Of a stretch of 64,000 bases of DNA, positions 1-64,000 are shown one piece after another. Position numbers and translations under genes: made by a program. The first letter of the stretch is position 1. Each line of letters starts with the position of its first letter. Under the pieces are notes generated by a model. That model made no database searches. It saw nothing but the letters and a program-made list of their open reading frames with translations, and was not told the origin of the DNA. This stretch comes from Mycobacterium mantenii (lineage in GTDB: Bacteria; Actinomycetota; Actinomycetes; Mycobacteriales; Mycobacteriaceae). The stretch covers positions 5,952,001 through 6,016,000 of the forward strand of contig NZ_AP022590.1 in assembly GCF_010731775.1 (NCBI RefSeq), read 5' to 3'.

Positions 1-218
1 CACACGCCCCACAGCTGTCCCGGCTCGGGCGGCTTGCCGCCCAGCTCATGCAGTATCGCGACGGCATCGACGTGCGCCTCGGCGACCCGGGCAGCGACGA
101 TGTTGTCTTCGGCCAGGTGGGCCAGCCGTTGCCAGCGCTCGGCGGTGCGCCCGGAGGCGGGTAGCGGAAGCTCGAGTCGTCCCGACTCCAGCCAGTGTTT
201 GACCAAACCCGCCGTCAC
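1..218 (-). CDS. Acyl-CoA dehydrogenase-like protein, N-terminal fragment (cut by window edge)
   Basis: Reading leftward from a GTG at 218, an open frame of about 72 codons runs off the left edge. The start shares bases with the stop of the upstream glycosyltransferase gene (GTGA overlap), so the two are translationally coupled. The visible N-terminus contains HWLESGRLELPLP and a helix-rich stretch (AEDNIVAARVAEAHVDA) like the start of the acyl-CoA dehydrogenase-like proteins that sit beside GT2 glycosyltransferases in actinobacteria. No catalytic residue is visible because the gene is cut, so the family call rests on the N-terminal sequence and the neighbour. The reading frame itself is well supported. 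Confidence 0.6.
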   Translation of the reverse strand, partial: MTAGLVKHWLESGRLELPLPASGRTAERWQRLAHLAEDNIVAARVAEAHVDAVAILHELGGKPPEPGQLWGV

Positions 219-940
219 GCGCAATCACCCGCCGCCGATCTCCCCAATTGCCTGAGGTGATGGGCGAATCCCATGGGCGCCCGGCCCTGGGTTCGCGCCG
301 AAGTGATCACCGACAATTCGGTGTCTCGATGTATGCGATAGCCGGCGTTTTCGAACCGCTCGACCAGATCGACATCCTCGCCCGTCGGCAAGGTGCGGAA
401 GCCGCCGACACGCCAGTACGCCCGGGCGCTGAAGCCCATGTTGGCGCCGTGGATGTGCTCGTGATCGTCGTGTCCATGTACGGGCTCCGCTTGGTAGCAA
501 CGCATATAGCGGTCGACTACGTCGGCGGTGTGGTGACGCCAGTCGGTGACGCGCACGACGCCCAGGACCATGTCCGCGCCCACCCCCAGCTGATGGACCA
601 GCCAGCCGGGGTCCACCCGACTGTCGGCGTCCGTGGTGGCAAACCAGCTTCTGCAGTCGTCGCCCAATAGTGATCGGGCGTAACCGAAACCGACGGCGCG
701 CGCCGTGCCGACGTTGTGCACGTCGACGCTGATGAAGTGCACATCGGGACCGTATTCACCGGCCAGCTCGTCGCTGCCGTCGTTGGAGTCGTCCAGCACC
801 GCGACGATGGTGACCGGAATCGGCGCACACAGTGCGGCGGTGAGAACCGCGCGCAGACAGGCCGGCAGCTTTGCCCGTTCGTTGTGGGCGGGGATCACTA
901 CGGCGGCAGCGTCATAGGCGCGTGGCGCGGCGGTTGACAT
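215..940 (-). CDS. Glycosyltransferase family 2
   Basis: A GT-A fold sugar transferase of about 241 residues. It opens with the nucleotide-binding strand PAHNERAKLPACL, followed by DDSNDGSDE. The metal-binding DxD motif appears as TTDADSRVDPGWL, then comes the acceptor-site stretch GANMGFSARAYWRVGGF and the catalytic-base region GEDVDLVERF. There is no signal peptide or membrane segment, so it should act in the cytoplasm. The ATG at 940 is preferred; six more codons are open upstream (to 958). It overlaps the next gene by GTGA and heads a short leftward operon. The donor and acceptor sugars cannot be told from the sequence. Confidence 0.85.
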   Translation of the reverse strand: MSTAAPRAYDAAAVVIPAHNERAKLPACLRAVLTAALCAPIPVTIVAVLDDSNDGSDELAGEYGPDVHFISVDVHNVGTARAVGFGYARSLLGDDCRSWFATTDADSRVDPGWLVHQLGVGADMVLGVVRVTDWRHHTADVVDRYMRCYQAEPVHGHDDHEHIHGANMGFSARAYWRVGGFRTLPTGEDVDLVERFENAGYRIHRDTELSVITSARTQGRAPMGFAHHLRQLGRSAAGDCA

Positions 941-985
941 AACCCCAGGATTTCCCAACTGGGCGTAAGTTAAACAGCCTTACCA

Positions 986-1023
986 CCCGTTTCAGGTGGC
1001 CCCGCCCGTTCCAGGTTGCCCCC
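986..1023. repeat. Tandem 19-bp imperfect direct repeat in a divergent promoter region
   Basis: Two adjacent 19-bp copies (986-1004 and 1005-1023) match at 16 of 19 positions and both contain CCCGTT.CAGGT.GCCCC. They lie in the 111-bp gap between the leftward glycosyltransferase and the rightward nucleotidyltransferase-fold gene, ending 28 bp before the latter's ATG. Such direct repeats may bind a regulator, but none is known here. Confidence 0.4.
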
Positions 1024-1051
1024 ACCGCAGGCCGGGTAAGACCTAGGCACC

Positions 1052-1627
1052 ATGGCAGCCACTGAAGCTCACACGGGCGCAACCGCGTGCACCACACCGT
1101 TACGCGACGCGCTGCGCGGCGCGGCGTCGGCACTCAAGGAGAACGGGCCACGCTTCGCCCTGGCCGGCAGCTACGCGTTATGGGCTTACGGCGCACCGGA
1201 ACCCAGCCACGATGTGGACCTGGTGGTGGCGGAGTCCGATGTAGAAGCGGCCGTGGCGACGCTGGCCGGCGCCGGGTTCGCCATCGAGCGCCCGCCGGAG
1301 GATTGGCTGTTCAAGGCCCGCAGGGCGGACGTGCTGGTCGACGTCCTGCACCGGCTCAACGGAGTGCCCGTCGATGCCGGGTTGCTGGACAAGGCCGAAC
1401 AGCACGACGTGTTGACCATCAGCATGCCGGTGCTGCCGCCCACCATGGTGCTCGTCCAGCAGCTGCGAGCGCTGAACGAGCATTACTGCGACTTCGCCAA
1501 GTTGCTGCCGGCCGTGCGCGCGGTGCGCGAACGGCTCGACTGGGAGGCCGTCACAGCGCTGACCGCCGACAACGATTACGCGGTCGCGTTTTTGGTGCTG
1601 GCCGACCGCCTCGGCCTGACCGGCTAG
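1052..1627 (+). CDS. Nucleotidyltransferase-fold hypothetical protein
   Basis: A 191-residue protein with the minimal nucleotidyltransferase signature: GSYALWAYG at residues 39-47, then DVDLVV with the acidic pair at Asp54 and Asp56. This layout (GS, about ten residues, DxD) is that of the MNT/NTP-transferase superfamily, which moves NMP to small molecules, RNA or protein. The rest is helical and without recognised domains. The ATG at 1052 is the first in frame. No HEPN partner gene is adjacent, so a MNT-HEPN toxin-antitoxin pair is not supported. Its stop overlaps the stop of the convergent gene at 1624-1627. The substrate is unknown. Confidence 0.7.
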   Translation: MAATEAHTGATACTTPLRDALRGAASALKENGPRFALAGSYALWAYGAPEPSHDVDLVVAESDVEAAVATLAGAGFAIERPPEDWLFKARRADVLVDVLHRLNGVPVDAGLLDKAEQHDVLTISMPVLPPTMVLVQQLRALNEHYCDFAKLLPAVRAVRERLDWEAVTALTADNDYAVAFLVLADRLGLTG

Positions 1628-1881
1628 TGATTACGCAGCTTGGCGACGAGCTTGTCTTTGGTCAGGCTCGAATAGCCGGACATGCCAAGCTCTTTGGCGC
1701 GCTTCCTGAGTTCTGGGACGGTCCAGTCCTGGTAAGACCCGGATTTGCCGCCCTTGCGGGCGACCGACGACTTACCCCGCCCGGCCGCCGCATTAGAAAT
1801 CCGCGCGGCCTTCTCTTTCGAGTCGCCCTGCTTGCGGAGGTCCTGGTACAGCTTTTCATTCTTGATCGACGAACGCGGCAT
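1624..1881 (-). CDS. Small SAP/Rho-N-like protein (DUF7218-type)
   Basis: An 85-residue basic protein rich in Lys, Arg and Ser. The C-terminal half (DWTVPELRKRAKELGMSGYS, then KDKLVAKLRNH) is a short helix-extended-helix motif of the type found in the Rho termination factor N-terminal and SAP families, which bind nucleic acid. The N-terminal half (SKEKAARISNAAAGRG) is typical of a widespread small actinobacterial family. A strong Shine-Dalgarno AGGAGG lies 8 bases before the ATG. A nucleic-acid-binding or stress-linked role beside the catalase is inference only. Confidence 0.75.
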   Translation of the reverse strand: MPRSSIKNEKLYQDLRKQGDSKEKAARISNAAAGRGKSSVARKGGKSGSYQDWTVPELRKRAKELGMSGYSSLTKDKLVAKLRNH

Positions 1882-1956
1882 GATTCATCCTCCTGTCCAC
1901 GATGAGCGTCCTAACTGTGCTGAATGCCCGCCCCGACCGCATCAAAAACCACGTCC

Positions 1957-4059
1957 TTAGGCCGGTATCGGGTCGGTGTGCCGCTCCCAGCAGCGGTGCC
2001 GGGCCAGCGCGGCGACGAATTCATCGACGAAGCGGTCCGGCAACTCGTCGGCAGCGGCCGTGGTGGTGATGACGGCCTGATCCTCGAGCACGTCGGTGTC
2101 CTCGGCCAGCCGATTGGTGATCCCCGCGGTGCGCAGCAGGTCGACGCCCGCCCCATAGGCACCGATGGGCTTCAGATGTTTGTAGGCCTCGGTGACGAAG
2201 TGCACGGCGTAGCCGTCGTTGGACAGCGTCGCTACGGAGCGCGGCCCGCACGCCACCACGACGGCGTCGTACAGCACCGAAGCCATCGTCGTGAACGATC
2301 GGTCGACGGCCAGCTCGCCGCCGGATCCACCGGCCAGGGTGCCGCCGGCGACCGGGGCCAAGACCTCGACCACCGCGCCGCGCTCGCCCAGCTGCCCGAT
2401 GAAGCGTTGGGTCCCCACCACGTCGACTCCGTCGGCGGCCAGCACGGCGATCTTGCGCGAGGCGATGGTGTCGCTGACACCGACTTGGGAGAGCGCCGGT
2501 GACGCGGCCACCCGATCGTCCACCGGCTCCTCGGGCGGGGTGGGCAGCCCCAGTTTCGCCGCCACCTGGCCGGCCAGCCCACCGTCGACGCGCGCGAGTT
2601 GTTCCACTACGGCCGAACGGATCTCGGGAACTTCGACCTTGCCCAGTTCGAAGGCGAACGCGGCGACGATGTGTTCGGCCTCGACCGGCGACATGCTCTG
2701 CCAGAACATGCGCGCCTGGCTGTAGTGATTCTCAAAGGACTTGGCGCGCTTGCGCATTGCCTGCCCATCCAGCCGCTCGGTGTAGTGGCGGAACACGTTC
2801 TCGTCGGCCAGTGCCGGGCAGCCGCCGCCGATGCTGTTCTTGGAGTAGCTGGTGCGGCCCTGCGGGATCGCGTGCTGTCCGTAACCGTCATGCTGGTTGG
2901 TGCGGACCTCGGCGACCGGCCGGTTGACCGGCAGCTGGGCGAAGTTGGGACCGCCCAGGCGGATCAGCTGAGTGTCCAGATAGGAGAAGTTGCGGAATTG
3001 CAGCAGCGGATCGTTCGTGAAATCGATGCCGGGCACCACGTTCGCTGTGTGGAACGCCACTTGCTCGGTCTCGGCGAAGAAGTTGTCCGGGTTGCGATTC
3101 AACACCATCTTGCCCACTGGCCGGACCGGAACCTGTTCCTCGGGAATGATTTTGGTCGCGTCGAGCAGGTCGAAATCGAACTTGAACTCGTCCTCCTCTG
3201 CGACCAGCTGCACGCCGAGCTCCCACTCCGGGTACTGGCCCGACTCGATCGCCTCCCATAGGTCGCGGCGGTTGTAATCGGGATCTTTGCCGGCGATCTT
3301 CTGGCATTCGTCCCAGATCAGCGAGTGCACGCCGAGCCGCGGCTTCCAGTGGAACTTCACGAAAGTTCCTTCACCGCTGCTGTTTACCAGCCGGAAGGTG
3401 TGCACGCCGAAACCTTGCATCATGCGGTAACTGCGCGGCAACGCCCGGTCCGACATCAGCCACATGATGGTGTGCAGGGTCTCGGGCTGCAGCGACACGA
3501 AGTCCCACAGCGTGTCGTGTGCCGACTGCGCCTGCGGAATCTCGTTGTGCGGCTCGGGTTTCACCGCGTGCACGAAGTCGGGGAACTTGATGCCGTCCTG
3601 GATGAAGAACACCGGGAAGTTGTTGCCCACCAGGTCGTAATTGCCTTGTTCGGTATAGAACTTGGTGGCAAAGCCGCGGACGTCGCGGACGGTGTCGGCC
3701 GATCCGCGTGACCCGGCCACCGTGGAGAACCGGACGAACACCGGAGTCTGAACACCCGGACTGATCAGGAATTTCGCCGCGGTATAGTCCGCCAGCCAGT
3801 CGTCATACGGCTCGAAATAGCCGTAGGCGCCGGCTCCGCGCGCGTGCACCACCCGCTCCGGAATGCGCTCGTGGTCGAAGTGAGTCATCTTCTCCCGGGC
3901 GTGGAAGTCCTCCAGCAGTGTGGGTCCCCGCTCGCCCGCCGTCAGCGAATCGTCGGTGTGGTGGACGCGAACGCCCTGTTGGGTGGTCAGGTATCCGGTG
4001 TCACGGCGGAACCGCGCCGGCTCCAGGTCGCGCTGTTTTGGATTCTGGTCTGTGGCCAT
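1957..4059 (-). CDS. katE: Large-subunit catalase (HPII type)
   Basis: Haem catalase that dismutates hydrogen peroxide to water and oxygen in the cytoplasm. About 700 residues from the ATG at 4059, the size of the large HPII clade rather than the 480-550 residues of small catalases. Seen: the distal His near residue 72 ([13 protein letters not shown]), the essential Asn region [11 protein letters not shown] near 146, and the proximal haem-ligand Tyr near 360 ([17 protein letters not shown]). A C-terminal flavodoxin/DJ-1-like domain follows from about 545 to the end ([16 protein letters not shown], and later [10 protein letters not shown]), as expected for HPII. A TTG 33 bp upstream (4092) is open, but its N-terminus looks non-coding. 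It is distinct from the bifunctional KatG. Confidence 0.95.
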
Positions 4060-4157
4060 GTCGTGTCGGGTACCACCGCCCGACCGGTGCAAACGGCACG
4101 GATGTGGCCCTATCCACCATGACGACGGTTGCCTACCGTTGACAGGGGTAGTCGAAA

Positions 4158-5174
4158 GTGGTGATCCAAACGGCAGAAGTCGGCGACCTTCGTGGCGTGG
4201 TAGCCATCGGTGCGTCGGCAGGCGGCGTCGAGGCGCTGTCGAATCTTGCCGCCGGGTTGTCGTCGGACGTGCCGTACGCCTATTTGATGGTGCTGCACGT
4301 GCCCGCCGGTGCGCCCAGCATCCTGGCTCGCATCATCGATCGCAGTGGTCCGCTGCCCGCGGTTGCCGCCCGAAACGGCATGCCGCTCGAACCCGGACAT
4401 ATCTACGTCGGTGTCCCGGACCGCCATCTGCTGGTCGCCGATCATCGCGTGCTGTTGTCGCAGGGGCCGACCGAGAACGGGCACCGGCCCGCGATCAACG
4501 CGTTGTTCCGATCGGTGGCATTGACTTTTGGCAGCCGCGGGATCGGCGTACTGCTCTCCGGCGTGCTGGACGACGGCGTGCTGGGCATGGCCGCGATCCG
4601 CTCGTGCGGGGGGACCACCATCGGCCAGTCACCCGAGGACGCGTTGTTCCCGGCGTTGCCCACCAATGCCGTCGACGCGGGCGTGGTGGATCGGCAGGCC
4701 GCGGCGGCCGACGTCGGCGCGGTCCTCAAAGAGTTGTCGCATCGAGAGATTGAGGATCCTGAAGTGGAGCGCGACGCCGCGATGGAACTGGAGAACCGCA
4801 TCGCCATGACCTCGAGGTTCTCGACTGACTTCGACACCCAACGACTGGGCGAACCGTCCGGCTATACCTGCCCGGATTGCAACGGCTCGCTGGTGTCCAT
4901 CGGCGAAAACAATTTTCGCTGCCACGTGGGCCATGCCTGGACGGCCGACGCCCTGCTCAGCGCCCGCGACGACGAGGTCGAGGGGGCGTTGTGCGTGGCG
5001 CTGCGCAGCCTGCGGGAAAAGGCCAGACTGGCCCGGGAGCTGGCCGGCAGAACCGAGCCCGGCCTGCTCTTTCGGCGCTACACCTCGATTGCCCAAGAGA
5101 CCGAGCAGACGCTGACGGTGCTCAGCGACCGGTTGTCCGCCACCGCCCCTCCCAGGGGTGAGCCCGATGGATGA
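4158..5174 (+). CDS. cheB: CheB-type protein-glutamate methylesterase, with zinc-ribbon-like tail
   Basis: CheB catalytic domain without a receiver domain. In chemotaxis CheB removes methyl groups from, or deamidates, receptor glutamates and glutamines. The serine-hydrolase triad is intact: Ser20 in GASAGG, His47 in VLHVP and Asp139 in LSGVLDDGVLG. After the core (about 13-195) comes CPDC at 238-241 and CHVGH at 255-259, which together look like a small zinc ribbon, then a helical tail. GTG starts at 4158 and 4161 are both possible. It overlaps the STAS/ATPase gene and leads the cluster. No methyl-accepting receptor is in the window, so the target is unknown; it may act on a non-classical partner. 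Confidence 0.88.
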   Translation: MVIQTAEVGDLRGVVAIGASAGGVEALSNLAAGLSSDVPYAYLMVLHVPAGAPSILARIIDRSGPLPAVAARNGMPLEPGHIYVGVPDRHLLVADHRVLLSQGPTENGHRPAINALFRSVALTFGSRGIGVLLSGVLDDGVLGMAAIRSCGGTTIGQSPEDALFPALPTNAVDAGVVDRQAAAADVGAVLKELSHREIEDPEVERDAAMELENRIAMTSRFSTDFDTQRLGEPSGYTCPDCNGSLVSIGENNFRCHVGHAWTADALLSARDDEVEGALCVALRSLREKARLARELAGRTEPGLLFRRYTSIAQETEQTLTVLSDRLSATAPPRGEPDG

Positions 5175-5925
5175 GCTCGATCCCGCTGTCGTGATCGACC
5201 TGGAAACGGATCGGGCCGTGCCGATTCTGACCGTGCGGGGCGTGCTCGACAGCTCGACCTATCGAACCGTCCGCGACACCGTCATCAAGGTCGCGATCGA
5301 CGAGCCCCGCGCGGTGATCGTCGATATCGACCGTCTGCACGCGCCATCCAGCTCGGCCTGGACGGTATTCACCAGCGCGCGCTGGCATGTCAGTGTGTGG
5401 CCCGACGTGCCCATCCTGTTGGTGTGCGCCCAGCCGCAGGTGCGGCGCGAAATCGCCGCGGCCGGCATCACCCGATACGTGCCGGTCCATTCCATCCGGG
5501 ACCTTGCGCTGGATGCCGTGCAAAACCAATCGCTGCAGGTCCGTCGGCGGGCACGCACCGACCTTGCGCGAAACATCAGCAGCCTGGACGTCGCGCGCGG
5601 TGTGATCGCCGACTGGCTCACCCAGTGGGACATCCGGGAGGTGATCCCGGTTGCGGAGACGGTGGCGACCGTGTTACTCGAGAACGTGCTCGACCACACC
5701 GAGAGCGCACCGGTGCTGATCGTCGAGAGCTATCAAGACGGTGTCACGGTCGCGGTCGAGGACAACAGCTCTCGTCTGCCGGGCCGGCACGAGGACGCCG
5801 ACCGCGGCGCTGACGTCGTTTCCGGGTTGGCCATCGTGTCCGCGCTGTGCCGGGTGTGGGGCGCCACTCCCACGTCGTCGGGTAAAACGGTGTGGGGATT
5901 GGTCGGGCGGGAAAACCGGTTCTGA
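5158..5925 (+). CDS. STAS plus HATPase (anti-sigma-like) signalling protein
   Basis: Two domains in about 255 residues. Residues 10-115 form a STAS domain as in anti-sigma-factor antagonists (AVIVDIDRLHAPSSSAW, the loop that carries the phosphorylatable Ser in SpoIIAA). Residues 130-255 resemble the GHKL ATPase fold of RsbW/SpoIIAB anti-sigma kinases: N-box ETVATVLLENVLDHT, then VAVEDNSSRLP, and the end motif GLAIVSALCRVWG..SSGKTVWGLV. A partner-switching regulator combining antagonist and kinase halves is inferred. The GTG at 5158 overlaps the end of cheB by 17 bp; an ATG at 5167 is the alternative. It is followed 55 bp later by the CheR-PAS gene. No sigma factor gene is adjacent. Confidence 0.82.
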   Translation: MSPMDELDPAVVIDLETDRAVPILTVRGVLDSSTYRTVRDTVIKVAIDEPRAVIVDIDRLHAPSSSAWTVFTSARWHVSVWPDVPILLVCAQPQVRREIAAAGITRYVPVHSIRDLALDAVQNQSLQVRRRARTDLARNISSLDVARGVIADWLTQWDIREVIPVAETVATVLLENVLDHTESAPVLIVESYQDGVTVAVEDNSSRLPGRHEDADRGADVVSGLAIVSALCRVWGATPTSSGKTVWGLVGRENRF

Positions 5926-5980
5926 CGCCGCGAGTAGTGTTCGAGTCCGCCGGGTGAACCCCATATCGGATGGGACTTGC

Positions 5981-7822
5981 ATGGACGTCACGACTGACGA
6001 GGCATTCGAGGCGCTGCTGCGCTATATGCGCGACTCCCGCGGCTTCGACTTCACCGGTTACAAGCGCACCTCCTTGATGCGCCGCGTCAGGCACCGGATG
6101 GATCAGGCGGGCTACGCCACGTTCGAGGAATACCTCGACTTCCTGCAGGCCAGTTCGGATGAATTCACCGCACTCTTCAACACCATCCTGATCAACGTCA
6201 CCTCATTCTTCCGCGACCCGGACGCCTGGGATTTCGTCAGGACCGAGGTCATTCCGCGGCTGCTGGCCGAGCGTGGGCCCGACGATCCGATCCGGGTGTG
6301 GAGCGCCGGCTGCGCCTCGGGGCAGGAGGCCTACACGCTGGCCATGCTGCTGGCCGAGGCGCTGGGCTTCGACGGGTTCCGGCAGCGGGTCAAGATCTAC
6401 GCCACTGATGTCGACGAGGACGCGCTCACCGAGGCGCGCGGCGCCACCTACGATGCCAAGGCGGTCGAATCCGTACCGCCGGACCTGTTGGCGCGCTACT
6501 TCGAACAGGTCAACGGCCGCTACAGTTTTCACAAAGACCTGCGGCGCGCGGTGATCTTCGGCCGCAACGACCTGGTCAAGGACGCGCCGATCTCGCGCGT
6601 CGATCTGCTGGTATGCCGCAACACCCTGATGTACCTCAACGCGGAGACGCAGCGAAGCGTGTTGGCGCGCCTGCATTTTGCGCTTGCGCCACAGGGGATC
6701 CTGTTCCTCGGTCACGCCGAGATGCTGGTGAGCCACGGCGACCGGTTCACGCCGCTGAACCTCAAACACCGAATCTTCCGCAAGGCGGCCGGGTCCCACG
6801 GCGGCGTGGATCGCTACGACCCGAATAGCGTGTTCTACGAACGCCACGCCGACCTGCCCGGCCTGACGACGGTGCGCGATCTGGCTTTCCGGGCCAGCCC
6901 GGTGGCGCAGATCGTGGTGTCCGGCGAGGACACCGTCGCGATGATCAACCAGCAGGCGGAGAGCATCTTCGGGCTCTCGGTGCGCGACATCGGCCGGCTG
7001 CTGCGCGATCTCGAGATCTCCTACCGCCCCGTCGAGCTGCGCGCCTACCTGGAGCAGGCCAAGGTGGAGCGGCGCTCCGCGCGGATCCAGGACGTCAAAT
7101 GGCAGCGGCCGGGTGCCGAGACGGTGTGGTTCGAGATCCACGTGAACCCGCTCGTCGACGCCGAGAACGGTCTGCTCGGCGTGTCGATCGTCTTCTTCGA
7201 CGTCACCGCGACGCGCGCGCTGCTGGACAAGGTCGTCCAGACCAACCGCCAGCTGGAGGCGGCCTACGAAGAGCTGCAATCCACGAACGAAGAACTCGAA
7301 ACCACCAACGAAGAACTGCAATCCACGGTGGAGGAGCTCGAGACCACGAATGAGGAACTGCAGTCCACCAACGAAGAACTCGAAACCATGAACGAGGAGC
7401 TGCATTCCACCAACGATGAACTGCACACCATCAATGACATGCTGCGCGATCGCAGCATGGAACTGGACGACGCGAAGAACTTCCTGGACTCGCTGACCGA
7501 CTCGATCGACATGGGCCTGATGGTGGTCGACCGGGAGATGAAGGTGATCCTGTGGAACCGGCGTTGCGAAGAGCTCTGGGGGCTGCGGGCCGACGAAACG
7601 ACCGGGTCGCGCCTGACCGCATTGGACATCGGCCTGCCGCTGGACGGCGTGCGGCCATTGATCGGCAACGCCTTCGTCGACCCCGAAAGCTCCGGTGAAG
7701 TGACGGTGGACGCTGTCAACCGGCGAGGCCGCCCAGCCCGGGTGCGGATCAGGTGCACGTCGTTCCGTTCGAGTGAGGGGACGGTGGCCGGGGCGCTGCT
7801 GCTGCTGGACGTCGTGGATTAG
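5981..7822 (+). CDS. cheR: CheR-type methyltransferase with PAS, coiled coil and second PAS
   Basis: A 613-residue hybrid. Residues 1-60 match the CheR N-terminal helical domain and about 60-285 the SAM-dependent methyltransferase (RVWSAGCASGQEAYT near 105-120, and DLLVCRNTLMYL). A PAS domain follows at about 296-411, then a long coiled coil at 416-490 built on EELxSTN/EELETTN heptads, then a second PAS at about 501-612. In many proteobacteria this CheR-PAS-coil block continues into a histidine kinase; here it stops after the second PAS. The ATG at 5981 is chosen because the CheR domain begins there, although the frame is open from 5741. Its stop overlaps that of the convergent second cheB. 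Confidence 0.9.
   Translation: MDVTTDEAFEALLRYMRDSRGFDFTGYKRTSLMRRVRHRMDQAGYATFEEYLDFLQASSDEFTALFNTILINVTSFFRDPDAWDFVRTEVIPRLLAERGPDDPIRVWSAGCASGQEAYTLAMLLAEALGFDGFRQRVKIYATDVDEDALTEARGATYDAKAVESVPPDLLARYFEQVNGRYSFHKDLRRAVIFGRNDLVKDAPISRVDLLVCRNTLMYLNAETQRSVLARLHFALAPQGILFLGHAEMLVSHGDRFTPLNLKHRIFRKAAGSHGGVDRYDPNSVFYERHADLPGLTTVRDLAFRASPVAQIVVSGEDTVAMINQQAESIFGLSVRDIGRLLRDLEISYRPVELRAYLEQAKVERRSARIQDVKWQRPGAETVWFEIHVNPLVDAENGLLGVSIVFFDVTATRALLDKVVQTNRQLEAAYEELQSTNEELETTNEELQSTVEELETTNEELQSTNEELETMNEELHSTNDELHTINDMLRDRSMELDDAKNFLDSLTDSIDMGLMVVDREMKVILWNRRCEELWGLRADETTGSRLTALDIGLPLDGVRPLIGNAFVDPESSGEVTVDAVNRRGRPARVRIRCTSFRSSEGTVAGALLLLDVVD
7268..7435 (+). repeat. Eight 21-bp heptad codon repeats inside cheR
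   Basis: Eight consecutive 7-codon units encode residues 430-485 of the CheR hybrid. They alternate EELQSTN and EELETTN with small changes (STV, TMN, HSTN, DELHTIN). The DNA units are close copies, so this is a 21/42-bp tandem repeat. It forms a charged coiled coil between the two PAS domains, a known feature of CheR-PAS hybrids that relays signals. Confidence 0.85.
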
Positions 7823-8730
7823 TCGCCGGCGGTCTCGCGGCGCGAGACGTGCCGGTCTCGCCGCGTGGATGCTTCCTCGGCCGCCTGATGCGCCAGTTGC
7901 GCGCGGTAGCGCGACTCCTCGGCTTTGCGTTGTGCCGCCGCCACCGTCTCTCGCGTGGCGCCGAATCCCACGCTCAGCTCCTGGCGCCGGCGTTCGAGTT
8001 CGGCCCCACGCAGGCGGGCGAGTTCGCCCCGCGCCTCGGCGCTGTTGGTCCGATATTTCGGCGACAGCTGGCCGAACATGTCGGACGCAGCGACGGCGGC
8101 ATCACCGTCGCCCGTCGGAACGGGTGCCAGCGACTCCCGCGGCTCGGGGAGTGGCGCCCCTGCGACAATGCCCGCCAGGACGGCGCCGATCTCGTCGATT
8201 CGCAACACCAGATCGGCGCCGGCGCGGGCGGCCGCGATCGGCATCGACGAGTATTGGGCGGTCTCCGGGCTTTCGGCGATGACGACGGCGCCGGCCCGCT
8301 TCATCGCGGCGGTGCCCGCCGCGCCGTCGTGCCCGGAACCCGAAAGCACCACGGCAACGCTTTTTGGCCCGTACGAGCTGGCGATGGAAGCCAACAGCCC
8401 GTCGAACACCTGCGCCCGATGCGCCGGGGCCTGGTGCAGGCGACAGCGTCCCTCCGAAGTCAGTTGCAGCAGCATCCCGGGGGGACATACGACGACCTGT
8501 CCGGATGCCAGCACGCTTCCGTCCTGCGCCCAAGCGACCGAGCGTCCCGTCTGCCTGCTCAGAATGGCGGGAAGCAGGCTGTAATGACCGCCCAGGTGCT
8601 GCTGCACGACGACTGCGGCCGGAAAGTCCGGGGGCAGATCCCGCAACACGGTCGACAGGGCCTCCAGGCCACCCGCCGACGCCAGCAGGGCCACCAACTG
8701 AACGCCCGGCCCGTGCCCGTCAGTCGCCAT
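7819..8730 (-). CDS. cheB: Second CheB-type methylesterase with C-terminal coiled-coil tail
   Basis: A 303-residue CheB catalytic domain, again without a receiver. The triad is present: Ser18 in LASAGG, His45 in VVQQHLGG and Asp135 in LSGSGHDGAAG. The last ~90 residues are strongly charged and helical (RGELARLRGAELERRRQEL, then AAQRKAEESRYRAQLAHQA), a likely coiled coil that could pair with the one in the CheR hybrid. It lacks the zinc-ribbon tail of the first CheB. The ATG at 8730 follows GGAGGA very closely; the frame stays open upstream to 8994, but that would run into the divergent GT4 gene. It converges on cheR with overlapping stops, so it closes the chemotaxis-like cluster from the other side. 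Confidence 0.85.
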   Translation of the reverse strand: MATDGHGPGVQLVALLASAGGLEALSTVLRDLPPDFPAAVVVQQHLGGHYSLLPAILSRQTGRSVAWAQDGSVLASGQVVVCPPGMLLQLTSEGRCRLHQAPAHRAQVFDGLLASIASSYGPKSVAVVLSGSGHDGAAGTAAMKRAGAVVIAESPETAQYSSMPIAAARAGADLVLRIDEIGAVLAGIVAGAPLPEPRESLAPVPTGDGDAAVAASDMFGQLSPKYRTNSAEARGELARLRGAELERRRQELSVGFGATRETVAAAQRKAEESRYRAQLAHQAAEEASTRRDRHVSRRETAGD

Positions 8731-8910
8731 TCCTCCAGTCTCCACCCTGGCGACCCACCGCACCACCACGTTTGGGCAGCTCGTCGAGGGTCCGCCAGGC
8801 GAATGCCGGGCCGGCATGCGAAGGTGCCCCCATGCCCGTTTCGCCCGTAGCGGCGAGGGTATGCCGTCTCGTATTGGTGGACGGACGAATGGCGCGCGGA
8901 GGGAATTGCA

Positions 8911-10077
8911 GTGAAAATTGCAATTGTCAGCGGCGATGACGTCAGAAGCGAGGATCCGGAGCGGTTGGGTGCCGCGCTGGCGGACCAGGGACATGACGCA
9001 ACGGTGTATCTTCGACGGGCTGGCGGGCGGCGTACCGAGACAGCCATTGATGGCTACCGGCGCGTGTCGATCCCCGTCGGCCCGCGGAAGGCCGCATCGT
9101 GGGCTGACGTCCTGCCATATGTGGGGGAGTGGGCCGCGAAACTCGACCGGATGTGGTCAACCGAGCAACCCGACGTGGTGCACGCTTACGGCTGGCTGGG
9201 CGGGTTGGCCGCGCAATTGGCCGCTCGCCGTCGGCGCATCCCCGTCGTGCAGACGTTCCACGGGCTGGCCGCTACATCGCGGGGCCATGCCGGCGCCGAA
9301 CACGAGACCGAACGCGAACGCCTCGAGTCGCTGCTGGCCCGCAGCGCGAGCTGGGTGACCGGCGAGAGCAGCGACGACGTCGACGCGCTGGCCCGACTGC
9401 GTCGCCGCCGGACACGAGTGTCCGCCTTGACGTGCGGTGTGGACGCCGAACGCTACACACCGACCGGTCCGACGGCATCGCGCAACGGCCCGCAGCGGAT
9501 TTTGTACGTGACTCCAAATCCGTTGTGGTGCAACGGCATCGATATTGCGATCCGCGCTTTACCCAAGGTGCATGGTGCGGAGCTGGTGGTTGCGGAGAAT
9601 GATGCCACGAACCAAGACCACGACGAAGCGCGAGCCCGGTTACGACATCTCGCTGCGGAGCTGGGTGTGGCCGATCGCGTCCGCTTTGACGGCACGGTCA
9701 CCGATGATGAACTGCCGAAGTTGATCCGGTCTGCCGACGTTATGGCGTTCACGCCTCGACAACCACCGCGGGCCGGCGCCGTATTGCAGGCAATGTCCAG
9801 TGGGGTGGTCGTGGTCGTGGCGAACGTGGGTGTGCTGGCCGACGTCGTACTCGACGACATCACCGGGCTGGTAGTTCCGCCGGAGAATCCGGCCGGCTTG
9901 GCCGCCGCGTTGAGAACGCTTCTCGCCCAGAGCTTCCAGCGACAGAGCATGGGTGCGGCGGGCCGCACTCGTGCGCAGTCGCGCTTCGCGTGGCAGCGGA
10001 TCGCGCACGACGCGCTGAACACTTACCGAAGCATCGGGTTGCACGATCGAGCGCCGATAGGTACGGCGGCGCGGTGA
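8911..10077 (+). CDS. Glycosyltransferase family 4-like protein
   Basis: A 388-residue GT-B fold protein. The N-terminal half has the GT4 start MKIAIVSGDDVRSEDPE and DVVHAYGWLGGLAA. The C-terminal half has the donor-binding region ILYVTPNPLWCNGIDIAI, FDGTVTDDELPKLIRSADV and GLVVPPENPAGLAAAL. The usual EX7E catalytic pair is not intact: in PRAGAVLQAMSSG the second Glu is Gln and the first is also missing. It may be inactive or use another residue. Start GTG 8911 follows GGAGGG by 8 bases. It is divergent from the second cheB (180-bp gap) and followed by an AraC regulator. The sugar and acceptor are unknown. Confidence 0.8.
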   Translation: MKIAIVSGDDVRSEDPERLGAALADQGHDATVYLRRAGGRRTETAIDGYRRVSIPVGPRKAASWADVLPYVGEWAAKLDRMWSTEQPDVVHAYGWLGGLAAQLAARRRRIPVVQTFHGLAATSRGHAGAEHETERERLESLLARSASWVTGESSDDVDALARLRRRRTRVSALTCGVDAERYTPTGPTASRNGPQRILYVTPNPLWCNGIDIAIRALPKVHGAELVVAENDATNQDHDEARARLRHLAAELGVADRVRFDGTVTDDELPKLIRSADVMAFTPRQPPRAGAVLQAMSSGVVVVVANVGVLADVVLDDITGLVVPPENPAGLAAALRTLLAQSFQRQSMGAAGRTRAQSRFAWQRIAHDALNTYRSIGLHDRAPIGTAAR

Positions 10078-10111
10078 TGTGGGCGCCTGTGGTATCGCCC
10101 CTGGGTCGGCC

Positions 10112-11200
10112 ATGACCACCGTAACGAGCGGGATCGACGACAGTCGCCAAGAGCTGAGGATCGGTCGTGTCGGCGAGGCGCCCGCGGCGACGCGGCCCGA
10201 CTACTGCCCGGCCGGTCCTGCGCTCGGATCGGATTCTGTGGTACGTCCGGTTACAGTGCAATACAAGCAGTTCCGCTCCGTCGATCCGCAGACCGCGCGG
10301 CGATTCTTCGCCGGCGCCTACCAACCGGGCTGGCAAATTTCTGGTCTTGCCAGTCACTGCGCGGTGTCACACCGGCGCAGTGACGCCGGTTCGATGACGG
10401 TCGACGAGGTGATGATCCGGGGGCGGGCGACGCTCGAAATCCCGGCGACCGACACCATCGTGGTGGTCCAGCCCCGGGCGGGATCGTTGAGTGTCGCCGG
10501 CGGCCCCGTGGCGACCGCGGACTTCCCGATTCTCATCGCCCATGGCATGCCCTGCGGATTGAACTGCAACGGTGCACGTTTCGATGTGGTGACCGTCGAG
10601 GCTGACGTGCTGCACAAAGTCGCCGCGGACTGGCACACGTCGTTGGCGCAACGAACCCAATTCGTGAATTGGCGGCCGCGGTCCCTGGCCGCGGTGCAGG
10701 CGTGGCATCGAGCGCTGGACTATGTGGTGGCGACGTTGGCAGCCGCCGACACCGCCCAGCAACCGCTGATCACCGCGGGGATGGCCAGCCTGCTGGCCGG
10801 TGCGCTGCTCGAGTGCTACCCGTCCAACCTGACCAGGAACGACCCGGCCAGCGACCTTGCGTTGCCTGAATCGCTCAAGGAGGCGGTGTCGTTCATCCAC
10901 CGTCACACCACCGAGGACATCGGCATCAACGACGTGGCAGCCGCGGTGCACCTGACGCCCAGGGCCATCCAGTACTTATTCCGCCGGCAGCTCGACACGA
11001 CCCCGACGGAGTACATGCGTCGCGTCCGGCTCGGCCGCGCGCATCAAGACCTGGTGGCAGCAACCACCGCTACCTCTACCGTCACCGAAATCGCCCAGCG
11101 GTGGGGGTTCGCGCACACCGGACGGTTCGCCGTGCTCTATCGGCAGACCTACGGCGAAAGCCCGCACACCACACTGAGGCAACAGGTCTCGCCGTCCTGA
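10112..11200 (+). CDS. AraC family transcriptional regulator
   Basis: A 362-residue regulator. Residues 50-220 form a cupin-like AraC-type sensor domain (the QYKQFRSVDPQTARRFF region to VVTVEADVLHKVA). The C-terminal ~100 residues hold the double helix-turn-helix: DIGINDVAAAVHLTPRAIQYLF for the first helix pair and STVTEIAQRWGFAHTGRFA for the second, ending GESPHTTLRQQ, all classic AraC/XylS positions. The ATG at 10112 is taken as the start; a GTG at 10079 is also open. It lies 34 bp after the GT4 gene and converges on the Tat-exported amine oxidase. Its regulon and inducer are unknown. Confidence 0.88.
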   Translation: MTTVTSGIDDSRQELRIGRVGEAPAATRPDYCPAGPALGSDSVVRPVTVQYKQFRSVDPQTARRFFAGAYQPGWQISGLASHCAVSHRRSDAGSMTVDEVMIRGRATLEIPATDTIVVVQPRAGSLSVAGGPVATADFPILIAHGMPCGLNCNGARFDVVTVEADVLHKVAADWHTSLAQRTQFVNWRPRSLAAVQAWHRALDYVVATLAAADTAQQPLITAGMASLLAGALLECYPSNLTRNDPASDLALPESLKEAVSFIHRHTTEDIGINDVAAAVHLTPRAIQYLFRRQLDTTPTEYMRRVRLGRAHQDLVAATTATSTVTEIAQRWGFAHTGRFAVLYRQTYGESPHTTLRQQVSPS

Positions 11201-11218
11201 TCGCCAGGCCGGCCCCGG

Positions 11219-12604
11219 TCAACTATTCAGTTTGCGCATCAGTTGGTTCGCGGCGTAGCGACCGCTGACCAACGCGCCGGTCACCGTGGACGGATTGTCA
11301 ACGCCTACAGCCTCGCCCGCCAGATAAAGCCGGTCGCCGATCGGGTCCTGTAGCCGGCGCCGGTCGTCCAGGCCGGAGCCGGGCGAGTGAAACGAGTAGG
11401 CGCCCAGTGCATACGGGTCGACCGTCCATTTCGACGTCCGCACGTCCGTCAACGCGATGTTGTCGCCGAAGAGCCGGCGGGCGACCGGCAGCGCGCCGGC
11501 CAGCAGATCCTTGGGCGCGCATGACTCCACGAATCGCCCTCGCCCGCCGCCGTTGAAGGCCACCGCAATGGGACCGGCGGTGCCCGGCAAGGTGAACCAC
11601 TGCGACCACAGCCCCCCTTCGGGTCCGATGTACTGGTAGAAAGCGTTCTCTACCTTCCACGTTCGTTGATCGAAGCGGAAGAAGCTCTTGGACAACGCCC
11701 CGAAGCCCAGGGCCTTCACAGCCTGGGCGTGACCATCGGGCAGCGGCGGATCAAAGGTGATCGCACCGGATTTCAGCACGCCGAGGGGAACGGTGACGAT
11801 CGCGGCCGGACCCCGGAGCGACTTGTCACCCGCGCGCACGATGACGGCGTCGTCGCGTTGCACGATCGCGGTGACCGGAGTGTTCAGCTCGATGGTGAGT
11901 CCGTCGGCGAGTAATTTCGGCAGGGCGTCATAGCCATTCGTGATGACATCCTGGTCGCCCCCGGCGAAGTCACCCTTGTCGAAGCTGTTGGCCGACAGCT
12001 GGTTCACGTCGGCGGCGTATTCGTCCTCGATCTCGGTGGTGAGGTAGAACGCCAGCTGGGCGCGATCGGCCGCGGAAAGCCTTGCGCTGTCGGCGGCGGC
12101 TTGCACCGCCGCGCCCAGACTTCCCGCGCCGCCCTGACCGCGCGCCCGTTCGACGAACGATCGCCAGGTGGCGCTGCGGTAGTCCAGCGGCGCCACGGCG
12201 GGGTCGACCGCGAGCACGACCCACCCGTAATAGTCGGTGCCGGCCAGCTGCGCCCGCGCCCGCCGGGCCAGCTCGGTCAGCGGGTTGTCCGTCGTGCCGT
12301 GAATCCACGACGCGCCCAGCTCCAGGGGTGCGCCCCAGTCGCGGTCCGTGCACACCCTGCCGCCGATGCGGCCGCGGGCTTCGATGACGCGGACCGGCCG
12401 GCCGGCGTCGGCAAGGGTGCGGGCGGCGGACAAGCCCGCCATGCCCGCGCCGACGACGAGGACCGACGCGGTGTCCGGCGGTGGCTGATCGGACGCGCGC
12501 CCGGTCGCGCGGGTCGGTTGGTTCGACGCGCAGGCGGCCGCCAGCCCACCGCCGGCCACGCTGGTCGCGGCCGCGAAGAATGCCCGTCGCGACAACCCAG
12601 ACAC
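11219..12604 (-). CDS. Tat-exported flavin amine oxidase
   Basis: FAD-dependent amine oxidase, 461 residues from the GTG at 12604. The N-terminus has the twin-arginine motif SRRAFF, a hydrophobic stretch and AAACA, so it is exported folded and might be lipidated at that Cys (imperfect lipobox). The FAD dinucleotide fold follows (VLVVGAGMAGLSAARTLADA, then EARGRIGGRV), and the family's C-terminal FAD signature LYLAGEAVGVDNPSTVTGAL closes it. Such enzymes oxidise amines or polyamines to aldehyde, ammonia and peroxide. A TTG at 12646 is open upstream but would bury the Tat motif. It is divergent from hpx. It is related to, but clearly distinct from, the cytoplasmic AofH at 13684-15030. Confidence 0.88.
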   Translation of the reverse strand: MSGLSRRAFFAAATSVAGGGLAAACASNQPTRATGRASDQPPPDTASVLVVGAGMAGLSAARTLADAGRPVRVIEARGRIGGRVCTDRDWGAPLELGASWIHGTTDNPLTELARRARAQLAGTDYYGWVVLAVDPAVAPLDYRSATWRSFVERARGQGGAGSLGAAVQAAADSARLSAADRAQLAFYLTTEIEDEYAADVNQLSANSFDKGDFAGGDQDVITNGYDALPKLLADGLTIELNTPVTAIVQRDDAVIVRAGDKSLRGPAAIVTVPLGVLKSGAITFDPPLPDGHAQAVKALGFGALSKSFFRFDQRTWKVENAFYQYIGPEGGLWSQWFTLPGTAGPIAVAFNGGGRGRFVESCAPKDLLAGALPVARRLFGDNIALTDVRTSKWTVDPYALGAYSFHSPGSGLDDRRRLQDPIGDRLYLAGEAVGVDNPSTVTGALVSGRYAANQLMRKLNS

Positions 12605-12723
12605 GGGTCTAAGCGTCTCATAAGAAACGTTTGCCGGATTTACCAAAAGCGCACCCGAATTAGGGATAGGATCGTCCCATCCTTAGCTGCGGCAATGGGG
12701 CCGCGTTCGAGGGGGGAGCGGTG

Positions 12724-13689
12724 ATGAGTGCTCGACGATCGGCCCGCCCGGTTGACCCGTTCCCCGACCAGCTGCCCCCGAGTGAGACCGTCACGGTCCG
12801 GGCGGCCGATGGCACCCGGCTGCACGCGGAGGTGTTCGGGCCGCCCGACGGTTATCCGATTGTCTTGACGCACGGCATCACCTGCGCGATCAGGGCGTGG
12901 GCGTACCAGATCGCCGACCTGTCCCACGACCACCGGGTGATCGCCTTCGATCATCGCGGCCACGGACGAAGCGGCGCGCCGCGAGCCAAGGGCTACAGCC
13001 TGAAACACCTTGCTTCCGACCTGGATTCGGTGCTAGATGCGACACTGGCACCCCACGAGCGGGCCGTGGTGGCAGGCCACTCGATGGGCGGCATCACCAT
13101 CGCCGCGTGGTCGGAGCGCTACCGGCACAAGGTGCCGCGGCGCGCGGACGCCGTCGCGCTGATCAACACCACCACCGGCGATCTGATCCGCAAGGTGCAG
13201 CTGCTGCCGGTGCCGTACGGGTTGTCACCGGCCCGCGTCCTGGCCGGGCGCGCCCTGATCAACGCGTTCGGTGGGCTCCCGGTCCCGGGCGCAGCCCGCA
13301 TCCCGAGCCGCTATGCGGTGGCGATGCTGGCCACCGGGCGAGACGCCGATCCGAGTATCGCCAGGCTCATCTACGAGCTCTTCGAGAAGACATCACCGGC
13401 GGGGCGGGCCGGATGCGCGAAGGCGCTGGTCGCGTCACTGGGGTCTCGGCATCTCGATCTGAACGGCTTGACCGTGCCGACGTTGGTCATCGGCAGCGAA
13501 CGCGACCGGCTGACCCCGATCAGCCAGTCCCGCAGGATCGCGCGCAGCGCACCCAATCTGGTGGGGCTGGTCGAACTGCCCGGCGGACACTGCTCGATGC
13601 TGGAACACCCACGCGAGGTGAACCGGCAGTTGCGTGCCCTCGCCGAAATGGCGGTCAACAACGCGGCCACCCGCCGGATCAGCTCATAG
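12724..13689 (+). CDS. hpx: Alpha/beta hydrolase (Hpx, Rv3171c-like)
   Basis: A 321-residue alpha/beta hydrolase. The oxyanion strand is [12 protein letters not shown], the nucleophile elbow is GHSMGG, the acid lies in GSERDRLTP and the catalytic His in [10 protein letters not shown]. The family was named after non-haem haloperoxidases, but the real reaction is usually ester or C-C hydrolysis. Its position beside aofH matches M. tuberculosis Rv3171c next to Rv3170. A strong Shine-Dalgarno (GAGGGGGGAG) precedes overlapping GTG (12721) and ATG (12724) starts. It converges on aofH with a 6-bp overlap of the 3' ends. No signal peptide is visible. The natural substrate is unknown. Confidence 0.85.
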
Positions 13690-15030
13690 CAGGGCGGTGA
13701 TTTCGGCGGCCGCGCGCTGCCCGGAGCGGATCGCGCCATCGAGGAACCCGGTCCACTCGTCGGCGGTCTCGGTGCCGGCCCAGTGAATCGGCCCGACCGG
13801 TTCGCGCAACCACGGCCCGAACCGGGTCCACGACCCCGGTGGCACCGCGGCGGTGGGGCCGCCGGGCGCGAATTCCTCTACCCCCCAACGATGATCGACA
13901 TAGTCCAGCGGCTTGAGCGCGTCGTCACCGAAAAGCGTTGCAAAGCAACGCAACGCGTCGCGGCGGCGCTGATCGCTGGGCAGCGAGTCGAACGCGCGGG
14001 CGTCGACGAATCCCATCAGGATGCCGGGACCGTCCGGGTGCGGACTGACGTCGAAGGTGATGAAAACGGGGCCCTTGTCGGACAGGGCCTGGCCGGAGAA
14101 TCCGTTCGTCCGCCAGAAGGGCGTGGAATAGGCCGCGTACGCCTTGCTGAGCCGGCCCTGCGGCCAATGCTGGGCGAGTTGCTCGTACTCGGCCGGCAGC
14201 GGGGGAGTGAACTCGATCGAGGCGCGATGGGCCGGCGGGATTGCGACGATGACGAACCCGGCCTCGGTCTCGCCGAGGGCGGTTGTGACGGTGACGCCCG
14301 CGCCGTGGCGCTCGATTCGCCACACCGGGGCGTTGAGCAGCACCCGGTCGCCCAGCTCGGCGGCCGCGGCCTCGGCGATCTGTTGCGTGCCGCCGGGAAA
14401 ACGGTCCTGTTGGGCGCCGTCCTCGACGTCGAGCAGTCGGTCCAGGCCGCCGGCCGCGTGCGCGTAGCGGGCGGCGTGCAGCATCGACACGTCATCGGGT
14501 TCGCACCCCCAGGTCACCCGGGCCACGATCGCCAGTAGGTCCTGCGAGGACGCGGTCGCGCGCACCGAGCGCAGCCAGCCGCCGAGCGAGAGGCCGTCGA
14601 GTTCGCGCGCGCGACGGGCATCCCACGGCGTCGCCAACGGGATGCTGCGGGCGATCCTGTCGAACTGCCACCGCAGCCGACCGATGTCCAGCAGGCCGGT
14701 CAGCGAAAGCTTGGGGATGGTGCCGTGATACGCGTGCGTCCACCCGCGCCAATGGATCAGGTTCTTGCCGTCGTGGTGTGTCGGAGTGGTCGGGACGTCC
14801 AGTTCGGCGGCCATCGCCAATACGGCGTCCTGGGTCGGCCCGACGAATGTGCCGCCCAGATCGGCCGGCAATCCGGCAACGCTGCCGGTCAGCGACCGCC
14901 CGCCGACCCGGTCACGGCCCTCGAAGACCACCACGTCATGGCCTTGCTGTGTCAGCTCACGCGCCGCGGCGAGTCCGGCGAAGCCCGCACCGACCACGAC
15001 AACGTCGACGATCCGCGGCGGTTTTGGCAC
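13684..15030 (-). CDS. aofH: Flavin monoamine oxidase AofH (Rv3170-like)
   Basis: A 448-residue monoamine-oxidase family flavoprotein that oxidises amines to imines with release of hydrogen peroxide. The N-terminal FAD fold is [20 protein letters not shown] followed by [16 protein letters not shown]. Substrate-domain and C-terminal motifs include [13 protein letters not shown] and [20 protein letters not shown], the second being the MAO C-terminal FAD signature. There is no leader peptide, so it is cytoplasmic. Length and neighbours (hpx on one side, Rv3169/Rv3168 homologues on the other) match M. tuberculosis Rv3170. It sits 202 bp downstream of the Rv3169-like gene, so it probably has its own promoter. 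Confidence 0.92.
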
Positions 15031-15117
15031 GCGGTCTAGTGAACCGCATTTCCACAGTTTTCACGGCGAATTGTGCAAGCTCACGGGCGAACCGCTGGGC
15101 GTTTCGCATCACGGCGA

Positions 15118-15159
15118 CGGCAAACATATGCCGACCTCGCTATGTTACTCGCTATGTTA
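15118..15159. promoter_or_regulatory. Small dyad and two 11-bp direct repeats upstream of aofH
   Basis: In the 202-bp gap before aofH there is a dyad with arms CGGCA/TGCCG and a 6-bp spacer (15118-15133). Two direct copies of TCGCTATGTTA follow at 15137-15147 and 15149-15159. The stretch is less GC-rich than the genes around it. It looks like promoter or operator DNA for the leftward aofH, but this is inference. Confidence 0.35.
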
Positions 15160-15232
15160 ATTGCGCTGTGACCCCGCGATTTCGACAAGCCCGGCCACCA
15201 GTCCGGCCGGCTACGGCGCGACGTCTGAATGT

Positions 15233-16347
15233 CTAGGGCGCAACCGTCAACCAATCCTTGAACCCGGACGGGTCGTGCCGGCCCAGCGCGCCATGTTCGT
15301 ACAGGCCCCAGCCCTCGACCGGCTCGCCGTCGCCGTCGCGGCAGACCGCGCGGCCGACATGGTCGATCACGCCGAAGCCCGCGCGGCCGACAATCGCCGG
15401 GTCGGTCATGTCGTACGTCAGGCGCTCGGCAAACTTTTCGCCCTTCCAGGTGCCGTGTATCCAGTCGGAGTCGCCGCCGTAGCCGCCACCGACGTGAATG
15501 GGGACGGGCAGTTTGGACTCGACGTCGAAATGGACCGGGGTCCCGTCGGGGGTGGTGGCGTCGATCGTCGCGCCGGTCGGGATGCGGGTGCCGGGGCGGT
15601 AGTGGATCTTGACTCGCGGCCAGCCCAGCTGCTCGACGCGGCCGTCGCGCCAGATCCGGGTGCAGTCGTTGAGCGAGCGGAACCCGTTGGGCTCCTCCTG
15701 GATGATCAGCACGATCGCGAAGTCGTCGAACGCCATGGGTACGTACAGCCACCACATGCCCTCGAAAGGCGGGTCGGCGGGCCGTCCCGCGGGCTCGGCC
15801 TCGCCGATCGGACGAATGCCCCAGGACCGGTCGCGGCTGCCCAGCCAGGTGTTGGGGTCGACGGTGATTTCCTCGCCGTCGATGACGAGGTGTCCGCTCC
15901 AGCTGCCCAGCTGCGCAAAGCGCTGCGCGTCCAGCGTGACCCGGGTGCCCGAACGCAGGACGTGCGGCTGTTCCTGGACGACGTCGAACAGCCCCTTCCA
16001 GGTGAGATCGGCTGCAACGCCTTCGGTTTCGTCGAGCACGATCCGCAGCTTGTGCAACGGCTCGATCACCTCGACGCGGTAGCCATTGACGTGCTGGTTG
16101 AGCCGGTCGGAGTCGATGGCGTCCGAAACATGTACGGCGGTTTGGGTATCCCCGCGCCTGATGAGCAGGAATGCATCCTTGACCCCGAGGTTGGGGTAGT
16201 AGCCGATGCCGCTGATCACGAAGATGTTCCCGGTGCGGTCGTGGGCGTTGAAATAGGAGCGGTCGTAGAAGTTGCGGTCCGAGGGGCCAGGCCAGGCGAT
16301 CGGCTGGGGAATCTGATGTACCGGGAACTCGTCGAGCGGTCCGAGCA

Positions 16348-16348
<1 letters not shown>
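15233..16348 (-). CDS. Conserved hypothetical protein (Rv3169-like)
   Basis: A 371-residue soluble protein rich in beta strands with no catalytic signature I recognise. The central stretch GSRDRSWGIRPIGE and WWLYVPMAFDDFAIVLIIQE are typical of the DUF7064/DUF7065-type family, whose members resemble lipocalin-like proteins such as AttH. The ATG at 16348 overlaps the stop of the kinase-like gene (TAATG), so the two are co-translated. M. tuberculosis Rv3169 (about 374 residues) occupies the same place beside Rv3168. The TetR gene immediately beyond the operon probably represses both. Function unknown; a role in binding a lipid or terpenoid is only a guess. Confidence 0.85.
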
Positions 16349-17511
<1,163 letters not shown>

Positions 17512-17525
17512 TCATTGAGGCAATT

Positions 17526-17544
17526 ACGATACTGTAGGTAGCGT
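17526..17544. promoter_or_regulatory. Candidate TetR operator (Rv3167c/Rv3168 intergenic dyad)
   Basis: A 19-bp imperfect palindrome with arms ACGATAC and GTAGCGT (6 of 7 pairs) around a 5-bp centre. It lies in the 46-bp gap between the divergent TetR and kinase-like genes and ends one base before the TetR ATG. The position fits autoregulation plus repression of the leftward operon, as TetR regulators commonly do. Confidence 0.6.
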
Positions 17545-17545
17545 T

Positions 17546-18148
17546 ATGAAAGCAGACCCGTCCGGCCTTGACAAGGCCTCCGGCGCCGGCCGGCCGCGCG
17601 ATCCGCGTATCGATTCGGCGATCCTATCGGCGACCGCGGAACTGCTTGTCCAAACGGGCTATTCCAACATCAGCCTTGCCGCCGTCGCGGAGCGCGCCGG
17701 AACCACCAAATCAGCGCTGTACCGGCGATGGTCGAGCAAAGCCGAACTGGTGCACGAGGCGGCCTTCCCGACGACCCCGACCGCGCTGGAGTCGCCGGCC
17801 GGGGACATCGCCGCCGACATGCGGATGATGATCGAGGCCACCCGTGATGTGTTCACCACCCCGGTGGTGCGCGCCGCGCTGCCCGGGCTGGTTGCCGACA
17901 TGACGGCCGACCCAGCGCTCAACGCGCGGGTGATGTCGCGATTCGCGGACCTGTTCACCGCGGTGCGGCTGCGACTGCGTGAGGCGGTCGACCGGGGCGA
18001 GGCCCATCCCGATGTGGATCCGGATCGCTTGATCGAATTGATTGGGGGAGCGACGATGCTGCGAATGCTGCTGCGCCCGGAAGACGACCTCGACGATGCG
18101 TGGGTGGAGCAAACCACGGCCATCGTCGTGCACGGGGTGCGGCGATGA
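17546..18148 (+). CDS. TetR family regulator (Rv3167c-like)
   Basis: A 200-residue repressor. Residues 18-70 carry the TetR helix-turn-helix: SAILSATAELLVQTGYSNIS, then LAAVAERAGTTKSALYRRW, the recognition helix with the usual YRRW end. The C-terminal ~120 residues are the ligand and dimer domain. It is divergent from the Rv3168-like gene with a dyad between them. In M. tuberculosis Rv3167c represses its neighbours and its loss alters PDIM levels and host-cell death; whether that holds here is unknown. Its stop overlaps the start of the SDR gene (ATGA), so here the regulator is coupled to an extra downstream gene. Confidence 0.9.
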   Translation: MKADPSGLDKASGAGRPRDPRIDSAILSATAELLVQTGYSNISLAAVAERAGTTKSALYRRWSSKAELVHEAAFPTTPTALESPAGDIAADMRMMIEATRDVFTTPVVRAALPGLVADMTADPALNARVMSRFADLFTAVRLRLREAVDRGEAHPDVDPDRLIELIGGATMLRMLLRPEDDLDDAWVEQTTAIVVHGVRR

Positions 18149-19080
18149 CCGGCCGGCTGGCGGGCCGCGCTGCGATCGTCACCGGCGCAAGCCGCGGCCT
18201 GGGCCGGGCGATCGCGCTAGCCCTGGCGGCCGAGGGCGCCGCGGTGGCGGTCGCCGGACGCACCGAAGAGGTATGGGATGACCGGTTGCCGGGAACCATC
18301 GGCGAGACGGTCGCGGACATTGAGGCGGCGGGCGGGCGTGCGGTGGCGGTCCGGGCCGATCTGACCGACCGCGATCAGGTCGCCCGGCTGGTGGAGTCGT
18401 CGCGAGAGGCATTGGGCCCCATAGGGATTCTGGTCAACAACGCGGCCTTCACCGCACCCGGCCGGCCACCGGCGCCCGGCGCACAGCCGCGTGACGAAGC
18501 CACCAAGCCACCGGGTGCCGACGGCAAAGCGGCGAGTGCCGCTGCCAAGCCACCGGGTGCCGACGGCAAGCCGGCGAGTGCCGCCGCCAAGCCAGGCTGG
18601 CCGGGCTTCGTCAGCACGCCCCTGCACGCATATCGCCGGCATTTCGAGATCGCGGTCTTCGCGGCTTACGAGCTGATGCAGCTGGTGTGCCGCGACATGA
18701 TCGAGGCGGGCGGCGGCTCGATCATCAACATCACCTCGGTCGCGTCGCGACTGCCCGGTGATGGCCCGTACGCCGACCGCAGCGGCGGGGTGTTGCCCGG
18801 GTACGGCGGATCCAAGGCCGCGCTCGAGCACCTGACCCAGTGCGCGGCATTCGATCTCACCGACCACAACATCGCGGTCAACGCGCTGTCGCCGTCGAAA
18901 CCCATTCTCACGCCGGGGCTTTCCTACTATGCCCGCAACTTCGATGACACCGCGTCGGAGGACGAATTCGCCCGCGCAGCGGTGGAATTGGCTCTCGTCG
19001 ATCCCGCCAACGTCACCGGACGCACCATCGGTCACCTTCAGGTGCTCGACGGCAGCTTTCGGCCCTTCGCAGTGGGCTAG
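18145..19080 (+). CDS. Short-chain dehydrogenase/reductase with a repeat insert
   Basis: A 311-residue SDR. The NAD(P) motif TGASRGLG begins near residue 13, NNAAF lies near 96, the catalytic Ser is in IINITSVAS, and the Tyr and Lys are in GYGGSKAALEHL (YxxxK form). Between NNAAF and the next core strand is an extra low-complexity insert of roughly 40 residues built from two copies of KPPGADGKxASAAA; normal SDRs of about 270 residues lack it. It starts within the TetR stop (ATGA) and its own stop overlaps that of the convergent HNH gene. The substrate is unknown, perhaps the compound sensed by the TetR. Confidence 0.88.
   Translation: MTGRLAGRAAIVTGASRGLGRAIALALAAEGAAVAVAGRTEEVWDDRLPGTIGETVADIEAAGGRAVAVRADLTDRDQVARLVESSREALGPIGILVNNAAFTAPGRPPAPGAQPRDEATKPPGADGKAASAAAKPPGADGKPASAAAKPGWPGFVSTPLHAYRRHFEIAVFAAYELMQLVCRDMIEAGGGSIINITSVASRLPGDGPYADRSGGVLPGYGGSKAALEHLTQCAAFDLTDHNIAVNALSPSKPILTPGLSYYARNFDDTASEDEFARAAVELALVDPANVTGRTIGHLQVLDGSFRPFAVG
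18505..18594 (+). repeat. 42-bp in-frame tandem repeat in the SDR gene
   Basis: Two near-identical 42-bp units (18505-18546 and 18547-18588) and a 6-bp partial third encode KPPGADGKAASAAA and KPPGADGKPASAAA. The unit length is a multiple of three, so copy-number change would keep the frame. It is a candidate VNTR. Confidence 0.85.
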
Positions 19081-20456
19081 GCCGACGCTCCTTCAGGCGG
19101 GTCGGGATCGCCGCGCAAGAGCTCGTCGGGGTGGTGTGCGTGATTGACGTCGGGAGGCCCGTCGCCATCGGTCCACCCGAGTCGCCCGTTGCCGTCCACC
19201 ACGGTGCGCCATTCGCCCCTGCCCACCGCGCCGTGGTCGGATCCGCAGGCGAAGAACAGGTTGTCCGCGTCGGTCCGGCCACCGTCTGCCCATTCGTGTG
19301 CATGGTGGACTTCGCAGTGGTATCCGGGTTCGAGGCAATTGGGGTGGGTGCAGCCGCGGTCCCGGGCGTAGCAGATGATCCGTTGATCCGCGGTGGCGAT
19401 GCGTTTCTGGCGGCCCAGATACAACGGCCGGCCGGTGTGCTCGTCGAACACGGCCAGATAATGAATCGCCTTGGCGGCCATCCGGATCAGATCCGGCATC
19501 GGCAGGCGCGAACCGCCGCCGGTGGACGCCGGTGTGGGCATCGGGGTCGACGGGTCGACCGAGGCGCGTGCGGCCCGGTCGAGTTCGGCCAGCGTGGTAG
19601 TGGCGATCACGGTGACGGGATGACCGCGGTGTACCCCGAGACCGCCTGAGGCGACGGCGATTTCGAGGCCGAGCTTGAGGGCGTCGTGGCAGCGCTGAGC
19701 CGGCGTGCGGTCATCGCGCGCCCCGGGATTGCTGTCGGGGCAATCCGGTTGATGGCGGCCGGGCCGCACCGCCGCTTCGAGCGCTTCGAAGTAGGCCCGG
19801 GCCTCGGGATCCAGCAGGCCGGTCAGCCGCGACATCCCGTCGGGCCCTTGCGGGCTCAGGTGGAGGCCGCGGCGGCGCGCTCGATCGACGTCGGTGAAGA
19901 GGCCATCGGGATTGAGATAGTCGGCAATCCGCTGGCCCAGTTTGGTGACCACGGCGGCGTCGAGTCTGGTCGCATGCCGCACCAGCGTGCGCTCGGCGTC
20001 CGCCGCGTCGGAGGGGGAGACGCAGGAGGGCAGCAGATCCACGGCCGCACAGACGGCGCGGATATGGTCCTCACCGACCGTGCCCACGGACACAGCCGCC
20101 GCCAGCGCCGGGAGCTCGGGTTCCAGTGGTGCGCCCGTCAGCGAGCGGCGCGGCCGCAGACGGGCCGCGAGCCGGAAGCGGCGCGAGACTTCCCTGGGCG
20201 TGATGCGAAGCCGCGCCCACAACATGGCGCGCACCGCGGGTGCGCACCCCGGTTCGTCCGGCGGGTCGGCGATTTCGCCGAAGACCCGGTACATCAGCCC
20301 ACGGTTGATCCGGTCCTGGGCTTCCAGACGTTCGGCGACGTCGACCCGGAAGGCGTTGCCGACCGCATCCGACGAGGTCTGACGCAGGACCCGGTGGGCC
20401 GCATCGATGGCGTCGAGCGCGGAGCACATTTGCTCTCGCGCCTGTTCGGCGTTCAT
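19077..20456 (-). CDS. DUF222/HNH endonuclease family protein (13E12 repeat family)
   Basis: A 459-residue protein. Residues 1-330 are the DUF222 region of the mycobacterial 13E12 family. The C-terminal part has the HNH nuclease motif: GCTHPNCLEPGYHCEVHH, then HEWADGGRTDADNLFFACGSDH with paired Cys and the final Asn and His. REP13E12 members are repeated across mycobacterial genomes, can serve as phage integration targets, and several are LexA-controlled. The ATG at 20456 is chosen; a GTG at 20468 is an alternative. A perfect SOS box lies 25 bp upstream. It converges on the SDR gene with overlapping stops. Its role in DNA damage is unproven. Confidence 0.9.
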   Translation of the reverse strand: MNAEQAREQMCSALDAIDAAHRVLRQTSSDAVGNAFRVDVAERLEAQDRINRGLMYRVFGEIADPPDEPGCAPAVRAMLWARLRITPREVSRRFRLAARLRPRRSLTGAPLEPELPALAAAVSVGTVGEDHIRAVCAAVDLLPSCVSPSDAADAERTLVRHATRLDAAVVTKLGQRIADYLNPDGLFTDVDRARRRGLHLSPQGPDGMSRLTGLLDPEARAYFEALEAAVRPGRHQPDCPDSNPGARDDRTPAQRCHDALKLGLEIAVASGGLGVHRGHPVTVIATTTLAELDRAARASVDPSTPMPTPASTGGGSRLPMPDLIRMAAKAIHYLAVFDEHTGRPLYLGRQKRIATADQRIICYARDRGCTHPNCLEPGYHCEVHHAHEWADGGRTDADNLFFACGSDHGAVGRGEWRTVVDGNGRLGWTDGDGPPDVNHAHHPDELLRGDPDPPEGASA

Positions 20457-20480
20457 CGGAGGACTCACACGTCCACCGTA

Positions 20481-20496
20481 TCGAACATACGTTCGA
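20481..20496. promoter_or_regulatory. SOS box (LexA operator)
   Basis: TCGAACATACGTTCGA, a perfect palindrome of arms TCGAAC/GTTCGA around 4 bp, matches the mycobacterial/Gram-positive LexA consensus (CGAAC-N4-GTTCG). It starts 25 bp before the HNH gene ATG. It is also about 94 bp before the divergent membrane-protein operon, which it might affect. Confidence 0.85.
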
Positions 20497-20589
20497 TTCC
20501 AAGTGCAACGGCGCAGTATGTGGATGAACCACCGACTGTGCACAAGCCGGAACGCCGATCCTGGCCCTAGGGCGGTCTGACGTGCAAGT

Positions 20590-21591
20590 ATGAGAAAAGT
20601 CAGTGCCGCAGCGGCGGCAGGCAACCAATCGAGTGGTGTGCCAATGCCTGGTATGGACAAGCCGACAGGGCGAGCGGTTGCCCTGATCGTCCTGCTGCTC
20701 GTGGTCGCGGCCGCCCTGCGCGGCTACCTCCCCGCTCGCCACGACGCCATGCGCAGCGAGTCGGGCAGCCGCGCGGCGCTGGCCTTCGTGGTCGCGGCTC
20801 TGGCCGTGACGCTTGCGCTGATCGCGGTGGCCGTGATCGCGCGGTTGCGAGACCCCCGCGCCCCCGCGCCGAGTGCCGCAGGATTGTCCGACATGCTCGG
20901 CACCGGCAAGGGTCGACCGAACTGGCGCGTGTTGCTGATCGGGCTCGGCGTGATCGTCGCCTGGCTGCTGATCATGCTGCTGCTGGCCCGGTTCTTGCCC
21001 CACGGCGTCGCGCCCGCCCCGCCCGATAGCGGCAGCGTGGCGCCGTCGACGCATCCGCCCGCTCCGGCGTCGCAGCAGCATCCGCACCGTCCTCGCGTCG
21101 GCTCGCAGAACATGCTGGGGATCCTGCTTGCCTGCACGGTCGCCATGGTGGTGATGTTGGTCGTCGGGACGGTCGCCACGGCGCGGCGGCGCTGGCGTCC
21201 GCCGGCTCGCGCCGTCACCGACGAGCCGGCGGAATCCCCGGCGCCGGCGCCGCGCTCGGAATCACTGGCGCGGGCGGCCGAACGTGGACTGGCGGAGATG
21301 ACCGACCTCAGCCGCGAGCCGCGAGAGGCGATCATCGCCTGCTATGCCGCGATGGAACGTGAACTCGCGCGTGTTCCCGGCGCCGTTCCCCAGGAATTCG
21401 ACACCCCGACCGAGGTTCTCGCCCGCGCGGTCGAGCACCACGCCCTGCACGCCGACAACGCCGTCCAATTGGTGAACCTGTTCGCCGAGGCGCGGTTTAG
21501 CCCCCACGTGATGAACGAGGGTCACCGCGACATGGCGGTGCGCGTCCTTCGGGTGGTCCTCGACGAACTGGGTTCGCGGAGTTCCGTATGA
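20590..21591 (+). CDS. Membrane protein with DUF4129 domain (Rv3166c-like)
   Basis: A 333-residue membrane protein. Hydrophobic segments lie near residues 28-46, 60-85, 110-135 and 172-195, separated by a Pro/His-rich loop. The cytoplasmic C-terminus has the DUF4129 signature, EAIIACYAAMERELARVPG followed by DTPTEVLARAVE. This domain usually accompanies transglutaminase-like proteins and MoxR/DUF58 pairs. Starts at 20590, 20644 and 20653 are all possible; the last two give a more usual N-terminus before the first helix. It is first in a five-gene operon matching Rv3166c-Rv3162c, and its stop overlaps the next start (ATGA). Confidence 0.85.
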   Translation: MRKVSAAAAAGNQSSGVPMPGMDKPTGRAVALIVLLLVVAAALRGYLPARHDAMRSESGSRAALAFVVAALAVTLALIAVAVIARLRDPRAPAPSAAGLSDMLGTGKGRPNWRVLLIGLGVIVAWLLIMLLLARFLPHGVAPAPPDSGSVAPSTHPPAPASQQHPHRPRVGSQNMLGILLACTVAMVVMLVVGTVATARRRWRPPARAVTDEPAESPAPAPRSESLARAAERGLAEMTDLSREPREAIIACYAAMERELARVPGAVPQEFDTPTEVLARAVEHHALHADNAVQLVNLFAEARFSPHVMNEGHRDMAVRVLRVVLDELGSRSSV

Positions 21592-22070
21592 AAAAGACGG
21601 CGAGCCTGGGCATTTGCCTCATCATCGGCATAGAGCTGCTGGCGCTGAGCCAGCATGATCGACGGTGGGTGTTGGCGGCCTCCGGTGTTGGGCTGGCTCT
21701 CGTATTGCTCAGCCTTCGCCATGCCCTGGCGCGCGGGCTCGATGCCGATGGGGAGCCGACCGCCGATGAGCTCGGGGATTCGTTGCGCCGCTGGCTTTCC
21801 ACCACCGAGACGACCATCCGGTGGTCGGAGTCCACCCGGGCCGACTGGGACCGGCACCTGCGCCCGATGCTCGCGCGCCGGTACGAGATGACAACTGGCC
21901 AAAGGCAATCCAAGGACCCCGCGGCTTTCCACGCAACCGGGCGCATGCTCTTCGGCGTGGAACTGTGGGAATGGGTCAATCCCAACAACGTGATACGCAG
22001 CAGCGGCCACCAACCCGGGCCGGGCCGGGCGGCGCTGCAGGAGATTCTGCAAAAGCTCGAGCAGATATGA
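21588..22070 (+). CDS. Small membrane protein (Rv3165c-like)
   Basis: A 160-residue protein with two hydrophobic N-terminal segments (residues 5-20 and 28-45) and a soluble, charged C-terminal half (SLRRWLSTTETTIRWSESTR, RPMLARRYEMTTGQRQ). No known domain. It starts inside the stop of the upstream gene (ATGA) and ends 19 bp before moxR, so it is part of the same transcript. The pattern of a small membrane protein between a DUF4129 protein and MoxR matches Rv3165c in M. tuberculosis. It probably helps assemble the MoxR/DUF58 machinery at the membrane, but this is inferred from context. Confidence 0.8.
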   Translation: MKKTASLGICLIIGIELLALSQHDRRWVLAASGVGLALVLLSLRHALARGLDADGEPTADELGDSLRRWLSTTETTIRWSESTRADWDRHLRPMLARRYEMTTGQRQSKDPAAFHATGRMLFGVELWEWVNPNNVIRSSGHQPGPGRAALQEILQKLEQI

Positions 22071-22089
22071 CAGGAGGCGCGATCCGAAC

Positions 22090-23067
22090 ATGACGCTGCC
22101 GGCCGCGACCACGACCGCCCACTGCGAGGCGATCCTCGACGAAATAGAACGCGTGGTGGTGGGAAAACGCTCCGCGCTTCGGCTTATCCTCACCACGGTC
22201 CTCGCGCGCGGTCACATCCTCATCGAGGACCTGCCGGGTCTGGGCAAGACACTGATTGCGAGATCCTTCGCCGCCGCGCTGGGGCTGCAATTCACCCGGG
22301 TGCAGTTCACGCCCGACCTGTTGCCCGCGGACCTGCTCGGCTCGACGATCTACGACATGCAGTCCGGCCGCTTCGCGTTCCGGCCAGGCCCCATCTTCAC
22401 CAACTTGTTGCTGGCCGACGAGATCAATCGCACGCCGCCGAAAACCCAAGCGGCGCTGCTGGAGGCGATGGCCGAGGGCCAAGTCAGCATCGACGGGGAA
22501 ACACACCAGCTGCCAAAGCCTTTCATCGTGCTGGCCACCGACAACCCGATCGAGTACGAGGGCACCTATCCGCTGCCCGAGGCGCAACTCGACCGGTTCG
22601 CGATCAGGCTGGAATTGCGGTATCTCAACGAACGAGACGAGACCTCGATGTTGCGCCGCCGCCTCGAACGCGGTTCGGCCGAACCGACGGTCAACCAGGT
22701 GGTGGATGCGCACGACCTACTCGCCATGCGTGAATCCGTCGAGCAGGTGACCGTGCACGAAGACGTCTTGCACTACGTCGTTTCCCTGGCCAACGCCACG
22801 CGGCACCATCCGCAGGTCGCGGTGGGCGCCAGCCCGCGTGCCGAACTGGACTTGGTGCAGCTGGCCCGCGCCCGCGCACTGCTGCTCGGCCGCGACTACG
22901 TCATCCCCGAGGACGTGAAGGCGCTCGCAATCGCGGCGGTCTCACACCGCATCACCCTGCGCCCGGAAATGTGGGTGCGGAAGATCCAGGGCGCCGATGT
23001 CATCGGAGAGTTGTTGCACCGCTTACCGGTGCCCCGAACCGGCGCCAGTGCCGGAGAGACGGGATGA
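22090..23067 (+). CDS. moxR3: MoxR family AAA+ ATPase (Rv3164c-like)
   Basis: A 325-residue AAA+ ATPase. Walker A is LIEDLPGLGKT near residue 45, Walker B is LLLADEINRTPPKTQ near 115, and the sensor region includes FIVLATDNPIEYEGTYPLPE. The C-terminal lid holds VGASPRAELDLVQLARARAL and YVIPEDVKALA. MoxR proteins are chaperone-like remodelling ATPases that work with a VWA or DUF58 protein to mature enzyme or envelope complexes. AGGAGG at 22073-22078 precedes the ATG by 11 bases. The next gene, a DUF58 protein, starts 8 bp after its stop. Symbol by synteny with Rv3164c. Confidence 0.93.
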   Translation: MTLPAATTTAHCEAILDEIERVVVGKRSALRLILTTVLARGHILIEDLPGLGKTLIARSFAAALGLQFTRVQFTPDLLPADLLGSTIYDMQSGRFAFRPGPIFTNLLLADEINRTPPKTQAALLEAMAEGQVSIDGETHQLPKPFIVLATDNPIEYEGTYPLPEAQLDRFAIRLELRYLNERDETSMLRRRLERGSAEPTVNQVVDAHDLLAMRESVEQVTVHEDVLHYVVSLANATRHHPQVAVGASPRAELDLVQLARARALLLGRDYVIPEDVKALAIAAVSHRITLRPEMWVRKIQGADVIGELLHRLPVPRTGASAGETG

Positions 23068-23074
23068 TCCCGAC

Positions 23075-24334
23075 GTGACGTTCAGTGGTGCGGTCGAGTT
23101 CCGCTGGCGTGCATCGGAATTGACACGAGCCATCGCCACCTGCGCAGGTTTTGCGCTGGCCGCCGCCGTGATAGGCGCCCAGTGGCAGCTGATCGCGTTC
23201 GCGGCGCCCCTGCTCGGCGTGCTGTGCTCGATCAGCTGGCAGCGGCCGGTCCCGACGATCCACGTGCACGGCGAGCCCGCCGCCCAGCGTTGCTTCGAAA
23301 ACGAGCAGGCGCACATCAGGGTGTGGGTGACGCAGGAAGACGGGACGTCGGCCGTAGAGGTCACGGTTCCCGACATTGCGGGCATGGAACTCGGGATCGC
23401 CGAATCCGATGCGGGGCAGGCGAAAACGGTCACGGCCACCGCGCAGCGCTGGGGCCGGTATTCCATCGAGGCCCGCATCGACGTCGTCGCCCGCGGTGGG
23501 CTGCTCAGCGGAACGGCCACCGCCGGGGCCGCCGAGGTCTTTGTGTTTCCGTTGACGCCGCCGCAGCAGACGCCCATCCCGCAGACCGAGTTGCTCGACC
23601 GGTTGGGCACGCACCTGACCCGCCACATCGGTCCGGGCGTGGAATACGCCGACATTCGCCCCTATGTGCCTGGCGACCAACTGCGCGCGGTGAATTGGCC
23701 GGTGAGTGCGCGCCGCGGCCAACTGCACGTGACGCAGCGATTGACCGATCGCGCCGCCGATGTGGTGGTGCTGATCGACGGGTACCGGCAGCCCGCGGGT
23801 CCGGCGACCGAGGCCACCGAACGCGTCGTCCGCGGCGCCGCGCAAGTGGTGCAAACCGCGTTGCGCCACGGTGACCGGGCCGGCATCGTCGCTCTCGGGG
23901 GCAACCACCCGCGCTGGCTGGGCGCCGACATCGGGCAGCGCCAGTTCTATCGGGTGCTCGACACGGTCCTTGATGCCGGTGACCGATTCGAAAGCACAAC
24001 GGGCACGCTGGCGCCGCGCGCGGCTGTTCCCGCCGGGGCGATCGTCATCGCGTTCTCCACCCTGCTTGACACCGAATTCGCCTTGGCCCTCATCAATTTG
24101 CGCAAACGCGGCCATGTCGTGCTGGCCGTCGACATTCTCGACAGCTCGCCGTTCGAAGACGAACAGGATCCCCTGGTGGACCGGATGTGGGCGCTGCAGC
24201 GCTCGGCGATGTATCGAGACATGGCCACCACCGGTGTGGACATCGTGTCGTGGCCGGGCGACAGCGGTTTGGAGCAGTCGATGGGTGTGCTGCCGGATCG
24301 GCGCCGCCGGGTGCGGGGGAGGTTGCGTGGCTGA
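23075..24334 (+). CDS. DUF58 domain protein (Rv3163c-like)
   Basis: A 419-residue protein from the GTG at 23075. Two hydrophobic segments lie near residues 15-50 (ATCAGFALAAAVIG, LIAFAAPLLGVLC). The DUF58 signature YVPGDQLRAVNWPVSARRG is near residue 195, followed by a VWA-like fold (ADVVVLIDGYRQP, GAIVIAFSTLLDTEFALAL). DUF58 proteins pair with MoxR ATPases. The frame is open into moxR (22997), but the GTG after the moxR stop gives the length of Rv3163c (about 423 residues). Its stop overlaps the start region of the last gene of the operon. The client complex is unknown. Confidence 0.88.
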   Translation: MTFSGAVEFRWRASELTRAIATCAGFALAAAVIGAQWQLIAFAAPLLGVLCSISWQRPVPTIHVHGEPAAQRCFENEQAHIRVWVTQEDGTSAVEVTVPDIAGMELGIAESDAGQAKTVTATAQRWGRYSIEARIDVVARGGLLSGTATAGAAEVFVFPLTPPQQTPIPQTELLDRLGTHLTRHIGPGVEYADIRPYVPGDQLRAVNWPVSARRGQLHVTQRLTDRAADVVVLIDGYRQPAGPATEATERVVRGAAQVVQTALRHGDRAGIVALGGNHPRWLGADIGQRQFYRVLDTVLDAGDRFESTTGTLAPRAAVPAGAIVIAFSTLLDTEFALALINLRKRGHVVLAVDILDSSPFEDEQDPLVDRMWALQRSAMYRDMATTGVDIVSWPGDSGLEQSMGVLPDRRRRVRGRLRG

Positions 24335-24791
24335 CGGCGATGCGGGAGCGCTGGCGCGGGTCTGGGCACCCGCGTTCGCGACGGGTTTCGGCCTGCTCAT
24401 GGTGGGGCTGGCCGCCGATGGCGGGGACGGCTCCGCGGTCGCCGCGTGGGTGCCGGCGCTGATCGCGGTCGCCGTCGGCACTGTGTTCCGTCGCGCCGCA
24501 ACGCTTGCCGTGCTGCTTGCTTCGGTCATCGTCGTGCTGTCAAACCCGCCGCTGTTGTTCGTCGCGCTGTCCGGTTTGTGCGCGGCCGCCTACCTGGTAT
24601 GCCGCCATGCGGTCGGCGCGTCCGCCCCGGTGGTGCTGGACAGCTGGCCGACCGCGGTTGGCGCCGTTGGGTTTACGTTTGCCGGACTGGTTGCGACGTC
24701 GTTTCCCCTGCAGCTGCCGTGGTTGCCGTTGGTCGCCCCGCTCGGGGCGTTGCTGATCTACCTGCTGGCCATCCGGCCGTTCATGAGCTGA
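24327..24791 (+). CDS. Integral membrane protein (Rv3162c-like)
   Basis: A 154-residue protein that is almost entirely hydrophobic, with five or so membrane segments (for example FATGFGLLMVGLAA, TLAVLLASVIVVL, LVAPLGALLIYLLAI). The GTG start at 24327 follows GGGGAGG by 5 bases and overlaps the end of the DUF58 gene by 8 bp. No catalytic motif is seen. As the last gene of the MoxR/DUF58/DUF4129 operon it matches Rv3162c. It converges on nuoN across a 21-bp gap. Confidence 0.8.
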   Translation: MADGDAGALARVWAPAFATGFGLLMVGLAADGGDGSAVAAWVPALIAVAVGTVFRRAATLAVLLASVIVVLSNPPLLFVALSGLCAAAYLVCRHAVGASAPVVLDSWPTAVGAVGFTFAGLVATSFPLQLPWLPLVAPLGALLIYLLAIRPFMS

Positions 24792-24812
24792 CCGCTGATC
24801 CGGGGGCCGCAG

Positions 24813-26405
24813 TCAGTGCAGCAGCTGGGCGGCCTGGTCGGCCAGATCGAGCAGCGGCTGCGGGAAGATGCCCAACACGACGGTGACCGCGGCGCAGACC
24901 GCGATCGCGGCCTTGCTCAAAATTCCCGGGGCCACGACGTGCGGGGTGTCCTCGGTCGCTTCGGTGAAGAACATCGACACGATCACCCGCACGTAGAAGT
25001 AGGCGGCGATCCCGCTGGCGACCACACCGACGATCACCAGGGGCGCGGCGCCGCCCTGGGCGGCGGCCTTGAACACCGCGAGCTTGCTGATGAATCCACT
25101 GGTCAGGGGGATGCCGGCGAAGGCCAACAAGAACATCGAAAACATCACGCCCACAATGGGTGAGCGCTGTCCGAGCCCCGCCCAGCGCGAGAGCGTAGCG
25201 TCCTCGACCCCGTCGGCGTCGCGGATCAGGCCGACGATGGCGAACGCGCCGACGGTGCTGAAGCTGTAGGCCAACAGATAGAACAGCGTGGCGGACAGGC
25301 CCGTGTGGTTGTCCGCGATGACCCCGGTGAGGATGAACCCGACATGGGCGACCGACGAGTACGCCAGCATGCGTTTGACGTCGGTCTGGTTCACCGCGGT
25401 GATGGTGCCAACCGCCATAGTCAGGATGGAGATGGTCCACAGCACCGGGCGCCATTGATCGTGCAGCGGCGGCAGCGCCACGTAGATAACCCGAAGCAGC
25501 GCACCGAAAGCCGCGACCTTGGTGGCCGCCGCCATGAACCCGGTGATCGGGGTGGGTGCGCCCTGGTACACGTCGGGAATCCACGAGTGGAACGGGACGG
25601 CTCCGACCTTGAACAGCAGGCCGACCGACAGCAGCGCGACGCCCACCAGCGCCATCGAGGTGTCGCCGCGCGCGGCGAGCGCGTCGCGGATGCCGGTCAG
25701 CAGCAGCGTGCCGGTCGCGCCGTAGAGCAGCGCGACGCCGTAGAGGAAGAATGCCGACGAAAACGCGCCCAGCAGAAAGTACTTCATCGCCGCTTCCTGG
25801 GACAGCAGCCGGCGATGACGGGCCAGGCCGCACATCAGGTACAGCGGCAGGGACAGCACTTCCAGCGCGACGAACATGGTCAGCAGGTCGTTGGAGGCGG
25901 GAAAGACCATCATGCCGCCGACCGACAGCAGCGCCAGCGGGAACAGCTCCGTCTGGGCGGCGCCGGCCCGCTCCGCCTCCCGCTCGGCATCGCTATCGGG
26001 CACCGCCGATGCCTGCGGGGTAAAGGAATCCAGGCCGCCCGCGCCGGCCGCACCGACCCCCACCGAGACCTTGCTGTCCGCCTTGGCTTGTGTGCGTTCG
26101 GCGATGAAGATGACCGCCATCACCGCGACCAGCAACACGGTGCCCTGCAGGTACAGCGTCGGCCGGTCGATCGCCATCGCACCCAAAACCGCGGCGCGCC
26201 CGGAGCTTTGAATCGAGCGGCTCACGGCGATGACCGCGACGAACGCCGCGATCAAACCGCCAAGGGCGAGCGTGACCTGTGCGGTGTAGCGAATTCGCCG
26301 GGGCAGGAACGCCTCTGCGAGGACACCCACCACGGCGACGCCGAACACGATGAGTGTCGGGCACAGCAGGAAATACTGGATGCTTGGGGTGGGGAGGGTC
26401 ATCAT
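24813..26405 (-). CDS. nuoN: NADH-quinone oxidoreductase subunit N
   Basis: Membrane antiporter-like subunit of complex I, 530 residues, a proton-pumping channel homologous to Mrp antiporters. Typical blocks: LFKVGAVPFHSWIPDVYQGA with the conserved Lys of the pump helix, NQTDVKRMLAYSSVAHVGF, and FAGIPLTSGFISKLAVFKAA. A polar loop of about 50 residues rich in Ala, Ser and Glu (following ERTQAKADSKV) is inserted early, as in mycobacterial NuoN of about 531 residues. ATG 26405 overlaps the nuoM stop (ATGA). It is the last gene of the nuo operon and converges on the Rv3162c-like gene. Confidence 0.97.
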   Translation of the reverse strand: MMTLPTPSIQYFLLCPTLIVFGVAVVGVLAEAFLPRRIRYTAQVTLALGGLIAAFVAVIAVSRSIQSSGRAAVLGAMAIDRPTLYLQGTVLLVAVMAVIFIAERTQAKADSKVSVGVGAAGAGGLDSFTPQASAVPDSDAEREAERAGAAQTELFPLALLSVGGMMVFPASNDLLTMFVALEVLSLPLYLMCGLARHRRLLSQEAAMKYFLLGAFSSAFFLYGVALLYGATGTLLLTGIRDALAARGDTSMALVGVALLSVGLLFKVGAVPFHSWIPDVYQGAPTPITGFMAAATKVAAFGALLRVIYVALPPLHDQWRPVLWTISILTMAVGTITAVNQTDVKRMLAYSSVAHVGFILTGVIADNHTGLSATLFYLLAYSFSTVGAFAIVGLIRDADGVEDATLSRWAGLGQRSPIVGVMFSMFLLAFAGIPLTSGFISKLAVFKAAAQGGAAPLVIVGVVASGIAAYFYVRVIVSMFFTEATEDTPHVVAPGILSKAAIAVCAAVTVVLGIFPQPLLDLADQAAQLLH

Positions 26406-27967
26406 GGCCGTCCTTCGGCTATCCGGGGGGTGCCCACGGGCACGCTCGGCGCGGGGTCGTGCTGGCCGATGGTGGTCATGGTGTTCTCGACGGCGGGATT
26501 GATGATGTCGAGCACGGGCTTCGGGTAGATGCCGAGCACGAGCAGCAGCACGATCAACGGTGCGACGACTATTAATTCGCGCGCCCGCAGATCGCCGATC
26601 TTCTCGTTGCCGCTGGCCACCGGCCCGGTCATCACCCGCTGGTAGAGCCACAACATGTAGACGGCCGAGAGCACCAGCGCGGTGACCCCGAATCCGGCGG
26701 CCAGCCAGTACCGGTTGAAAGTTCCCAGCAGGACCAGGAATTCGCTGATGAACGGCGCCAGGCCGGGCAGCGACAGCGTGGCCATGGCTGAGACGAGGAA
26801 CGTGCCGGCCAGGACGGGCGCCACCTTCTGCACGCCACCGTAGTCGGCGATCGCCCGGCTACCGTGCCGCGATATCAGGAATCCGGCGATCAGGAAGACC
26901 GCGGCCGTGGACAGCCCGTGGTTGAGCATGTAGAGCGTCGACCCGCTCTGCCCCTGGCTGGTCATCACGAATATGCCCAGGATGATGAATCCGAAGTGCG
27001 AGATCGAGGTATAGGCGATCAGCCGCATGATGTCGGTCTGGCCGATGGCGACAATCGCGCCGTAGATCACCCCGATGACCGCCAGCACGACGATCAGGGG
27101 GCGGAAATACGTTGAGGCGCCGGGGAACAGCTGCAGGCAGTAACGCAGCATGCCGAAGGTGCCGACCTTGTCCATCACCGCCATCATCAGCACTGCGGTG
27201 GCAGGGGTGGCCTCGACCGCGGCGTCGGGCAGCCAGCGGTGGAACGGCCACAGCGGGGCCTTGATCGCGAAGGCGAACATGAAGCCCAGGAACAGCGCCT
27301 TGAACACCGCGGAATCCGCGCCGTAACGGCCGGAGACGACGCCCGCCACGATCTCGCGGAAGTCGAAGGTGCCCGAACCGTGTTGCGAGGTCACCACATA
27401 CAGCCCGATCACCGCGGCCAGCATGATCAGCCCGCCGAACAGGTTGTACAGCAGGAACTTCACGGCTGCGCGCGACCTGCCGGGCCCGCCGCCGAAACCC
27501 CCGATCAGGAAGTACATCGGGATTAGCATGGCCTCGAAAAAGACATAGAACAGCAACACATCCAGCGCGACCACCGAGACCAGCACCATCGACTCGATGG
27601 CCAGCGTCAGGGCGACGTAGGCGTGCACGCCGCGGCTGCGTTCGCCCCCATCGTTCCAGCCGGCCACCTGCAGCACTGGAATCAGCACCGCGGTCAGTAG
27701 CACCAGCACCACCGCGATGCCGTCCACGCCCAGGGTGTAGCCGGCGCCGAACGCCGGGATCCATTGGTGGCGTTCGACGAATTGGTAAGGTGCGCCGCCG
27801 GTCTTGAACCCGACGGTGACGACGACGGCCACCGCCAGGGTCAGTACGCCGAAGACCAGACCGGTCCACTTGGCGAGCTGTCGAAGCCCGGGCGGCATCA
27901 GAATGATCAGCACGGAGCCGGCCAGCGGCACCAGCCACAGGATGCTCAGCCACGGAACGGTGTTCAT
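26402..27967 (-). CDS. nuoM: NADH-quinone oxidoreductase subunit M
   Basis: Antiporter-like proton-pumping subunit of complex I, about 521 residues with the family's 14-helix pattern. Signatures: FEAMLIPMYFLIGGFGG with the essential Glu, FKALFLGFMFAFAIKAPLWP with the pump Lys, PDAAVEATPATAVLMM and IGQTDIMRLIAYTSISHFGF. The ATG at 27967 is chosen because GAGGAGGAG sits 9 bases upstream inside a MIRU element; the GTG at 27976 would lie too close to it. It is separated from nuoL by three MIRU copies, the largest gap in the operon, while its stop overlaps nuoN (ATGA). Confidence 0.97.
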   Translation of the reverse strand: MNTVPWLSILWLVPLAGSVLIILMPPGLRQLAKWTGLVFGVLTLAVAVVVTVGFKTGGAPYQFVERHQWIPAFGAGYTLGVDGIAVVLVLLTAVLIPVLQVAGWNDGGERSRGVHAYVALTLAIESMVLVSVVALDVLLFYVFFEAMLIPMYFLIGGFGGGPGRSRAAVKFLLYNLFGGLIMLAAVIGLYVVTSQHGSGTFDFREIVAGVVSGRYGADSAVFKALFLGFMFAFAIKAPLWPFHRWLPDAAVEATPATAVLMMAVMDKVGTFGMLRYCLQLFPGASTYFRPLIVVLAVIGVIYGAIVAIGQTDIMRLIAYTSISHFGFIILGIFVMTSQGQSGSTLYMLNHGLSTAAVFLIAGFLISRHGSRAIADYGGVQKVAPVLAGTFLVSAMATLSLPGLAPFISEFLVLLGTFNRYWLAAGFGVTALVLSAVYMLWLYQRVMTGPVASGNEKIGDLRARELIVVAPLIVLLLVLGIYPKPVLDIINPAVENTMTTIGQHDPAPSVPVGTPRIAEGRP

Positions 27968-28144
27968 CGGCGCCACTCCTCCTCATCGCTTCGCTCTGCA
28001 TCGTCGCCGGCGCGGTTCATCGGCGCCACTCCTCCTCATCGCTCCGCTCTGCATCGTCGCCGGCGCGGTTCATCGGCGCCACTCCTCCTCATCGCTCCGT
28101 CCCCCGCAAGCGGGTGGTGCCCCCACTGCATCGTCGCCGGCGCG
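27962..28144. repeat. MIRU array (53, 53 and 77 bp) between nuoL and nuoM
   Basis: Three tandem copies of a mycobacterial interspersed repetitive unit: 27962-28014 and 28015-28067 (53 bp each, one mismatch) and 28068-28144 (77 bp). The long copy carries a 24-bp insert with a CCCGCAAGCGGG hairpin. The 77/53 pair of sizes is that described for MIRUs in the M. tuberculosis senX3-regX3 gap. Read on the minus strand, each unit contains GAGGAGGAG, and the last one provides the nuoM ribosome-binding site. Confidence 0.92.
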
Positions 28145-28146
28145 GT

Positions 28147-30033
28147 TCACCACAGTTTCACCGCCAGGATCAGCGCGACCACCAGCACCGCGCCCGTCAG
28201 CATTGACAATGCGTAGTTGCGGGCGAAGCCGGTTTGCAGCCCCCGCAGTCGATTTGACGTCGAACTCACCAGTGCCGCCAGCGCGTTGACCGAGCCGTCG
28301 ACACCCGCGTTGTCGACGTCGACGAGCGCGTGAGTCAGTTGCGCGCCGGGGCGCATGAACACCTCTTCGTTGAAGGCATCGCCGTAGAGGTCCTTGCGCA
28401 CCGCCGTCGTCAACGCCGACACGGACAGCGGCGCCACCCGCGGGATCGGTGTCTTCGCGTACAACCGGTAGGCCACCGCGATGCCGATCACGACGACACC
28501 CAGCGCCAGCGCGGAGCTGACCCAGACCGGGTACGCGTGGGTGACCTCTTCGTGCTTACCGACGACCGGTTCGAGCCAGCGCTGCAGGGTGCCGCCCACC
28601 GCCAGCAGGCCACCGGAGAACACCGAGCCGACGGCCAGCAGGATCATCGGCCACGTCATCAGCGCGGGTGCCTCGTGCGGGTGGGCGCTGGGCGCCCAGC
28701 GCTTCTTGCCGAAGAACGTCATCAGCATCACACGTGTCATGTAGAACGCGGTGACGCCGGCACCCAGCAGCGCGGCGCCACCCAGCAGGTAACCCTGGAT
28801 GCCACCCGAGGCCAGCGCGGCCTCGATGATGGCGTCCTTGGAGAAGTAGCCCGCGAAGGGCGGCACGCCGATGATCGCCAGGTATCCCAGGCCGAAGGTG
28901 ACGAACGTGATGGGCAGCGCCGCGCGCAGGCCGCCGTAGCGGCGCATGTCCTGCTCTTCGTGCATCGCGTGAATCACCGCGCCGGAGCCGAGGAACAGCC
29001 CGGCCTTGAAGAAGCCGTGGGTGAGCAGGTGCATGATCGCGAACGCGTAGCCGGCCGGGCCGAGGCCGGCGGCCAGCACCATGTAGCCGATCTGGCTCAT
29101 CGTCGATGCGGCCAGCGCCCGCTTGATGTCGTCCTTGGCGCAGCCGATGAACGCTCCGAGCAGCAGCGTGACCGCACCCACGACGACCACGGCCAGTCGC
29201 GCATCGGCGGACAGGTTGTACAGCGGGTTGGACCGCACGATCAGATACACCCCGGCGGTCACCATGGTGGCGGCGTGGATCAGCGCGGACACCGGGGTGG
29301 GGCCCTCCATGGCGTCACCCAGCCAGGCCTGCAGCGGGACTTGTGCGGACTTGGCGCAGGCGCCCAGCAGCAGCAGCAATCCCATCGCGGTCAGCGCGCC
29401 GTGACCGGCCGCGGGCGCACCGGCGAAGACCCCGGCATAGGACAGGGTGCCGAAAGTGCTGAACATCAAGAACATTCCCAGGGCCAACCCTGCGTCGCCG
29501 ACCCGGTTCATCACGAACGCCTTCTTGGCCGCGGTGGCCGCCGTCGGCTTGTGGTACCAGAATCCGATCAGCAGGTAGGACGCCAGGCCCACGCCTTCCC
29601 AGCCGACGTAGAGCACCACGTAGTTGTCGGCGACGACCAGCAGCAGCATCGAGGCCAGAAACAGGTTGAGGTAGCCGAAAAACCTTCGGCGGTCCGGGTC
29701 TTCGGCCATGTAGGCGACCGAATAGATGTGGATCAGCGACCCGACCCCGGTGATCAGGAGCACGAAACACACCGACAGCTGGTCGATCTGTAGCCCGAGA
29801 TCCACCTGGAGCTGGCCGACGGGGATCCAGCTGAACACCTTCTGATGGATGACGCGGTCGTCGGCGGCGCGGCTCAGCAGCTCGTTGAGCAGGCTCAGGC
29901 CCACCCCGAACGCCGCGAGGGCGGTTGCGCAGCCCAGCCAATGCCCCCACCGGTCGGTGCGTCGGCCGCCGAACAGCAGGACTGCGGCGCCCGCCAATGG
30001 CAGCGCCACCAGCAGCGGAGTGTATTGAGTCAT
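28147..30033 (-). CDS. nuoL: NADH-quinone oxidoreductase subunit L
   Basis: Largest antiporter-like subunit of complex I, 628 residues, the distal proton pump with the long lateral helix. Seen: [19 protein letters not shown] (essential Glu), [20 protein letters not shown] with the pump Lys, [19 protein letters not shown], the [20 protein letters not shown] block and [20 protein letters not shown]. The C-terminal part holds the lateral helix and anchor. The ATG at 30033 is 10 bp after nuoK. Its stop (TGA at 28149-28147) touches the MIRU array, which separates it from nuoM. Confidence 0.97.
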
Positions 30034-30043
30034 GTTGGCGTCG

Positions 30044-30343
30044 TCAGCCCTTGAGTAGATTCGCGTCGTCGACGGACGCCGATTTACGGGTACGGAAGAT
30101 GGTCATGATGATGGCCAGGCCGATGACCACCTCGCAGGCGGCGACCACCATCGTGAAGAACGCGATCATCTGCCCGTCCAGGTGGCCGTGCATCCGCGCG
30201 AACGTGACGAACGCCAGGTTGACCGCGTTGAGCATCAGCTCGACGCACATGAACATCACGATGGCGTTGCGGCGCAACAACACACCGGAGGCCCCGATGG
30301 TGAACAGCAGCGCCGAAAGGTACAGGTAATTGGCCGGATTCAC
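30044..30343 (-). CDS. nuoK: NADH-quinone oxidoreductase subunit K
   Basis: A 99-residue complex I membrane subunit with three helices: [37 protein letters not shown] with the conserved Glu used in proton transfer, and [19 protein letters not shown] with the second Glu. The GTG at 30343 shares bases with the nuoJ stop (GTGA). Longer frames upstream are shadows of nuoJ. Length is as expected for NuoK (about 100 residues). Confidence 0.97.
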
Positions 30344-31158
30344 GACGTACCGCCTTGGGAGAGACTCGGGCTCGGCTCGGGGGACGGGGTCTTCTTGCCG
30401 TCGGCGCCGCGGCTTTGCAGCATCGGCGACACCGAAAGCTTCGAGTACGAACCGTCCGGCAGCAGCGCGGCCACGTCGACGGCGTTGTGGCGCGCGTAGA
30501 CGCCGGGGCTGGGCATCGGGGTCGGGTGCCCGCCCGCCCGGAACCGCTCCTGGGAGAGCTCGCGCTGCGTCTTGCGGCGCTCGAACCGCTCGCGGTGCGC
30601 CAGCACCATCGCGCCGACGGCCGCGGTGATCAGCAGCGCGCTGGTCAGCTCGAACGCCCACAGATAACGCGAAAAGATCAGCGCCGCAAGCCCTTCCACA
30701 TTGCCGTTGGCGTTCGCGGTGGTCAGGCCGGCGAAGCCGCCGGTGCTCAGGTTGCCGATGGCGGCGATCAGCAGGATGCCGAACCCGATACCGGCCGTCA
30801 CCCCGGCGATGCGCTGGCCGCGCAGCGTCTCCTTGAGCGATTCCGCCGAGTCCACACCGATGAGCATCAGCACGAACAAGAACAGCATCATCACCGCGCC
30901 GGTGTAGACCACGACCTGCACCACGCCCAAGAACAGCGCGTCCTGGATCATGTAGAAGACCGCCAGGATGATCATGGTCATCGCCAAGAACATCGCCGAG
31001 TACACGGCGTTCACGGCGGTTACCACCCCGATCGCGCCGATCACGGCCACGACGCCCAGCACCCAGAAGGCGACCGCTTCGCCGGTGGAGGTGCGGACGA
31101 TGGTGTCCTGAGTGAAACTGGACGCCACGGCAATGGCGTGGCCGGTCAACCCAATCAC
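30340..31158 (-). CDS. nuoJ: NADH-quinone oxidoreductase subunit J
   Basis: Complex I membrane subunit, 272 residues. The five-helix core includes [20 protein letters not shown] and [19 protein letters not shown], with the pi-bulge region that drives conformational change. After the last helix ([18 protein letters not shown]) comes a soluble tail of about 80 residues ending in a Pro/Ser-rich stretch, longer than in E. coli NuoJ (184 residues) but usual for actinobacteria. The GTG start overlaps the nuoI stop, and its stop overlaps nuoK (GTGA at both ends). Confidence 0.96.
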
Positions 31159-31700
31159 CGGGAATCTCCGGCCTGCTGAATTTCCCGCAACCCGTGTGCG
31201 GTCACGTTGCCCTGGTAGTAATCCTTGTCGGTGGCGCCGGCGGTCCTGGGGTGCGGCGGCGCGAGCATGTCTTGCAATAGCGGCGCCAGCAGCCGGTCCT
31301 TCTCGTAGATCAGGTCGGCACGGTTGTCGTCGGCCATCTCGTAGTCATTGGTCATGGTCAGCGCGCGGGTCGGGCAGGCCTCGATGCACAGGCCGCAGCC
31401 GATGCACCGCAGGTAGTTGATCTGGTAGACCCGGCCGTAGCGTTCCCCGGGCGAATACCTGAGCTCCTCGGTGTTGTCCGCGCCCTCGACGTAGATCGCG
31501 TCGGCCGGGCACGCCCACGCGCATAACTCGCAGCCGATGCATTTCTCCAGACCGTCCGGATAGCGGTTGAGTTGATGACGGCCGTGGTAGCGCGGCATGA
31601 CGGGGCCCGGCTTTTCCGGATACTCCTCGGTGACGTTCTTTTTGAACATCGATCCGAATGTCACGCCGAATCCGGCTATGGCGTCCAAGAATTTAGCCAC
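31155..31700 (-). CDS. nuoI: NADH-quinone oxidoreductase subunit I (two 4Fe-4S clusters)
   Basis: A 181-residue ferredoxin-like subunit of the peripheral arm of complex I. Two 4Fe-4S motifs are intact, [12 protein letters not shown] near residue 50 and [12 protein letters not shown] near residue 95, holding clusters N6a and N6b that pass electrons to NuoB. Start GTG at 31700 overlaps the nuoH stop by 8 bp; the stop forms GTGA with nuoJ. Length matches the family. Confidence 0.97.
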
Positions 31701-32976
31701 GTGCTTTCTCCTTGCTCGCGGCCGCCAGCGATTTCTGGGATGCCGCTGGCAGCGGCGGTGTCGGGAATACCGGAGTGGAGCCTGGTGCGGCCGGAAGCTT
31801 CTTCGCCTCGCGGCGCAGCTGTTTCTCCAGCGCGCGAATACCCGGCGCGCTAAACGGCTTTCGCAACAAAAGTACGATCGCCGTGGCGAATACGACGCTG
31901 CTGACCACCAGAATCGGGGTCCAGTACTGATAGCCCTGGTTGCGCAGCGTGCGAATCACGGCGGCGATCAGCACCCAGACCAGCGACGCCGGGATCAGCA
32001 GCTTCCAGCCCAGCCCCATGAACTGGTCGTAGCGCAGCCGGGGCAGCGAGGCCCGCAACCAGAAGTAGATGAACAGGAAGGTCCACATCTTCGCGGTGAA
32101 CCACAGCACCGGCCACCAGCCGGTGTTGGCGCCGGCCCACATGTTCAGTGGCCACGGCGCGTGCCAGCCACCGAAGAACAGGACGGTGGCCAGCGACGAA
32201 ACCGTCATCATGTTGACGTACTCGGCCAGCATGAACATCGCGAACTTCAGCGACGAGTACTCGGTGTGGAACCCCGCGACCAGCTCACCCTCGGCCTCGG
32301 GCAAATCGAAAGGTGCCCGGTTGGTTTCGCCGACCATCGAGATGAGGTAGATCACGAACGACGGCAGCAGCAGGAACACGTACCAGACCCGGTCCTGCGC
32401 GGCGACGATCTGCGACGTCGACATCGACCCCGCGTAGAGGAAGACCGCCGCGAACGACAACCCCATCGCCACCTCGTAGGAGATGACCTGGGCGGTGGAG
32501 CGCACCCCGCCCAGCAGCGGATAGGTGGACCCGGAAGCCCAGCCGCCCAGCACGATTCCGTACACGCCGATCGCCGACAGCCCCAGGATGAAAAGCACCG
32601 CGACCGGCAGGTCGGTCAGCTGCAGCGGTGTGCGGTGGCCGAACACCGACACCACCGGACCGAACGGGATGAACGCGAAGGCGGTGAACGCGGGGATCGT
32701 GGAGATGACCGGCGCGGCGAAGTAGACGAACTTGTCGACCCCGCCCGGGGTGATGGTTTCCTTGAGCGCCAACTTGATTCCGTCGGCCAGGCTCTGCAGG
32801 ACGCCCCACGGCCCGGCGCGGTTGGGCCCGGGCCGCAGCTGCATCCAGCCGAGGATCTTGCGTTCGAGCAGAATGGCCACCAGCACGTTCAACATGAGGA
32901 ATACGAAGATCGCCAGCGCCTTGCCCAGCACCAGCCACCATGTGTCGTGCCCGAATGCGGTCAGCGACGTCGTCAT
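31693..32976 (-). CDS. nuoH: NADH-quinone oxidoreductase subunit H
   Basis: A 427-residue membrane subunit that forms part of the quinone channel and couples to the first proton path. Typical motifs: [34 protein letters not shown], and the conserved acidic loop [20 protein letters not shown]. Eight helices are expected. A C-terminal tail of about 70 residues (basic, then Pro/Ala-rich) extends beyond the E. coli length, as in other mycobacteria. The ATG at 32976 overlaps the nuoG stop (ATGA); the upstream open frame to 33063 is nuoG shadow. Confidence 0.97.
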
Positions 32977-35387
32977 GAACCCACTCCGATTTTCACCGTG
33001 CTGCCAAGGGATACGCCGAGTCGGCGGTGCACCGCCGAGCCGGACGAATTCACCGGGAGCCACACCACCCGGTCGGGCATGTCGGTGATCACCAGCGGCA
33101 GGCTGATGGATCCGTGCGACGTGCTGACCGTGACCGCGTCGCCGTCGGCCGCGCCGATTTCGGCGGCCGTATCCGCGGACAGCCGGGCGACCGGCTTGCG
33201 CGCGGTGCCCGCCAAATGTGGCTCGCCATCCTGCATTCGGGCGTTGTCCAGCAGCATCCGCCAGCCCGCCAACACCGCCTCACCCGCGGCGGGCTGGGCG
33301 GGCTCCGGCGCCGCGACGTCCGGGTTCGCGGCGCGCTTGCCGTCCCAGTGCCGCAGCGCGTTCAGTTCTTCGCGGGCCGTGTTGACGGTGGACATGCCCA
33401 GATAGACGCCCATCTCGTCGGCCAGCGTGTCCAGCACCTGATGGTCGGACTGGCTGGCTTCCTGGGTGTTCCGCAGCGCCGCCTCGAACGGCCGGAAGCG
33501 ACCCTCCCAGTTGACGAAAGCACCGGCCTTCTGCGCCGTCGGCGCGACCGGAAAGACGACGTCGGCGCGTTCGGTGACGGCGCTGTGCCGCAGCTCCAGG
33601 CTGACCACGAAGCCGACGCCGTCCAGCGCCGCCAGCACCGCTTGCGGGTCGGTGAAGTCGTCGGGCTCGACACCGCCGACCAGCAGCGCGCCCAGCGTGC
33701 CGTCGGAGGCGGCGGCCAGGATTGCGTCGACGTCACGTCCACTGCCGGAAGGCAATTCGGACACGTTCCACGCCTGTGCGACCTGCGCCCGGGCGTTCTC
33801 GTCGTCGACCGGGCGGCCACCGGGCAGCAGCCCCGGCAGCGCGCCGGCCTCCAGCGCGCCCCGCTCACCGGCGCGGCGCGGCACCCAGGCCAGGCGGGCG
33901 CCGGTGGTGTCGGCGAGCCGCGCCGCGGCGGACAGGGCGCCCGGCACCGTGGCCAGGCGTTCGCCCAACATGATGACCGCGCCGGCGGTGGAGAGCAGGT
34001 CACCCACCTCGCCGGTGGCCAAGCCGTCGAGCGCCGAAGCCTCGGCGCCGGGAACGGTTTTGATCAGCCGCCCGGACATCTTGGTCAGCGCGCGGGTGGC
34101 GAACGGCGCGATCGCGTACACCGGCACCCCGTGCTTGCGGGCCGCCTTGCGCAACCGCAAGAACACGATCGGCGACTCGTCTTCGGGCTCGAATCCGGCC
34201 AGCACGACCACGGGGGCCGATTCCAGATCCGAGTAGCTGACGGTGATCGGCTTGCCGGCGATGCGGGCGGCCAGGAAGTCGGCCTCCTCGGCCGAGCTCG
34301 GCCGGGCGCGGAAGTCGATGTCGTTGCTGTCCAGCACGATTCGCGCGAACTTGGAGTAGGCGTAGGCATCCTCGAGAGTCGCCCGGCCGCCGACCAGCAC
34401 ACCGGTGCGGCCACGCGCCGCCTCGAGGCCCCTCGTCGCGACGGCGATCGCGTGCGACCACGAGGCCGGCTGCAGGGTGCCGTCGGCGTCGCGGATCAGG
34501 GGAGTGGCGATGACATCGGCCTGGGTCGCGTAGGTGAACGCCCAGCGGCCCTTGTCGCAGTTCCACTCCTCGTTGACTTCGGGATCGTCGCCGGCCAGCC
34601 GGCGCAGCACCCTGCCGCGGCGGTGGTCCGTGCGCTGTGCGCACCCCGAAGCGCAGTGCTCGCAGACGCTGGGGCTGGAAACCAAGTCGAACGGGCGGGC
34701 CCGGAACCGGTATGAGCTCCCGGTCAGCGCGCCCACCGGGCAGATCTGCACGCTGTTGCCCGAGAAATACGAATCGAACGGTTCGTTGGCGTAGATGCCG
34801 ACCTGCTGCAGGGCGCCCCGTTCCTGCATGTCGATGAAGGGGTCGCCGGCGATCTGCTCGGAGAACCGGGTGCAGCGCGCACACAGGATGCAGCGCTCCC
34901 GGTCCAGCAGGACCTGCGACGAGATGTTGATCGGCTTGGCGAAGGTGCGCTTGACGTCTTCGAAGCGAGAATCGGCGCGCCCGTTGGACATCGCCTGGTT
35001 CTGCAGCGGGCATTCGCCGCCCTTGTCGCACATCGGGCAGTCCAGCGGGTGGTTAATCAGCAGCAGTTCCATCACGCCGTGCTGGGCCTTGTCGGCGGCC
35101 TCCGACGTGAGCTGGGTGCGCACCACCATGTCGTCGGTTGCGACCGTGGTGCACGAGGCCATCGGCTTCCGCTGGCCTTCGACCTCGACCAGACACTGCC
35201 GGCACGCGCCGACCGGCTCCAGCAGCGGGTGGTCGCAGAACCGCGGGATCTGGATGCCCATCAACTCGGCGGCCCGGATCACCAGAGTTCCCTTGGGAAC
35301 GCTGATCTCGTTGCCGTCGATGGTCAGCGTCACCATGTCCGGCGGACGCACCTCATCGCCGGTCTCGGTTTTGGCCGCCTGGGTCAT
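32973..35387 (-). CDS. nuoG: NADH-quinone oxidoreductase subunit G
   Basis: A 804-residue iron-sulphur subunit of the peripheral arm. N-terminal 2Fe-2S domain: [30 protein letters not shown]. Then the His-Cys3 cluster ([20 protein letters not shown]), the 4Fe-4S set [10 protein letters not shown] with VQICPVGAL, and the extra cluster N7 ligands CEHCASGC and CDKGRW. The C-terminal half is molybdopterin-oxidoreductase-like without a cofactor. ATG 35387 lies just below a MIRU whose GGAGGAG provides the ribosome-binding site 8 bases upstream. The stop overlaps nuoH (ATGA). Confidence 0.97.
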
Positions 35388-35435
35388 AGGCGCCGCTCCT
35401 CCTCATCGCTTCGCTCTGCATCGTCGCCGTCGCGG
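35383..35435. repeat. MIRU element (53 bp) between nuoF and nuoG
   Basis: One 53-bp unit of the same family as the nuoL-nuoM array, with a few changes. Read leftward it runs from CCGCGACGGCGACGATGCAG to GGAGGAGCGGCGCC and is flanked on both sides by ATGAC, which looks like a target duplication. The downstream copy of ATGAC is the nuoG start. Confidence 0.9.
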
Positions 35436-35447
35436 GTCATAAACGCC

Positions 35448-36788
35448 TCAAGCCTTTCCGTTCGGCGTCAGCATGGAGTCTCGTGGATCGAAGGGGCATC
35501 CGCCGCCCTCGACGTGCGCGACGTATTCGTCGCGGAAGAACTTGATCGACGACATCACCGGGCTGGCGGCGCCATCACCCAAGGCGCAGAACGACTTCCC
35601 CAGGATGGTGTCGGAGATGTCCAGCAGCTTCTGGATGTCCTCGCTGGTGCCCTTGCCCGTTTCCAGCCGCTCGTAGATCTGGTCCAGCCAGAAGGTGCCC
35701 TCGCGGCACGGCGTGCATTTTCCGCACGACTCGTGCTTGTAGAAGTACGTCCAGCGCCGCACGGCACGCACCACGCAGGTGGTCTCGTCGAAGATCTCCA
35801 GCGCCTTGGTGCCCAGCATCGAGCCAACCCCGCCGACACCCTCGTAGTCCAACGGCACGTCGAGGTGCTCGTCGGTCAGCAACGGGGTCGACGATCCGCC
35901 GGGGGTCCAGAACTTGAGCCGATGCCCGGCGCGCACACCACTCGCGTAGGCGAGCAACTCCCGCAACGTGATTCCCAGCGGGGCCTCGTACTGCCCCGGG
36001 CGTGCGACGTGCCCGGACAGCGAATACAGCGTGAAGCCCGGGGACTTCTCACTGCCCATCGAACGGAACCAGTCCACGCCGTTGCCGATGATCGACGGCA
36101 CGCTCGCGATGGTCTCGACGTTGTTGATCACCGTGGGGCAGCCGTACAGCCCGGCCACGGCGGGGAACGGCGGACGCAGCCGCGGCTGGCCGCGGCGGCC
36201 TTCCAGCGAATCCAGCAGCGCGGTTTCCTCACCGCAGATGTAGGCGCCGGCACCGGCGTGCACCACCAGCTCGAGGTCAAAGCCCGAGCCGTTGATGTCG
36301 CGGCCCAAGTAACCGGCTGCGTAGGCCTCGGCCACCGCGTTCTGCAGGCGGCGCAGGACCGGCAGCACCTCCCCGCGCACGTAGATGAACGCGTGACTGG
36401 CCCGGATCGCGTACGCGGCGATGATCACGCCCTCGACGAGGACGTGCGGCGTCGCCAGCATCAGCGGAATGTCTTTGCACGTACCGGGTTCCGACTCGTC
36501 GGCGTTGACCACCAGGTAATGCGGCTTGGCGGCCGCACCCGTGTCGCCCTGCGGGATGAACGACCACTTCGTTCCGGTCGAGAAGCCCGCGCCGCCGCGC
36601 CCGCGCAGCCCGGAATCCTTCACCAACCCGATCACCGCGTCGGGCTCCATCGCCAACGCCTTCTTCATCGCCTCGTAGCCGCCGTGGCGGTGATAGGTGT
36701 CGAGGGTCCAGGATTCGGGATCGTCCCAGAAGCGGCTGATCACCGGAGTCAGCGGCGTTGCCTGCGAAGTGTCGAAAGTCGTTGTCAT
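35448..36788 (-). CDS. nuoF: NADH-quinone oxidoreductase subunit F (NADH and FMN site)
   Basis: A 446-residue subunit that oxidises NADH and passes electrons through FMN to cluster N3. Seen: the FMN/NADH glycine loop GLRGRGGAGFSTGTKW near residue 65, the motif GAGAYICGEETALLDSLEG near 180, and the 4Fe-4S ligands in ESCGKCTPCREGT and FCALGDGAASP. ATG 36788 overlaps the nuoE stop (TAATG). A short gap and one MIRU separate it from nuoG. Confidence 0.98.
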   Translation of the reverse strand: MTTTFDTSQATPLTPVISRFWDDPESWTLDTYHRHGGYEAMKKALAMEPDAVIGLVKDSGLRGRGGAGFSTGTKWSFIPQGDTGAAAKPHYLVVNADESEPGTCKDIPLMLATPHVLVEGVIIAAYAIRASHAFIYVRGEVLPVLRRLQNAVAEAYAAGYLGRDINGSGFDLELVVHAGAGAYICGEETALLDSLEGRRGQPRLRPPFPAVAGLYGCPTVINNVETIASVPSIIGNGVDWFRSMGSEKSPGFTLYSLSGHVARPGQYEAPLGITLRELLAYASGVRAGHRLKFWTPGGSSTPLLTDEHLDVPLDYEGVGGVGSMLGTKALEIFDETTCVVRAVRRWTYFYKHESCGKCTPCREGTFWLDQIYERLETGKGTSEDIQKLLDISDTILGKSFCALGDGAASPVMSSIKFFRDEYVAHVEGGGCPFDPRDSMLTPNGKA

Positions 36789-37543
36789 TACTGGCCTTCC
36801 GGCGCGCTCGGCGCCTCCATGCCGTGCTCCTTGGCTACCTTCAGGCCGGCCAGCGTCGCGGCGCCGGCGCCACCCTGCCCCTGGTCGGGACGCTCGTCAG
36901 GCAGGCCGGCCAGGATGCGCGACGTCTCGCGGAAGACGCACAGCGGAGCGCCGCGGGTGGGCGGCTTGGGCTCGCCGGCGCGCAGCGAGTCGACGAGATC
37001 GCGGGCCGACTCGGGCGTCTGGTTGTCGAAGAACTCCCAGTTCACCATCACCACCGGTGCGTAGTCACAGGCGGCGTTGCATTCGATGTGTTGCAACGTG
37101 ACCGCTCCGTCGGCGGTCGTCTCGTCGTTGCCGACGCCCAGATGTTCCTTCAGGGCGTCGAAGATGGCGTCGCCACCCATGATGGCGCACAACGTGTTTG
37201 TGCAAACACCCACCAGATAGTCGCCGGTGGGGCCGCGGCGATACATGGTGTAGAAGCTCGCCACCGCGGACACCTCGGCACCGGTGAGCCCCAGCTGCTC
37301 ACCGCAGAACTCCAGGCCCGCCGGTGTCAGGTAGGAATCCTGCGATTGCACCAGGTGCAGCAACGGCAACAGCGCCGAGCGCTTGTTGGGGTAGCGGCCA
37401 ATGATCTCCTTGGCGTCGACCTCCAGCCGGGCCCGCACCTCGGGGGGATACGTCTTGGGCGCACCCTCGACGACGAACGCGTTGGGCTCGTCGGGTGGCG
37501 GCCCGAGCCGGATGAAGACCGGCTGTCCCTGCGGGCCGGTCAC
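36788..37543 (-). CDS. nuoE: NADH-quinone oxidoreductase subunit E
   Basis: A 251-residue thioredoxin-like subunit with one 2Fe-2S cluster (N1a). The four ligands are in [12 protein letters not shown] and [12 protein letters not shown]. The last ~60 residues, Pro/Gly/Ala-rich, go beyond the E. coli length and are common in mycobacteria. The GTG start shares bases with the nuoD stop (GTGA) and the stop overlaps nuoF (TAATG). Confidence 0.97.
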
Positions 37544-38865
37544 CGGTCCACCCCGCCCATGACCGGGTCGATGCTGGCGACCGCGGTGATCAGGTCGGCG
37601 ACCATCCCGCCTTCGCACATCGCCGCCACCGACTGAAGATTGGTGAATGAGGGGTCTCGGTAGTGCACCCGGTAGGGGCGGGTACCGCCGTCGCTGACCA
37701 TGTGCACGCCCAGCTCCCCGCGCGGCGACTCGACCGCGGTGTAGACCTGGCCCGCGGGAACCCTGATGCCCTCGGTGACCAGTTTGAAGTGGTGGATCAA
37801 CGCCTCCATGGAGCCGCCCATGATCTTGGCGATGTGCTCCGGCGAGTTGCCCATGCCGTCGGGGCCCACCTTCAAGTCGGCCGGCCAGGCGATCTTGCGG
37901 TCCTCGACCATGATCGGACCCGGCTTCAGCTTGTCCAGACACTGCTCGACGATCTTGATCGACTCCCACATCTCGTTGACGCGAATCATGTAGCGCCCGT
38001 AAGCATCACACGTGTCTTCGGTGATTACGTCGAATTCGTAGTTTTCGTATCCGCAATACGGTTCGCTCTTGCGCAGATCGTGGGGCAACCCGGTGGCGCG
38101 CAGGATGGGGCCGGTGATGCCCAGCGCCATGCATCCGGTCAGATCCAGATATCCGACGTCCTGGGTGCGGGCCTTCCAGATGGCGTTCTCGTTGAGCAGG
38201 CCGCCCATTTCGCGCAGCACCTGCTTGAGTCCCTTGAGGCCTTCGACGATCTCGGTCTCCACGTTGGGCGGCAGGTCCTGCGCCACGCCCCCGGGGCGGA
38301 CGTAGGCGCTGTTCATCCGGAGACCGGTGATCGATTCGAACAGGGTCAGCACGATCTCGCGTCCCCGGAAACCGACGAACATCGGGGTCATGGCACCCAG
38401 TTCCATGCCGCCGGTGGCCAACGCCACCAGATGCGACGAGATCCGGTTGAGCTCCATCATCATCACCCGGATGACGTTGACCCGCTCCGGTATCTGGTCG
38501 GTGATGCCGAGCAGCTTCTCCACACCCAGGCAGTAGGCCGTCTCGTTGAAAAACGGTGACAGGTAATCCATCCGGGTCACGAACGTGACACCCTGGGTCC
38601 AGTAGCGGTATTCGAGGTTCTTTTCGATGCCGGTGTGCAAATAGCCGATGCCGCAACGGACGTCGGTGACCGTCTCGCCCTCGATTTCCAGGATCAGCCG
38701 CAGCACCCCGTGCGTGGAGGGATGCTGGGGCCCCATGTTGACGACGATGCGTTCGCCGGGATCGGCGCCGCGGGCGGCCTCGACGACCTTGTCCCAGTCC
38801 TGGCCGCCCGCGACCACGAATGTCTCGCCGGCGCCGTCCTGCTTCGATTCGGTGGTAGTGCTCAT
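37540..38865 (-). CDS. nuoD: NADH-quinone oxidoreductase subunit D
   Basis: A 441-residue subunit related to the large subunit of NiFe hydrogenases; it forms the quinone-binding site with NuoB. Seen: [21 protein letters not shown] split by the [11 protein letters not shown] motif, [32 protein letters not shown], and the C-terminal [20 protein letters not shown]. The quinone-site His and Tyr regions are conserved. ATG 38865 overlaps the nuoC stop (TGATG), and the stop overlaps nuoE (GTGA). Confidence 0.97.
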
Positions 38866-39572
38866 CAGTTGTACGCTCTCCGCTCGTCGGGCGGGGGTAT
38901 CTGTGCGCCTTTGTATTCGACGGGAATTCCGCCGAGGGGGTAGTCCTTGCGCTGGGGATGCCCGTGCCAGTCATCGGGCATCTCGATGCGGGTCAGCGAC
39001 GGGTGCCCGTCGAAGATGATGCCGAAGAAATCGTAGGTTTCCCGCTCGTGCCAGTCGGTCGTCGGATAAATCCCGAACAGCGAGGGGATGTGCGGATCGT
39101 CTTCGGGCGCAGACACTTCCAGCCGGACGCGGCGGTTGTGCGTGATCGACTGCAACGGATACACGGCGTGCAGTTCGCGGCCCGTCTCATGCGGGTAGTG
39201 CACCCCGCTGACGCCCAGGCACATTTCGAAGCGCAGCTGCGGTTCGTCACGAAGCCGATGCGCGACCCGCTCCAGCGCGTCGCGCCGGACGTGCAAGGTC
39301 AGCTCGCCGCAGTACACCACGACTTTCTCAATGGCGTCGGTGAATTCGACGTCGTCCTTGTGCAAAGCCGCGGCCAGGCCGTCGACCACCTCGTCGAAAT
39401 AGCCGCCGTAGGGCCGCGGGCTGCTGCCCGGCAGCAGGACTTCGCGCACCAGCCGCCCGTAACCGGACGTGTCACCCGAGCCCTTGGCGCCGAACATGCC
39501 GCGGCGCACGTCGATGACTTCTTCGTCGGCGCGGCTGATCGCTTCTCCTGGGTCTTGGTCCGGTGAGCTCAT
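38865..39572 (-). CDS. nuoC: NADH-quinone oxidoreductase subunit C
   Basis: A 235-residue peripheral-arm subunit (30-kDa family). The family signature appears as [20 protein letters not shown] and [20 protein letters not shown], followed by DYPLGG. It binds no cofactor and ties NuoD to the rest of the arm. The N-terminal ~60 residues ([15 protein letters not shown]) are actinobacterial. The ATG overlaps the nuoB stop (ATGA) and the stop overlaps nuoD (TGATG). Confidence 0.97.
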
Positions 39573-40123
39573 CGCAGCAGCCCGCGCATCTCGATCGTGG
39601 GCCGCGCCGACAGCGCCGCCTGCTCGGCTTCAGCGATCGCGGTTTCCCGGTTGACGCCCAGCGGCATTTCCTGAATCTTCTCGTGCAGCTTCAGGATTGC
39701 GTACAGCAGCATCTCCGGTCGCGGAGGGCAGCCGGGCAGGTAGATGTCCACCGGAACCACGTGATCGACGCCCTGCACGACCGCGTAATTGTTGAACATC
39801 CCGCCGGATGACGCGCACACGCCCATGGCCAGCACCCATTTCGGCTCGGCCATCTGGTCGTAGATCTGTCGCAGCACCGGCGCCATCTTCTGGCTGACCC
39901 GGCCGGCGACGATCATCAGATCGGCCTGTCGCGGGGTGGCCGAGAATCGCTCCATGCCGAACCGCGCGATGTCGAATCTTGGCCCGGCCGTTGCCATCAT
40001 CTCGATGGCGCAGCAGGCCAACCCGAACGTCGCCGGCCACAGCGAGTTCTTGCGGACGTAGCCCGCGACCTTCTCGACTGTTGACAGCAGAATCCCGCCG
40101 GGCAGCTGTTCCTCAAGACCCAC
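39569..40123 (-). CDS. nuoB: NADH-quinone oxidoreductase subunit B (cluster N2)
   Basis: A 184-residue subunit carrying the terminal 4Fe-4S cluster N2, which reduces quinone. Ligands: the tandem Cys pair in [10 protein letters not shown], then [10 protein letters not shown] and [12 protein letters not shown]. Start GTG at 40123 lies 8 bp after the nuoA stop. Length is as expected. Conserved Arg and Met near the quinone site ([18 protein letters not shown]) are present. Confidence 0.98.
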
Positions 40124-40131
40124 GACTTACC

Positions 40132-40509
40132 TCAATCCCACGTCAGGCCGCCGCGGCGCCACACGTAGGCGTAGGCCACGAAAACCGTCAGCATGAACAC
40201 CACCATTTCGACCAACGCGAACGTGCCCAGCGCGTCGTAGCTGACCGCCCAGGGATACAGGAACACGATTTCGATGTCGAAGACGATGAAGAGCATCGCG
40301 GTGAGGTAGTACTTCACCGGAAAGCGCTGCCCGGCTGTCGCATGCGGGCCGCTCACCGATGTCTCGGTGGGTTCGATCCCACACTCGTAGGCCGCCATCT
40401 TCGACTTGTTGAAACGTGACGGGCCCGCCAGGCTCGCGATCGCCACCGAGCCCACCGCAAAGGCGGTGGCAATGGCGCCTAGCACCAGGATGGGTATGTA
40501 GACGTTCAA
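40132..40509 (-). CDS. nuoA: NADH-quinone oxidoreductase subunit A
   Basis: A 125-residue complex I membrane subunit with three helices. The conserved loop KMAAYECGIEPTETSVSG follows the first helix, and KYYLTAMLFIVFDIEIVFLY contains the acidic pair of the second. The start is a TTG at 40509 with GGAG four bases upstream, giving MNVYIPILVLGA as in other mycobacterial NuoA; no ATG or GTG gives a sensible N-terminus. It is the first gene of the nuo operon, whose promoter should lie in 40510-40952. Confidence 0.95.
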   Translation of the reverse strand: MNVYIPILVLGAIATAFAVGSVAIASLAGPSRFNKSKMAAYECGIEPTETSVSGPHATAGQRFPVKYYLTAMLFIVFDIEIVFLYPWAVSYDALGTFALVEMVVFMLTVFVAYAYVWRRGGLTWD

Positions 40510-40952
40510 CTCGCTCCATGATCCGTCGTACGAGCCGCCTGCAGCGGCCAGGCGGTAACCGGGCTGCTGTGACGAACCGGGCCGCGAGCCCGTCACAGTG
40601 ATTTACAACATAGCGTCGCGGCGTGCGGCGCGCTTGCCCGGGGTGGGGATTTTCCAGTATTGGCGGTGCCGTGTCCCGCTGTGCTGCGCAAACTCGATAG
40701 ACGGTGAAACCAACACCCGGCGCCGAACCCGATGCAGCGCACCCGCCGCTCGGGGAGCATCAGCAAAGATGCCGCCGCGCCGATCGCTGCGGCGCCCAAG
40801 ATCAGCGGCGTGCCAGGGCGGATGGGCCCGTCGTCAGCAACATCGGAATTAGCGCCGGTTGTCGCGTCGACGGAGGCCGAAGTGGTCAGAACTGCCGCAT
40901 CCGGCGGTCGGGAAGGAACGGCCGCGGCAAAGGCGCGGCGGCGTCGATCGGG
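40510..40952. other. 443-bp gap upstream of nuoA; no confident gene
   Basis: No convincing gene is seen. On the minus strand the frame of the upstream receiver gene stays open after its stop for about 120 codons to 40593, without an ATG or GTG at its beginning. Its codons lack the strong third-position G/C of the neighbours. It would encode an Ala/Thr/Pro-rich stretch, a short hydrophobic segment (LILGAAAIGAAASLLML) and basic residues. It may be a remnant. The nuo promoter is expected here. M. tuberculosis has PPE52 at this site; no PPE sequence is visible. Confidence 0.5.
40567..40598. promoter_or_regulatory. Inverted repeat (hairpin) upstream of nuoA
   Basis: Perfect 8-bp arms CTGTGACG/CGTCACAG span 32 bp, and an inner CGGGC/GCCCG pairing is also possible. 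It lies 58 bp before the nuoA start. As RNA it would form a strong stem-loop, but no U-tract follows, so it is either a regulatory stem, a two-half-site operator or a weak terminator of the receiver gene. Confidence 0.5.
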
Positions 40953-41366
40953 TCAGCGAACGGGGGCTCGCAGCAGGCTGAGCACCGTGCGGCCCAGCAG
41001 GATGGGGTCGATGGGGTGCGGCACCGCGCCCTCAGCGCGCGACCAGGACGCCAGCCATGCGTCGTCGGGCCGCCCGGTCAAGACAATCAGGGGCGGGCAG
41101 GTCTCGAGTTCGTCTTTGAGCTGCTTCGCGATTCCCATGCCGCCGGTCGGGGTGGCCTCGCCGTCCAGGATGGCCAAGTCGATGCCGCCCTTGTCCATCG
41201 TCGCCACCACCATGGGCCCGGTCGCCACCTCGACGTAGCTCAGCTCGGGCAGATCGGGGTGCAGGTGCTTGCCCAGCGCGCGAATCACCCTTTCGCGCGT
41301 TTGGACGTTGCTGCTGTAGACGAGGATCCGCAGGGCGACGCTGGATTGGGGGGTGGAGTCGGGCAC
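40953..41366 (-). CDS. Atypical response-regulator receiver protein (Rv3143-like)
   Basis: A 137-residue stand-alone receiver-like domain with no output domain. The likely phosphoacceptor is Asp in LAILDGEATPTGG, and the Thr in IVLTGRPDD is kept. The acidic pair that normally ends strand 1 (VVDDD) is replaced by YSSN, and the conserved Lys of KP is replaced (VPHPIDP). It may not be phosphorylated in the usual way. It matches M. tuberculosis Rv3143, also next to the nuo operon. It reads towards nuoA with a 443-bp gap. Confidence 0.85.
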   Translation of the reverse strand: MPDSTPQSSVALRILVYSSNVQTRERVIRALGKHLHPDLPELSYVEVATGPMVVATMDKGGIDLAILDGEATPTGGMGIAKQLKDELETCPPLIVLTGRPDDAWLASWSRAEGAVPHPIDPILLGRTVLSLLRAPVR

Positions 41367-41420
41367 GGTGCAGATGCTACTGGTGTCGGACCGGGTTCAG
41401 CGGGGTGCCCGCAGAAATCG

Positions 41421-41957
41421 TTATTGCAATACCCGCACGAAGATGGCGTCCACCGCCGCCGTTGCCGTCGAGCTCATCATGCCGAGCCGGTTCCAACCCA
41501 GGTCGAACCGGTCTCGATCGAGCTTGGTTTCGCCCGTGATCCGGATCGAGCCATCGTCGAGCTCGGAGATCGTGACGGGCAGCGGCACCTCGGCGGTGAC
41601 GCCTTTGATCGTGAAGCCGGTCCGAAGGTCGGCGGCCTTGCCTTTCGTCGGGTGCACGGCGGTGACGACGACGCTGATCTCCCCGAAGCGGTCGACATCG
41701 AAGAAGTCGGCCGAGCGCAGGTGTTTGTCACGCCGGCCGATGCCGGTGTCCAGCGAGGCGGCCTTGATGTCGACGCGACCGAAAACCGCTCCCTTGCCGG
41801 TCAGTTGGCCGTCGCCGGTGAATTCGGTGAAGCGGCCCTTAACGTTCAGCAGGCCCCACATGTTCCTGACCTTGAAAGTGATGGACGAGCGGTCCGGAAC
41901 CAGGTTCCACACGCCGGCCATGTCGGGATCGTGAAGCAGTGTCTCCAAAGTCGTCAT
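41421..41957 (-). CDS. YceI family protein
   Basis: A 178-residue lipocalin-like beta-barrel of the YceI family, which binds isoprenoid or other lipid molecules. Typical pattern: GVWNLVPDRSSITFKVRNMW, AAsLDTGIGRRDKHLRSADF (residues ASLDTGIGRRDKHLR) and a C-terminal ITGETKLDRDRFDLGWN. There is no signal peptide, so it should be cytoplasmic, unlike E. coli YceI. ATG 41957 has GGGGGTG close upstream; an ATG at 41969 is in frame but lacks one. It lies between the receiver gene and a SnoaL-like gene, all leftward. Confidence 0.88.
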   Translation of the reverse strand: MTTLETLLHDPDMAGVWNLVPDRSSITFKVRNMWGLLNVKGRFTEFTGDGQLTGKGAVFGRVDIKAASLDTGIGRRDKHLRSADFFDVDRFGEISVVVTAVHPTKGKAADLRTGFTIKGVTAEVPLPVTISELDDGSIRITGETKLDRDRFDLGWNRLGMMSSTATAAVDAIFVRVLQ

Positions 41958-41990
41958 CGTCACCCCCATTGTGTCGTGGCGAATCTAGCG

Positions 41991-42392
41991 CTAGTTCATC
42001 AACGGCGCGATCCCGGCGGGATCGAAATATTCGTCGATCCGCTCGATCAGGCCGTCGGTGCCCACCTTGATCACGATGCAGACCCGCAGCGAGATTGACT
42101 GCCCGGCATGCCCGGTGGCGTGCAAAATGTGTTGCTGGACGAAGCCCCGGACCGATCCGTCATCGAAGACCTGCCGGTCGAGGATTTCGTAGCGACGTTG
42201 CGTGCTCGCGCCGATGAACCAGTCGATGACCCGCATCGCGCGAGTCTTGTCGTCGTCGCGTCGCGAGCCGCTGCGCCATACCGCGATGTCGCCGCTCCAC
42301 ATCGCGTCCACCGCGGCGACATCGCTTCGCTCGATCGCCGTGAACAGGCGGTTGGCCACATCGATGACCGTCGCGGTGCTGGAAGCGGACAT
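41991..42392 (-). CDS. SnoaL/NTF2-like protein
   Basis: A 133-residue alpha+beta barrel protein of the SnoaL-like (NTF2) superfamily. The pattern VANRLFTAIERSDVAAVDAM, W.GDIAVWRSG and the end LIERIDEYFDPAGIAPL is typical of such domains, which include isomerases, cyclases and hydrolases of small hydrophobic molecules. No catalytic residue can be assigned. It is 25 bp downstream of the DUF6285 gene and may be the last gene of the catabolic operon. Confidence 0.78.
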   Translation of the reverse strand: MSASSTATVIDVANRLFTAIERSDVAAVDAMWSGDIAVWRSGSRRDDDKTRAMRVIDWFIGASTQRRYEILDRQVFDDGSVRGFVQQHILHATGHAGQSISLRVCIVIKVGTDGLIERIDEYFDPAGIAPLMN

Positions 42393-42417
42393 GTCTGGCT
42401 CCTATCTGGTCGCCGAG

Positions 42418-42756
42418 CTATTCACTGTCGTATCCGGGGTGCGCGACGGCCAGCCGACGTCGTACCAGGGTTCGCAGGCAGGGGGTGACCTCATCCGCCC
42501 GCGCGTCCAGCTCGCCGGCGCGGATCGCTGCGGCCAGTTGTTCCTCATCGGCGAAGCCCAGGCCGGCCAGCGCCGCACGGGATTCCGCCTCGCTTTCATC
42601 GAGCAATTCGCGCTCGACGATGCGCAGTGCGTTGGCCGCGACCCTGGCGTGGAAGTTCACCTGTCCGTGGGTCGCTGCACGCACGTCGCTCTCCAGGAAT
42701 TCGGCAACGGCGGCCACGAGTTCGGCGGCCAGCGGGCGGCCGTATGCGCCGATCAT
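42418..42756 (-). CDS. DUF6285 protein, partner of the APH-like kinase
   Basis: A 112-residue all-helical protein. The frame is fixed by the ATG at 42756, which overlaps the stop of the kinase-like gene (ATGA). Sequence blocks such as PLAAELVAAVAEFLESDV and FHARVAANALRIVERELL are those of the DUF6285 family, which is usually encoded directly after a phosphotransferase family protein in acyl-CoA catabolic clusters. It is probably a subunit or chaperone of that kinase. Function otherwise unknown. Confidence 0.75.
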   Translation of the reverse strand: MIGAYGRPLAAELVAAVAEFLESDVRAATHGQVNFHARVAANALRIVERELLDESEAESRAALAGLGFADEEQLAAAIRAGELDARADEVTPCLRTLVRRRLAVAHPGYDSE

Positions 42757-43745
42757 GGCTGCGCCTCGAGCAGGTTGAGCAGGTCCCATTCGGTCTCGCA
42801 GACGCGACGGCCGATGGTGGCCAACTCGACCGAGCGGTTCTGCCCGCTCAGATGGCGTTCGGCCTGGAAGCGGCAGATGACACCCCAGCGCAACGTGGCC
42901 AGCACCAGCCACCAGTGAAACGCCACCCGGTCGACGGTAGTCGCGCTGGCCTGCTCGTAGGCGCGCAGGAAGCTTTCGATGCTGCCCAGGCCGCCCGCGC
43001 CGAGGCTGGCCGGAGCGCCGAATCGCCAGGCCCGGATGCAGAACCACGCCAGGTCCTCGTACGCCTGGCCGACGTGCACCAGCTCCCAGTCCAGCACTGC
43101 GGCAAGGTTCGATCCGTCGACGATGAGGTTGCCCATCCGAAAATCCCCGTGCACCAACACCGCCGGCGACGGTGGGGGACGGCGGGCGGCCAGCCAGCGA
43201 AACCCCCATTCGAAGGCTGCGGTGGTGTCGCCCATGTCGTCGAGGCGTTGACGCCATTCGGCGAGTTGATCTTCGTGGGTCAGATCCGGAATGTCCGTGT
43301 CGGCGCGGTGAATGGCGGCCACCGCCTGCGCGCACTGCTGCAGCAATTGCGTGCGCGCAGCGTGTCCGTCGGCGCCGTCGAGCTGACGCTGGATGCGCCG
43401 CACGATGGTCTCGCCCTTGATCTCGTCACAGATCAGATACGGATTGCCCAGCGCGGCCGCCGAATTGTCGGCGATCAGCACGTGCGGGACCGGCGCCCCG
43501 GCGGCCGCGGCGGCGGCCTGCGTCCTGGCTTCGAGCTCCATGCCCGCGTGCACGTCGTCGGGTGGGCCGGTGCGCAAGATCAGCGCACGACGCCACGCGT
43601 CGGTGACGGCCTCGAACGCCCAGGTGGTTCTGCTGGCGCCGCCGGTCAACGCGCGCAGGTTCTCGACCGCGGTGTCGGCGCCGAGCGCCCCGGTCAGCAA
43701 CGCAGCCAATTTGGTGCCCAGTTCCGCTGACTCGACGCTGTCCAT
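42753..43745 (-). CDS. APH-like phosphotransferase family protein
   Basis: A 330-residue kinase-like protein. The catalytic loop VLVHGDFRMGNLIVDG has the HGDxxxxN motif intact, and the metal motif is LAAVLDWELVHVGQAYEDLAW. The N-lobe is short (ALILRTGPPDD). Family members beside acyl-CoA dehydrogenases (ACAD10/11-like) phosphorylate 4-hydroxyacyl-CoAs before elimination and beta-oxidation; such a role fits this operon better than antibiotic resistance. Its ATG overlaps the dehydrogenase stop (TGATG) and its stop overlaps the DUF6285 gene (ATGA). Confidence 0.85.
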   Translation of the reverse strand: MDSVESAELGTKLAALLTGALGADTAVENLRALTGGASRTTWAFEAVTDAWRRALILRTGPPDDVHAGMELEARTQAAAAAAGAPVPHVLIADNSAAALGNPYLICDEIKGETIVRRIQRQLDGADGHAARTQLLQQCAQAVAAIHRADTDIPDLTHEDQLAEWRQRLDDMGDTTAAFEWGFRWLAARRPPPSPAVLVHGDFRMGNLIVDGSNLAAVLDWELVHVGQAYEDLAWFCIRAWRFGAPASLGAGGLGSIESFLRAYEQASATTVDRVAFHWWLVLATLRWGVICRFQAERHLSGQNRSVELATIGRRVCETEWDLLNLLEAQP

Positions 43746-44983
43746 CACTTCTTGCCGAATTTGAACAGCCGCTGCGCCACCCGGCGGATCTGAATTTCCT
43801 CGGCGCCCTCGGTGATGCGGTAACGACGGTGGTGGCGGTAGATGTGCTCGAACTGCTCGTGCCGGCTGTAGCCGAGGCCGCCGTAGACCTGCATGGCGCG
43901 GTCGGCGGCGTCGCAGACCAGCCGGTTGGCGCGATAGTTCGCCATCGACACCTTGTCCGAGACCTCCATGTGGTGGTCGCGGTCCAGATGCCAGGCGGCG
44001 TATTGCACCAGCAGCCGCACCATCTGGGCTTCGGTCTGGAGCTCGGCCAGCGGCCATTGCACGGCCTGGTTCACCGACAGCGGCTTACCGAACACCGTTC
44101 TGCCGGCGGCGTATTCGGCGGCGCGGTCGATGCAGTACTGCGCCGCGCCCAGGCTGCTCGCCGCTTGCCGGATCCGGTTCTCGTGCAGGAAGGTTTGGGC
44201 GACTTCCAGGCCGCGGTCCACCTCGCCGAGCACCGCGTCGGCGGGAATTCGCACGTCGGTCAGTTCGACCTCGCCGTGGTCGGTGGGCATGTTGAACGTC
44301 CACCAGTAATAGGGGACGTTGAATCCGGGTGAATCGGTCGGCACCAGGAACGCGGTGATGCCGAACGCGGCTCCCGGTTCGCCTGAGGTGCGGGCGAAGA
44401 CCAGGTCGTGGGTTGCGCGGTGCACGCCCGTGTTAAACCGCTTGGAGCCGTTGATCACCCAGCTGTCGCCGTCGCGTTCGGCGTGCGTCTCCAGCCAGGT
44501 CGCATCCGACCCGTGTTGCGGCTCGGTCAGGCCGAAGGCCATGGACCGTTCCCCGGTGATCAACGCCTCCGACCACACCTTGCGTTGCTCGTCGGTGCCA
44601 AACCGCTCCATCATGATCACCTGCGGGAAGTTCCCGACGATCGACGACTCGTTCTGCAGGTCGTTGTGCAGGCCAAGCCCCTTGTGCGCCAGGTGTTCCC
44701 GGATGACCGCCATGTCGACGTTGCTGCCGTCGCGACCGCCGAGTGAGGCCGGCAATCCATAGCGCAGCCAGCCGGCTTTGTCGGCGCGCCTGCGCATTTC
44801 GGAGAGCAGATCCTCCCACTCGCGGGTCGGGATCCCGTCGTTGTCCCAATCGGTGCGCGCATGCTCGCGGCGCTTGTCGAAGTATTGGATGTGTTCGCGT
44901 TCCAGCGGCTTGATCTCGGCCTCGATGAACTCGTCCATCTCGGCGAGCACGCCCGGAAGATGTTCTGGCAGAGTGAAATCCAT
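43745..44983 (-). CDS. Acyl-CoA dehydrogenase
   Basis: A 412-residue FAD enzyme that introduces an alpha-beta double bond in acyl-CoA. Seen: FGLTEPQHGSDATWLETHAE (FAD-binding loop), VINGSKRFNTG, and the C-terminal VYGGLGYSRHEQFEHIYRHH, RITEGAEEIQIRRVAQ. Its similarity to ACAD10/11-type enzymes, and the coupled APH-like kinase gene, suggest a hydroxyacyl-CoA pathway; this is inference. AGGAGAA lies 4-5 bases before the ATG. It follows the TetR gene by 8 bp. Confidence 0.92.
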   Translation of the reverse strand: MDFTLPEHLPGVLAEMDEFIEAEIKPLEREHIQYFDKRREHARTDWDNDGIPTREWEDLLSEMRRRADKAGWLRYGLPASLGGRDGSNVDMAVIREHLAHKGLGLHNDLQNESSIVGNFPQVIMMERFGTDEQRKVWSEALITGERSMAFGLTEPQHGSDATWLETHAERDGDSWVINGSKRFNTGVHRATHDLVFARTSGEPGAAFGITAFLVPTDSPGFNVPYYWWTFNMPTDHGEVELTDVRIPADAVLGEVDRGLEVAQTFLHENRIRQAASSLGAAQYCIDRAAEYAAGRTVFGKPLSVNQAVQWPLAELQTEAQMVRLLVQYAAWHLDRDHHMEVSDKVSMANYRANRLVCDAADRAMQVYGGLGYSRHEQFEHIYRHHRRYRITEGAEEIQIRRVAQRLFKFGKK

Positions 44984-44991
44984 GTCTTCTC

Positions 44992-45636
44992 CTAAGATCT
45001 CGTGAGGCCGCCGTACAAGGTTCTCTTCCAGACCATCGACAAGGTCGCGATGGCGTCTTCGTCGCTGATTGTCACACCCAGGCCCGCGGGACCGGACGAT
45101 CCGACGAACACGGTGGTGAAGTTCTCGAACAGCAACGCGATGGCAGCCGCGGTGTGCTGGGGGTGCAGCTCGGCGCCGTAACCCTGCTCCTGGGCCCGGC
45201 GCACCGAGGCGGCCACGAGATCCATTCCGAACCGCCGGAATTCGTTCTGCACGGCCGCGAAGCGCTGTTGGGTAGCGGCCAGCTGGGCCACAGCGATCAT
45301 GATGCCGATGTTCTGTTTGAACATGTTCCAGTAGCCGGTGACCACCGAGGTGAAGAAGGCGTCATCGTCTGGGGAGTCCGGCAGGTGAACGCTGAGACCC
45401 GACGGCGTCACCACCTCGTGCAAAAATGATTCCGCGAGGGCGGCCAGCAGGTCTTCCTTGTCGCCGAAGTATCGGTAGAACACCGCCGGCGATTTTCCCG
45501 CGGCCGACGTGATGTCGGCCAGGGTGGTGCCGTGAAAGCCCCGTTCGGCGAACAGTTTCCGGGCGGCCTGCTCGATGGCCTGCCTGGTCTGGCGGCCTTT
45601 GGCGGTCAGCTCGCGGGTGGCCTCCGGGGCGGACAT
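44992..45636 (-). CDS. TetR family regulator within the catabolic operon
   Basis: A 214-residue repressor. The N-terminal helix-turn-helix is AIEQAARKLFAERGFHGTTL, ADITSAAGKSPAVFYRYFGD, with KEDLLAALAESF after it. The C-terminal domain is the ligand pocket (TetR_C type). It is embedded in the operon, between the lyase-like and dehydrogenase genes (14- and 8-bp gaps), so it probably controls its own transcript. The dyad at 50169-50186 upstream of the first gene is a candidate operator. The inducer is likely a CoA ester of the pathway, by analogy only. Confidence 0.9.
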   Translation of the reverse strand: MSAPEATRELTAKGRQTRQAIEQAARKLFAERGFHGTTLADITSAAGKSPAVFYRYFGDKEDLLAALAESFLHEVVTPSGLSVHLPDSPDDDAFFTSVVTGYWNMFKQNIGIMIAVAQLAATQQRFAAVQNEFRRFGMDLVAASVRRAQEQGYGAELHPQHTAAAIALLFENFTTVFVGSSGPAGLGVTISDEDAIATLSMVWKRTLYGGLTRS

Positions 45637-45650
45637 CAGTTCCCCTGCAC

Positions 45651-46556
45651 TTAATGTCTCCGTCGGTCGCCGGCGCGTAACAGGGCGCTCGGCAGGTCGT
45701 GCCCCACCAACGACTTCGCCACGTCGGCCGCGGCGATGGCGGCCTGCAGGTCGACGTCCACACCGATGCCGCTGTCGGTCAAAAGGTATACGAGGTCCTC
45801 TGTGGCGATGTTGCCGGTGGCGCCCGGCGCGAAGGGGCAGCCGCCCAGGCCGCCGACCGAGGCGTCCAGCCGGGTCACCCCCGAGTTGACGGCGGCGTAG
45901 GCGCTGGCCAGCCCGGAGCCGCGGGTGTTGTGGAAGTGTCCGCCCAGCGGTAGGTCGCCGATCACCGGACGCAGTTGTGCGATAAGCGAACTCACCCGGC
46001 CCGGGGTGGTGGTGCCGATGGTGTCGGCGATCGACAGGCGGTCGGCACCGCGGTCGCGGGCGGCCGCCGCGATCTCGAGCACCCGCGGCGGCGGGGTGGG
46101 CCCTTCGAACGGCGAGTCCCAGGCGGTGGCGATGACGACTTCGACGGTGACGGGAAAGCTGGAGGGGCCGTCATGCGCGATGGCGACGATCTCGTCGATC
46201 GCCTTGGTGGCTTCGGCGCTGGTGCGCCCGACGTTGGCCTTGCTGAAGGTGTCGTCGGCGGCCACCACGTACTCGATGGAGCGCAGCCCCGCGGCGACGG
46301 CCCGCTTGGCGCCGTTCGGGCTGGCCACCAGGGCCGAGAATTCGATGTCGGGGTAGTCGTGCAGGTGCGCGGCCAGCTCGGCGGCATCGGCCATCGACGG
46401 CACCTTCGACGGGGAGACGAACGCGGTGGCCTCCACCTCGCGGACCCCGGTCGCCGCCACCGCGGCCAGCAGTTCCAGCTTGGCCGACAACGGAATTGGC
46501 GACTCGATCTGCAGACCGTCGCGCAGAGCCACCTCGCGGATCTGAACGTGTGTCAC
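45651..46556 (-). CDS. HMG-CoA-lyase-like aldolase
   Basis: A 301-residue TIM-barrel enzyme of the HMG-CoA lyase/DRE-TIM family, which splits 3-hydroxyacyl-CoA into a shorter acid and acetyl-CoA. Seen: IREVALRDGLQIE with the metal-binding Asp, the metal His pair in GHFHNTRGSG, and SVGGLGGCPFAPGATGN with the active-site Cys loop. The GTG at 46556 overlaps the CoA-transferase stop (GTGA). The real substrate may be a related branched hydroxyacyl-CoA. Confidence 0.87.
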   Translation of the reverse strand: MTHVQIREVALRDGLQIESPIPLSAKLELLAAVAATGVREVEATAFVSPSKVPSMADAAELAAHLHDYPDIEFSALVASPNGAKRAVAAGLRSIEYVVAADDTFSKANVGRTSAEATKAIDEIVAIAHDGPSSFPVTVEVVIATAWDSPFEGPTPPPRVLEIAAAARDRGADRLSIADTIGTTTPGRVSSLIAQLRPVIGDLPLGGHFHNTRGSGLASAYAAVNSGVTRLDASVGGLGGCPFAPGATGNIATEDLVYLLTDSGIGVDVDLQAAIAAADVAKSLVGHDLPSALLRAGDRRRH

Positions 46557-47764
46557 AGCACCTCCTCGGCGCGCAACTGCTCGAGCTCCTCGGCCGTCTT
46601 GCCCAGCAGCCCGATGAAAACATCGTCGTTGTGCTGGCCCGGGCACGCGGGGCCGGCGTTGCGCAGGCGGCCGGGCGATTCCGAGAGCACCGGCACGATG
46701 CCCGGCCCCAGGACGTTGCGCTGCAGCCGTTCATCGTAGTGCTCGACCAGCATGTCGCGGGCGCGCAGCTGCGGGTCGTTGACGACCTCGGCGACCGTGT
46801 TGATCGGACCGGCGATCACGCCTGCGGCGGAGAGGGTTTCGATGATGTCGCCGGGCCGGCGTTCTGCGGCCCACGCGCCGATGATGTTGTCGAGTTCGTC
46901 TTGGTTGCGGCCACGCGCGACGTGCGTGGCGAACCGGTCGTCGGTGGCCAGCTCCGCGCGACCCATCGCCTTGCACAGCCGGGCGAAGACGGTGTCCTGG
47001 TTGGCGGCGATCACCACCCACGAGCCGTCGGCGCTGCGGTAGATGTTGGACGGGGCGATGCCGTCGAGCCGGGTGCCGGACGGCCCGCGAATCACCCCGC
47101 CAACGTCGTAGTCGGGAATGGTGGATTCCTGCACGGCCAAACATGATTCGGTCAGCGCGACGTCGACCACCTGACCGCGTCCGGTGACGCTGCGGCGATA
47201 GAGGGCAGCCAGTGCGCCCTGCGCGCCGAACATGCCGGCCAGGCTGTCACCGAGCGAGAGCGCCAGCCGGGGCGGTGGCCCGCCCGGGAAACCGTTGAGG
47301 TGCCGCAGTCCGCTGGCGGCCTCGGCGACCGAGGCGTAGCCGGCCTTGGTGGCGTCGGGTCCGGTCTGCCCGTAGCCGGACACCCGGACCAGGATGATGC
47401 CCGGATTGCGGGCACCGAGCACGTCGTAGCCCAGGTTCCACTTTTCCAGGGTGCCCGGACGGAAGTTCTCCACCACGATGTCGGATTTCTCGACGAGCTC
47501 GCAGAACAGTTCACGGCCGCGGGGGTGGCGCAGATCCAGGGTGATCGCCTTCTTGTTGCGCGCGTGCACCGTCCAGAAGACGTGCTGCCCGCCGAGCTCG
47601 GCCTGGCCCCAGGTGCGCAGCGGGTCCGGGGCCTTGGGCAGTTCCACCTTGATCACGTCGGCGCCCATGTCGCCGAGCAATCGGCCGGCGAAGGGCCCGG
47701 CGATCAGCGTGCCCAGCTCGAGCACGCGGATGCCGTCCAGCGGTCCGGCTGGGGCGGGGGTCAT
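46553..47764 (-). CDS. Class III CoA-transferase (CaiB/BaiF family)
   Basis: A 403-residue enzyme that moves CoA between carboxylic acids. Motifs: RVLELGTLIAGPFAGRLLGD and MGADVIKVE at the N-terminus; the catalytic Asp in LALSLGDSLAGMFGA; and IAPSNIYRSADGSWVVIAAN. It would activate the acid produced upstream for the aldolase. ATG 47764 overlaps the hydrolase stop by 4 bp and its own stop overlaps the aldolase start (GTGA), so the three are tightly coupled. Confidence 0.92.
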   Translation of the reverse strand: MTPAPAGPLDGIRVLELGTLIAGPFAGRLLGDMGADVIKVELPKAPDPLRTWGQAELGGQHVFWTVHARNKKAITLDLRHPRGRELFCELVEKSDIVVENFRPGTLEKWNLGYDVLGARNPGIILVRVSGYGQTGPDATKAGYASVAEAASGLRHLNGFPGGPPPRLALSLGDSLAGMFGAQGALAALYRRSVTGRGQVVDVALTESCLAVQESTIPDYDVGGVIRGPSGTRLDGIAPSNIYRSADGSWVVIAANQDTVFARLCKAMGRAELATDDRFATHVARGRNQDELDNIIGAWAAERRPGDIIETLSAAGVIAGPINTVAEVVNDPQLRARDMLVEHYDERLQRNVLGPGIVPVLSESPGRLRNAGPACPGQHNDDVFIGLLGKTAEELEQLRAEEVL

Positions 47765-48966
47765 TCGGCGCTCGCGAAGTCGTGCCGCACCAGCCAGTCG
47801 GTGACGATGGTGACGGCCGCCCGCAGCGCGTCGCGCTGGTCAGGTCCCGCGTAATAGTGTGTGGCGCCCGGGATTTCGTGCATCTCCTTGTCATCGTGTC
47901 CGATCGCCTGGAACAGCCGCCGGGTGTGGCTGGGCGTGCAGGCGTCATCCGCCAGGTTACCGATCACCAGCGCCGGGATCGCGATGTCGGGCCCGCAGGC
48001 CACCGCGTCGCCACGCGCGTCGTCGTAGCTCCACTGCGAAAGCCAGCCGCGCAGGGTGGAGAACCGGGCCAGCCCGACGGGGCTCATGTTCACCACCTGA
48101 GGATCCCCCAGGTAGCAGGTGCCAGGGGCGCGTTCGTTGGGATCGACGGTCGGGTCCAGCCAGCGCGGGTCGGCCATGGTGCCGTGCACGACGAAGCCGA
48201 ACTCGGCAACATCTGCGTCGGGGCGCCCCGACGATTTCAACTCGGCCAGCTTGTCCTTGACCCATGCCGTGATGCGGCGGTTGCGGTCGATCTGCGCCTG
48301 CCGGTAGCGGCCCAGGAATTCCTGGCTGTACGGCGGCTGATTGGGGTTGTCGGGGTTGTACAGGTCCAGCTCGGGATCGCGTTTGGTGGGATCGGATTCG
48401 TCGAGGATCGACGCGTCCAGCCATTCGGTCAGCGTGCCGTGCCGGCTGATGTGCGCGGCGAGCAGCATGATGCCGTCGGCGGCGGGCAGGTCGAGTTTGG
48501 TGAGGTTCGGGCCGTCGCCGGTGGGGCTGGACGTGATGGTCGGGTTTTGCGCCTGCTGCTGGTAGAACACCGACAGCGATCCGCCGCCACTCCACCCGGC
48601 CAGCACCACCTTGGGGTAGCCCAGGCGCTTCTTGGCGTCCTTGATGCACTCGCCGAGATCCTCGACCACCTTCTCCATCAGCAGCGCCGAGTCGGTGCCG
48701 CGGAAGCGGCTGTTGCAGTAGATGACGTGATGGCCGGCCCGGGCCAGCGCGTTGATCATCGGCAGGTAGGCGCCGCCGCCGATGGGGTGCATGAACACCA
48801 GTACGGTGTCCGACGGCCTGTCCTTGGGTTTGAGCAGGTAGCTCTCCAGCACGGTGATCTCGGCCAGGCCGCCGTAAACGTCCCGCACACCGGAATTGTT
48901 CTGGAAGGCAACGAGATAGGGAATCCGGTCGTACTCGTGCTTTTTGGGTTTCACCGCTTGTGTCAT
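47761..48966 (-). CDS. Alpha/beta hydrolase
   Basis: A 401-residue alpha/beta hydrolase. The oxyanion strand is LVFMHPIGGGAYLP, the nucleophile elbow is GWSGGGS near residue 126, and the catalytic His lies near the end in IPGATHYYAGPDQR, with Asp in NLADDACTP. The long form with an internal insert (WLDASILDESDP) is seen in actinobacterial catabolic clusters. The ATG 48966 lies at the edge of a MIRU element, whose GGAGGAG acts as ribosome-binding site. It may hydrolyse a ring-cleavage product or ester made with the upstream dioxygenase-like protein. Confidence 0.85.
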   Translation of the reverse strand: MTQAVKPKKHEYDRIPYLVAFQNNSGVRDVYGGLAEITVLESYLLKPKDRPSDTVLVFMHPIGGGAYLPMINALARAGHHVIYCNSRFRGTDSALLMEKVVEDLGECIKDAKKRLGYPKVVLAGWSGGGSLSVFYQQQAQNPTITSSPTGDGPNLTKLDLPAADGIMLLAAHISRHGTLTEWLDASILDESDPTKRDPELDLYNPDNPNQPPYSQEFLGRYRQAQIDRNRRITAWVKDKLAELKSSGRPDADVAEFGFVVHGTMADPRWLDPTVDPNERAPGTCYLGDPQVVNMSPVGLARFSTLRGWLSQWSYDDARGDAVACGPDIAIPALVIGNLADDACTPSHTRRLFQAIGHDDKEMHEIPGATHYYAGPDQRDALRAAVTIVTDWLVRHDFASAE

Positions 48967-49014
48967 TGGCGCCGCTCCTCCTCATCACTTCGTTCTGCAT
49001 CGTCGCTGGCGCGG
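48962..49014. repeat. MIRU element (53 bp) between the dioxygenase-like and hydrolase genes
   Basis: A third MIRU locus, one 53-bp unit, diverged at several bases from the nuo copies. It is bounded on both sides by ATGAC, seen as GTCAT on the plus strand at 48962 and 49015. It converts what would have been a TGATG overlap into a 52-bp gap and brings its own GGAGGAG before the hydrolase ATG. Confidence 0.88.
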
Positions 49015-49018
49015 GTCA

Positions 49019-50116
49019 TCAGTGTTGTCCTAGGTCGTGGGCCAGTACCTCGGCCGACGGGGTCAGCCGCCGGCGTGTGTCGATGGCGATCACCTGCCAG
49101 TCGACGCGGGAATAGTCGTCGAATTTGCGGCGCGCGCGTTCGCGGGCCTTCTCCGGTGCGCCATGGTGAACCCCTTGGGGCGCATGCGAAATCAAACCGG
49201 GTGGCATCGGGATGCCGTAGAGCGAGCCGCCGTGAAAGAAGGCGATCTCGTCGTAGTCGACGTTGCGGTGATACCACGGTGTGCGTTCGGTACCCGGAAT
49301 CCCTTCGGCGGGTTTGGGCAGGAAGTTCATCACGTAGACGCCGGTGGCCTGCATGAACAGGTGCACCGTCGGGGGCAGGTGGACGCTGTCGGAGGTGACC
49401 ACGTTGTAGTCGGCGATGTTGAACGTGAATGCGAAGTTGTCCCCGCGCCAGCCTTCGACGTCGAGCGGATTGTGTTGGTAGAACAGCGTTGTCGGGCCGC
49501 CGTCGTGGATGAGCCGGACCTCGAATTCGCCGTCGGCGCCGTCGGCCTCGTCGGCCGGCGCCGGCTCGGGGATGACCACCTGCGACGGGTCGAAGGGGAA
49601 GTGGCGGCCCAGCGCGCCCGGGGGCGGCACCCGGAACTCGTCGGTGGCCTCGATCATCAGCATCGTCGTCGCGCTGTCGGGCAGCTGGCGCCAGGTGCAT
49701 GCCTTGGGGATGTAGAGCCAGTCGCCCTCCCGATAGCGCAGCGGCCCGAATTCGGTCTCGGCCAGACCGCTGCCCTGGTGGACGAAGCACAGCAGGTCTC
49801 CGTCGATGTGACGGACGAAGAACGGCATCGGCTCGTGACGACGGCTCAACAGGATTCGGCAGTCGTCGTTGCTGAACATCAGCAGGGGCCCGCCGTCGGC
49901 GTCGGTGGCGTCGCTGGGCTTGAGCTCGCTCGACAGGACGTCGATCGGCCGCAGCGGGCCGACCGACCGGTAGGCGGTTGGGTCGTGGCGCCGGTAGAGG
50001 TTGGCGGTGCGGCCGGTGAATCCGCCCCGGCCCAACTCGTCGTCCTTGAGGCCTTCGAGGTCGGCGTGCAGGCGGCGCGGTGTTCGGCCTTTCCGCAGGT
50101 GCACAAAGGATTCCAT
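49019..50116 (-). CDS. Homogentisate 1,2-dioxygenase-like cupin protein
   Basis: A 365-residue bicupin of the homogentisate dioxygenase family, which opens aromatic rings with non-haem iron. Relevant stretches: LYRRHDPTAYRSVGPLRP early; WYHRNVDYDEIAFFHGG, where the first His and acidic ligands are expected; and LISHAPQGVHHGAPE with the second His. It is shorter and diverged from classical HmgA (about 430-445 residues), so the substrate may not be homogentisate. ATG 50116 has GGAGGAG upstream; a further frame to 50179 is open. It is the first gene of the leftward catabolic operon. Confidence 0.78.
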   Translation of the reverse strand: MESFVHLRKGRTPRRLHADLEGLKDDELGRGGFTGRTANLYRRHDPTAYRSVGPLRPIDVLSSELKPSDATDADGGPLLMFSNDDCRILLSRRHEPMPFFVRHIDGDLLCFVHQGSGLAETEFGPLRYREGDWLYIPKACTWRQLPDSATTMLMIEATDEFRVPPPGALGRHFPFDPSQVVIPEPAPADEADGADGEFEVRLIHDGGPTTLFYQHNPLDVEGWRGDNFAFTFNIADYNVVTSDSVHLPPTVHLFMQATGVYVMNFLPKPAEGIPGTERTPWYHRNVDYDEIAFFHGGSLYGIPMPPGLISHAPQGVHHGAPEKARERARRKFDDYSRVDWQVIAIDTRRRLTPSAEVLAHDLGQH

Positions 50117-50458
50117 GGACGGCTCCTCCGATGGGGACCAGCTGGGTGGGCGATCAGGGTACAAAACTGAAAGTGACATTACTTTCTCTTTTTGGCCGGC
50201 ACAAGAGTTGCTGCGAGGCCGTCGTCAGAGTCATCGCGAGGCCTCGTCCGGAGCCGTCGTGAGCGCGCCGTCGCCGCCCTCCCGCGTTGGTCACAAACGC
50301 CACAGGCGTCTCCGCCGGGCAGGACTCGTTTTGTTGCCCGCCTCACAGCGACAACTCCGGTCGGCCTCAAAACACGCGACGATTGTCGTTGCAACGCGGG
50401 CAAACAGTCGATTGGCCCCGAACTGAAACCACTGTGGCGGATGGGACCACTTGCGGGC
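50117..50458. other. 342-bp gap: promoter region of the catabolic operon
   Basis: No believable gene. It lies between the 3' end of fadB4 and the start of the dioxygenase-like gene, both leftward. It contains an AT-richer stretch around 50160-50195 with an 18-bp dyad (listed separately). The rest is ordinary high-GC sequence with only short antiparallel open frames. Confidence 0.6.
50169..50186. promoter_or_regulatory. Candidate operator: GAAAGT-N6-ACTTTC dyad
   Basis: A perfect inverted repeat (arms GAAAGT and ACTTTC, spacer GACATT) 53 bp upstream of the first gene of the catabolic operon, in a locally AT-rich patch. It is a good candidate for the operator of the TetR encoded at 44992-45636. 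Confidence 0.55.
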
Positions 50459-51430
50459 CTATCCCCGGACGCGCAGCACGACCTTTCCCTTGGCGGTGCG
50501 GTTCTCCAGGGAGGCGACGGCGGCCCCGGCTTCTTCCAGCGGGTACGTCACCGGTTCCGGCGGGGCCAGCTCCCCGGAGGTGAGCAGTCGCTCGAGTCCG
50601 GCCCACTGCTCGGCCAGCGCGCCCGGATGTGTCCCCGCCCACGCGCCCCAGCCCACACCGACCACGTCAACGTTGTTGAGCAGCAACCGGTTTACCTTGA
50701 CGGTGGGAATCTCACCACCGGTGAACCCGACCACTAGAAGCCGCCCGCCGGGCATGAGCGAGCGCAGGGAATCGGTGAACCGGTCGCCGCCGACCGGGTC
50801 GACGACGATGTCGACGCCGCGGCCGTGGGTCAACTCCTTCACCGCGTCTTTGAAACCGTCGGCCAGCACCACATCCGTCGCGCCGGCCGCCGTGGCGATG
50901 TCGGCCTTGTCCTGCGCGCTGACCACGGCGATGGTGCGGGAGGCGCCCAACGCCGGCGCCAGCCGCAGCGCCGAGGTCCCGATGCCGCCGGCCGCGCCGT
51001 GCACCAGCACCGTCTCGCCGCGCTGCAGCCGCCCCCGGACAGTCAGCGCGAAGTACACCGTCAGGTCGTTGAACAGCAGGCCGGCGCCCGCCTCGAAGCT
51101 CACATTGTCGGGCAGCTTGAACACCCGGTCCGGGGCCAGCACCGCGACCTCGGCCATGCCGCCGGACAGCATCGTCAGGCCCACGACCCGGTCGCCGGCG
51201 CTGACGTGCGCGCCTTCGGGAGCGGACCGGACCACACCGGCAATCTCGGCGCCGAGCACGAACGGCAACTCCGGGCGGTACTGGTAAAGACCGCGGGTGA
51301 GCAGGGCGTCCGGGAAGGCCACCCCGGCGGCGTGCACGTCGACGACGATCCCGTCGCCCGACGGCTCGTCGATGTCGGTCAACTCGACCGCGTCCGGACC
51401 ATCGAGCCGGGTCACCTGTACCGCGCGCAT
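50459..51430 (-). CDS. fadB4: NADPH:quinone oxidoreductase-like protein FadB4
   Basis: A 323-residue MDR-family reductase, same length as Rv3141. GroES-like N-terminal half (FVLGAEIAGVVRSAPEGA) and a Rossmann half with VLVHGAAGGIGTSALRLAPA. No zinc-binding Cys set, so it is the zinc-free quinone oxidoreductase type acting on quinones or enoyl compounds with NADPH. Despite the gene name it is not a hydroxyacyl-CoA dehydrogenase. It follows a second reductase of the same superfamily by 78 bp. Confidence 0.9.
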   Translation of the reverse strand: MRAVQVTRLDGPDAVELTDIDEPSGDGIVVDVHAAGVAFPDALLTRGLYQYRPELPFVLGAEIAGVVRSAPEGAHVSAGDRVVGLTMLSGGMAEVAVLAPDRVFKLPDNVSFEAGAGLLFNDLTVYFALTVRGRLQRGETVLVHGAAGGIGTSALRLAPALGASRTIAVVSAQDKADIATAAGATDVVLADGFKDAVKELTHGRGVDIVVDPVGGDRFTDSLRSLMPGGRLLVVGFTGGEIPTVKVNRLLLNNVDVVGVGWGAWAGTHPGALAEQWAGLERLLTSGELAPPEPVTYPLEEAGAAVASLENRTAKGKVVLRVRG

Positions 51431-51508
51431 GCCACCTCCGTCGTCACTGTCATCGGCGCCGCCGTCGGGGAATGCGCCCGAACAGCGCTCGATCAGCCTA
51501 CTGCCGGC

Positions 51509-52507
51509 TCAGAAACCGCCCGCGACCCGCACCACGGCCCGGCCGGAGAATTTGCCGGCGCGCACCTGGTCGATCACGCCGACGACGTCTTTCACGTCGA
51601 TGTCGCTGACCAGTGAGTCCAGGTGAGGTGGCCGCAGCGAATCACCAAGCCGGGCCCACAATTCGCGGCGCGGCCCGATGGGCATCAGCACCGAGTCCAT
51701 GCCCAGCAGCGTGATGCCGCGCAGGATGAACGGCAGCACCGTGGTGCGCAGGGCCGGCCCGCCGGTGAGGCCGCTGGCCGCCACCGCACCGCCGTAGTCG
51801 ATGGTGCTGAGCACGTCGGCCAGCGTCGCGCCGCCCACGCAGTCCACCCCGCCCGCCCAGCGCGCCTTACCGAGCGGCCGTGGCTTGGCGTCGGGGTCGG
51901 CGGGCAGTCGACCGATAACTTCAGCGGCGCCAAGGGCTTTGAGCCGGTCGGTGGCTTCGGCTTTGCCGGTCGAGGCGATCACCTGGTAGCCGGCGGCCGC
52001 CAGCAGGTCGACGCTGACCGACCCGACGCCGCCGGTGGCTCCGGTGACCACGACGGGACCGGCGTCGGGCGTGATGCCCCAGTCGATCAGTGCCTGCACG
52101 CTCATCGCCGCGGTGAAGCCCGCAGTTCCGATCGTGGCGCCCTCGTGTGGGCTCAATGCGCCGAGTGCGACGACCTGGTCGGCCGGCAGCCGTGCGTATT
52201 CTGCGTAGCCGCCGTGGTGACCGGTGCCGATGGCGTACCCGTGGGCCAGTACCGGGTCGCCGACGGCGAAGTCGGGCGAGGCCGATTCCACGACCTCGCC
52301 GGTGAGGTCGATACCCGGCACCACCGGGTAGTCGCGCACCACGCCGCCACCCGGGGTCAACGCGAGCGCGTCTTTGTAGTTGACGCTCGAATACTCCACG
52401 CGGATGGTCACTTCGCCGGGCGGCAGGTCGGAGTGGTTCAGCGTCTCGACCGACGCGGTTATCCGGTCACCATCTTGTCGCGCGACAAGCGCCTGAAACG
52501 TGTCCAT
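51509..52507 (-). CDS. YhdH/AcuI-type quinone oxidoreductase
   Basis: A 332-residue zinc-free MDR reductase. VEYSSVNYKDALALTPGGGV and DYPVVPGIDLTGEVVES are the YhdH/YhfP signature; VVVTGATGGVGSVSVDLLAA is the NADPH loop. Characterised relatives (AcuI) reduce acryloyl-CoA to propionyl-CoA. No zinc ligands. It is divergent from the aldo/keto reductase with only 22 bp between the starts, so the two probably share a compact promoter, and it precedes fadB4. Confidence 0.88.
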   Translation of the reverse strand: MDTFQALVARQDGDRITASVETLNHSDLPPGEVTIRVEYSSVNYKDALALTPGGGVVRDYPVVPGIDLTGEVVESASPDFAVGDPVLAHGYAIGTGHHGGYAEYARLPADQVVALGALSPHEGATIGTAGFTAAMSVQALIDWGITPDAGPVVVTGATGGVGSVSVDLLAAAGYQVIASTGKAEATDRLKALGAAEVIGRLPADPDAKPRPLGKARWAGGVDCVGGATLADVLSTIDYGGAVAASGLTGGPALRTTVLPFILRGITLLGMDSVLMPIGPRRELWARLGDSLRPPHLDSLVSDIDVKDVVGVIDQVRAGKFSGRAVVRVAGGF

Positions 52508-52529
52508 GCTTCGACGCTAACCTCACCGT

Positions 52530-53396
52530 ATGGATCCCTTTCCACTCGGTGGGTTTTCAGTCAACCGCGTCGGCTTCGGCGCCATGCAATTGCCCGGTCC
52601 GAATGCGTTCGGTCCGCCGCGGGACCGCGACGAAGCCCTGGCCGTGCTGCGCCGCGCGGTCGAACTCGGCGTCGACCACATTGACACCGCCCAGTTTTAT
52701 GGTCCCGACGTGGCCAACGAGCTGATTCGTGCCGCGCTGCATCCCTATCCGCAGAACCTGGCGCTGGTCAGCAAGGTCGGTGGGCGCCGCGATGACAACG
52801 GCGCCTGGCTGCCGGCCGGTGCGCCCGCCGAGTTGCGCCGTGACATCGAGACCAACCTGCGCAGCCTCGGTGTCGAGCAACTGGCCGTGGTCAACCTGCG
52901 GGTATTCGAAAGCGACGGCCCGGACCAACAGTTCGACGACCAGCTCTCGACCATGATCGAGGCCCGCGAGCAGGGATTGATCGGCGGGATCGGGCTGAGC
53001 AGCGTCAACCGCGAGCGCCTGCTGCACGCGGTGGAGCGCACCGAAATCGCCTGTGTGCAAAACGCATTCAATCTGGTGTACCGGGAGTCGGCGCCGGTGC
53101 TCGAGGAGTGCACGACGCAGGGGATCGCCTTCGTTCCGTTCTTCGCGCTGGGTGCGGCCTTCATGCAGCCCAACCCGGTGCTGAGCCACCAGGTGGTTCA
53201 GGAGACCGCGCAGCGACTGGGCCACACACCCGCGCAGGTCGCGCTGGCGTGGACGCTGCACATGGCACCCAACGTGCTGCTCATTCCCGGTACCTCGTCG
53301 TTGGGGCACCTGGAGGAGAACCTCGACGTCGCGTCCATCCAACTGGACGACGAAGCCTGCGAGCGGCTGAACGCGGTCGCCGCGGTCGCCGCGTAA
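52530..53396 (+). CDS. Aldo/keto reductase (YdbC-like)
   Basis: A 288-residue TIM-barrel NADPH-dependent reductase. Of the AKR tetrad, Asp and Tyr are in HIDTAQFYGP and Lys in LALVSKVGG, but the usual His (as in DLYQIH) is replaced by Asn in LAVVNLRVF, as in the E. coli YdbC group, which acts on pyridoxal-like or other aldehydes. The NADPH site includes LIPGTSSLGHLEENL. The ATG is 22 bp from the divergent reductase gene. It converges on fadE23. Confidence 0.9.
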   Translation: MDPFPLGGFSVNRVGFGAMQLPGPNAFGPPRDRDEALAVLRRAVELGVDHIDTAQFYGPDVANELIRAALHPYPQNLALVSKVGGRRDDNGAWLPAGAPAELRRDIETNLRSLGVEQLAVVNLRVFESDGPDQQFDDQLSTMIEAREQGLIGGIGLSSVNRERLLHAVERTEIACVQNAFNLVYRESAPVLEECTTQGIAFVPFFALGAAFMQPNPVLSHQVVQETAQRLGHTPAQVALAWTLHMAPNVLLIPGTSSLGHLEENLDVASIQLDDEACERLNAVAAVAA

Positions 53397-53423
53397 TTTC
53401 CGCCGAAAGTGCGGGGCCCCTCG

Positions 53424-54629
53424 CTACTTGAGCTCGGACGAGGACAGGCCCAGCAGGCGGCGCGCGACCACCAGCTGCTGAATCTGCTGCGTGCCCTCGA
53501 AGATGTCCAGGATCTTAGAGTCGCGCGCCCATTTCTCCAGCAGCGCCTGTTCGGAATAGCCTGCGGTGCCGGCCAATTCGACCGTCTTGAGCGTCACGTC
53601 TGTGGCCATCCGGCCTGCCTTGGCCTTGCTCATCGACGCTTCTTTGGAGTTGGGGATCTTGTTGTCGGCCTGCCACGCCGCCCGCAGCGAGAGCAGATAG
53701 GCCGCCTCCCAGTCGGCTTCCATCCGAATGAACTCGGCCGCCGCGGCGCTCTGGGCGTGCGAGGGCCTGTCATAGGAGATCTCCACGCCGGCCTCGGTGA
53801 GGATCTTGCGAATCTCCTCCAGCGCGGCGCGCCCGACCCCGACGGCCATGGCCGCGACGATGGGCCGGGTGTTGTCGAAGGTCTCCATCACTCCGGAAAA
53901 GCCCTTGCCGACCTCGATTTCGGGGTTGCCGAGCAGGTTTTCCTTCGGAATGCGGGCGTTGTCGAACCGGATGACCGCGGTGTCGGAACCCTTGATGCCG
54001 AGCTTGTGCTCGAGCCGTTCGACCGTGACACCGGGATGCTCGCGCGGCACGACGAACGACTTGATCGCCGCGCGCCCCTGTGACTTGTCCAGCGTCGCCC
54101 ACACCACGATGTGGGTGGCGCGCGACCCGGCGGTGACGAAGATCTTCTCGCCGTTGATCACATACTCGTCGCCGTCGAGGGTGGCCGTCGTCGACACCGC
54201 CGCCGAGTCCGATCCGAAGCCGGGTTCGGTGATGGCCATCGCCGCCCACACCTTGCCCAGGCGTTGCAGCTGCTCCTCGTTGGCGACGGCGGAGATGGCC
54301 GCGTTGCCCAGCCCCTGATAGGGGACCGACAGCATCATCGCGAGGTCGCCCCAGCTGGCTTCCAGCGTCTGCAGCAGCGCGGCCATGTTCGCGCCGTTGT
54401 GGTTCTTATCCCGCTCTTCGTCCTCGCCGCCCAGCGCGTTGGCTCCCGCGAATTCGATTGACTCCGAGGCCCCTTCGAAGAGGCTGAACAGGGTGTCGAG
54501 CTCGACCGGGTACGCGTGTTCCTTGAGGTCGTACTTGCGGGCGATCGGCCGCATCAATTCGGCGGCGCCCTGGTGCGTCTTCGTCGTCACCGCTTGCATC
54601 TTGCGCGGAAGTTCCAGATTGATTGCCAT
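53424..54629 (-). CDS. fadE23: Acyl-CoA dehydrogenase FadE23
   Basis: A 401-residue acyl-CoA dehydrogenase, the same length as M. tuberculosis Rv3140. Seen: MAITEPGFGSDSAAVSTTAT at the FAD loop, YVINGEKIFVTAG, LEHKLGIKGSDTAVIRFD, and the C-terminal DIFEGTQQIQQLVVARRLL. The start ATG 54629 is 32 bp after fadE24. In mycobacteria adjacent fadE pairs can form mixed tetramers, and this pair may do so. The enlarged frame to 54917 is fadE24 shadow. Confidence 0.93.
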   Translation of the reverse strand: MAINLELPRKMQAVTTKTHQGAAELMRPIARKYDLKEHAYPVELDTLFSLFEGASESIEFAGANALGGEDEERDKNHNGANMAALLQTLEASWGDLAMMLSVPYQGLGNAAISAVANEEQLQRLGKVWAAMAITEPGFGSDSAAVSTTATLDGDEYVINGEKIFVTAGSRATHIVVWATLDKSQGRAAIKSFVVPREHPGVTVERLEHKLGIKGSDTAVIRFDNARIPKENLLGNPEIEVGKGFSGVMETFDNTRPIVAAMAVGVGRAALEEIRKILTEAGVEISYDRPSHAQSAAAAEFIRMEADWEAAYLLSLRAAWQADNKIPNSKEASMSKAKAGRMATDVTLKTVELAGTAGYSEQALLEKWARDSKILDIFEGTQQIQQLVVARRLLGLSSSELK

Positions 54630-54661
54630 GATTGAACTTTCAGCTCGAGTTGGATAACGAC

Positions 54662-56059
54662 TCAGATGACGACGACGCCCTCGGCGACGCCGATGGCCCG
54701 CAGGTCGCGGTACCAGCGTTCGACGGGATGCTCTTTCGTGTAACCATGGCCGCCGAGCAGCTGAACACCGTCCAGGCCGATCTGCATGCCCTTGTCGGCA
54801 CCAAGCCGCTTGGCCAGCGCCGCCTCGCGGATGAACGGCAGACCCTGCTCGGCGCGCGCCGCGCCGCGCCAGGTGATAAGCCGCAGCCCATCCAATTCGA
54901 TGGCGATGTTGGCGCACATGAAGGCGACCGCCTGCCGGTGGGCGATCGGCTCACCGAAGGCCTGGCGTTCCTTCACGTACGGGACGACGTAGTCGAGCAC
55001 CGCGTGCGAGGTACCGACGGTCAGCGCCGCCCAGCCCAGCCGGGACAGCGCGATCGCCTCGGAGTAATCGGCGTCGGTCGCCTCGTCCTCACCGAGCCGG
55101 GCGCTCGCCGGCACCGTCACCCCGGAGAGTTCGACGTGACCCAGAGCCGCGGCGCGGATCCCCATGCTCGGATCCGCTTTCACGGTAAGGCCTTTGGTCG
55201 AGGATTCGACGATGAACAATGCCGGCTTGCCGTCCAGCTGCGCGCCGACGATGAAGACCTCGGCGTCGGCCGCGGCCGGGACCAACGACTTCACCCCGTC
55301 GAGGCGGTACCCGCTCGGGGTGCGCACCGCGGTGGTCTTGAGCCGGGTGGGGTCGAAGAGCGGTTGCGGTTCGGCGATGGCCACGCACGCCTGGGGCACG
55401 TTCTCACCGGCGAACGCGGGCAGGTAGGTGGCCTGCTGGTCGGCGCTGCCCCAATGGGTCAGCGCGGAGGCCACGCCCCCCGGGGCCAGCAGCGGCAGCG
55501 CCAGACCCATATCGCCGTAGGCCAGCGCCTCGGCGACCAGCACGTTGGTCACGCTGGATCGGTGCGCGGCGATGCCGTCGAAATCCTCGGGGATGTTGAT
55601 CGCGGTGATGCCCAGCTCGGCGGCCTTGGCGATCAAGTCGGGCGGATAGGTCGCCGCCTCGTCAGCTTCGTGTGCGGCGGGCCGCAGCACTTCCTCGGCG
55701 AAGTCGTCGAGCGTCTCGACGATCATCTTCTGCTCGTCGTCGGGCGTCAGGTCGAAGTAGTCCTTGCCGCTGGACTTGAGCCGGGTCGGCCCGCCGCGCA
55801 GGTTCTGGATCCGCTTGAACTCCCGCGAAGAAGTCGCGGCGGTGGAGAAGATCGTCTTCGTGCCATAGCGCAGGGCGCGGTTGAGCGGGTCACGCAGCTG
55901 GTATTTGTCCAGGAATTCCTGCCCGACGAGCGGGGTGATCAGCGCGATGGCGATGTCGACGCCGGTGCGCTTATGCGGTTGCAGCCCCACCGCGGACTTG
56001 TGGTCGCGCCGTTTGACGCGGGTGCGGGCGGATGTCTGTTGAGAACCGGAACCGGTCAT
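54662..56059 (-). CDS. fadE24: Acyl-CoA dehydrogenase FadE24
   Basis: A 465-residue acyl-CoA dehydrogenase with an N-terminal extension of about 95 basic residues before the dehydrogenase fold (DLTPDDEQKMIVETLDDFAE). Core features: LAEALAYGDMGLALPLLAPG in part, GYRLDGVKSLVPAAADAEVF, RLGWAALTVGTSHAVLDYV and HRQAVAFMCANIAIELDGLR. It matches Rv3139, a gene known to be induced by isoniazid. ATG 56059 is chosen; the frame is open to 56086. A perfect 30-bp palindrome ends 37 bp upstream, so a dedicated repressor is likely. Confidence 0.92.
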   Translation of the reverse strand: MTGSGSQQTSARTRVKRRDHKSAVGLQPHKRTGVDIAIALITPLVGQEFLDKYQLRDPLNRALRYGTKTIFSTAATSSREFKRIQNLRGGPTRLKSSGKDYFDLTPDDEQKMIVETLDDFAEEVLRPAAHEADEAATYPPDLIAKAAELGITAINIPEDFDGIAAHRSSVTNVLVAEALAYGDMGLALPLLAPGGVASALTHWGSADQQATYLPAFAGENVPQACVAIAEPQPLFDPTRLKTTAVRTPSGYRLDGVKSLVPAAADAEVFIVGAQLDGKPALFIVESSTKGLTVKADPSMGIRAAALGHVELSGVTVPASARLGEDEATDADYSEAIALSRLGWAALTVGTSHAVLDYVVPYVKERQAFGEPIAHRQAVAFMCANIAIELDGLRLITWRGAARAEQGLPFIREAALAKRLGADKGMQIGLDGVQLLGGHGYTKEHPVERWYRDLRAIGVAEGVVVI

Positions 56060-56095
56060 TTTCAGCAGCCTCAGGTCGTTGGGCAATGCGGATAT

Positions 56096-56125
56096 CCCCG
56101 ATCTTACTCCGGAGTAAGATCGGGG
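56096..56125. promoter_or_regulatory. Perfect 30-bp palindrome upstream of fadE24
   Basis: Two 15-bp arms with no spacer; the core is TTACTCCGGAGTAA and the outer parts are CCCCGATC and GATCGGGG. It lies 37 bp before the fadE24 ATG and 20 bp after the hisN stop. No T-tract follows in either direction, so an operator is more likely than a terminator. Confidence 0.75.
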
Positions 56126-56144
56126 AGAACACTTGTTAACTAAT

Positions 56145-56933
56145 TCACACGGCGGCGGCCGCGAGGCGGCCGAGTACTTGCTGGTGCAGCAGGCCGTTGG
56201 TGGCCACGGCGCTGCCGCGATGCGGTCCAGGTGTGCCGTCCAACGCCGTCAGCGTCCCACCGGCTTCGCGCACCAGGATGTCGAGCGCCGCGAGGTCCCA
56301 TACCGACACTTCCGGTTCGGCGGCGATGTCGACGGCCCCTTCGGCGAGGAGGCAATAGGACAGAAAGTCGCCGAAGGCACGCACCCGCCACACCTCGTCG
56401 GTCAGCGCGATGAATCGGTCCCGGACGCCGAGCTGCGCCCATCCCGACAGGCTGGAGAACGAAAGGCTTGCCGAATTGAGTTGTGCCACCGAGGAAACCG
56501 AGAGGCGACGGGCGGGCGCACCGTGGACCGTCACGAAGGCGCCCTGACCGCGCGCGGCCCACCACCGGCGCTGCAACGCCGGGGCGCTGACGGCGCCGAC
56601 GACGGGGACGCCGTCTTGCAGCAACGCGATCAGACTGGCCCACACCGGCACCCCGCGGACGAAGTTCTTGGTGCCGTCGATCGGGTCGATGATCCACTGT
56701 CGCCCGGTGAAGGAGGTGTCGCCGCCGAACTCCTCGCCGACGATGCTGTCGTCCGGCCGTTCGCGCGCGAGCACCTCGCGCAGCTCGGTCTCGACCGCGC
56801 GATCGGCGTCGGTCACCGGCGTCAGGTCGGGCTTGGTGTCGACGCGCAGGTCCAGCGCACCGAATCGGGCGGAAGTCAACGTGTCTGCGCGGTCGGCCAG
56901 CGTCAGTGCCAGCGCCAGATCGTCGTGACTCAT
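56145..56933 (-). CDS. hisN: Histidinol-phosphatase (inositol monophosphatase family)
   Basis: A 262-residue Mg-dependent phosphatase. The family motifs are present: [13 protein letters not shown], the metal Glu in IVGEEFGG, the core [15 protein letters not shown] and the C-terminal [19 protein letters not shown]. tuberculosis Rv3137, in the same place, is a histidinol-phosphate phosphatase that completes the penultimate dephosphorylation step of histidine synthesis; the ortholog call is by sequence pattern and synteny. It is divergent from the small membrane-protein gene (23 bp). Confidence 0.9.
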
Positions 56934-56956
56934 GTGAGCAGTCCTACCATGGCGTC

Positions 56957-57331
56957 GTGTGGGAATTCGGTCTGCTGCTCCTGTTGATGGCCGTATTGGC
57001 CGTATTTCTCGTCCAGCGGTTCGTTCCGCGGGGCCCGCGCGGTGAGCTGCTGAGCGGCACGCTGCTGGTGACCGGAATCAGCCCCCGCCCGGACGCCACC
57101 GGCGAGCAGTTCGTCACCATCGCCGGCGTGATCAATGGGCCCACCGTCAACGAACACGCGGTGTATCAGCGCATGGCCGTCGACGTGAACCAGTGGCCGA
57201 CCATCGGCCAGCTGTTTCCGGTGGTCTATTCGCCGAAGAACCCGGACAACTGGAGATTTGCTCCCCCGGCACCGCCTGCGGCACCCGGGCCGCCTGCGCC
57301 ACCCGAATCGCCGCAGCCGCCCGCCTCCTGA
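56957..57331 (+). CDS. Small membrane protein (Rv3136A-like)
   Basis: A 124-residue protein. An N-terminal hydrophobic helix (residues 4-20, [17 protein letters not shown]) anchors it; then follow a soluble beta-rich part ([20 protein letters not shown]) and a Pro-rich tail ([16 protein letters not shown]). The GTG at 56957 is the best start, lying 23 bp from the divergent hisN; no good ribosome-binding site is seen. It lies between hisN and a PPE gene, where M. tuberculosis has Rv3136A. Its stop is 4 bp from the stop of the convergent PPE gene. Function unknown. Confidence 0.75.
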
Positions 57332-57335
57332 GCGG

Positions 57336-58424
57336 TCAACCGGCCGCGGGCGGACGCGCCATCACCATGATCCGCCTGCCGTAGCGGGGGACCACAAGCG
57401 TCGCGCGCCTGACCGTCCCGCCCGGGATACCGGGGATGCCGGGCGTCCCGGACCCGGTTCGGCCGACCGCTTCGGTCACCGCCAGGTCGGACAGGCCGCC
57501 GCCCGGCAATGCCGACACGGAGTTGCCGGTCGCGCTGGCCCAGCCGGCGGGCACCGACATGGGTCCGATCCGCCCGGCGCGGGCGAGCACCGCGTTGACG
57601 TTGCCCAGGCCCGATGTGGCGACGCTGAGCGCGGGCGCCTTGGGGAACGCGGCCGGAACCGCCGCGAGGTTCGGCAAGATGCCCAAGTTCTTGTCCGCCT
57701 GAATGATTCCGGAAGGGATCCCCTCCGTCGTGAAGATGGCCCTGAACGCGGTCGAAGCCCCCTGGATGGTGTCAAAGATCCGGAACAACTGCGACGACGA
57801 ACCGGCTGCCGAGGAAGCGACCTGCGAGCCCGAGTTCGACCCGGCGCTGCTGGCGTGGGCTTGCGCGACGGCTGCCTGCTGGGCCAGCACGCCGTTCGCG
57901 TTGGTGGTTTGGCGCGGCGAGGAAAACGGCGAAAACTGCACCGCCGCAGCCGAACCTGCTGAGTAGCTGTACATTGCGGCGGCGTCCTGCGCCCAGTATT
58001 CGGCGTACTGGGCCTCGGTGGCCGCGATGGCCGCGGTGTTCTGGCCGAAGAAGTTCGTTGCCACCAGCATCGCCAACTGGGTGCGGTTGGCCGCGACCAC
58101 GGGTGGGGGCACGGTCATGGCATGCGCCAATTCGTAGGCCGCCGCGGCCGCCCGAGCCTGCATCGCGGTCTGCTGTGCACGTTCGGCGGTCGTATACAGC
58201 CACGCCGCGTATGGCGCTGCGCTGGCCGCCATCGCCTGGGACGCCGCCCCCTGCCAGTGCAGGCCCGTCAGGCCGGACAGCACCGATTCGTAGACCGCGG
58301 CCGTGATGCCCAACTCGGCCGAGAGCGAGTCCCAGCTTCCCGCGGCGGCCAGCAGCGAGCCCGAACCGGGGCCTGCGTACATCCGGCCGGAGTTCACCTC
58401 TGGCGGAAGAAAGCCGAAATCCAT
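57336..58424 (-). CDS. PPE family protein, SVP subfamily (PPE51 locus)
   Basis: A 362-residue PPE protein. The N-terminal PPE domain (about 175 residues) starts MDFGFLPPEVNSGRMYAGPG and has the WxG-like motif in LHWQGAASQAM. The C-terminal part has the SVP motif (IGPMSVPAGWA near residue 292) and ends in the conserved PRYGRRIMVMARPPAAG. PPE proteins are exported by type VII secretion, usually ESX-5. It is in the position of Rv3136 (PPE51, linked to nutrient uptake across the outer membrane), next to Rv3136A and hisN. No PE partner is adjacent. Confidence 0.9.
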   Translation of the reverse strand: MDFGFLPPEVNSGRMYAGPGSGSLLAAAGSWDSLSAELGITAAVYESVLSGLTGLHWQGAASQAMAASAAPYAAWLYTTAERAQQTAMQARAAAAAYELAHAMTVPPPVVAANRTQLAMLVATNFFGQNTAAIAATEAQYAEYWAQDAAAMYSYSAGSAAAVQFSPFSSPRQTTNANGVLAQQAAVAQAHASSAGSNSGSQVASSAAGSSSQLFRIFDTIQGASTAFRAIFTTEGIPSGIIQADKNLGILPNLAAVPAAFPKAPALSVATSGLGNVNAVLARAGRIGPMSVPAGWASATGNSVSALPGGGLSDLAVTEAVGRTGSGTPGIPGIPGGTVRRATLVVPRYGRRIMVMARPPAAG

Positions 58425-58516
58425 GGTCTTACAGCTCTATGAGCTGCGTAAAACGAGACTGCTCGCGCCGAACGGTTTCGCTTGTGGCCGAGGGCAGTTG
58501 GCGGATTACCGGCACG

Positions 58517-59701
58517 TCACCCGGCGGCTGGCGGGCGGGGCATCACGGTGAGCCGCACGCCGTAGCGGGGCGGGACACCCGCGCCGGCGGATCGCGCGGC
58601 ACCGCCGCCGGGCATGCCGGGGTAGCCGGGATACCCGGACGCCATCGGCTCCTCGGTCCCCGGCAGCGTGGTGAAGCCGGCGGGTTCCAACGGCGAGATG
58701 TGTGTGCTGGTGGGTGCGGCCCAGCTCGCGGGCACCGACATCGGCCCGATCGTGCCGGCGTGCGAGAGGGTCGCGGTGACCTTGCCCAGGCCCCCGCCGA
58801 GGCCCGATGTGGCGCCGCGCAGCGCCGGCGCCGCGAGCGCGGGAGCGAGATTGGCCGCGGCCGCCCCGGGCTTGGCGAGAATGCCCAAATTGTTCTCGGC
58901 CCCGATGATTCCGGACACGAACTGCTCCATGTTGTAGGGAGCGCTGAAGCCCAGGCCCGTCCCCTGAATGGCGTCAAGGACCCGGAAGGCGTTGCCATTG
59001 GCCGAGGCGGCCGACGAAAGGTCGTAGTAGTCGCCTGAGATGTTGTAGATGTTGCCCGCTGTGGTTTGCGGTTGCTGCGTGGACAACGGCGAAAACGTCT
59101 GTGCCGCGGCCTTAGTCACGCCCGCGTTGGTGTTGGCCGTGGCGACGGCGGCGTTCTGGGCGCCCACCCCGGACTCGTTGGTGGTCTTGTTCGCGGTGGC
59201 GAACCGGGGCAACTGCGTCGTCGCCGCCGTCGACGACACTGAGTAGCCGGCCATGGCGGCGGCGTCCTGCGCCCAGAAATCGGCGTACTGCGCCTCGGTA
59301 TCGGCGATGGCCGCGGTGTTCTGGCCCACGATGTTCGTCGCGACCAGAGATGCCAACAGGGTGCGGTTGGCGGCGATGACCGGTGGGGGCACCGTCATCG
59401 CATACGCCTGCTCGTAGGCCGCCGCGGCGGTCCGCGCCTGCATGGCCGTCTGCTTCGTCTGTTCCGCGGTCGCTTGCAGCCAGCCCATGTAGCGGGCGGC
59501 CGCGGACGCCATCGACGCGGCGGCGGGGCCGCGCCATTGCAGGTCCAGACCCGCAAGCACCGATTCGTACGACTCCGCGGTGGAGGCCAGCTCGGCCGAC
59601 ACCGCGTCCCAGCTTCCCGCGGCGGCCAGCAGCGAGGCCAACCCGGGGCCGGTGTACATCCGGGCAGAGTTGATTTCCGGTGGAAGAAAAGCCCATTCCA
59701 T
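58517..59701 (-). CDS. PPE family protein, SVP subfamily
   Basis: A 394-residue PPE protein paralogous to the one just downstream (92-bp gap). It starts MEWAFLPPEINSARMYTGPG, has LQWRGPAAASM as WxG-like motif, the SVP motif in IGPMSVPASWAAP near residue 320 and the end VPPRYGVRLTVMPRPPAAG. The middle region (TNTNAGVTKAAAQTFSP) is longer and Thr/Ala/Asn-rich. By my recollection of PPE51, its C-terminus is nearer to PPE51 than that of its neighbour, so the two may be products of tandem duplication. ATG 59701 has GAGGGGA upstream; the frame is open to 59818. Confidence 0.9.
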   Translation of the reverse strand: MEWAFLPPEINSARMYTGPGLASLLAAAGSWDAVSAELASTAESYESVLAGLDLQWRGPAAASMASAAARYMGWLQATAEQTKQTAMQARTAAAAYEQAYAMTVPPPVIAANRTLLASLVATNIVGQNTAAIADTEAQYADFWAQDAAAMAGYSVSSTAATTQLPRFATANKTTNESGVGAQNAAVATANTNAGVTKAAAQTFSPLSTQQPQTTAGNIYNISGDYYDLSSAASANGNAFRVLDAIQGTGLGFSAPYNMEQFVSGIIGAENNLGILAKPGAAAANLAPALAAPALRGATSGLGGGLGKVTATLSHAGTIGPMSVPASWAAPTSTHISPLEPAGFTTLPGTEEPMASGYPGYPGMPGGGAARSAGAGVPPRYGVRLTVMPRPPAAG

Positions 59702-60220
59702 GTGTGATACATCCCCTCGTAGAGCGATTTCGGGCAAACGCCACTGGCGCCGGCGCTTGCCGCATCGGCGTAGTTCTCGAATGTGGGCCGCTCCCGGATC
59801 CCCTTTGCAGGCCGGCAAAGCTCACCCCGCGTTGGGTTGGTAGGGCAGCCCGGTGCGGTCGCGTTGCTGCCGTCTCGCCGGGCAGCGTTGCGCTTAACGG
59901 GTTGGCGGAGCGTGCGCGCAGGGCATTACAAAAGACCTTCGGTTCTCGGGCCCTTCAAACGTCGCAGGTGCGGCCGATGCCTGCGGGGTTTTGCGTATTT
60001 CACGGCGCGGACCAGGCAGAATTTAGCGACCGTTCACTATGCGTTCATGTTTTGTTAACCAATCCCCAGCCGTAATTTACGCCTGTTTAACAACGAAAGT
60101 ATTTGAAAGTCTTGGTGTCTGGAGATCGCGGCAAGGTGCCTGCCGTCCGCCGATGCCGGTCGGCCCGCGCCGACGGCCTAGGCGGCCTTGGGCAGACCCG
60201 GTGGAAGGGTGCGCTCCTGG
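59702..60220. other. 519-bp gap: PPE promoter region, partly AT-rich
   Basis: No gene is supported. It lies upstream of the PPE pair and after the 3' end of the SPFH gene. The part at 60015-60120 is clearly AT-richer than anything around it (for example GTTCATGTTTTGTTAACC) and probably holds promoters or a transfer-derived patch. A stem CGCAGG/CCTGCG followed by GGGGTTTT lies around 59962-59990 and could act as a terminator for rightward transcription. Confidence 0.5.
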
Positions 60221-61018
60221 TCACTCGCGATGATTGAGGTTGTCGACCACACCCTGCAGCATCTCGGGATGCCGCAGGAACGGGGTGATGATGTCGACCG
60301 GCAGCGGAAAGACGACGGTCGAGTTCTGATCGGCCCCCAACTCCAACAGAGTCTGCAGGTAGCGCAGCTGCAGGGACGCCGGACTCTTCGACAGGGTCTC
60401 CGCGGCTTCGCGCAGCTCCTCGGATGCCTGCAGCTCCCCACGAGCGTTGATGACCTTCGCGCGGCGTTCGCGCTCGGCTTCGGCCTCGCGGGCCATCGCC
60501 CGCTGCATCGACTCCGGGATTTCGACGTCCTTGATCTCCACGACGCGCACCTGCACACCCCACGGCTCGGTCTGCTTCTCGATGATCGTGCGCAGATCGC
60601 TGTTGAGGTCCTCGCGATGCGCCAGCAGCGTGTCCAGGTCCGCCCGGCCCAGCAGCGAACGCAGCGTCGTCTGAGCGATCTGCGACGTCGCCACCGCGTA
60701 GTTCTCCACCGCCAGAATCGCTTTCAGTGGATCCATCACCTGAAACATCACGACGGCATTGACGCGCGCCGGCACGTTGTCCCGGGTGATCACCTCCTGC
60801 GGCGGAATGGTCAGCGTCACCAGGCGCTGGTCAACCCGAATCATCTTGTCCAGCAGCGGAATCAGAAAACGCAATCCGGGACCGTAGAGGGGGCGTGCGT
60901 GTCCCATCCGGAACACGACTCCGCGTTCGTACTCGCGCAGCACGGCCAGCGACCACGCCGCGAGCACCACAAGCAAAACAATCCCGGCGCAGATCAGGCC
61001 GATCACAAGGGCAATCAT
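60221..61018 (-). CDS. SPFH/band 7 (stomatin-like) protein
   Basis: A 265-residue membrane protein. One N-terminal helix (residues 2-25, IALVIGLICAGIVLLVVLAA) is followed by the SPFH domain (AVLREYERGVVFRMGHARPL, GLRFLIPLLDKMIRVD, VPARVNAVVMFQV) and a coiled-coil-like helix rich in Ala/Glu/Arg (AMAREAEAERERRAKVI). Such proteins scaffold or protect membrane complexes and regulate proteolysis. The ATG at 61018 overlaps the stop of the upstream membrane protein (ATGA), so it is co-expressed with the nitric oxide reductase. Confidence 0.9.
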   Translation of the reverse strand: MIALVIGLICAGIVLLVVLAAWSLAVLREYERGVVFRMGHARPLYGPGLRFLIPLLDKMIRVDQRLVTLTIPPQEVITRDNVPARVNAVVMFQVMDPLKAILAVENYAVATSQIAQTTLRSLLGRADLDTLLAHREDLNSDLRTIIEKQTEPWGVQVRVVEIKDVEIPESMQRAMAREAEAERERRAKVINARGELQASEELREAAETLSKSPASLQLRYLQTLLELGADQNSTVVFPLPVDIITPFLRHPEMLQGVVDNLNHRE

Positions 61019-61641
61019 GTGGTGTTGTCCTCCTTGCTCTTCCAACCGCCCCAGCGCGTGGAGTACCGGTCGATTGCGGCGGCCACTTGGTCTTCGATCG
61101 CGGTGCGGTGCGGCAGGTGCTCGGGCGCGTTGGACGGAGTGTTCCACAGGTGGCGGGCCAGCGGCGCTCCGAGCAGCGCGACCAACAGCACGGTGGCCAC
61201 GAGGACCAGCGCGTCGGCGGGGGAGTGGTTGGCGATCAATGTGGCCAGCGGCAAGACGATTCCCAATGCGGCCACGCAGCAGGCGATCCCGCGGTGAAAC
61301 CGCCCGGCGTCCGAATGCGGCCAGGGGTCGACCTCGCGGCTTATCTCACGCCCGTGCTCGGAGGACGTGCAGTCCGATTTGACGGGACAGCTGTTGCAGA
61401 CCACCGGCAATGCGCGATACCGCATGACTCGATGTTTGGGATCGAACGAGGTCGGCCACAGCCAATGATCCTGCGAACAGATCCATGCATCATGGTCGGT
61501 CCGGTAGGTGAATTGTCCTGTGCGCCAGCGCGCCGCATGCGCCGAAGCCCGCCGGGCCATCGCGTCGAAACTCCAGCCGACGGCTAGCAAAGCCAGGGAA
61601 TACCCGGCGACCATCCACACCGAGGAAGTCGGCGCAGTCAC
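61015..61641 (-). CDS. Membrane protein of the nitric oxide reductase operon
   Basis: A 208-residue protein with hydrophobic segments near residues 8-25 and 115-160 (FHRGIACCVAALGIVLPL, ALVLVATVLLVALLGAPL). The loop between has HDAWICSQDHWLWP and CNSCPVKSDCTSSEHG, three Cys in a CxxC-x5-C arrangement with nearby His, which might bind metal. The GTG at 61641 is 3 bp after the nitric oxide reductase stop, and its own stop overlaps the SPFH gene (ATGA). I do not recognise the family; an accessory or assembly role for the reductase is inferred from the operon. Confidence 0.75.
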   Translation of the reverse strand: MTAPTSSVWMVAGYSLALLAVGWSFDAMARRASAHAARWRTGQFTYRTDHDAWICSQDHWLWPTSFDPKHRVMRYRALPVVCNSCPVKSDCTSSEHGREISREVDPWPHSDAGRFHRGIACCVAALGIVLPLATLIANHSPADALVLVATVLLVALLGAPLARHLWNTPSNAPEHLPHRTAIEDQVAAAIDRYSTRWGGWKSKEDNTT

Positions 61642-61644
61642 CGG

Positions 61645-63975
61645 TCAATCCTTCGCCGGCACTGCGGCGCCCGGCTCCGGCTCGGTCGGGGCGTGCGTGT
61701 ACAGCGGATTTTCGGGGAGTTCCTCGGCCGTCGTACCCGACCGGAAATGACGCAGTGCGGTCCAGGCGATCCAGACGAACGGCACTACACCACCGACGAT
61801 CAGGATGACGTCACCCGGTAGCCGGAGCCATTCGAGGACGGCGTTGCCGGGCCTGGTGATGTAGCCGAGCGACCGCGCTTCGAAGTAGCCGTCGTTGACC
61901 GAGTGGTAGAGCTGTAGCACGCCCAACGGGAGCAACGTGGCGAACACCATCCAGGCCAGCCCGATGTTCATGCACCAGAAGGAGATTCGCGCTAACTTCT
62001 CGGGCCACTTGTCGGGCGGGATCACGTAGCGGAAGGCGAACATGGCCAGTCCCACCGCGAGCATGCCGTACACGCCCATCATCGCCGCATGCGCGTGGTT
62101 GGCGGTCAGTGCGGTGCCGATCTGGTAATAGGACACCACCGGGAGGTTGATCAGGAAGCCAAAGATACCCGCCCCCAAGAAGTTCCAGAATCCCACCGCG
62201 ACCAGGAACATGACTGCCCAGCGGTGCGGGAACGGGTTGGCGTCGCCGGATTGCTGGCGTGCACCGAGCTGCAGGAACGCCCACGCCTCGACGGTCAGGA
62301 ACGTCAGCGGAATGACCTCTGCGGCCGAGAAGAACGCGCCCAAAGCCATGTGCTCTACCGGCGTCCCGGAGAAGTACAGGTGATGCATGGTGCCGATTAC
62401 ACCGCCGGCGGAGTACAGGATGACGTCGAGGAAGATCACGCCCAGCGCGATCCGTTCGCGCACCACGCCGAGCAACACGAACATGTAAGCCACCATCACG
62501 GTGGTGAACAGCTCGAGGAAGTCCTCGACCCACAGGTGCACCACCCAGAACCGCCAGAAGTCGGCCACGGTGTAGTGGGCGTCGCTGCCGGCCAGCAGGC
62601 CCACGGCGTAAAAGGCCGGGATGGCTAGTCCGGAGAAGAAGAACAGCCAGGGCATGTTCATCTTCGACTCGCGCTTGAGCCTGCCGCGCAGGCCGCGCCA
62701 GATGATGGCGATCCACACGAACATGCCGATGATCAGCAGGATTTGCCACAGGCGGGGTAGGTCGAGGTACTCCCATTGCTGAGAGAACAGCCCACCCGCC
62801 GGGATCACGCCGTAGATGGACAGCGCCTCGCAGATCAGCGACCCGAACACCACCACGGCGACCGCGCCGAGCAGCACGTAGGCGAGCAACCCCTGGCGCC
62901 TGGGCTCGCGGCGGGCGATGAACGGCACCAGGAAGATGCCGCCGGCCAGGAAGGCCGCCGCCGTCCAAAACAGCGACAGCTGCAGATGCCAGGTGCGGGC
63001 CAAGTTGTAGGGCAGCACGCGGGCCAAGTCCAGCCCGAAGAAGTTCGACAAATCGGCCCGGTAGTGCTCGGCCGCGGCACCCAGCAGCGCCTGCGCCAGG
63101 AACAGCACCGACACGATCGCGAAGAACCAGATGCAGGCGCGCTGCGCCGGCGTCAGGCTCACCTCGCCGGGTTGGCGGAAGGACAGGGTGGACGACTCGG
63201 CGCTGTGCCAGCCGACCTTCTGGCTCCAGCGGCCGTATACCGCGAACATGACCCCGATGCCGCCGAGCAGTGCGATCAGCGACAGCGCCGACCAGACGAT
63301 CACCGCCGCGGTGGGACCGTTGTCGACTCGCGGCTCCGCCGGCCAGTTGTTGGTGTAGGTGTAGTTGTGGCCGGGGCGTTCGGCCGCGGCGGCCCAGGCC
63401 GTCCAGGCGAAGAACGCCGTGAGGTCACGGATCTGCGCCTTGTCGGTGATCATGTGCGGCAGTAGGCCGTATTTCGTCGAGTTCTCACCGAAGTAAGCGG
63501 CGTACTGGCTCTGGATGTGGTCGAACGCCACGGCCTGCCGATCGGTGAACACCAACGTCTTGGTGGCGGGGTTGTAGCGGTTGGTGCGGAACTCCGTGAC
63601 CACCCGCTCGCGCGGATCGGTGACACCCTGCGACCGGAGCTGACCGGAGACATCCTGCGTGGCGGTCCGCAGGTATTCGGCGGTGTAGTCGGGACCGAGG
63701 TACGCGCCATGGCCGAGCACCGAACCGTATTCCATCAGTCCGCGGGCCTGATAGAGCTCCTGACCTCTGGTGATGTCCTGGCTGGTGAATAGAAGCTGGC
63801 CCGATTCACTGACGACCTTGTCGGGCAGCGGCATCGAAGCCGAATACGTGCGGTAGGCCAGGATGCCCATCACCAGAAAGCCGAAGATCATGACCAGGGC
63901 GACGCCTTGGACCCAACCTTTTCCGATGAGGGGCTGTGACGATGAGGGCTGGGTGGATGTCGGTTGAGCGGTCAT
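61645..63975 (-). CDS. norB: Quinol-dependent nitric oxide reductase (qNOR)
   Basis: A 776-residue single-subunit qNOR that reduces two NO to N2O with electrons from quinol. The N-terminal ~220 residues form the extracytoplasmic cytochrome-c-like domain, which has no CXXCH haem motif, as expected for qNOR (SGQLLFTSQDITRGQELYQA, MEYGSVLGHGAYLGPDYTAE). The oxidase-like core has haem and FeB ligands: RTWHLQLSLFW, VVHLWVEDFLELF, GTMHHLYFSG, ALTANHAHAAMMGVYG. The ATG at 63975 is 25 bp from the right edge. M. tuberculosis lacks this enzyme; NO detoxification against host or soil NO is the likely role. Confidence 0.95.
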   Translation of the reverse strand: MTAQPTSTQPSSSQPLIGKGWVQGVALVMIFGFLVMGILAYRTYSASMPLPDKVVSESGQLLFTSQDITRGQELYQARGLMEYGSVLGHGAYLGPDYTAEYLRTATQDVSGQLRSQGVTDPRERVVTEFRTNRYNPATKTLVFTDRQAVAFDHIQSQYAAYFGENSTKYGLLPHMITDKAQIRDLTAFFAWTAWAAAAERPGHNYTYTNNWPAEPRVDNGPTAAVIVWSALSLIALLGGIGVMFAVYGRWSQKVGWHSAESSTLSFRQPGEVSLTPAQRACIWFFAIVSVLFLAQALLGAAAEHYRADLSNFFGLDLARVLPYNLARTWHLQLSLFWTAAAFLAGGIFLVPFIARREPRRQGLLAYVLLGAVAVVVFGSLICEALSIYGVIPAGGLFSQQWEYLDLPRLWQILLIIGMFVWIAIIWRGLRGRLKRESKMNMPWLFFFSGLAIPAFYAVGLLAGSDAHYTVADFWRFWVVHLWVEDFLELFTTVMVAYMFVLLGVVRERIALGVIFLDVILYSAGGVIGTMHHLYFSGTPVEHMALGAFFSAAEVIPLTFLTVEAWAFLQLGARQQSGDANPFPHRWAVMFLVAVGFWNFLGAGIFGFLINLPVVSYYQIGTALTANHAHAAMMGVYGMLAVGLAMFAFRYVIPPDKWPEKLARISFWCMNIGLAWMVFATLLPLGVLQLYHSVNDGYFEARSLGYITRPGNAVLEWLRLPGDVILIVGGVVPFVWIAWTALRHFRSGTTAEELPENPLYTHAPTEPEPGAAVPAKD

Positions 63976-64000
63976 GCGCGAGGTCTCCCGTCCAGGTGGT

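Follow-up and report, generated by a model that had tools for sequence, protein, structure and literature searches.

A conserved mycobacterial locus that may couple chemotaxis-type carboxyl methylation to a SigF/SigB-type partner switch

A compact locus of Mycobacterium mantenii, at positions 4158-8730 of the 64,000-nucleotide stretch of DNA analysed here (the window), was found by ORF analysis and Pfam to encode CheB1, a STAS-HATPase fusion, a CheR-PAS-coil-PAS protein and CheB2, and these assignments, together with AF2/Foldseek, confirm the two CheB proteins, the CheR fused to two PAS domains and the STAS-ATPase of the initial annotation. Judging from the sequences, the chances are about even that this locus serves as a conserved stress-response module, with carboxyl methylation of the chemotaxis type attached to a SigF/SigB-type partner switch. 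Because the trio of CheB, STAS-HATPase and CheR-PAS recurs behind a stress-type promoter, the methylation chemistry of chemotaxis has probably been reused in this non-swimming mycobacterium to tune its stress response. The module is not peculiar to M. mantenii. No description of it was found in a literature search in which papers were judged by their titles and the beginnings of their abstracts, and what is new here is the promoter box, the loss of kinase residues in STAS-HATPase, and the MCP-like repeats of the coil. The features of the locus and its surroundings are:

1957..4092, minus strand: long KatE-like catalase; divergent neighbour with synteny in many relatives
4127..4151, plus strand: GGTT-N15-GGGTAG, a promoter box of SigF/SigB type whose end lies 6 nt upstream of the CheB1 GTG
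4158..5174, plus strand: CheB1, receiver-less CheB methylesterase with a GTG start (ORF and Pfam)
5158..5925, plus strand: STAS-HATPase fusion, an RsbV-like half and an RsbW-like half
5194..5490, plus strand: STAS domain, residues 13-111 of STAS-HATPase
5578..5904, plus strand: HATPase domain, residues ~141-249 of STAS-HATPase (alignment and fold)
5981..7822, plus strand: CheR-PAS, with CheR methyltransferase, PAS, 99-residue helix and second PAS
7205..7501, plus strand: coil of CheR-PAS, residues 409-507, a single helix in the model
7819..8730, minus strand: CheB2, also a receiver-less CheB and convergent with the CheR gene
8838..8861, plus strand: second SigF-type box, GTTT-N15-GGGTA, preceding the glycosyltransferase gene
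8911..10077, plus strand: glycosyltransferase preceded by the second SigF-type box; a syntenic neighbour that we do not count among the switch components

The genes are tightly packed, with a 17-nt overlap between the CheB1 and STAS-HATPase ORFs (the database form of the latter, P0001, has 252 aa and would begin at the ATG at 5167) and a 4-nt overlap between the CheB2 ORF and the CheR stop. In Pfam, the two CheB proteins score 163 and 152 bits for CheB_methylest, and CheR-PAS scores 183 bits for CheR and 57 bits for CheR_N and contains two PAS stretches. The Ser, His and Asp positions of CheB1, which we take to form its triad, are intact when aligned to the CheB of PDB 6ymz, and its C-terminal extension contains cysteine and histidine. 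CheB2 appears to be accessory, as only some of the Mycobacterium loci have it downstream of CheR. The histidine kinase portion said to be missing after CheR-PAS is indeed absent, for the chain stops after the second PAS and no kinase was identified among the nine Pfam-scanned proteins between positions 218 and 11197. Recent horizontal acquisition of the locus was rejected because its GC content is in line with that of the window and the trio is widespread.

The reported lack of MCP and CheA in the window extends to the whole genome. In the complete 6.19-Mb sequence, the chemotaxis enzymes found are one CheR, which is the PAS-fused one, and two CheB, and searches for MCP (PF00015) and CheA (PF02895) returned no matches, which led us to reject a hidden chemotaxis system; a linked MCP/CheA system, the finding named beforehand as one that would speak against the proposal, was thus looked for in the same genome and not found. 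Among 198 Mycobacterium genomes, MCPsignal was above the cut-off in one, with one further match below it. The window genome also encodes a second STAS-HATPase (L033, 41% identical), which was set aside, having no che match nearby.

The gene-order search proposed in the initial annotation was carried out on the same 198 Mycobacterium genomes. Among the matches listed, at least 57 of the 66 strong CheR matches have STAS-HATPase just upstream on the same strand, with the CheR match starting 262-306 bp downstream of the STAS-HATPase match, and this shared distance and strand argue that the arrangement is not due to chance. The adjacency table behind this count holds at least 150 STAS places in 111 of 113 positive genomes, among the matches listed, and 90 CheR places with scores between 62 and 191.7 bits; CheR matches below that, mostly of ~23 bits, and some fragments of broken genes (G031, G089, G172) are outside it. 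By co-occurrence, a STAS-HATPase of at least 46% identity is found in 63/66 CheR genomes and 31/132 others, the CheR set being counted without G032 and with G031 added by hand. STAS-HATPase also lies near CheR in 76 of the best 80 named CheR loci (out of at least 575 confirmed), and in three of these 80 CheR stands without it (L138 and L139, with ample flank, and L136, with 2.0 kb upstream). The genomes are related, and Fisher and binomial values are not to be taken as probabilities of independent events. CheR-PAS is present in 136/396 sampled Mycobacterium genomes and, over 84 sequences, mean column identity is 0.95 for the coil and 0.87 for CheR. Linkage of CheB, STAS-HATPase and CheR-PAS-coil-PAS reaches Gordonia, Rhodococcus, Prauserella and Saccharothrix, with the order partly reshuffled, as it is in M. 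austroafricanum and M. sediminis as well as in Gordonia and Rhodococcus. In some species STAS-HATPase is retained without CheB1 and CheR and is under purifying selection (dN/dS 0.23-0.35), from which it follows that the coupling is not obligate and that this protein can work alone. CheR matches of ~120-140 bits were rejected as members of the module, as the five examined, in other Mycobacterium genomes (L206-L210), belong to a different locus type made of an ORF of ~1160-1230 aa, then a short CheR and then a short CheB-like ORF.

In deeper Actinomycetota, the CheR-PAS/CheB pair is often found beside separate STAS, RsbW-like or SpoIIE-HATPase genes. In 6 of 10 deep genomes, CheR has a Pfam STAS match (E <= 1e-3) no more than 4 kb away, against 0.25 expected; these 10 are drawn from eleven deep genomes with CheR-PAS, the eleventh being G446, which is split over two contigs. 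Two of the deep loci have CheR, then SpoIIE-HATPase, then STAS on one strand. Within the same set, L201 has neither STAS nor HATPase matches, the sole STAS of L194 is ~7 kb away, and L198 carries a histidine kinase in place of STAS/HATPase. The STAS profile used for the deep loci was seeded partly with proteins that it later recovered, and the Pfam scans serve as the independent check; the scores of the L197 STAS and of the L155 and L157 HATPase halves are under the curated Pfam cut-offs.

Evidence for a link to stress-type sigma factors comes from the region upstream of CheB1, where GTT-N15-17-GGGTA is found in 76/92 distinct orthologous sequences (40/54 after thinning at 80% CheB1 identity), and in only 421 of 40,000 random 160-bp stretches (1.05%); the remaining 16/92 lack even the loose form of the box. 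When set against the published SigF consensus, GGWWT-N16-17-GGGTAY (PMC7693655), the CheB1 box differs in the fifth base, its spacer is shorter, and it is best described as near-consensus. The form GTTT-N15-GGGTA precedes CheB1 in L212, a genome close to M. smegmatis, and is also the form of the glycosyltransferase box in the window; a box was found before 31/39 orthologues of that glycosyltransferase. No SigF-type box was detected before STAS-HATPase (0/38), CheR (0/74) or the AraC gene (0/6). Such a box before CheB2 was considered and rejected: with CheB1 matches excluded, 0/26 upstream regions had it, in a spacing test whose counts contain duplicate genomes. A looser pattern occurred in 4/27 upstream regions of a separate set from which CheB1 matches had not been removed. 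The short distance between box and GTG suggests that the CheB1 transcript is likely leaderless. Two sigma factors of the SigBFG family scored above the cut-off. A name search of the main text and gene table of the M. smegmatis sigF-mutant paper (PMC4694148) returned neither CheR nor CheB nor chemotaxis.

Where methylation might take place is suggested by the coil, whose heptads, N-E-E-L-x-[ST]-T, match the MCP-type methylation consensus every 7 residues. This spacing is shared with the methylation helices of the MCP Tsr (300 and 307 in Tsr, 427-455 in the coil), although the window genome has neither an MCP signalling domain nor CheA. Runs of the consensus spaced by 7 occur in 93/93 recognised CheR-PAS ORFs and in ten of 2,300 other ORFs, all ten being CheR proteins, fragments or hybrids by locus and sequence (ORFs of at least 150 aa passing a codon-composition filter, loci L033-L052, L079-L158 and L193-L212). 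By consensus and by heptad spacing on a long helix, the coil qualifies as a candidate MCP-type methylation substrate, and its glutamates may instead serve only coiled-coil packing.

The STAS-HATPase fusion is where the initial proposal needs revision. Its STAS half scores 37 bits in Pfam, and the 14.7 bits of HATPase_c are below the cut-off. The AF2 model (mean pLDDT 88.8, pTM 0.58) retrieves the SpoIIAB structures 1th8_A and 1l0o_A in Foldseek, with a TM by target of ~0.7, and on this predicted fold the assignment of the ATPase half as an RsbW-like HATPase is supported despite the weak Pfam score. The alignment also shows that the N-box Asn, the adenine Asp and the glycine boxes are kept (N176, D202, G223-L224, G242-K243), as one would expect if the protein were a working kinase and antagonist in one chain that phosphorylates a STAS partner under CheR/CheB regulation. 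We consider this reading quite improbable, however. The Glu four residues before the N-box Asn, which we take to be catalytic in RsbW/SpoIIAB kinases, is replaced by Val172 in the window protein and by V/A/T/I/S in 128/133 aligned rows, being missing from nearly all mycobacterial rows and from Gordonia and Rhodococcus, whereas all 13 RsbW-like actinobacterial comparators aligned (L058-L075) have it. Glu occupies this position in 5/133 rows, four of them non-mycobacterial; the Prauserella and Saccharothrix relatives and one Mycobacterium locus (L122) have it, and these few sequences favour the kinase reading. Likewise, the phospho-Ser position of SpoIIAA corresponds to Ser65 in the window STAS and is not conserved in the family (A46 E28 P18 S14 D7 G6 Q6 T3, the eight commonest residues in the 133 rows, among which are paralogues, some genomes in more than one copy, and the distant L057 and L067). 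With both the Glu and a conserved phospho-Ser missing, the mycobacterial STAS-HATPase is probably not a kinase, and the role of kinase that it had been given is not supported. Compared to SpoIIAA-SpoIIAB and RsbV-RsbW of Bacillus, both folds are shared, but the two halves are fused and these two residues are unconserved. Kinase-negative RsbW homologues are in fact reported for M. smegmatis, in which RsbW1 is an anti-sigma factor and RsbW3 a decoy antagonist (PMC7693655). The SigF switch of this species (SigF, RsbW1, RsbW2, RsbW3, RsfA, RsfB) has RsbW-like and STAS parts in common with the module, and the main text of the paper that describes it mentions neither CheR nor CheB by name. The fusion was rejected as the known RsbW3, which is a protein of 194 aa that has a 30-aa extension at its N terminus and no STAS half (PMC7693655).

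A mechanism for the module can be proposed from these sequences. PAS-coil-PAS would act as a soluble sensor, with glutamates, most likely those in the coil, to which CheR would add methyl esters and from which CheB would remove them. The methyl-ester state would then set the binding of the sensor to STAS-HATPase, which might bind ATP without phosphorylating and, on the model of RsbW1 and RsbW3, be either an anti-sigma factor or, for the RsbW/RsbV proteins of SigF, a decoy. The box upstream of CheB1 would close a feedback loop. A more specific and considerably more tentative version sees CheR-PAS-coil-PAS as a one-piece soluble receptor that brings along both its methyltransferase and an MCP-like methylation helix. 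Methyl esters on the EE pairs of its coil, written by CheR and erased by the two CheB, would form an adaptation memory like that of chemotaxis, and the kinase-less STAS-HATPase would tune a SigF-type factor that controls the operon itself. We infer both the methylation and the sigma-factor contact. A conserved Che/STAS-HATPase unit without MCP and CheA, together with partner-switch neighbours and the promoter box, fits the chemotaxis-derived stress switch that had been suggested, and that part of the suggestion is supported in outline, unlike the kinase role.

Other explanations deserve consideration. CheR and CheB could methylate an unrelated client elsewhere, with the linkage to STAS-HATPase reflecting shared SigF control and not one pathway. 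Salmonella CheR reportedly has PhoP as a methylation target (PMC8546571), some species have kept STAS-HATPase by itself, and the neighbouring glycosyltransferase has a SigF-type box too; we nonetheless find this alternative unlikely, as the linkage outlasts changes in gene order while the flanking genes vary, and as distant lineages link CheR-PAS to different partner-switch genes. A decaying vestige of chemotaxis, devoid of present function, is scarcely credible: CheR is in two pieces in G031, G085, G103, G622 and G693, and CheB1 or CheR is fragmentary or missing in L006, L026, L012, L013 and L023, but the broad occurrence and strong conservation of CheR-PAS in Mycobacterium and the retention of the promoter box say otherwise.

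Control of a sigma-B switch by a CheR-type enzyme has a precedent in RsbK-RsbM-RsbY of Bacillus cereus, and our module is therefore a variant and not a first case. RsbM is a CheR-type methyltransferase that is not known to carry PAS-coil-PAS, and the M. mantenii locus adds two CheB and the STAS-HATPase fusion and has no hybrid kinase among its nine scanned proteins. RsbKMY act with RsbV and RsbW in the sigma-B partner switch, and rsbM homologues without rsbK are reported in several mycobacteria, including M. austroafricanum (PMC8115616), whose locus L134 carries the CheR-PAS module. One could then propose that the module is an offshoot of the RsbK-RsbM route in mycobacteria, its CheR acting on a hybrid kinase that is encoded elsewhere and governs SigF. 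This appears very unlikely to us, since the locus type of L206-L210 fits the reported rsbK-rsbM better and the sole CheR of the window genome is the PAS-fused one. The CheB/CheR-PAS-histidine kinase hybrids (L203 and L204, ORFs of 1257 and 1402 aa, in which the kinase part is assumed) share the CheR-PAS-coil block and its type of coil repeats, but continue where the M. mantenii chain ends.

Our preferred reading, a methylation-tuned partner switch, would have implications for mycobacterial stress responses. Routes of SigF activation are described as still to be identified in many mycobacteria (PMC8115616), and the module is a concrete candidate for one; at least one orphan rsbM, that of M. austroafricanum, may belong to it. 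M. smegmatis, which encodes CheR-PAS (P0238) and is a standard laboratory organism, should permit an experimental test, and the trio is present in L037 and L212, whose CheR-PAS is 95-96% identical to P0238. Were a sigma-factor switch indeed tuned by methylation, these bacteria would apply chemotaxis-style adaptation to gene expression without chemotaxis receptors, CheA, or motility.

The four genes that the initial annotation placed at 4158..8730 are all present at those coordinates, with the Pfam domains claimed for them except in the ATPase half of the second, as follows:

4158-5174, + strand: CheB1, CheB_methylest (Pfam)
5158-5925, + strand: STAS-HATPase, STAS (Pfam), ATPase half below the Pfam cut-off
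5981-7822, + strand: CheR-PAS, CheR_N, CheR and two PAS stretches (Pfam)
7819-8730, - strand: CheB2, CheB_methylest (Pfam)

The STAS-HATPase joins an RsbV-like and an RsbW-like half in one chain, and its AF2 model (mean pLDDT 88.8, 60-row alignment) has SpoIIAA/RsfB chains as well as SpoIIAB chains among its top Foldseek matches. In alignments to solved CheB, the catalytic Ser, His and Asp are all retained in CheB1, and CheB2 keeps Ser and Asp, with His one position off; the CheR catalytic domain can be aligned over its length to solved CheR proteins. Genome-wide searches of the window genome, where the window is part of a complete 6,185,541-bp contig, returned two CheB genes, one CheR gene and no match to MCPsignal or to the CheA dimerisation domain, so that the absence of MCP and CheA, claimed earlier for the window, extends to the whole genome. 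That the four genes are present in a genome devoid of MCP and CheA is near certain. MCPsignal exceeded the cut-off in 1 of 198 Mycobacterium genomes (locus L211, G032:C45), where the MCP shares a contig with CheB and CheR genes unlike those of the window, possibly contamination of a 400-contig assembly.

When the gene order was searched for in those 198 genomes, as the initial annotation had proposed, CheR lay directly downstream of a same-strand STAS-HATPase (262-306 bp, match to match) in 57 of the 66 CheR hits of at least 158 bits, and within 20 kb of one in 6 more; STAS-HATPase matches occur in 113 of the genomes. Among the best 80 CheR loci of 575 confirmed in named genomes, 76 contain STAS-HATPase; as for the others, the contig of L158 begins within CheR, L136 has flanks of 2.0 kb on the upstream and 0.7 kb on the downstream side, and the gene is lacking from L138 and L139 despite ample flank. 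The order is CheR, STAS-HATPase, then a convergent CheB in Gordonia, while Rhodococcus has CheB divergent and STAS-HATPase convergent, and order or strand is also altered in M. austroafricanum and M. sediminis. In spite of such reshuffling the three genes are still neighbours, and linkage that survives rearrangement is good evidence of shared function; we have hardly any doubt that CheB, STAS-HATPase and CheR-PAS form a conserved unit. A free-standing STAS gene also adjoins CheR directly, besides STAS-HATPase, in Prauserella (L155, 11872-12300) and Gordonia (L149, 9325-9873). The window genome carries a 41% identical STAS-HATPase paralogue in an unrelated context (L033, 8018-8761; G000:C1:5624023-5624751), and copies at about 41-45% identity are present in many relatives. 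In five genomes (L006/L052, L079, L101, L105 and L109) the divergent catalase gene is broken up or partly lost, and in most of them the module beside it appears intact.

CheB1 is preceded by a GGTT-N15/16-GGGTA box. Of 92 distinct sequences upstream of CheB1, 76 have the wider form GTT-N15-17-GGGTA; thinning at 80% CheB1 identity leaves 54, of which 40 have it, compared with 421 of 40,000 random 160-bp stretches from the same loci. In several of the 16 upstreams without it, GGGTA follows a first box of variant sequence. Among the tested spacings of 8-25, counts above 2 were obtained for N15 (74 loci) and N16 (20 loci) alone, duplicates included. A second count, in named loci, placed the box before 35/40 CheB1 and 31/39 glycosyltransferase genes, and before none of 38 STAS-HATPase, 74 CheR and 6 AraC genes. 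In 69 of 74 sequences, 5-12 nt separate the box from the first in-frame start codon, which would fit a leaderless CheB1 transcript. The published SigF consensus is GGWWT-N16-17-GGGTAY in one paper (PMC7693655) and GTTT-N14-19-GGGTA in another (PMC4694148). L212, close to M. smegmatis by CheR, has GGTTT-N15-GGGTAA before CheB1, and the glycosyltransferase gene neighbouring the window's module has GTTT-N15-GGGTA upstream. Two SigBFG-type sigma factors exceed the cut-off in the window genome. Counting against a SigF-type reading, the words CheR, CheB and chemotaxis are absent from the main text and gene table of a paper on an M. smegmatis sigF mutant (PMC4694148). We consider a SigF/SigB-type promoter before CheB1 highly probable. 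One of the two sigma factors (in L213) is adjoined by a STAS match (G000:C1:3227690-3228688), possibly its antagonist. A second exact GGTT-N15/16-GGGTA box (mean expectation in the window, 0.21 matches) lies at 1014-1038 (+), 13 nt before an ORF (1052-1627) with a weak nucleotidyltransferase match.

At three loci (L012, L013 and L023) CheB1 and CheR are missing and STAS-HATPase is kept, flanked by the glycosyltransferase and catalase genes; longer stretches from two of these genomes (L049, L050) agree with this, and a CheR match is absent genome-wide from G046 and G048. The dN/dS of STAS-HATPase among the three is 0.23-0.35, and the promoter box is kept upstream in L013 and L023 and was not seen in L012. 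This retention argues against strict dependence on CheB1 and CheR, and fits a model where STAS-HATPase is the output end and CheR/CheB a tuning layer.

The initial annotation regarded the STAS/ATPase protein as the only kinase-like partner, but it is probably not the module's kinase. N176, D202, L224, G242, K243 and W246 are invariant, or missed in one row, across 133 aligned rows, and with its ATP pocket thus kept the protein is likely to bind nucleotide. Four residues ahead of the N-box Asn (N-4), however, 100 rows have V, 13 A, 8 T, 4 I, 3 S and only 5 the catalytic Glu (M. canariasense, L122; Prauserella; Saccharothrix; and the distant proteins L057 and L067), whereas all 13 aligned RsbW-like actinobacterial comparators have Glu. 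Ser65 aligns with the Ser that SpoIIAA has as its phosphorylation site, in a variable column whose eight commonest residues are A46, E28, P18, S14, D7, G6, Q6 and T3. Three separate STAS proteins of deep relatives (L193, L196, L202) keep a DSSG motif, and others have DSAG, DSGG or DGAG. The series from canonical separate parts, through a fusion with Glu, to a fusion without it suggests that catalysis may have been lost within the lineage, and we think it rather probable that STAS-HATPase is kinase-less. There is a functional parallel in M. smegmatis, where, according to PMC7693655, RsbW1 is the anti-SigF factor, RsbW3 an antagonist pairing with RsbW1, and RsbW2 the sole phosphorylator of RsfB. 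That the module acts on a sigma-factor switch seems to us slightly favoured.

No part of CheR-PAS is more strongly conserved than its coil, whose mean column identity is 0.946 over 84 sequences, nearly all from Mycobacterium (CheR 0.874, first PAS 0.908, second PAS 0.756), and this conservation extends to surface heptad positions, in a register assigned by eye. Residues 409-507 form one helix in the CheR-PAS model (29-row alignment; mean pLDDT 84.8, pTM 0.44). Its heptad, N-E-E-L-x-[ST]-T, shares the relative placement of EE and small residues with the MCP Tsr: in Tsr the pattern [ASTG][ASTG]x[EQ][EQ]xx[ASTG][ASTG] is found at 300 and 307 alone, within its methylation region, and in the coil it is found at 427, 434, 441, 448 and 455. 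Runs of at least two 7-spaced matches occur in 93/93 recognised CheR-PAS ORFs versus 10/2,300 others; judged by locus, size and matched sequence, these ten are CheR proteins missed by the filter, CheR fragments (L038, L200) and CheB/CheR hybrids (L203, L204). Because the repeat is internal to the coil, its 7-spaced matches cannot be counted as independent, and coiled-coil packing is another role that the glutamates could have. Methylation of the coil is a tentative hypothesis, and one we would sooner doubt.

Among known systems, RsbK-RsbM-RsbY of B. cereus comes closest. According to PMC8115616, 17 of 244 mycobacteria have both rsbK and rsbM, and others, M. austroafricanum among them, have rsbM but no rsbK; L134, from that species, carries the window's module, and an orphan rsbM there may therefore be CheR-PAS. 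A locus assigned by size and order to the rsbK-rsbM kind, and distinct from the window's module, occurs in five Mycobacterium genomes (L206-L210), where an ORF of about 1160-1230 aa is accompanied by a short CheR and by a short ORF that resembles CheB, as judged by a tblastn match in L206 and L207 and by eye in L208-L210. No CheB is mentioned in the passages on rsbK and rsbM consulted in PMC8115616.

Searching 396 Actinomycetota genomes identified the same CheR-PAS-coil-PAS of about 600 aa in eleven genomes outside the window's class. Ten loci were fetched with CheR-PAS in one piece (47-54% identity; one in-frame stop in CheR of G518, L200), and in the eleventh genome, G446, it is split over two contigs. 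A CheB match adjoins CheR in 10/10. In L196 and L200 a single strand carries, in series, CheB, CheR, SpoIIE-HATPase_c_2 and STAS, the third of these also with PAS and weak in L200; L193 has a STAS gene and, on the opposite strand, a HATPase_c_2 gene; a STAS-GAF-ANTAR protein is encoded at L195 and at L197, the latter with its STAS below the cut-off and with HATPase_c_2 in addition; and a STAS gene is present at L199 and at L202. A HisKA histidine kinase takes the place of STAS/HATPase in L198, the sole STAS of L194 is about 7 kb from CheR, and the CheR locus of L201 has no STAS or HATPase match. With 2-20 STAS matches per genome, a Pfam STAS (E <= 1e-3) lies within 4 kb of CheR in 6 of the ten genomes versus 0.25 expected, and MCPs are missing from 7 of the ten too. 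Given these deep loci, the association of CheB/CheR-PAS with partner-switch genes appears to be ancient in actinobacteria, with the mycobacterial fusion as one form of it.
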